Origin: a virus | IMG/VR virus record: IMGVR_UViG_3300042468_001645 | Span: 1 to 20,564 of that record | Strand: one strand, 5' to 3' | DNA: 20,564 nucleotides | Part shown: positions 1-20,564 of the stretch, piece after piece | Position numbering within the stretch: position 1 is the first letter of the stretch | Layout of the letters: the number at the start of each line of letters is the position of its first letter | The notes under the pieces: generated by a model | Database searches by the model: none | What the model was told of the DNA's origin: nothing | The model's input: only the letters and a program-made list of their open reading frames with translations | Made by a program: the position numbers and the translations under genes

Positions 1-473
1 CAATCCACCATTCGCACCAGTTCACTTCCGCTCCCGGATAGTTGACGACCGTCATGACAACCTCGAACATCACCTCTCGATCCCTACGCAAAGCGGACTT
101 CCGGTCCGCTTCCGCTCTCGGTCTGCGCCCAGAGCGAAAAAATCGCTTGCGAATCAGAAAAACGCTCGCTTCGATCGCTCGAAAACGTCACAACTTCGGT
201 GCATCGCGATGTTCAAAGCGGTCTTTAGAATCGTGCGCAGAGCAAAATCATCTAAGAGAAAACATTGGGGAAATCGCGAAATCGCAAAATCGCGTGCACT
301 TCGATTCTGACGCCCAACGCATCGCGTCCCTCTGACGCTTGATCCACTCCATTGCTACTCGCTGTCAACCGACCCTCCTCCGGCCAGGCCCATGATCCCT
401 CACCGCTCTGGCGGACTGTCGTTGACTGATGGAGCGTTAGTCTTTAGGTGAACAATTGATTCATGGCGAATGC
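1..473. other. Left-edge non-coding stretch
   Basis: No convincing gene is seen here. A 97-codon open frame on the plus strand (42-335) has no ribosome binding site and an Arg/Ser-rich composition typical of chance translation. The stretch holds an 8-bp hairpin (91-111) and a short tandem of AAATCGC-like units around 270-297. The nearest gene on the right ends at 474 and reads leftwards, so part of this region is its 3' untranslated region. No T-run terminator was found. Confidence 0.5.
91..111. repeat. 8-bp inverted repeat (hairpin)
   Basis: Arms AAGCGGAC (91-98) and GTCCGCTT (104-111) are perfectly complementary around a 5-nt loop TTCCG. There is no adjacent T-run on either strand, so an intrinsic terminator is not supported. 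It could be a small extragenic palindrome. Confidence 0.5.
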
Positions 474-1025
474 CTACGTTCCGCTCAATTTAGGTTTCTG
501 TGTCCATTTCGTGTTGAAATCATTCAATAGCCCATGGTCGATAATACGTGCGAGAATTGCATCCGGCACACAGTCGGTGATCCAGTATAGACTTTGTGCC
601 ACGCGGAGTTGCATGAGAGGATGAGATTTGTGAACATCCGACAAATGAATCAATAAATCGACTGCTCCTAGACTCGACCTTCCCGCTAGCCCTAATGCGT
701 ATATTGCGCAAGAAACCAACTCTAAGTCATTTTCCCCTAGTAGACGCAACAATGCGTTTTGCGATTCTTTAATGGGATTAGAAAACTCGCCGTTGCTCTC
801 AGACGGATCGAGATAGCTGACATATTGCAGGATTCTACCGATTGAGATAACTGTGCATATTAATAACGAACGTGGCTTATTCTCTTCCGGCCATCGATTT
901 AATACATTGGAAAAAAAAGGAAGCACCTCCATTCTCTCTTCGGCATTTTCAGGCAAAAGAGTGATATACCGCTCAAGTTCTTTGTCGGGTTTGCGGAACC
1001 ATTCCTCCATTTGATCAAGCTGCAT
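474..1025 (-). CDS. HEAT-like helical protein, possible immunity partner
   Basis: The product is a 183-residue protein without signal peptide or membrane segment, so probably cytoplasmic. The middle and C-terminal parts (about residues 85-165) show alternating Leu/Ala-rich helices of the HEAT/ARM type (for example SCAIYALGLAGRSSLGAVDL), but no family is firmly recognised. ATG at 1025 follows the stop codon of the upstream RHS-core gene by only 8 nt. The ribosome site AGGTAGG overlaps that stop (TAG at 1036-1034), which suggests translational coupling. Small genes directly downstream of RHS-type genes often encode immunity proteins, and HEAT-like folds are known among them. That role is inferred from position only. 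Confidence 0.75.
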   Translation of the reverse strand: MQLDQMEEWFRKPDKELERYITLLPENAEERMEVLPFFSNVLNRWPEENKPRSLLICTVISIGRILQYVSYLDPSESNGEFSNPIKESQNALLRLLGENDLELVSCAIYALGLAGRSSLGAVDLLIHLSDVHKSHPLMQLRVAQSLYWITDCVPDAILARIIDHGLLNDFNTKWTQKPKLSGT

Positions 1026-1033
1026 TCTCGAAC

Positions 1034-1762
1034 CTACCTAAGTGGTTGATCTCCAACTTTTGTATTCGGGTTGCAACACACACCGCCATTTCCTTCGCAC
1101 TCATCTGGATCCGCCCAGCCTACTGACATGCAAGATCCTGGTCTTGGATCCCAGGGTCCAGCTGTTATGCAACACCAGCATTTTCTAGACTCTTCCTCAT
1201 CTGGATGGTTATCGAAATAGATCTTTGCTACGACCACCGCAGTTACGAGTACGCACTCAACGGGTCCAACTTTGAATGATGGTTTGCACAATCCTACCGC
1301 GACAGGACTACAAGAACGACACCAGGTAGTCGTGGTAGTCGTTCGTTCGTAGCCTACACGCTCAAACACCCACTTGGAAGGCGTATTTGAACGACACAGT
1401 TTCGTCGCATCTATACCGGATGCATATGGAAATCGAATTTCTTTTTCCCAAAGCGACCACCAACCTAGCTTGAAGTATTTGCATACAATCTCAGTCTTTA
1501 TTGTGGTTAAAGTTTCGCATCCACCGTACAAGCCACCACCATGAGGCCCTGTCTTAGCAATTATAAGACCTGTTGGGTCAAGTGAATTAAACGGATTGCT
1601 ATCGCCAAAGTCATTCAAGCCCCATTCACTTCCCATATACCCAATCGGATCTCGCGAACAAAATCGCCCCAGGCCGGGATTGTACATGCCATACGCATCC
1701 GATCCCAAATTTGATGCTAATACGAGTCCAAAAAGTAAGACGGATACCTTTCCACAAATCAT
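1034..1762 (-). CDS. Short secreted RHS-core protein with Cys-rich C-terminus
   Basis: The product is 242 residues. Residues 1-25 form a signal peptide (basic start, hydrophobic VLLFGLVLA, SDAYG end). Residues about 25-66 match the end of the RHS repeat-associated core, with GRFCSRDPIGY and LDPTGL as landmarks. The rest is a non-repetitive C-terminal domain rich in Cys (about 14, including a CWCC cluster), which fits a disulphide-bonded exported domain. Typical RHS proteins carry hundreds to thousands of residues of YD repeats before the core; here there are none. The perfect ribosome site AAGGAGG 8 nt before ATG 1762 argues that this is a real short gene and not the broken tail of a long one. 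The C-terminal domain is not recognised. A toxin or surface-effector role is inferred from the RHS-core architecture. Confidence 0.8.
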   Translation of the reverse strand: MICGKVSVLLFGLVLASNLGSDAYGMYNPGLGRFCSRDPIGYMGSEWGLNDFGDSNPFNSLDPTGLIIAKTGPHGGGLYGGCETLTTIKTEIVCKYFKLGWWSLWEKEIRFPYASGIDATKLCRSNTPSKWVFERVGYERTTTTTTWCRSCSPVAVGLCKPSFKVGPVECVLVTAVVVAKIYFDNHPDEEESRKCWCCITAGPWDPRPGSCMSVGWADPDECEGNGGVCCNPNTKVGDQPLR

Positions 1763-1887
1763 GGTGCATGCCTCCTTAAGCTGGTAAATTTGGTTTAACG
1801 GTCAATCATCGGTTTTTTGGAATCTGAGGATTTAATTGACTAATACGGAATTCAACTTAATCACCGCTCTACATCTACTGCGTTCGG

Positions 1888-2742
1888 TTACTTCGATCCA
1901 GGTATCGCAAGCACGAAATTGGTGTCAACAACCCTTTGCCGTCGATCGCTTGTACCGGCATGCTGCACTACGAGCTTATTGAGATTATATAAGCCGCTCA
2001 ACGCTTCAATTGTGCAATCTCCATCAACGCAAATACTTAGAAAATCCAGCTTTTGCCCAATATGTTTTGAAATCGCCATGACTTGCTTATTCGAGAGAGC
2101 ATGCCCACTGATAGCAAGGCTCTTGAGCTCTTTAAGATCTGCCAAAGCGGAAATGTCACCTGTTCTTATGACCTTGGCATGAATGTCAATGTGTTCGAGA
2201 TTTGTCAAGGCACCCAGCCACCGAAAGTCTTCAACCGGAAAACTGCAACGTATGGAAAGGCTCTCTAAATCGTGAAGCCTTCCAATTTGTGGGAATATTT
2301 CCTTTGAGTACAGTTTATCACTTGAAAGGGTCAGCGAACGAAGCATCGGTAGGGAATCGAGCCAACCAAAGTTTTCCTCCTTGCCAGTTGCAAAGACGCT
2401 CAATTGATCGATAGTCGATAAAGCAGCGATTTTCGACAGTGCTTCCGGCGCGATTTTGACCTCGTCAGGATGATCCCCCAATTCCAGATTTCGCAGGGAA
2501 TTAAGTTTATTCAAACTTTCAATCTCGTCCGCATCAACGTTGTGCTGTAACAATCGAACAGTTTCGACTGTTTGAAGACTATCAGCGTTGTCATTCAAGA
2601 ACTTTGCCAATTCGGTGCTTGGACCGTTATGAACCAAAGTGACCGGCCGGCCGGAAGCATCGCGTTCAACGTAGACTTCGCCACATTGACCAACGGACGA
2701 GGCTAGCGCGATGGCAATCAAAATCAGTGCGAGTCTTATCAT
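1888..2742 (-). CDS. Secreted leucine-rich-repeat protein
   Basis: The product is 284 residues from ATG 2742. Residues 1-20 form a signal peptide (MIRLALILIAIALASSVGQC); the Cys at its end lacks a clear lipobox. Residues about 60-270 carry leucine-rich repeats of roughly 24-28 residues (LNSLRNLELG, LPMLRSLTLS, LHDLESLSIR, LTNLEHIDIH, LKELKSLAIS), the usual scaffold for protein binding. The start overlaps the stop codon of the upstream transglutaminase-like gene in an ATGA, so the two are probably translated together. A GTG at 2751 is an alternative start, but ATG 2742 gives a cleaner signal peptide. The partner protein is unknown. Confidence 0.85.
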   Translation of the reverse strand: MIRLALILIAIALASSVGQCGEVYVERDASGRPVTLVHNGPSTELAKFLNDNADSLQTVETVRLLQHNVDADEIESLNKLNSLRNLELGDHPDEVKIAPEALSKIAALSTIDQLSVFATGKEENFGWLDSLPMLRSLTLSSDKLYSKEIFPQIGRLHDLESLSIRCSFPVEDFRWLGALTNLEHIDIHAKVIRTGDISALADLKELKSLAISGHALSNKQVMAISKHIGQKLDFLSICVDGDCTIEALSGLYNLNKLVVQHAGTSDRRQRVVDTNFVLAIPGSK

Positions 2743-3824
2743 AGGGAGCACTTACTCTTTTTAGTGTCACCACGGTCGTCATCACACTTACTCCATTGTG
2801 TTGTGATTTCTGGGAACTTAGAGTTGGGCGTGACCCGTCTCGGCTTACACTTATAGCAGACATATTCCCAGCAAATACTTGCTTCACATGGTTCATTGCA
2901 AGGCAAATCATTATCGGGCTCACAACTCGACTGGTAGCGAACCATTACTGATTCACCAATCTTACAGTCTGCCCAAGGTAGCCCTGCGACCGGAGGCGCT
3001 TTGCCTGTTGCTGGAGAAGTTGGACGCATCCGATTTCCTTGAAGACTCTTGCAAGAGCATTTCTCGTTTCCGTTTTCAAAGTCATTTACTAGCCAATTAT
3101 CTATAGCTTCAGGCCACAGTATTGGCCCAGCGTTTGGATTTCCGACAGGGTAAGGTGGATAACCGAGTCGTCGAGCGACCGCCGTGTACAGGACTGGCAT
3201 CGAGACACAAGTACCACCGTTCGAACTGCCAACCATACCGTGAATGAAAAGATCTTGGCTCTTAGTGAAGTCAATATCGTTGACTCGCTCCAAGTGGTAA
3301 TGAACGCCGAAGTCCTGTTGCAAAACCGTGACCAACATCAGCATCCGGAAGTAAGCTTCCGAGTTGTTGAATTTGTTCGGCTTTTGTAAGAACTGGTAGA
3401 GGTTGCGATCGGTGTCTATCCTGACCTTCTTCGCCCAGCCATCTAACTGAGCCAGCAGTTGTGCAACGTTCGCATTCTCTGTGCCGGGCAATCCATCAGT
3501 AGCTCGCGGATTCAGTAAAGCGATGTCCTGCTTGCTCAACTCCTCTTCGGTCATCTTGGTCAAGTCAGCGAAGGTTGGAAGAACAGACTCCTTTGGCTGC
3601 GTGGCTCGCAATCTAGGATTCGCAGTTTTAATCGCCGTTTGCGACGGAGCAGAGAGACTCCAAATACCTAGAACAGTGACGACGAACGCACAAAGCGCAC
3701 TCAACTTCCAGATGGCATATCGCCGCAACGGTCTCGCTAATTCTTTGCTTGTTTCAGTAGATGAAAGCTTGGAGGCTGCTTGTGCCGTAATAGTTTGTCG
3801 CTTTCGTCGATCACGTTTTTTCAT
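2739..3824 (-). CDS. Membrane-anchored transglutaminase-like (SirB1-type) protein with Cys-rich tail
   Basis: The product is 361 residues. It starts with a strongly basic cytoplasmic segment (1-40) and one membrane helix (about 41-58), leaving the rest outside the cytoplasm. Residues about 155-226 match the transglutaminase-like fold of SirB1-type proteins: a helix FRMLMLVTVLQQDFGVHY, then GGTCVSMPVLYTAVARRLGYP with the nucleophile-position Cys206. In relatives the chain then continues into a His-containing strand and a FNIE-like region. Here it runs into an unrelated tail (about 228-361) with some 11 Cys, so the catalytic His/Asp cannot be identified and activity is doubtful. No frame restoration is evident, because the next frame has stops. 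A GGAGG lies 9 nt before ATG 3824. It heads the leftward cluster. Confidence 0.8.
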   Translation of the reverse strand: MKKRDRRKRQTITAQAASKLSSTETSKELARPLRRYAIWKLSALCAFVVTVLGIWSLSAPSQTAIKTANPRLRATQPKESVLPTFADLTKMTEEELSKQDIALLNPRATDGLPGTENANVAQLLAQLDGWAKKVRIDTDRNLYQFLQKPNKFNNSEAYFRMLMLVTVLQQDFGVHYHLERVNDIDFTKSQDLFIHGMVGSSNGGTCVSMPVLYTAVARRLGYPPYPVGNPNAGPILWPEAIDNWLVNDFENGNEKCSCKSLQGNRMRPTSPATGKAPPVAGLPWADCKIGESVMVRYQSSCEPDNDLPCNEPCEASICWEYVCYKCKPRRVTPNSKFPEITTQWSKCDDDRGDTKKSKCSL

Positions 3825-4305
3825 CGAACACTGCCTCCAGACTTGCTTGACTTTTACCCGCAGGAGGTATTAGAGGGCACGCGGAAGCAAAACGCAACAA
3901 AATTTTCTGGCGGTAGTCTGGTGCACGGTCAACTGCTGGTCTCTTCCGCACCCTTATCCGTCATTTCGAACTTGCACCGGGTATCCCTACAGATAGACGC
4001 GGCTGTTGTTGCTGCGATTGTCTGTCGCCAAGCCGCCCACAATAGCGGCCAAGTCCATGGAGGTGCGAGTTGCTCTCGACTGTTCCCCCTTCTTCTTTGT
4101 CTGCCCCAGCTCGGCGATCGGAAATCGCTGGGATTCTAGCGGCAGGCGTCGTCCGCATGAAGTCGCGTTTGGCGATCCGCGATCCAGAAACTGCCAAAGA
4201 TCTGCACAAATCACCATCAGCTTGCCTTGAGCTTTCTCCAGAAAGCGTGCTCTCTGTGACCAACGTGGTTAACGACCAGTGAGTCCGTTTTCTCAGGAGA
4301 AATCA
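3825..4305. other. Intergenic region between divergent genes, possible left edge of the element
   Basis: This 481-bp stretch separates the leftward transglutaminase-like gene from the rightward recombinase operon, so it should hold promoters for both. No open frame here has a ribosome site or recognisable product; the frames at 3961-4263 (minus) and 4006-4230 (plus) look like chance. Large serine integrases often have their attachment site next to the integrase operon, so one chromosomal junction could lie here. No att core can be named from one end alone. Confidence 0.4.
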
Positions 4306-4806
4306 ATGCAACTAGACATCGACAAAGAGGTCGCGCTGCTCCAACGCATGACGGTGGGGCAACTGCGAGAGAGGTTCGAAGAGACGTGGGGCGAGCCGAC
4401 AAACACTCGCAATAAGCAATGGCTACTCAAACGCATCGCCTGGAAGATGCAAGCCAATATCGAGGGTGACATTTCCGAGAGAGCTAGACGTCGGGCGGCC
4501 GAACTAGCACGCGGCACCGACATCCGAACGACGGCCCCCAAGGCTACCAAACCGGTGACAAATCCTGTGGCCGACACGGTGACCGGATTCGTCGAACCGG
4601 GGGAAGACAGCCGTCTGCCTCCCCCTAGATCAGTCATCGAGCGAGTCTACAAGGGCCAGAAGATTCTGGTACTGGTCCTGGAAACCGGCTTCGAATACGA
4701 CGGAGCAATCTACAAGACACTCAGCGCTGTGGCCAAAAAGATCACGGGGCAGCACTGCAATGGGTATCACTTCTTCAAACTTAGCAAGAAAGGTGGGGAG
4801 CAATGA
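4306..4806 (+). CDS. DUF2924 family protein (recombinase-associated)
   Basis: The product is 166 residues and matches the DUF2924 family. The conserved N-terminal half reads LQRMTVGQLRERFEETWGEP, then RNKQWLLKRIAWKMQA and SERARRRAAELA. The C-terminal part (VYKGQKILVLVLETGFEYDG, YKTLSAVAKKITGQHCNGYHFF) looks like the small domain often found on proteins that accompany recombinases. ATG 4306 is chosen over the upstream in-frame ATG at 4279 because CAGGAGA lies just before it. Its stop overlaps the recombinase start (ATGA, 4803-4806). DUF2924 genes are very often found next to serine recombinases. The biochemical role is unknown; an accessory DNA-binding role is inferred. Confidence 0.9.
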   Translation: MQLDIDKEVALLQRMTVGQLRERFEETWGEPTNTRNKQWLLKRIAWKMQANIEGDISERARRRAAELARGTDIRTTAPKATKPVTNPVADTVTGFVEPGEDSRLPPPRSVIERVYKGQKILVLVLETGFEYDGAIYKTLSAVAKKITGQHCNGYHFFKLSKKGGEQ

Positions 4807-6377
4807 ACAAACCCAACAACAATCACAGGCTGAACTGTGCGATCTACACACGAAAGTCCACAGACGAGGGGCTAGACAAAGAGTTCAATTCCCTCGATGC
4901 TCAACGCGAATGCGCCGAAGCCTACATCAAAAGCCAAACGCAAGAGGGCTGGAACTGCCTGCCCGATCACTACGATGACGGTGGGTTCACCGGTGGCAAC
5001 ATGGATCGACCGGCTCTAAAGCAACTGCTGGCGGACATCGAAGCTGGAAAGGTCAACTGTGTGGTCGTCTACAAAGTCGATCGACTGAGCCGTTCGCTGA
5101 TGGACTTCGCCAAAATGCTCGAAGTCTTCGAACGTAACCAAATCGCATTCGTAAGCGTGACGCAACAGTTCAATACGACCAACTCGATGGGCCGGCTGAT
5201 GCTAAACGTACTGCTTTCCTTCGCCCAGTTCGAACGCGAGATCATATCAGAGCGGACCCGCGACAAAATCGCTGCCGCCCGGCGGAAGGGAAAATGGTCC
5301 GGAGGGATGCCACTGCTGGGCTACGACATTGATCCACAGGGGGGCAAGCTCCGTGTGAATGAAGTCGAAGCCAACAGAGTCCGCAAGATCTACGATTTGT
5401 ACATCGACCGAGAATCGATCATGGCGACCATCGCAGAACTTGACAATCGCAGTTGGAACAACAAGTCCTGGAATACCAAGAAGGGCATACTTCGAGGCGG
5501 TTCGCCGTTCACCAAAGCAACGCTGTTCCGACTCCTTACCAACGTGACCTACATTGGTAAATTAGCCTACAAAGACGAAATCAACGAAGGTGAACACGAC
5601 CCGATCGTCACGCCCGATGTGTGGCAAAGGGTCCAGTCCCTGCTTCGACGAAACGGTCGGACTGGCGGTGTCGATGCAAGAAACAAATTTGGTGCCTTGC
5701 TCAAGGGAATCCTGCGATGCTCCTGTTGCGATTGCTCGATGACTCCGACGCATACGACAAAGAGTGGGGCCAAACGCTACCGATACTACGTGTGCATGAA
5801 GGCCCAGAAGCGTGGCAGACGGATCTGCGAGTCGAAATCGGTGCCAGCGGCCGAAATCGAGAAGTTCGTAGTCGACAAAATACGCCAAGTCGTAGAAAAC
5901 GAGAGGCTTGTCGACGAGGTCGTGCAGCAAGCCAAAGTCCAGACACAACACGAACTCGACGCCCTTGTGGCCGAGCGAGACGAAATCGTGAAGGAGATCG
6001 AGTATTGGAACGAAGCCATCCGAATTGCTGCCCCCAAAATCAAACCAAATTCCCCAGATGCGAACCTGCTGAAACAGTTAGCAGATTGGCATGAGGATCT
6101 TCGGATTGCTGAGAATCGGCTCACCGTCGTCAACGCAAAACTAACCCTACTAAAGTCGCAGGCGCTGACATCCAACGATGTAGCCACAGCGCTCGATAGC
6201 TTTGAGCCGGTTTGGGAATCGCTCACGGTTCGCGAACAATCACGGATCGTCCAGCTAATCGTCAAGCAGGTCGATTACGACGGTGCCAATGGGCGAGTTA
6301 CCATCACATTTCACCCGGACGGAATCAAATCGATCGCCAGAAATAAACGCCCCGAACTTGTGGAAGCCGCATCATGA
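4803..6377 (+). CDS. Large serine recombinase (integrase of the element)
   Basis: The product is 524 residues with the full large-serine-recombinase layout. The N-terminal resolvase catalytic domain (about 10-160) has the nucleophile Ser19 in YTRKSTDEG, followed by the conserved VYKVDRLSRS and QFEREIISERTRDKI. The recombinase domain (about 170-280) includes GYDI and NVTYIGKLAYK. A zinc ribbon (about 306-350) is built from the Cys cluster CSCCDC and later Cys in YYVC and RRIC. A long helical coiled-coil segment (about 380-465) precedes the C-terminus. Such enzymes integrate and excise phages and integrative elements. ATG 4803 overlaps the DUF2924 stop and follows GGTGGGGAG. The gene appears intact. 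Confidence 0.95.
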   Translation: MNKPNNNHRLNCAIYTRKSTDEGLDKEFNSLDAQRECAEAYIKSQTQEGWNCLPDHYDDGGFTGGNMDRPALKQLLADIEAGKVNCVVVYKVDRLSRSLMDFAKMLEVFERNQIAFVSVTQQFNTTNSMGRLMLNVLLSFAQFEREIISERTRDKIAAARRKGKWSGGMPLLGYDIDPQGGKLRVNEVEANRVRKIYDLYIDRESIMATIAELDNRSWNNKSWNTKKGILRGGSPFTKATLFRLLTNVTYIGKLAYKDEINEGEHDPIVTPDVWQRVQSLLRRNGRTGGVDARNKFGALLKGILRCSCCDCSMTPTHTTKSGAKRYRYYVCMKAQKRGRRICESKSVPAAEIEKFVVDKIRQVVENERLVDEVVQQAKVQTQHELDALVAERDEIVKEIEYWNEAIRIAAPKIKPNSPDANLLKQLADWHEDLRIAENRLTVVNAKLTLLKSQALTSNDVATALDSFEPVWESLTVREQSRIVQLIVKQVDYDGANGRVTITFHPDGIKSIARNKRPELVEAAS

Positions 6378-6790
6378 ACGATACAGTAAGCGTTGATTTT
6401 CAGTTCTCAATCAAGCCACAGGGCCGAGGGGCTCGAAAGAGAATGGTTGAGAAAACGGGCACTTCGAAAGAGACCAAACCTCTAGAACGCATCCCTCGGA
6501 TCGCTCGCTATATGGCACTCGCGATTCACTTCGAGGGTCTTATCAAGAAAGGGGTGGTCACAGATTTCGCTGACCTCGCCCGGCTTGGTCACGTGACGCG
6601 GGCTCGTGTGACGCAGATCATGAATCTACGGTTGCTTGCCCCAGAGATCCAGGAGGATATTCTTCTCCAAGTTAGTAACCATGTCACGCGAGATCAAATT
6701 GGGCTGAAGGAGATTCAGGAAATCTCCATGTATCTAAGCTGGAGTAAGCAACGGAGCGCATGGTTCAAACTCAAACGCACGAACGGGTGA
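6374..6790 (+). CDS. Small helix-turn-helix protein coupled to the recombinase
   Basis: The product is 138 residues. A basic, flexible N-terminus (about 1-40) precedes a predicted helix-turn-helix at about 63-84 (TDFADLARLGHVTRARVTQIMN), which resembles the DNA-recognition helices of ParB/KorB-like and phage repressor-like proteins. A second helical part follows (LAPEIQEDILLQ). Its ATG overlaps the recombinase stop in an ATGA, so it is probably made in step with the recombinase. Position and size make a recombination directionality factor, or an autoregulator of the integrase operon, plausible inferences. Sequence alone cannot separate these. Confidence 0.8.
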   Translation: MNDTVSVDFQFSIKPQGRGARKRMVEKTGTSKETKPLERIPRIARYMALAIHFEGLIKKGVVTDFADLARLGHVTRARVTQIMNLRLLAPEIQEDILLQVSNHVTRDQIGLKEIQEISMYLSWSKQRSAWFKLKRTNG

Positions 6791-6813
6791 TCGTTCAAAC
6801 ATTACATAAGAGA

Positions 6814-8361
6814 CTACGTCTCGCGGACTTCGAACACGGTATTCCACCCTTTGTCGTCGTTCGAGTAAACGATGGGATCGCCGATGATTTCGAATAGATT
6901 ACGCAGTGTTTGGCAAAGCTTTTGCTTGTGCTTTTTCCACTTGTCTGAAGAACCTTTGCTGTTCCATGTGATAGTCCCTCTTTCTTTGGCAAATAACTCA
7001 AGAAGGAACCACTGTTTTGCTGGTTTGGTGTTCGATCGACCGTCAGCCATGTTCATTTGCGTGAAGTGAAATCGTTGGGATTGATCGCGGAACGTAACCT
7101 GAACGTTGTGAGCGTCTAGAAATCGTATCGACAACTCTGACCATTTGGCACTTTCTGGAAAAGACAAATTGGTGTTTGACTTTGACTCAGCTGGTGGAGT
7201 CTCATCTGTTTTCTTGCCGGAGCTAGGTTTCGTCTCATCTTTGGCGTTTGCGCTTTCTGAATTGCTCTTGGTCTTGGAGCCAAAAAGCCTCTGGCGCTCC
7301 TTTCGCATGCTCTGGTCATAATTATTTGCATTCTCGATTGCGGTCTGAACTTCATCAAGAAACATCTGTAGTATGATCCAGCCAGGCGAATCTTTTTTAG
7401 GATCGTAAGTCCTCTTACTCAACACATATTTTTGTACTGTCGCTAAAAAACCGTCAGCATGGGGCGCTACCATCCACTGCCAGTCGACATCAGCTATTGT
7501 GCTTGGATACAAATCTTGAAAGATAGGCTCAAACTTTTCCGGGAAGTCGCTCAGGTAGCTATTTTCTGTGAGCAAGTTGGATAAGACTTGAATGGTTCTA
7601 ATGTATGATTGATTTAGATTCAGATCCTTGGCGGTGAGCCATTCAGCGTGGAAAGTGGTCGCCTCAAGCATCCTGTGGTAGGCTTGAGCAAACCACATCA
7701 GTAGTATGTAGGACGCGTTGCGGCAGTCTTCCTCTGGAACCTCCTTGAGCAGATCTTCTAGCGTCTGCTCGGAAGCAGAAGTTGCTCTACTTCCAGTGTC
7801 GTTCTTGGGTTCTTTGGAGCTTGCCGAGCCACCACTGCTTGAATCGATGCCCTTCGAATCCGATTGCTCTGATGAGCTTTGGTTCTTGCTCGCTGCTGCT
7901 TTCTGTTTGAGTAGACTTTCGAGTTTACTTTCCCAGTGTTGAGCTCGCGAATAGTATCTAGCTCTTCGGACTACATTTTCCGATGGCGTCGCATCATAAA
8001 CCCCTAGGTCTGGATCAGTGTAGATCGCCAGCTCATCGACGGACTCTAGATGCAGCAAGAGCTGAAAAATATCGTTGCTGTCGATCATGAAATAGGAGAT
8101 TTTTTGCTCGGAAGACTCTCCTAGCTCCGATTCAAACAGCTTGCAGAGCTCTGCGGCCATCCATTCGTCGTTGACATAGTAAAAAACGGATGACGGCCCA
8201 GGAGCCTCGGAGCCGACAGACAGAAAAAAACGGTTAGTTGAAGCGGTGTTACTCATTGGGGTGCTTGTAAAGGGCGGCGCTGTAGCGTAGCGATTTTGAA
8301 ACTTTAGCCAAATCATCTCGGCGACTTTCGTCGCCACTATCTCCAAGTCGGGATCGTTCAT
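6814..8361 (-). CDS. Large protein of unknown function, three domains, winged-helix-like C-terminus
   Basis: The product is 515 residues from ATG 8361, which has AGAGG upstream; a GTG at 8418 would add 19 residues but has no ribosome site. Numbering from ATG 8361, there are three globular parts joined by two Ser/Lys/Glu-rich linkers (about 155-195 and 355-395). The first part contains SVFYYVNDEWMAAELCKLFE. The middle is helical (NASYILLMWFAQAYHRMLEA). The last (about 400-515) reads WFLLELFAKERGTITW, then WKKHKQKLCQTLRNLFEI and GDPI, which looks like a winged-helix DNA-binding fold. No signal peptide is present. It lies tail to tail with the integrase operon and between the integration and replication modules, a common place for cargo, defence or lysogeny genes. 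Function not recognised. Confidence 0.75.
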   Translation of the reverse strand: MNDPDLEIVATKVAEMIWLKFQNRYATAPPFTSTPMSNTASTNRFFLSVGSEAPGPSSVFYYVNDEWMAAELCKLFESELGESSEQKISYFMIDSNDIFQLLLHLESVDELAIYTDPDLGVYDATPSENVVRRARYYSRAQHWESKLESLLKQKAAASKNQSSSEQSDSKGIDSSSGGSASSKEPKNDTGSRATSASEQTLEDLLKEVPEEDCRNASYILLMWFAQAYHRMLEATTFHAEWLTAKDLNLNQSYIRTIQVLSNLLTENSYLSDFPEKFEPIFQDLYPSTIADVDWQWMVAPHADGFLATVQKYVLSKRTYDPKKDSPGWIILQMFLDEVQTAIENANNYDQSMRKERQRLFGSKTKSNSESANAKDETKPSSGKKTDETPPAESKSNTNLSFPESAKWSELSIRFLDAHNVQVTFRDQSQRFHFTQMNMADGRSNTKPAKQWFLLELFAKERGTITWNSKGSSDKWKKHKQKLCQTLRNLFEIIGDPIVYSNDDKGWNTVFEVRET

Positions 8362-8794
8362 GCGCGATGAACCTCTGATTCGCAAATTGTACGAGAAACG
8401 CCAATCATCCGCAGTCACTGCGGCAACGAACTACTAACGCCACCAATGCGATCAAACAACACGGAAAAAACCAAATTTTTCTGATCGCAGCAATTGCTCT
8501 TCAGGCGCGCACCTGGAAACGTTTCCAGCGGACTAGGGGCAAAAGTTCGAAAAAACACGGGAGATCAGAAGAACAGAATCTTGCAGACCTCGTGGTTTCA
8601 AAGACTCCTGCTGCTCTGTTTTTTAGGGGGATTGCCAACTTCTGCCGCTTTCGGCAAACCATTTTCTGGAGTTCGCGTGTAACGCACCAACTTGGCGAAT
8701 GCCATATAGCTCCAGTTTCCATTTCCTGATCATCCGATAAATTGATGGTGTCGGTAGCAGGCTGATCCCCTGCGTACGGCTGCCCGGGGTTGCG
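8362..8794. other. Divergent intergenic region with an operator-like palindrome
   Basis: These 433 bp separate the leftward gene starting at 8361 from the rightward gene starting at 8795, so promoters for both are expected here. The clearest structure is the perfect 16-bp palindrome at 8513-8528. A 62-codon frame at 8494-8682 contains a hydrophobic stretch but has no ribosome site, and is not called. Confidence 0.5.
8513..8528. promoter_or_regulatory. Perfect 16-bp palindrome, candidate operator
   Basis: CTGGAAACGTTTCCAG reads the same on both strands without a spacer. Its form resembles operators of LacI-type and other dimeric HTH repressors. It sits between two divergent genes, 152 bp upstream of ATG 8361 on the minus side and 267 bp upstream of ATG 8795. 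The binding protein is unknown; the HTH protein at 6374-6790 or the 515-residue protein would be local candidates. Confidence 0.5.
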
Positions 8795-9667
8795 ATGTTC
8801 CAAAGCATCGAGCCCCCGTTGGCCTGCCAATCTCACAACAACTTTGGGGTCTCTGTGTCACCAACCATCCCGTCCGAGTATGTCCAAGGTTTGGACCAAG
8901 TTTTATCCGAGTTGGCGGATGTGGTGTTTGGGAAATCGCCTTTGGATTTGAAAGATGAGGACCACTGTCCAATCCTGCTTGCATTGGATTTGTGGGAACC
9001 CTCAGAAGGTGTTTCAATTTGGTTAGGGTGTTACGCCACTGAGAGTTTGCGCAAGTCGTTCGACTCCAAAGTGGAAGCGGTCCATAAAACACTCATGCGA
9101 ATAGCTCGAACTCAGGCATATCTAGAGCGGTTGAGTCCGCCTCTACGCGCATCGCCACGGGCGGCGGAGATATTGGGCAAATGGACTTCGGTTTTGAGTA
9201 TTCATGGGGCGGAACTCCACTCACTTTGGTCCACCTTGAAGCGGTGTTACAACATCTCAGGGAGTCCAACCCCGCATGCACCCACGGCACATTTGGTGGA
9301 GGATTCGTTGGCGGATTACAAAAGACTTTTTGAGTATGCACAAAAGCAATGGAACCCCGTCTCCCACAACTACATCCTTTGCGAATCCATCGCAAATGGT
9401 CCCGGTAAGTATGGGGAGTGTGTCGAAAAATTGTTGCCTAGGGTGAATAAGTCTACGCAAACAAGATTGTTCCACGCAGTCCTAGGACCTCTAAATAAAA
9501 CGATTGGGGGGGAGTTGGGTTTAAGGGTCTATAGACCTACTCGGAGTCAGCAAATCCTAGTTGAAAGAGTCGAAGAATCACCAAACCGCAACAGCAAGAC
9601 GGCTAACCCCAAACGCTCCACCAAAAAGACATCGAATAAAAAATCTGCCACGAAAAGAAAACGCTGA
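8795..9667 (+). CDS. Hypothetical protein with strongly basic C-terminal tail
   Basis: The product is 290 residues from ATG 8795, and is not recognised. The body (about 30-250) is mostly helical without repeats or membrane segments. The last about 35 residues are a disordered Lys/Arg/Ser/Thr tail (KRSTKKTSNKKSATKRKR) of the kind that binds nucleic acid. Ribosome sites are weak. A GTG at 8855 preceded by TGGGG is a plausible alternative start that removes 20 poorly constrained residues. It is the last gene before the regulatory stretch leading to the sigma factor. Confidence 0.65.
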   Translation: MFQSIEPPLACQSHNNFGVSVSPTIPSEYVQGLDQVLSELADVVFGKSPLDLKDEDHCPILLALDLWEPSEGVSIWLGCYATESLRKSFDSKVEAVHKTLMRIARTQAYLERLSPPLRASPRAAEILGKWTSVLSIHGAELHSLWSTLKRCYNISGSPTPHAPTAHLVEDSLADYKRLFEYAQKQWNPVSHNYILCESIANGPGKYGECVEKLLPRVNKSTQTRLFHAVLGPLNKTIGGELGLRVYRPTRSQQILVERVEESPNRNSKTANPKRSTKKTSNKKSATKRKR

Positions 9668-9704
9668 TAATTCTCTGATAAGACTCTGGTAATGGGTCCC
9701 CAAT

Positions 9705-9750
9705 AGATTACCTCCATCGTCACGTTTCCCACTTCGATGGAGGTAAATCT
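9705..9750 (+). promoter_or_regulatory. Hairpin burying a Shine-Dalgarno sequence
   Basis: TTACCTCCATCG (9708-9719) pairs perfectly with CGATGGAGGTAA (9735-9746) around a 15-nt loop. Three further pairs (AGA 9705-9707 with TCT 9748-9750) follow past a single bulged A (9747). The stem therefore ends one base before ATG 9751 and encloses the whole GGAGG ribosome site. In RNA this would block initiation unless opened by temperature, a protein, a ligand or an upstream ribosome. Because it is also a DNA dyad, an operator is an alternative reading. Confidence 0.6.
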
Positions 9751-10188
9751 ATGTCCAAGATTAGCGAACATCGCAATGTGATTGCGATTCCTAGCGAAGC
9801 GGTCTTAAGGGATCGCTTAGTCAAAATTCAGTTCGACTCTATGCGGCAATTGCTGCTTAGCAGTCTAGTTCTTGATAAAAAATCGAGCCTATGGCCGATG
9901 CCAGCGTTTTCGACGCCAAGGAGTGCGTTCACAAGCGAGTCAAAAAGCTCTCTAACTGGACTCGGAGTTCTCGTTTCTCTTTCTCCGCAGCGAGCCAGAA
10001 AACCCAAGTCTCCGTTTGGCTGTCCAAAAAGGTCGAATTGGGAAATCCGGGAATTTCCCAAAACCCTCTCTAGGGAATTTAGCAAATTTCCGCGAACTAA
10101 AACCCTGGTTTTTTCTGGGTTTCTCGTGATTGCACCAGTGGATTTTCTCTTTTCCCAAGGCTGTTTTGGGAATTTTCGCCAGTCGTAG
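9751..10188 (+). CDS. Small hypothetical gene with an apparent frame change at an A6 run
   Basis: ATG 9751 follows a strong GGAGG by 8 nt. The first 44 codons (MSKISEHRNVIAIPSEAVLRD onwards) look protein-like. The zero frame then runs to 10188 with Pro/Ser/Phe-rich, unlikely sequence. The -1 frame after A6 (9877-9882) instead gives a purine-first codon pattern (GAG, GCC, GAT, GAC, AAG) for about 45 codons and ends at TAG 10071-10073, for a fused product of about 107 residues. The gene may be frameshifted and dead, may use slippage, or may contain a sequencing error. Function unknown. Confidence 0.4.
   Translation: MSKISEHRNVIAIPSEAVLRDRLVKIQFDSMRQLLLSSLVLDKKSSLWPMPAFSTPRSAFTSESKSSLTGLGVLVSLSPQRARKPKSPFGCPKRSNWEIREFPKTLSREFSKFPRTKTLVFSGFLVIAPVDFLFSQGCFGNFRQS
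10038..10061 (+). repeat. 9-bp hairpin
   Basis: TTGGGAAAT (10038-10046) and ATTTCCCAA (10053-10061) are perfectly complementary around a 6-nt loop. It overlaps the end of the -1 frame of the small upstream gene and begins a run of hairpins leading to the sigma factor gene. No T-run follows. Confidence 0.5.
10152..10176 (+). terminator. Weak terminator-like hairpin
   Basis: TTCCCAA (10152-10158) pairs with TTGGGAA (10166-10172) around a 7-nt loop and is followed directly by TTTT. The stem is short and only moderately GC-rich. It could end transcription of the small gene at 9751, or be part of the structured leader before the sigma factor. Confidence 0.35.
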
Positions 10189-10238
10189 GCGACGGGTCTT
10201 ACTTACATCAACACAAAGCACCGCAAACAAGCGGTCGA

Positions 10239-10278
10239 TCCCCACAGGCTTGCAATCTCAGACCTGTTCCTGTGGGGA
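10239..10278 (+). promoter_or_regulatory. 10-bp inverted repeat in the sigma factor leader
   Basis: TCCCCACAGG (10239-10248) and CCTGTGGGGA (10269-10278) are perfectly complementary around a 20-nt loop. The right arm ends 18 nt before ATG 10297, just ahead of the ribosome site GAGAGGA. It may be a repressor binding dyad or an RNA hairpin that controls sigma factor translation. Confidence 0.5.
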
Positions 10279-10296
10279 ATCGAGAGGAATTATCAG

Positions 10297-10896
10297 ATGT
10301 CAGAGGAAACAACACAGTCAAACCTGGGTGACGACAAATTCGTTCGGCGAGTAATTCACCGTCAGGTCAGAAAGGTGATCGCGACCACCAATCTTACAAA
10401 CGAAGATCGAGACGATCTAGTCCAAGAAGCCTACGCCCAGGTCACTAAAAGCTTGGAAAGTTTTGATCCTGCGGTCGGTCACATCCGTCCGTTTATCGTC
10501 ACGGTCGTTCAGCGTCACTTAGGCAATGTCGTTCGTGATCGCAACGTCGCAAAACGTGCAACTCGCGGACGTGTGAGCCTTAGTAAGACCGTCAGGTCCG
10601 AGGAAGATGCCCATGTGGAAATGTCGCAGGTTCTACACGACAAGGACCAAGATCGGCGGTTAGGCCGCGAGCGTCGGCTTAGCGATGAAGAGCTCAACGA
10701 CCTTCGTCTTGATCTTGCCGCTTTCATGAAGACCTTACCCGAGAGATTCCAAGATCTTCTCCGTCGAAGGCAGACTCAAACGATCTCGGAGATTTCACGC
10801 GATTTGGGTGTTCCTCGAACCACGGTCAACGACTGGATGAGAAAAATTCAATCGCTTTTTGAGGACGCAGGATTTGACAGATATCTCGATGAGTAA
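10297..10896 (+). CDS. ECF-like sigma-70 family RNA polymerase sigma factor
   Basis: The product is 199 residues. The region 2 core lies at about 15-85 (DRDDLVQEAYAQV, FDPAVGHIRPFIVTVVQRHL), and the region 4 HTH at about 162-184 (TISEISRDLGVPRTTVNDWM). The charged linker between them is longer than usual (about 86-135). It would direct RNA polymerase to element promoters. The ribosome site GAGAGGA precedes ATG 10297, and its stop overlaps the next gene by 8 nt. Heading the recombination/replication operon, it is a good candidate for the switch that turns the module on. No anti-sigma gene was recognised nearby. Confidence 0.88.
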   Translation: MSEETTQSNLGDDKFVRRVIHRQVRKVIATTNLTNEDRDDLVQEAYAQVTKSLESFDPAVGHIRPFIVTVVQRHLGNVVRDRNVAKRATRGRVSLSKTVRSEEDAHVEMSQVLHDKDQDRRLGRERRLSDEELNDLRLDLAAFMKTLPERFQDLLRRRQTQTISEISRDLGVPRTTVNDWMRKIQSLFEDAGFDRYLDE

Positions 10897-11218
10897 CCGT
10901 CAGTCGACCAATGAGTCGGGTATTTCAACAGATACCGAGAGCATGTTTCTTAGCGACAAACAACCCATGAAATTCTTGCTGAAAGATCCGCCGACGATGT
11001 CAACGCGACTGGTGCCTCATGAGCCTGGAGAACGAAGGTGTCTCAAGTGCAACAAGCTGTTTCAATCCAAGAGCGCTGGCAATCGGATCTGCAAACCATG
11101 CTCGCAAACCAATGCGTCGATGAAGCTGAGTGAATCTCTGATCGCTCGGGAGCGAGGCGCAAAACGCCTTAACGGCAACCTTCTCGATAGGAACGACTCC
11201 TATCGGATGAATTTTTAA
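10889..11218 (+). CDS. Small zinc-ribbon protein
   Basis: The product is 109 residues from ATG 10889, which lies inside the last codons of the sigma factor gene (8-nt overlap). An in-frame start at 10859 is possible but would overlap further. Cys51, Cys54, Cys68 and Cys71 (RRCLKCNKLF, NRICKPC) make a classic four-Cys zinc ribbon of about 21 residues. The flanks are polar and probably disordered. Coupling to the sigma factor suggests a helper in transcription or an anti-sigma-like partner, but this is inference. Confidence 0.75.
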   Translation: MSNRQSTNESGISTDTESMFLSDKQPMKFLLKDPPTMSTRLVPHEPGERRCLKCNKLFQSKSAGNRICKPCSQTNASMKLSESLIARERGAKRLNGNLLDRNDSYRMNF

Positions 11219-11267
11219 TCGGTGACAAAACTGATTCACCGCCACTCTTTTTGAATACGGCAATTTC

Positions 11268-12314
11268 ATGTCCCAAACTACGCTGCCTCCTGAGACAAGC
11301 GACAAAAACGTGCTGACCTACTCAGCGCTCAATACGTTTCGCAATTGTCCTCGCAAGTATAAACATCGGTATATCGATAACCTACGTCCACGGATGAAGG
11401 TCGAATCGCTGTCGTTTGGAAGCGTAATCCACAGTGCCATCGAGATTTGGTATCGATCCGTCAACGATGTAAATCGCCTGTGGAAAGCTCTTGATTTCAT
11501 CGACCGGAGCTTCCCCGAACGAGCCACGGACGAGAATCAAATGGCCAACTGGCATCTGGCACGAGCCATGTTCACAGGGTATGCCTCGCGCTACCCAACC
11601 GAGGACTTCAAGATCATCGAGGTTGAGAAAACCTTCACCGGACAGATTCGGAATCCAGACACAGGCCGCTGCAGTCAAACCTTTGTGATGGCTGGCAAAG
11701 CCGATGCGATCGTCCAGCGATCTGATGGGATGTATCTGCTCGAGCACAAAACCGCTGCGTCGATCGATGGCAACTACCTGGACAAATTGTGGACTGATAC
11801 GCAGATCGCACTGTACTCGTTTTACCTCCGCGAGCTCGGCTATCCCATCGTCGGCATCATTTACAACGTGCTCCTAAAGAGCCGTCTCAAACAAAGCCCA
11901 GGTGAAACGGAGCAAGAGTACGAAGCTCGCCACGCGGAACTAGCCGCCAAGAACAAGAGCGGCAAGTCGACGGCCAAACGCCAGATGCCTGAAACCAACG
12001 AGGAGTTTCAGGGGCGACTGGCGGCATGGTACTCAAAACCAGAATCGTTCCATCGGGAGTTCATTTATCTCTCTGAAGAGCGGCTGGCCATGCTCCAAGA
12101 TGAGGTCTGGGAGATCACCCAGCAGTACCTCGATGCACGACGACGTGGCAAATGGCTGCTGAACACATCGAGCTGCTTCTCGTACCAGCGTCCCTGCGAG
12201 TACCTCTCGTACTGCCAATCTGGCTTCAATCCCAACGTTGCGGAGAACCTCTATGAGATCACTCCACCGCATGAAGAGCTCACCTCGATCGATTCTGACT
12301 CACCCGTTTTTTGA
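11268..12314 (+). CDS. PD-(D/E)XK nuclease with probable Fe-S cluster (Cas4/AddB-like)
   Basis: The product is 348 residues. The nuclease core shows SALNTFRNCPRKYKHRY (about 19-35), GSVIHSAIE with His55, Asp146 in AGKADAIV and LLEHKT with Glu159 and Lys161. These match the RecB/Cas4-type PD-(D/E)XK motifs. Cys27 plus Cys303, Cys310 and Cys316 (SSCFSYQRPCEYLSYC) give the one-plus-three arrangement that binds a 4Fe-4S cluster in Cas4, AddB and AdnB. There is no cas1 or cas2 nearby, so a phage-type recombination exonuclease is more likely than a CRISPR role. It probably supplies single strands to the Sak4-like protein downstream. No clear ribosome site precedes ATG 11268. Confidence 0.88.
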   Translation: MSQTTLPPETSDKNVLTYSALNTFRNCPRKYKHRYIDNLRPRMKVESLSFGSVIHSAIEIWYRSVNDVNRLWKALDFIDRSFPERATDENQMANWHLARAMFTGYASRYPTEDFKIIEVEKTFTGQIRNPDTGRCSQTFVMAGKADAIVQRSDGMYLLEHKTAASIDGNYLDKLWTDTQIALYSFYLRELGYPIVGIIYNVLLKSRLKQSPGETEQEYEARHAELAAKNKSGKSTAKRQMPETNEEFQGRLAAWYSKPESFHREFIYLSEERLAMLQDEVWEITQQYLDARRRGKWLLNTSSCFSYQRPCEYLSYCQSGFNPNVAENLYEITPPHEELTSIDSDSPVF

Positions 12315-12329
12315 AAGGACTGATTTGCG

Positions 12330-13112
12330 ATGACCATCTTTTTACCGACCGAAGCTTCCAAGCCTGTGACCGAGCTTGGAAAACAATCCATCTTACTCTA
12401 CGCAAATCCCAAACTTGGAAAAAGCACTTTTGCGAGTAAGGCACCAGGGGCACTCTTTTTCGAGTGCGAGCCTGGTCTGAACCACTTGGAGGTCTTCAAA
12501 GTACCGACCTACTCTTGGGAGGCGTTCCTCGAGGCTTGCAAGCTAGTTGCCAAGGGCGACCACAATTTCAAAACGATTGTGATCGATACGGTCGACAACG
12601 CTTTCAAAATGTGCTCCGACTACGTCTGTGCCAAGCATGGTATCGAGTACGAAGGGGACATGGGCCACGGTAAGGGATGGGCTCTGGTCAAAAACGAATG
12701 GCATCGGGTGCTTACTCGATTGGCCAGCTTGCCGTACGGCTTGATCCTCATTTCGCATGCGATCGACAAGACGATCGAAACGCGAACCGGGGAGTACACG
12801 AAGACCACTCCAAGTCTCCCGGATCGCGCACGCAATGTCGTATTGGGACTCGTGGACATCATTTTGTTCGGTGACTCGGTCGCCAAAAAGGATGCTGCGG
12901 GCAATGTTACGATCGAACGGGTGTTGCGCACCAAGCCCCATCCAACCTACGAGGCCGGTGATCGCACTGGCCGTCTGCCTGAATTGCTACCTCTTGATTA
13001 CGAGCAGTTCGTCAAAGCCTTCAATTCTCCCGCTCGCAGCTCGGAAACCGGCACCAGCAGCGCAGCGAAGAGTCCCGCGCCGGCAAGCACTCCTTCAGCA
13101 AAGGCTAAATAG
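12330..13112 (+). CDS. Sak4-like RecA-fold ATPase (AAA_24 family)
   Basis: The product is 260 residues. The Walker A is ANPKLGKST (residues 25-33), with Ala in place of the usual first Gly. Walker B is TIVIDTVDN (about residues 71-79). This fits the phage nucleotide-binding protein family (AAA_24) that includes Sak4 single-strand annealing and recombination ATPases. The C-terminus (about 235-260) is a Ser/Ala/Pro-rich disordered tail. It starts 15 nt after the nuclease stop, with GAAAGGA upstream, and the DUF669 gene follows 2 nt after its stop. Nuclease, Sak4 and single-strand-binding protein together form a phage recombination set. Confidence 0.85.
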   Translation: MTIFLPTEASKPVTELGKQSILLYANPKLGKSTFASKAPGALFFECEPGLNHLEVFKVPTYSWEAFLEACKLVAKGDHNFKTIVIDTVDNAFKMCSDYVCAKHGIEYEGDMGHGKGWALVKNEWHRVLTRLASLPYGLILISHAIDKTIETRTGEYTKTTPSLPDRARNVVLGLVDIILFGDSVAKKDAAGNVTIERVLRTKPHPTYEAGDRTGRLPELLPLDYEQFVKAFNSPARSSETGTSSAAKSPAPASTPSAKAK

Positions 13113-13114
13113 CT

Positions 13115-13576
13115 ATGAATGGTCATGATTCATTCGAACCAAGCAACTCGCAGGTCGACCTCACATCCTTCGATGATGAGTTCGAGTCTGCGGAGACACC
13201 TAGTTTCGAGGAGGTACCCGACGGCAAGTACCAGGTGAAGATCCAGACGGCGAAGCTTGAGTCCAGCCAAAAAGGGGATCCGATGATCAAATTCGATCTG
13301 GAGATCATCTCTGGTTCACAAGCAGGTCGGCATATCTTCAAAAACTCGGTCATCACCCAGGCATCGCTTCCGTATGTCAAAGCCGATCTGAAGACGCTGG
13401 GCTTAGAGCTTGCCAAGTTCAGTGAACTCTCGGGGCGACTCGAGGAGTTACTCGACGTGACGCTTGAGATTACCAAGCGGACTCGGGGCGACTACACGAA
13501 CGTGTATTTCAACCGTCGGCTCAATATCGCTCGAGCTTCGAGTGGCCCAACAGAGGGAGAGAACCTTCCGTTTTAG
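13115..13576 (+). CDS. DUF669 family protein (probable single-strand DNA binding)
   Basis: The product is 153 residues and matches the DUF669 family. An acidic N-terminus precedes PDGKYQVKIQTAKLESSQKG and a beta-rich core with IKFDLEI and GRHIFKN. Late features are LLDVTLEITKRT and YTNVYFNRRL. The fold is probably OB-like. Members are commonly encoded beside Sak4-type ATPases and phage primases, and are thought to bind single-stranded DNA. It starts 2 nt after the Sak4-like gene. The structured element at 13616-13733 follows it. Confidence 0.85.
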   Translation: MNGHDSFEPSNSQVDLTSFDDEFESAETPSFEEVPDGKYQVKIQTAKLESSQKGDPMIKFDLEIISGSQAGRHIFKNSVITQASLPYVKADLKTLGLELAKFSELSGRLEELLDVTLEITKRTRGDYTNVYFNRRLNIARASSGPTEGENLPF

Positions 13577-13615
13577 CTGGTTGTTTGTTTGATCGGCACT
13601 ATTTGTTTTTAGCGA

Positions 13616-13733
13616 CGGCATGCTGCCGAGACAGGATGGCGTGACATGGAAATAGTCCTTCGCGATGTGGTTCTTTTGCCGGGTTCCTATCGCGTTTCCT
13701 AGTCCAGACTCCCCGAGCCTGTCTCGGCTTTTT
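13616..13733 (+). ncRNA. Candidate structured RNA or attenuator ending in a T-run
   Basis: GCCGAGACAGG (13625-13635) and CCTGTCTCGGC (13718-13728) form a perfect 11-bp closing stem followed directly by TTTTT (13729-13733). Inside, GGAAA (13648-13652) pairs with TTTCC (13695-13699), and CGCGAT (13661-13666) pairs with ATCGCG (13689-13694), as nested helices. Just upstream a small hairpin, CGGCA (13616-13620) with TGCCG (13624-13628), shares GCCG with the closing stem, so the two are mutually exclusive. This is the layout of a small RNA with terminator, or of an attenuator controlling the ERCC4/RecD2/primase genes that begin at 13770. No known RNA family was recognised. Confidence 0.5.
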
Positions 13734-13769
13734 CTTTCTCGTTACTCCGAGATTTTCAAAAAGGAAAAC

Positions 13770-14222
13770 ATGGATTTCCGAATAGTGATCGACTCAAGGG
13801 AAAAAGAGCCTTACACGTTTGCATGTGAAGTTCTAAAAGCCAAGCTTGATGCTGGCGATTACTCCGTGCACGGTTTTGAACAGCAAGTGGCCGTCGAGCG
13901 AAAAAGCCTCTCGGACTTCGTTGGCACTGTGATTCACGATTACGATCGTTTTGCTCGGGAGCTTGAAAAGCTATCGGCGATGGATGCTGCGTGCATCGTG
14001 GTTGAAGCGGATCTGAATGCTGTACTTTGCAATAAGCACACCGATTCACTTAGAGCGGTTTCTCCACAATCGCTTCTTGGGGCGGCAACCTACATCGGCA
14101 TCAAATACAAGGTGCCAGTGTTCTGGTGTGGATCCAGACCCGCTGCCGTACGTTTTACCGACGCCTTTCTTCGGTCGTACATTCGGGAGATCTCTAGCAA
14201 AGGGGATCTTTGCCATGAGTAA
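13770..14222 (+). CDS. ERCC4-domain nuclease
   Basis: The product is 150 residues consisting of a single ERCC4 nuclease domain: VIDSREKEPY (Asp8), LDAGDYSV (Asp30) and the hallmark VERKSLSDF (Glu43, Arg44, Lys45, Asp49). The XPF/MUS81 helicase and HhH parts are absent, as usual in phage versions. It would cut branched or flap DNA during element replication or recombination. ATG 13770 is preferred over an in-frame ATG at 13665 because AAAAAGGA lies before it and the domain starts at once; the longer form would also run through the structured element. Its stop lies inside the next gene's start region (8-nt overlap). Confidence 0.88.
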   Translation: MDFRIVIDSREKEPYTFACEVLKAKLDAGDYSVHGFEQQVAVERKSLSDFVGTVIHDYDRFARELEKLSAMDAACIVVEADLNAVLCNKHTDSLRAVSPQSLLGAATYIGIKYKVPVFWCGSRPAAVRFTDAFLRSYIREISSKGDLCHE

Positions 14223-16380
14223 GCAAATCTCTGGTTCGGTCGATCGAGTGTACTTCACTAGCGCCAAATTCTGCGCCGGTGCACTGGTCGGCCAAGATGG
14301 CGTCCGTGTTCGCTTCCGTGGGCCATTTTGCGTCAGTGAAGGTGACTCGGTCACACTCACAGGGCAGTGGAAAAGCGACCCAAAGTATGGTGACCAGTTC
14401 GACGCCAAAAGCGTGACTTACGATTTGCCCGAAACCCCTGAAGGGTTAGTGCAATACCTAGCAAAACATCCTGCGTTCGTTGGGATCGGGGAATCCACAG
14501 CCCGCAAGATTGTCCAGTACGTCAGCAGCGCCGAGCACCTTGATCGCGTGATTCGTCAGGATGTTCAAGAACTCAATCGTGCACTGCGGATCCCTAAGCA
14601 GACATTGCATTCAATGCGGGAAGCATGGATCGCCAACAGCGCACAAAATGAGGTCCGTTCCTACTTAGCAAGCTTTGGGCTCTCCCATCTTCAAATGGAA
14701 GCCTTGATCGAGGAGTTTGGCTCCTCGGTCGTTGGTGTACTAAGAGCCGATCCGTATTTGATCATTCAGTACGTCAAAGGCTACGGTTTTAAGCGAGTCG
14801 ACAAGATAGCAAGATCCATGGGGGTTCCAAAAGAGCACCCAGGAAGGCTCGAAGCCGCTTTGTGCTATTTGGTTTTCGATGAGGTCAACTCCGGTCACAC
14901 ATGGATATCTCGCGACGAGCTGGTTCACAAGGCAACTGAGTTGCTGCTCCTGGATTCGCTTGACTGCCAGTCAACCATCGAGGTTGCTCTCGAGCGAACC
15001 ATCGAGCAAGGGAAGCTTATCCTCAACGAGGATGCTGTCGCTCTGGCCTATTACGCGGAATCCGAGTGGTTCATCCACCAGTGTTTTCAGAATTACGGCA
15101 ACGTGACTCGTCCGCTGGGGATCAGACCGGCGCACGGGGAAGGTCTCAAACGTGCACAGCTAGCCGCCTACGAGGCTGCAATGCTTCATGCGATCGTTGT
15201 GATTTCTGGAGGAGCGGGTACCGGGAAGACGCACACTCTGGCTCGCCTGGCGAAGACCTTCGAAGCAGCCAATCTCAAGGTTGCACTTTGCTCGCCCACA
15301 GGGAAGGCCGCAAAACGGATCGAGGAGTCGCTGCGATCCCAAGGGCTAACGCTCGAAGCCAAGACGGTCCACCGGTTGCTCGAGTACAACGGCCATGAGT
15401 TTCAAAGACGGAGCCTTTCGATACCCAGCAACACAGAAACTGGTGATGCTCCAAGCGATGCCTTCGATGTGGTCATCGTAGACGAAGTATCGATGGTCGA
15501 TGTCCCCTTGATGGCTGAATTACTACGACGCATCGACTTAGGCACAACCAGACTCATTCTAGTTGGTGACCACAATCAATTGCCCCCTGTAGGCGCTGGG
15601 AATGTTCTTAGAGACTGCATCAAACACAAGCTTGTGCCGACGTTTGTTCTTGATGAGGTAGTTCGGCAGGCAGGTGTGCTCAAGTCCAACAGCATGGCGA
15701 TTCTATCGCAGCGCGTGATGCCAACGGCTCTGGGAGATCCAGGCTGGAGCGTGATCGATTCCTTCAGTGACCCCATGCAGATCCAGGTTTACCTGCGCGA
15801 TTTGGTACTGAATCGAATTCCGGATCGGCTTGGTCTAGACCCTGTCATCGATGTTCAAATCATCACGCCGACGCATATTGGTCCTCTCGGTACCAAGGCC
15901 ATCAATGGAATGATGCAGTACTTACTCCACGGTGAAGTCAATCGCAAGTTTGCAGTCGGAGACAAAGTCATCCAGACGGCCAATGATTACTGCATGGGGG
16001 TTATGAATGGCACCCTTGGTATTGTCTCTGAGATCGATACCGAAGCGGGGACCAGGTACGTCATCGATTTCGATGGGCACGGTCGCAAGCTAGTCCAGGA
16101 TGACCAGATTCTTAATGTCCAGCTTGCTTACGCGTTGACTGCGCACAAAGCCCAAGGGAGCGAGTTCCGTTGCGTGGTCGTACTGTGCCATAAATCCCAT
16201 TTCTTCGCCGATCGGAATTGGCTCTACACCGCAGTGACTCGCGCGTCGAAGTACTGCATCTTGGTCGGCGATCGCTGGGGACTTTCCAACGCTGTGAAAA
16301 AGAACAGTGTTAGCCAGCGCCGAACCTTCCTTGATCGCTGGGCCAAAGAGACCGCTCAAGCCACGGAGGTGTCACTTTGA
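14215..16380 (+). CDS. RecD2-like superfamily 1 DNA helicase
   Basis: The product is 721 residues from ATG 14215, chosen for AAAGGGGA upstream, the overlap with the ERCC4 stop and a natural N-terminus (SGSVDRVYF). An OB-like N-terminal part and helix-hairpin-helix region (about 60-250) precede the helicase core. The core has Walker A SGGAGTGKTH (about 331-340), Walker B VIVDEVSMVD (Asp423, Glu424), LVGDHNQLPPVGAGN, and C-terminal AYALTAHKAQGSEF and VTRASK (about 674-679). This is the RecD2/TraA-type 5'-to-3' helicase family and lacks RecB and RecC partners here. It likely unwinds DNA for element replication or recombination. Its stop overlaps the primase start (TTGA). Confidence 0.92.
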   Translation: MSKQISGSVDRVYFTSAKFCAGALVGQDGVRVRFRGPFCVSEGDSVTLTGQWKSDPKYGDQFDAKSVTYDLPETPEGLVQYLAKHPAFVGIGESTARKIVQYVSSAEHLDRVIRQDVQELNRALRIPKQTLHSMREAWIANSAQNEVRSYLASFGLSHLQMEALIEEFGSSVVGVLRADPYLIIQYVKGYGFKRVDKIARSMGVPKEHPGRLEAALCYLVFDEVNSGHTWISRDELVHKATELLLLDSLDCQSTIEVALERTIEQGKLILNEDAVALAYYAESEWFIHQCFQNYGNVTRPLGIRPAHGEGLKRAQLAAYEAAMLHAIVVISGGAGTGKTHTLARLAKTFEAANLKVALCSPTGKAAKRIEESLRSQGLTLEAKTVHRLLEYNGHEFQRRSLSIPSNTETGDAPSDAFDVVIVDEVSMVDVPLMAELLRRIDLGTTRLILVGDHNQLPPVGAGNVLRDCIKHKLVPTFVLDEVVRQAGVLKSNSMAILSQRVMPTALGDPGWSVIDSFSDPMQIQVYLRDLVLNRIPDRLGLDPVIDVQIITPTHIGPLGTKAINGMMQYLLHGEVNRKFAVGDKVIQTANDYCMGVMNGTLGIVSEIDTEAGTRYVIDFDGHGRKLVQDDQILNVQLAYALTAHKAQGSEFRCVVVLCHKSHFFADRNWLYTAVTRASKYCILVGDRWGLSNAVKKNSVSQRRTFLDRWAKETAQATEVSL

Positions 16381-18719
16381 GTGAAGCCATTGAACGAAAT
16401 TGTCCAGCAAGCATCCGTGACTGCCATCAGTGGGTCGCTTGGAAGTATGTCGAGCGAGGCGGCAAGCAGACCAAGGCACCTGTAAATCCACATAATGGGT
16501 TGCTTGCCTCTTCGACTGACCCATCAACCTGGGGACCATTCTCACAGGCGATGCAAGCCTGCGAGCGTGATGCATCACTTGCTGGTATCGGCTTTGTCTT
16601 TTCGGCCGATGATCCGTACTGCGGCGTGGACCTAGATGATTCCATCGACGAAGCCACCAGAGAGCTCAAGCCATGGGCACAGCAGATCGTCGATCGACTC
16701 GACAGCTACACCGAGATCAGTCCGTCAGGCTTGGGCCTAAAGGTATTCATCAAAGCCAGTAAGCCTGGATCCCGCTGCCGCAAGGCGTATCACGACGGTG
16801 AAGTCGAGATCTATGATCGCGATCGTTTTTTCACAGTCACCGGAAATCGTATCGCTAGTGCTCCCAGCGAGGTGAATGTTCGACAGGAATCCCTTGACGC
16901 TGTTTATGCACAGGTGTTTGGCAACGATGAGCCAGGCACTAACGGAACTCCCTCGGCTAGCGGAGGTCCCCAGCCAAGCGATAGTGGTTCGGTTTGTCTA
17001 AGCGACGACCAGATCATCAATCTGGCATTCCGACGTCGCTCGTCGGGCGCGAAGTTTCAAGCTCTGTGGAATGGCGATTGGAACTTGTATTTCAATTCAG
17101 CCAGCGAGGCGGACTCATCGGTTGTCTTTACCCTCGCTTACTTCACCAAGGATGCTGCTCAGATCGATCGGATCTTCAGACGTTCACAGTTGATGCGTGA
17201 GAAATGGGATCAAAAACACGGCAACGAAACCTATGGACAGCGGACGATCGCCAATGCGTTAAAGAAGGTCACCAAGCAGTATGATCCGACGAAAAAGCGT
17301 TCAGTTGCCCCCAAGCCACCAAGCCAGATTCCTCAAAAAATCGGATTTCCCAACACGGACATCGATTGGGATTTCAGAAGCGATCAGACTGAAAACGCTA
17401 TGGCCGTGGAGTTTATCGACGGCAATCAAACCATCTTGCGATATGTGCCATCTTGGAAGAAATGGCTCGCCTGGGACTCAAAGCGATGGAAGATCGATAT
17501 CGATCAAAGTCGAACGACTCGATTGGCACGCAGGTTGGTTCGCAATTACTGGGACAGGATGCGAGGTATTCAAAGCGAGGAGCAGCAAGAGAAATGGGCT
17601 GAATTTTGCCGACGGGCCAATCGCAAGACCACGATCGAGAACGTCGTATCGCTAGCTCGGTGCGATGGTAGGACGACGATCGATCACGAGCTATTAAACC
17701 AGAACACCTATTTCCTGAATCTACAAAACGGAACTCTCGATTTATCCACATCGGAGTTTCGCGATCATCGTCAGACCGATTCCATTACCCAAATCGCCAA
17801 CGTCGCATACGATCCCAAGGCTTCATGTCCGAGGTGGCGAGCATTCATCGATCTGATATTCGGAAGCGACGAGGAAGCCAAGCGATACATCCAAGCCCTT
17901 CTGGGTTATTCGTGCTCGGGGGATGTCGGCGAGCATATTCTTCCAATCTGCTATGGCTCGGGTGCCAACGGCAAGTCAACGCTCTGGAATGCAATCGTCG
18001 AATTGCTTGGCGACTATGCCATGTTGGCACCTAGTAAGTTGCTGCTTGGCACAACCAACGAGCATGACACGATCATCGCATCGCTCTACCAGCGGCGTTT
18101 GGTTGCCATCAGCGAGCCCGATGAAGGCTCAAAGCTCCGAGAAGCTCGGGTCAAGGAATTAACAGGCGACGAGCAGATCACAGCAAGACGGATGCGTGAG
18201 GATTATTGGAGCTTTCGTCGCACGCACAAGTTTTGGCTAAGCACGAACCATCTGCCACAAATCAATGGCACAGACGAGGGCATCTGGCGTCGCATCAAGC
18301 TTATCCCCTTCAGAGTAGACCTCCGGACGGTAACAAAACCCATTCCAGACTACCACAAACTGCTCATTAGCGAGGAAGGTCCAGGAATCCTAAATTGGCT
18401 CCTAGAAGGGTTCAAAGACTGGCGCAAAAACGGCTTTACAGAGCCTCAATCCGTCATTAGCGAGACAACATCGTATCGCGGAAGTTCGGATGAGCTGGGT
18501 CGGTTCATTGCCGACTGCTGTGAGGTTTCACCGGAACTTGTGGTCGCTTCATCAGAGCTTTTTGACGCCTATCGAACCTGGGGAGGCGACCTGAGCCAGG
18601 TCCGATTTTCGAAGCAAATGCAGACCCGTTTTGCACACTCAAAACGCAACTTTGGACGGTTCCGAAACAAGCAGGTTTTCGAGGGCATTTCTTTCTCAAA
18701 AAGTGATCAAAATGACTGA
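16377..18719 (+). CDS. P4-type primase-helicase (archaeo-eukaryotic primase plus SF3 helicase)
   Basis: The product is 780 residues. The N-terminal primase part (about 1-190) has GIGFVFSADDPYCGVDLDD (Asp85, Asp87), SPSGLGLKVFIKA and EIYDRDRFFTVTGN, as in archaeo-eukaryotic primases. The C-terminal half matches P4/D5 superfamily 3 helicases, with Walker A GSGANGKST (about 527-535), AISEPDEG, and STNHLPQINGTDEGIWRRIKLIPF. It would prime and unwind at the element origin. The start is TTG at 16377, with a strong GGAGGT before it, and it overlaps the helicase stop as TTGA; no nearby ATG is better placed. It is the last gene of the tightly packed operon. Confidence 0.92.
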   Translation: MSEAIERNCPASIRDCHQWVAWKYVERGGKQTKAPVNPHNGLLASSTDPSTWGPFSQAMQACERDASLAGIGFVFSADDPYCGVDLDDSIDEATRELKPWAQQIVDRLDSYTEISPSGLGLKVFIKASKPGSRCRKAYHDGEVEIYDRDRFFTVTGNRIASAPSEVNVRQESLDAVYAQVFGNDEPGTNGTPSASGGPQPSDSGSVCLSDDQIINLAFRRRSSGAKFQALWNGDWNLYFNSASEADSSVVFTLAYFTKDAAQIDRIFRRSQLMREKWDQKHGNETYGQRTIANALKKVTKQYDPTKKRSVAPKPPSQIPQKIGFPNTDIDWDFRSDQTENAMAVEFIDGNQTILRYVPSWKKWLAWDSKRWKIDIDQSRTTRLARRLVRNYWDRMRGIQSEEQQEKWAEFCRRANRKTTIENVVSLARCDGRTTIDHELLNQNTYFLNLQNGTLDLSTSEFRDHRQTDSITQIANVAYDPKASCPRWRAFIDLIFGSDEEAKRYIQALLGYSCSGDVGEHILPICYGSGANGKSTLWNAIVELLGDYAMLAPSKLLLGTTNEHDTIIASLYQRRLVAISEPDEGSKLREARVKELTGDEQITARRMREDYWSFRRTHKFWLSTNHLPQINGTDEGIWRRIKLIPFRVDLRTVTKPIPDYHKLLISEEGPGILNWLLEGFKDWRKNGFTEPQSVISETTSYRGSSDELGRFIADCCEVSPELVVASSELFDAYRTWGGDLSQVRFSKQMQTRFAHSKRNFGRFRNKQVFEGISFSKSDQND

Positions 18720-18766
18720 TTCGAAGCAACACAAAAGACTGTCAAAAACCCTGGAAATTTGCACGT

Positions 18767-18854
18767 TGCGCCGGGTTGCGCTATGTCACTTCATTATCTT
18801 CCATGCGCGTACGCGCATGGGAATCAATAAAAGTACCCAGCGCAACCCGGCGCA
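18767..18854. repeat. 88-bp concentric dyad with a central 20-bp palindrome, candidate origin or regulatory site
   Basis: TGCGCCGGGTTGCGCT (18767-18782) and AGCGCAACCCGGCGCA (18839-18854) are perfect 16-bp inverted arms. Between them CCATGCGCGTACGCGCATGG (18801-18820) is a perfect 20-bp palindrome. Both have the same centre (18810.5). The two 18-nt spacers are AT-rich and match about half way as inverted copies. It starts 47 nt after the primase stop. Such nested symmetry suits initiator binding, cruciform extrusion or a dimeric or tetrameric regulator. A bidirectional terminator is less likely because no T-run flanks it. Confidence 0.6.
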
Positions 18855-19073
18855 CTGGTCGATTTTAAAGGTCGTCGACGCACTGAAATTTGTGGACGGT
18901 AATGGCCCCCAAAATGCGATCGGAAATCGACGTTCAAAGAGCGCTTCTCGACCAGCGAAGAATGACACCAAGCGTCGCTTGAACCCTGCTGAGTCGGCAA
19001 CTGATACGAATGTCTCAGATCATGTATTTGTTTCGATGCTGCTCCATGACATGCATCCTTTACAAGTTCTTGC

Positions 19074-19091
19074 AAGCCTGCTTACAGGCTT
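19074..19091. repeat. 7-bp hairpin
   Basis: AAGCCTG (19074-19080) pairs with CAGGCTT (19085-19091) around a 4-nt loop CTTA. It is the first of a series of short hairpins between the large dyad and the ParB/methyltransferase gene. Confidence 0.4.
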
Positions 19092-19097
19092 CGCTCA

Positions 19098-19113
19098 CAA
19101 ACGCCTACGTTTG
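19098..19113. repeat. 6-bp hairpin
   Basis: CAAACG (19098-19103) pairs with CGTTTG (19108-19113) around the loop CCTA. It lies 7 bp after the previous hairpin and has the same loop length, though a different sequence. Confidence 0.35.
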
Positions 19114-19204
19114 CGCCTGACGCGTTCAAAGCACCACGTTCGATCAAAGTGCCCATTTAGCGAAAGATCGCGTAAAAAGGCCAACTGTGGCCACATGTGC
19201 GGGT

Positions 19205-19219
19205 GTGCCATTTTGGCAC
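19205..19219. repeat. 6-bp hairpin
   Basis: GTGCCA (19205-19210) pairs with TGGCAC (19214-19219) around TTT. A further 5-bp hairpin, GGCCA (19179-19183) with TGGCC (19188-19192), lies just upstream. Confidence 0.4.
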
Positions 19220-19254
19220 TACTTTGGTCCAAATTGCCCTAATGGGTCCTCCCC

Positions 19255-19279
19255 CGCCCTTAAACCCCACTTAAGGGCG
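19255..19279. terminator. 9-bp hairpin, possible terminator without T-run
   Basis: CGCCCTTAA (19255-19263) and TTAAGGGCG (19271-19279) are perfectly complementary around a 7-nt loop. It could end transcription coming from the primase operon, but TTGGGAAAAA follows instead of a T-run, so a regulatory or factor-dependent role is equally possible. Confidence 0.35.
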
Positions 19280-19512
19280 TTGGGAAAAATCGCCGAGTTA
19301 GACAGAGTTTTATTTGCTAGTCCGAATTTTCAACCAGGAGGACTTTTAGCAACGAAATGCAACGCAAAGACGAGTTTGCGAGAACCGACGTGATCCAGAT
19401 TGCCAGGGGGTTGGAACGGTCCCCTTGGAGCCTGGGTTGGGCCACTACGGAACGCTTGATGCCATCGAGGCGTCTTGGAATTTCACATTAAACGCATGTT
19501 GAGGAAACGAAA

Positions 19513-20564
19513 ATGAAAATTGAAATCAGACCCATAGCGGACATCAAACCCTACCCGAACAACCCTCGCATCAATGATGATGCGGTCGATGCTGTCGCCA
19601 GTAGCATCAAGGAGTTCGGGTTCCGACAACCGATTGTTGTGGATACCGAAGGGGTGATCATCTGTGGACATACCCGATTCAAAGCCGCGCACAAGCTTGG
19701 GCTTGAGAAGGTTCCGGTCCACGTGGCTTTGGATCTTACCCCAGAGCAGATCAAGGCCTACCGGATCGCCGACAACAAGAGTTCGGAACTTGCCGATTGG
19801 AACTTCGATCTTCTACCGATCGAACTCGGCGAACTGCAAACGGCCGGTTTCGATCTGTCGCTACTTGGTTTCGATCCCGATGAGCTTCTAAAGCTCATGA
19901 GCGGCGATGTAAGCGAGGGGCTCACGGATCCGGATGATGTGCCGGCACCTCCAGATGAAGCGGTGACCCAACCCGGGGATCTTTGGATCCTCGGAGACCA
20001 CAGGTTACTCTGCGCCGATTCATCGAAACCCGAGGACCTCGATCGACTTTTGGGTGGCCAGACCATCCAACTGGTCAACACGGATCCGCCCTACAACGTG
20101 AAAGTGGAACCTCGGTCTAACAACGCGATTGCAGCCGGATTGTCATCGTTTTCTAACGACAGCGCCTCTAAAAAACTTAAAGGGGGCCAAGGCAATGCAG
20201 CCTCGTTTGGGGTAGACCACGAGACCGGTAAGCCGAAACATCCTGCAACGCACAAGAAGCTCCGGGCCAAGGATCGTCCCCTGGCCAACGACTTTGTGAG
20301 CGATCAGGAGTTCGATCGATTGCTCGATGCGTGGTTTGGAAACATCGCTCGAGTGCTCGACCCAGGGCGTGGCTTCTACATCTGGGGTGGGTATGCCAAC
20401 TGCGGCAACTATCCCCCGTTCCTGAGGAAGCATGCTTTGTATTTCAGCCAAGCGATCATCTGGGACAAGATGCATCCGGTGCTTACCCGTAAAGACTTTA
20501 TGGGAGCCCATGAGTGGTGCCAACCGCCAGATACCATGGTTCAAACAGCCGGAGGCACGAGCAC
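19513..20564 (+). CDS. ParB-domain / DNA methyltransferase fusion (partial, runs off the window)
   Basis: At least 350 residues are visible; the 3' end lies outside the window. Residues 1-90 form a ParB N-terminal-like nuclease domain (IRPIADIKPYPNNPRIND, IICGHTRFKAAHKLG). From about 155 a DNA methyltransferase begins (GDLWILGDHRLLCADS), with catalytic motif IV NTDPPYNV (Asp191-Pro-Pro-Tyr194). This indicates amino-methylation of adenine or cytosine, with the later SAM-binding part expected downstream. ATG 19513 follows GAGGAAACG. Such fusions are frequent in phages and integrative elements just before terminase genes, and may protect element DNA from restriction. The last 15 residues (after GAHEWC) depart from what relatives show, so a frame problem near the edge is possible. 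Confidence 0.9.
   Translation, partial: MKIEIRPIADIKPYPNNPRINDDAVDAVASSIKEFGFRQPIVVDTEGVIICGHTRFKAAHKLGLEKVPVHVALDLTPEQIKAYRIADNKSSELADWNFDLLPIELGELQTAGFDLSLLGFDPDELLKLMSGDVSEGLTDPDDVPAPPDEAVTQPGDLWILGDHRLLCADSSKPEDLDRLLGGQTIQLVNTDPPYNVKVEPRSNNAIAAGLSSFSNDSASKKLKGGQGNAASFGVDHETGKPKHPATHKKLRAKDRPLANDFVSDQEFDRLLDAWFGNIARVLDPGRGFYIWGGYANCGNYPPFLRKHALYFSQAIIWDKMHPVLTRKDFMGAHEWCQPPDTMVQTAGGTS

Follow-up and report, generated by a model that had tools for sequence, protein, structure and literature searches.

The closest described counterparts of the locus considered here are replication origins that lie 3' of the gene for their own initiator. In the Sulfolobus plasmid pRN1 a 100-nt stem-loop 3' of orf904 is needed for replication, a mutation in the stem is rescued when symmetry is restored, the stem-loop works when displaced, and a GTG priming motif can be mutated without loss; no iterons were reported in this stem-loop, and an origin of the same type was also proposed for Bordetella phage BIP-1 (PMC4234260). 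The origins of the SaPI/PICI elements lie directly 3' of rep and consist of iteron sets around an A/T-rich region (PMC6092414, PMC7581432), and in both SaPI Rep and Cch2 it is the C-terminal domain that recognises the iterons (PMC7581432). The polymerase of Nitratiruptor phage NrS-1 forms hexamers (PMC8718748, PMC7102993), and two copies of its priming octamer have been stated (PMC7102993).

The DNA that we analysed, hereafter the window, comprises an entire IMG/VR record (20,564 bases) and is probably a fragment; the features under discussion are collected in Table 1. A preliminary description had claimed an 88-bp concentric dyad at 18767-18854, and the sequence bears this out exactly, with perfect 16-bp arms, 18-nt spacers and a perfect 20-bp palindrome sharing a common centre at 18810/18811. 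The claim that this is the strongest symmetric structure of the window likewise stands: it is the sole extended inverted repeat, with 61-nt arms that are 70% complementary, as compared to 12-14 nt for the next best. It starts 48 nt downstream of the stop codon of a primase gene (18717-18719). Measured against 200 dinucleotide shuffles of the region 18740-18880, the fold has a z of -8.25 as RNA and -6.03 as DNA, none of the shuffles being as good, and the dyad is thus far beyond chance.

Table 1. Positions of the dyad, its parts and the adjoining gene in the window
Feature	Position	Strand	Sequence or length	Remarks
Primase-polymerase/SF3 helicase gene	16377-18719	+	780 aa	NrS-1-type PrimPol, HBD, D5_N, DUF5906 helicase; presumed initiator
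C-terminal segment of the primase, residues 701-780	18477-18716	+		Presumed origin-recognition domain, by analogy with SaPI Rep/Cch2/pRN1 (PMC7581432)
Left arm	18767-18782	+	TGCGCCGGGTTGCGCT, 16 bp	Read from the sequence; covaries with right arm
TTGCGC repeats in left arm	18766-18771 and 18776-18781			Spacing 10 bp
Left A/T-rich spacer	18783-18800	+	18 nt, 13 A/T	Near-invariant TTC[A/G]TTATCT in the alignment of relatives
TTTNNTTR-like octamer in left spacer	18789-18796		CTTCATTA	15-22 bases off centre
Central palindrome	18801-18820	none	CCATGCGCGTACGCGCATGG, 20 bp	Perfect
Alternating pyrimidine-purine tract in centre	18802-18819		18 bases	Includes an inverted TGCGC/GCGCA pair
Right A/T-rich spacer	18821-18838	-	18 nt, 12 A/T	
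TTTNNTTR octamer in right spacer	18825-18832	-	TTTTATTG	TTTGGTTA or TTTGGTTG in many relatives
Right arm	18839-18854	-	AGCGCAACCCGGCGCA, 16 bp	Covaries with left arm
Inverted TGCGC repeats in right arm	18840-18844 and 18850-18854			
Non-coding stretch up to next gene	18855-19512	none		Partly conserved in relatives

The symmetry is richer than first described. TTGCGC occurs twice in each arm, the copies 10 bp apart, and TGCGC/GCGCA recurs in the centre, so that the 88 bp hold six TGCGC-type copies where 0.15 would be expected; this count drops to two in the most diverged members of the family (L011). The two spacers carry their TTTNNTTR-like octamers at mirror positions and on opposite strands. 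Those of the window (CTTCATTA and TTTTATTG) match the NrS-1 priming site in degenerate form only, and in three relatives (L006, L016 and L178) the octamer of the right spacer is exactly that site, TTTGGTTA; as candidate priming sites these octamers are suggestive. The GC skew shows no switch at the dyad, in a window that is a fragment with almost no skew.

The protein encoded directly upstream has Pfam matches to PF22763 (1.1e-25), PF08706 (4.2e-29) and PF19263 (1.1e-11), matches phrog_1829 (DNA primase), and over its first 310 residues matches the NrS-1 PrimPol chains in the PDB at 4e-39. The HBD, D5_N and DUF5906 families together with the NrS-1 match therefore identify an AEP PrimPol fused to an SF3-type helicase and not a P4 alpha protein; the label “P4-type” used earlier was imprecise, as the primase part is of the NrS-1 type and the window's gene does not carry the bacterial TOPRIM primase of the alpha protein. 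The orf904 protein of pRN1 matches the window's primase at 3.9e-11, over the helicase part. An AlphaFold model built with 14 sequences has a mean pLDDT of 58; it is confident in the primase part only, for which NrS-1 is again the best match, with about 41-65 and no confident fold at residues 690-780, where a winged-helix DNA-binding domain would be expected from the pRN1-type origins, and the helicase and C-terminus can therefore not be judged from it. Across the relatives, the last 80 residues of the primase track the type of the dyad's arms. For instance, L006 has a window-like N-terminus combined with a C-terminus and arms like those of L008. Such co-variation agrees with a recognition domain that travels together with its target, and could also be simple linkage between adjacent sequences.

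Searching viral contigs with the primase yielded 22 loci, of which 20 are close relatives at 74-100% identity, and the dyad is present in every close relative with enough sequence, with the exception of L020. Behind the primase of L020, which is 74% identical to that of the window, the TGCGC repeats are replaced by GGGTGGC, present twice and 10 bp apart; these repeats lie within the last 145 bases of the contig, which stops short of the right half. When a degenerate core motif was used for scanning, it found 18 viral loci and nine genome contigs, the latter all from Planctomycetota, and the primase stands directly upstream of the dyad in every one of these loci with more than 37 nt of preceding sequence; the host group is therefore Planctomycetota, and the dyad is tied to the primase gene. 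(The arm 14-mer alone was uninformative, giving at least 120 unrelated GC-rich matches among the viral contigs.) Extra genes lie between the dyad and the following ParB-methylase gene in L011, L019 and L022, and in all three the dyad remains beside the primase. One open reading frame of the L019 insert reads like a homing-type endonuclease.

How the dyad varies was measured on the 17 distinct aligned dyads of the window family. In the outer arms 27 cells are changed on both sides as compared to 14.7 in shuffles, the covariation score is 0.169 against 0.095 (none of 500 shuffles being as high), and the signal is lost when the pairing is slid by 1-3 columns; we take this as evidence, good though not conclusive, that symmetry is under selection, because the kinship of the sequences inflates the test and because template switching, too, can correct a palindrome. 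In the centre, all 17 members keep 17 of 17 alternating pyrimidine-purine steps, including the 12 in which the palindrome is broken (5-8 of 9 pairs). Each of the six variable columns of the centre varies by transition, whereas in the other parts 12 columns vary by transition and 22 by transversion (Fisher p = 0.005). Some members had been collected with a pattern that presupposes R/Y at the centre columns, but the variants were already among the members found by protein alone.

We note that the locus combines traits of several of the described systems. As in the pRN1-type origins of the Sulfolobus pRN plasmids (PMC4234260), an AEP and SF3 gene is followed within about 50 nt by a large stem-loop of ~90-100 nt, the structure of which is kept while its sequence varies; unlike pRN1, the window has three concentric symmetric parts, its arms carry pairs of TTGCGC, and its centre is alternating and GC-rich where the loop of pRN1 is A/T-rich. 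Although described without iterons, the pRN1 stem-loop (about 5086-5180) has arms that hold TGTCCA twice on each side, 9 bp apart. For the BIP-1 region, a search for 6-base direct repeats at spacings of 8-13 bp found none, and the stem-loop published for it did not emerge clearly at the coordinates examined. With the SaPI/PICI origins the window shares the position 3' of an initiator helicase gene and two short iteron sets with A/T-rich spacers between them, though with a GC-rich centre in their midst; it differs in that its sets form a compact, nearly perfect 88-bp dyad with an extra central pair, and in host and element, and shows no evidence of a helper phage.

Two phages with related enzymes offer a closer comparison. 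In Lactobacillus phage A2 (AJ251789), the primase of which is homologous over its full length, a rep_origin is annotated at 32208-32717 over the 3' end of the primase gene and, as in the window, inverted iterons (ACGGGAGGAT) lie 3' of the gene, where they flank an A/T-rich core; the A2 origin is larger, with another iteron sequence and an A/T-rich centre. NrS-1 (AB746912) has the closest characterised enzyme (PMC8718748, PMC7102993), the PrimPol part being about 30% identical, and inverted GGTTACACTTT iterons at 17058-17280 directly 3' of its polymerase gene, inside a gene annotated as small hypothetical and in a longer, less symmetric array than that of the window. The priming octamer TTTGGTTA, of which AB746912 has one exact copy, sits within this array on the minus strand at 17198.

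Among more distant homologues, the same place is occupied by other sequences. The 300 nt that follow the homologous primase in 25 diverse phages abound in inverted and direct repeats, whereas control stretches inside the gene and in the 5' flank of the same phages hardly ever do. Widening the survey with Planctomycetota genomes gave 86 flanks 3' of the primase, with an inverted-repeat dyad in 27 at P<=0.01 and in 38 at P<=0.05, and with six-base direct repeats 9 bp apart in 38 and 10 bp apart in 30 as compared to about 8.6 expected; the homologues with such dyads of unrelated sequence include those of A2 and NrS-1, and in this survey no dyad was detected behind some others, e.g., those of 9NA, Epa40 and RcThunderbird. 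These flanks suggest that many ordinary phages and prophages share such an origin layout. Alternating tracts also occur, at the dyad centre or close to it, in L024, Arthrobacter phage GlobiWarming, L262, L269, L291 and L300, and are significant in the window family, L024, GlobiWarming, L262, L269 and a few others. As a universal feature the alternating centre was rejected, the signal across all dyads being weak (combined p 0.028). By eye, GlobiWarming has two successive concentric dyads of AGTGACA-type iterons 3' of its primase, each with an alternating GC-rich centre (TACGTGCGCGCACGCGTA and CGCGTACGCACGCAC); the dyad-centre scan gives P = 0.07 only.

The dyad is very probably the replication origin of a Planctomycetota (pro)phage, which the PrimPol-helicase of the adjoining upstream gene would recognise, and is most likely a compact variant of the pRN1/SaPI origin class. 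This was one proposal of the preliminary description, which made it depend on relatives keeping the symmetry; the relatives do so, with compensatory changes and complete linkage to the primase, and together with the other dyads behind distant homologues, the A2 annotation and the pRN1 experiments (PMC4234260) they support the proposal. The target of a multimeric regulator, offered then as an alternative, is probably the same thing here. By analogy with the systems described above, primase monomers would bind the TGCGC-type repeats via the C-terminal domain, at two repeats per arm one helical turn apart and at the inverted pair in the centre, and the twofold symmetry would then allow the assembly of two hexameric SF3 rings head to head. 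Melting would follow in the A/T-rich spacers and in the flexible centre with its pyrimidine-purine alternation. Once the spacers are exposed, the PrimPol domains would prime there, and the two TTTNNTTR sites, symmetric and opposite in orientation, are possible start points. If the polarity is that of NrS-1, the new strands would be sent outward, and replication would be bidirectional.

Some of the same observations could be read in other ways. If the primase mRNA ended in a long hairpin that serves to stabilise, process or terminate it, this would suit the position just after the gene, the very stable RNA fold and the arms that pair with compensatory changes. On the + strand, departures from pairing in the arms and centre comprise 25 G-U and 15 A-C cells, which is no clear difference, and those in the spacers lean the opposite way (10 vs 53); there is therefore no sign of selection on the transcript rather than on the DNA, and selection for an RNA hairpin was rejected. 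The right arm is followed by CTGGTCGATTTT and not by the T-run of an intrinsic terminator, and an Rfam search of the hairpin and the downstream non-coding stretch gave no family at gathering score, with chance microRNA-like matches to the hairpin only. A hairpin in the mRNA would moreover leave unexplained the 10-bp-spaced repeats, the alternating centre and the iterons found at the same place in homologues, and we consider an RNA element improbable.

Palindromic repeats are also typical operator material, and the long non-coding stretch here leads to a downstream gene. That the primase or a dimeric repressor acts on the dyad to control its neighbours, with replication starting elsewhere, nevertheless strikes us as very improbable, given that the dyad stays with the primase despite the inserted genes in L019, L011 and L022, and that its 3' placement and its recurrence behind homologues match experimentally supported or annotated origins. 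The downstream gene itself encodes a ParB_N-methylase fusion, which is an unlikely binder of the dyad. Concentric inverted repeats around a central palindrome further resemble telomere-resolution sites such as N15 tos, and the element does have a serine recombinase. Yet the recombinase lies 12 kb from the dyad, no protelomerase was found among the proteins scanned of the window (a fragment), the central palindrome is broken in relatives that keep the alternating pattern, and the dyad tracks the primase, all of which makes a recombinase core site or a protelomerase target scarcely credible.

Other parts of the window deserve mention in their own right. The non-coding DNA at 19180-19345, upstream of the ParB-methylase gene, shows partial conservation among relatives, with the motifs GGCCAAC-GTGGCC, ATGGGTCCTCCCC and CAGAGTTT-TTT, and has no Rfam match; it is possibly a promoter or a second regulatory element. 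At 4279-6790 a DUF2924 protein, a large serine recombinase and a small protein that matches phrog_14161 (recombinase) follow one another and make up an integration module on one flank of the element. Positions 1-4200 have a lower GC content (about 46%) and mostly minus-strand open reading frames, one with an RHS-like core (YGMYNPGLGRFCSRDPIGYMG), and look like host chromosome beside a prophage boundary near 4.2 kb.

The origin class to which we assign the dyad is already known. What look new are the alternating pyrimidine-purine centre, kept even where the palindrome breaks, and the pairs of repeats spaced by 9-10 bp that are hidden in the arms of this dyad and of the pRN1 stem-loop alike. This leads us to speculate, as a generalisation whose chances we put somewhat below even, that the stem-loop origin of pRN1 and the iteron origins of SaPI/PICI and A2 form a single class, in which repeats one helical turn apart make up an inverted array 3' of the AEP-SF3 initiator gene, and that a branch in Planctomycetota and actinobacterial phages opens via an alternating, Z-DNA-prone centre, conserved in pattern and not in sequence, instead of an A/T-rich one.

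To our knowledge no phage origin has been mapped for Planctomycetota phages, and the dyad provides an 88-bp candidate for one. It also yields a rule open to immediate testing on public genomes, which is to search the DNA just 3' of a PrimPol-SF3 gene for inverted repeats with a spacing of 9-10 bp. That the NrS-1 priming octamer lies within iterons 3' of the polymerase gene would explain how this self-priming replicase finds its start. Finally, the repeats in its arms suggest that the pRN1 stem-loop holds ordinary binding repeats, which would unite the “stem-loop” and “iteron” origins.
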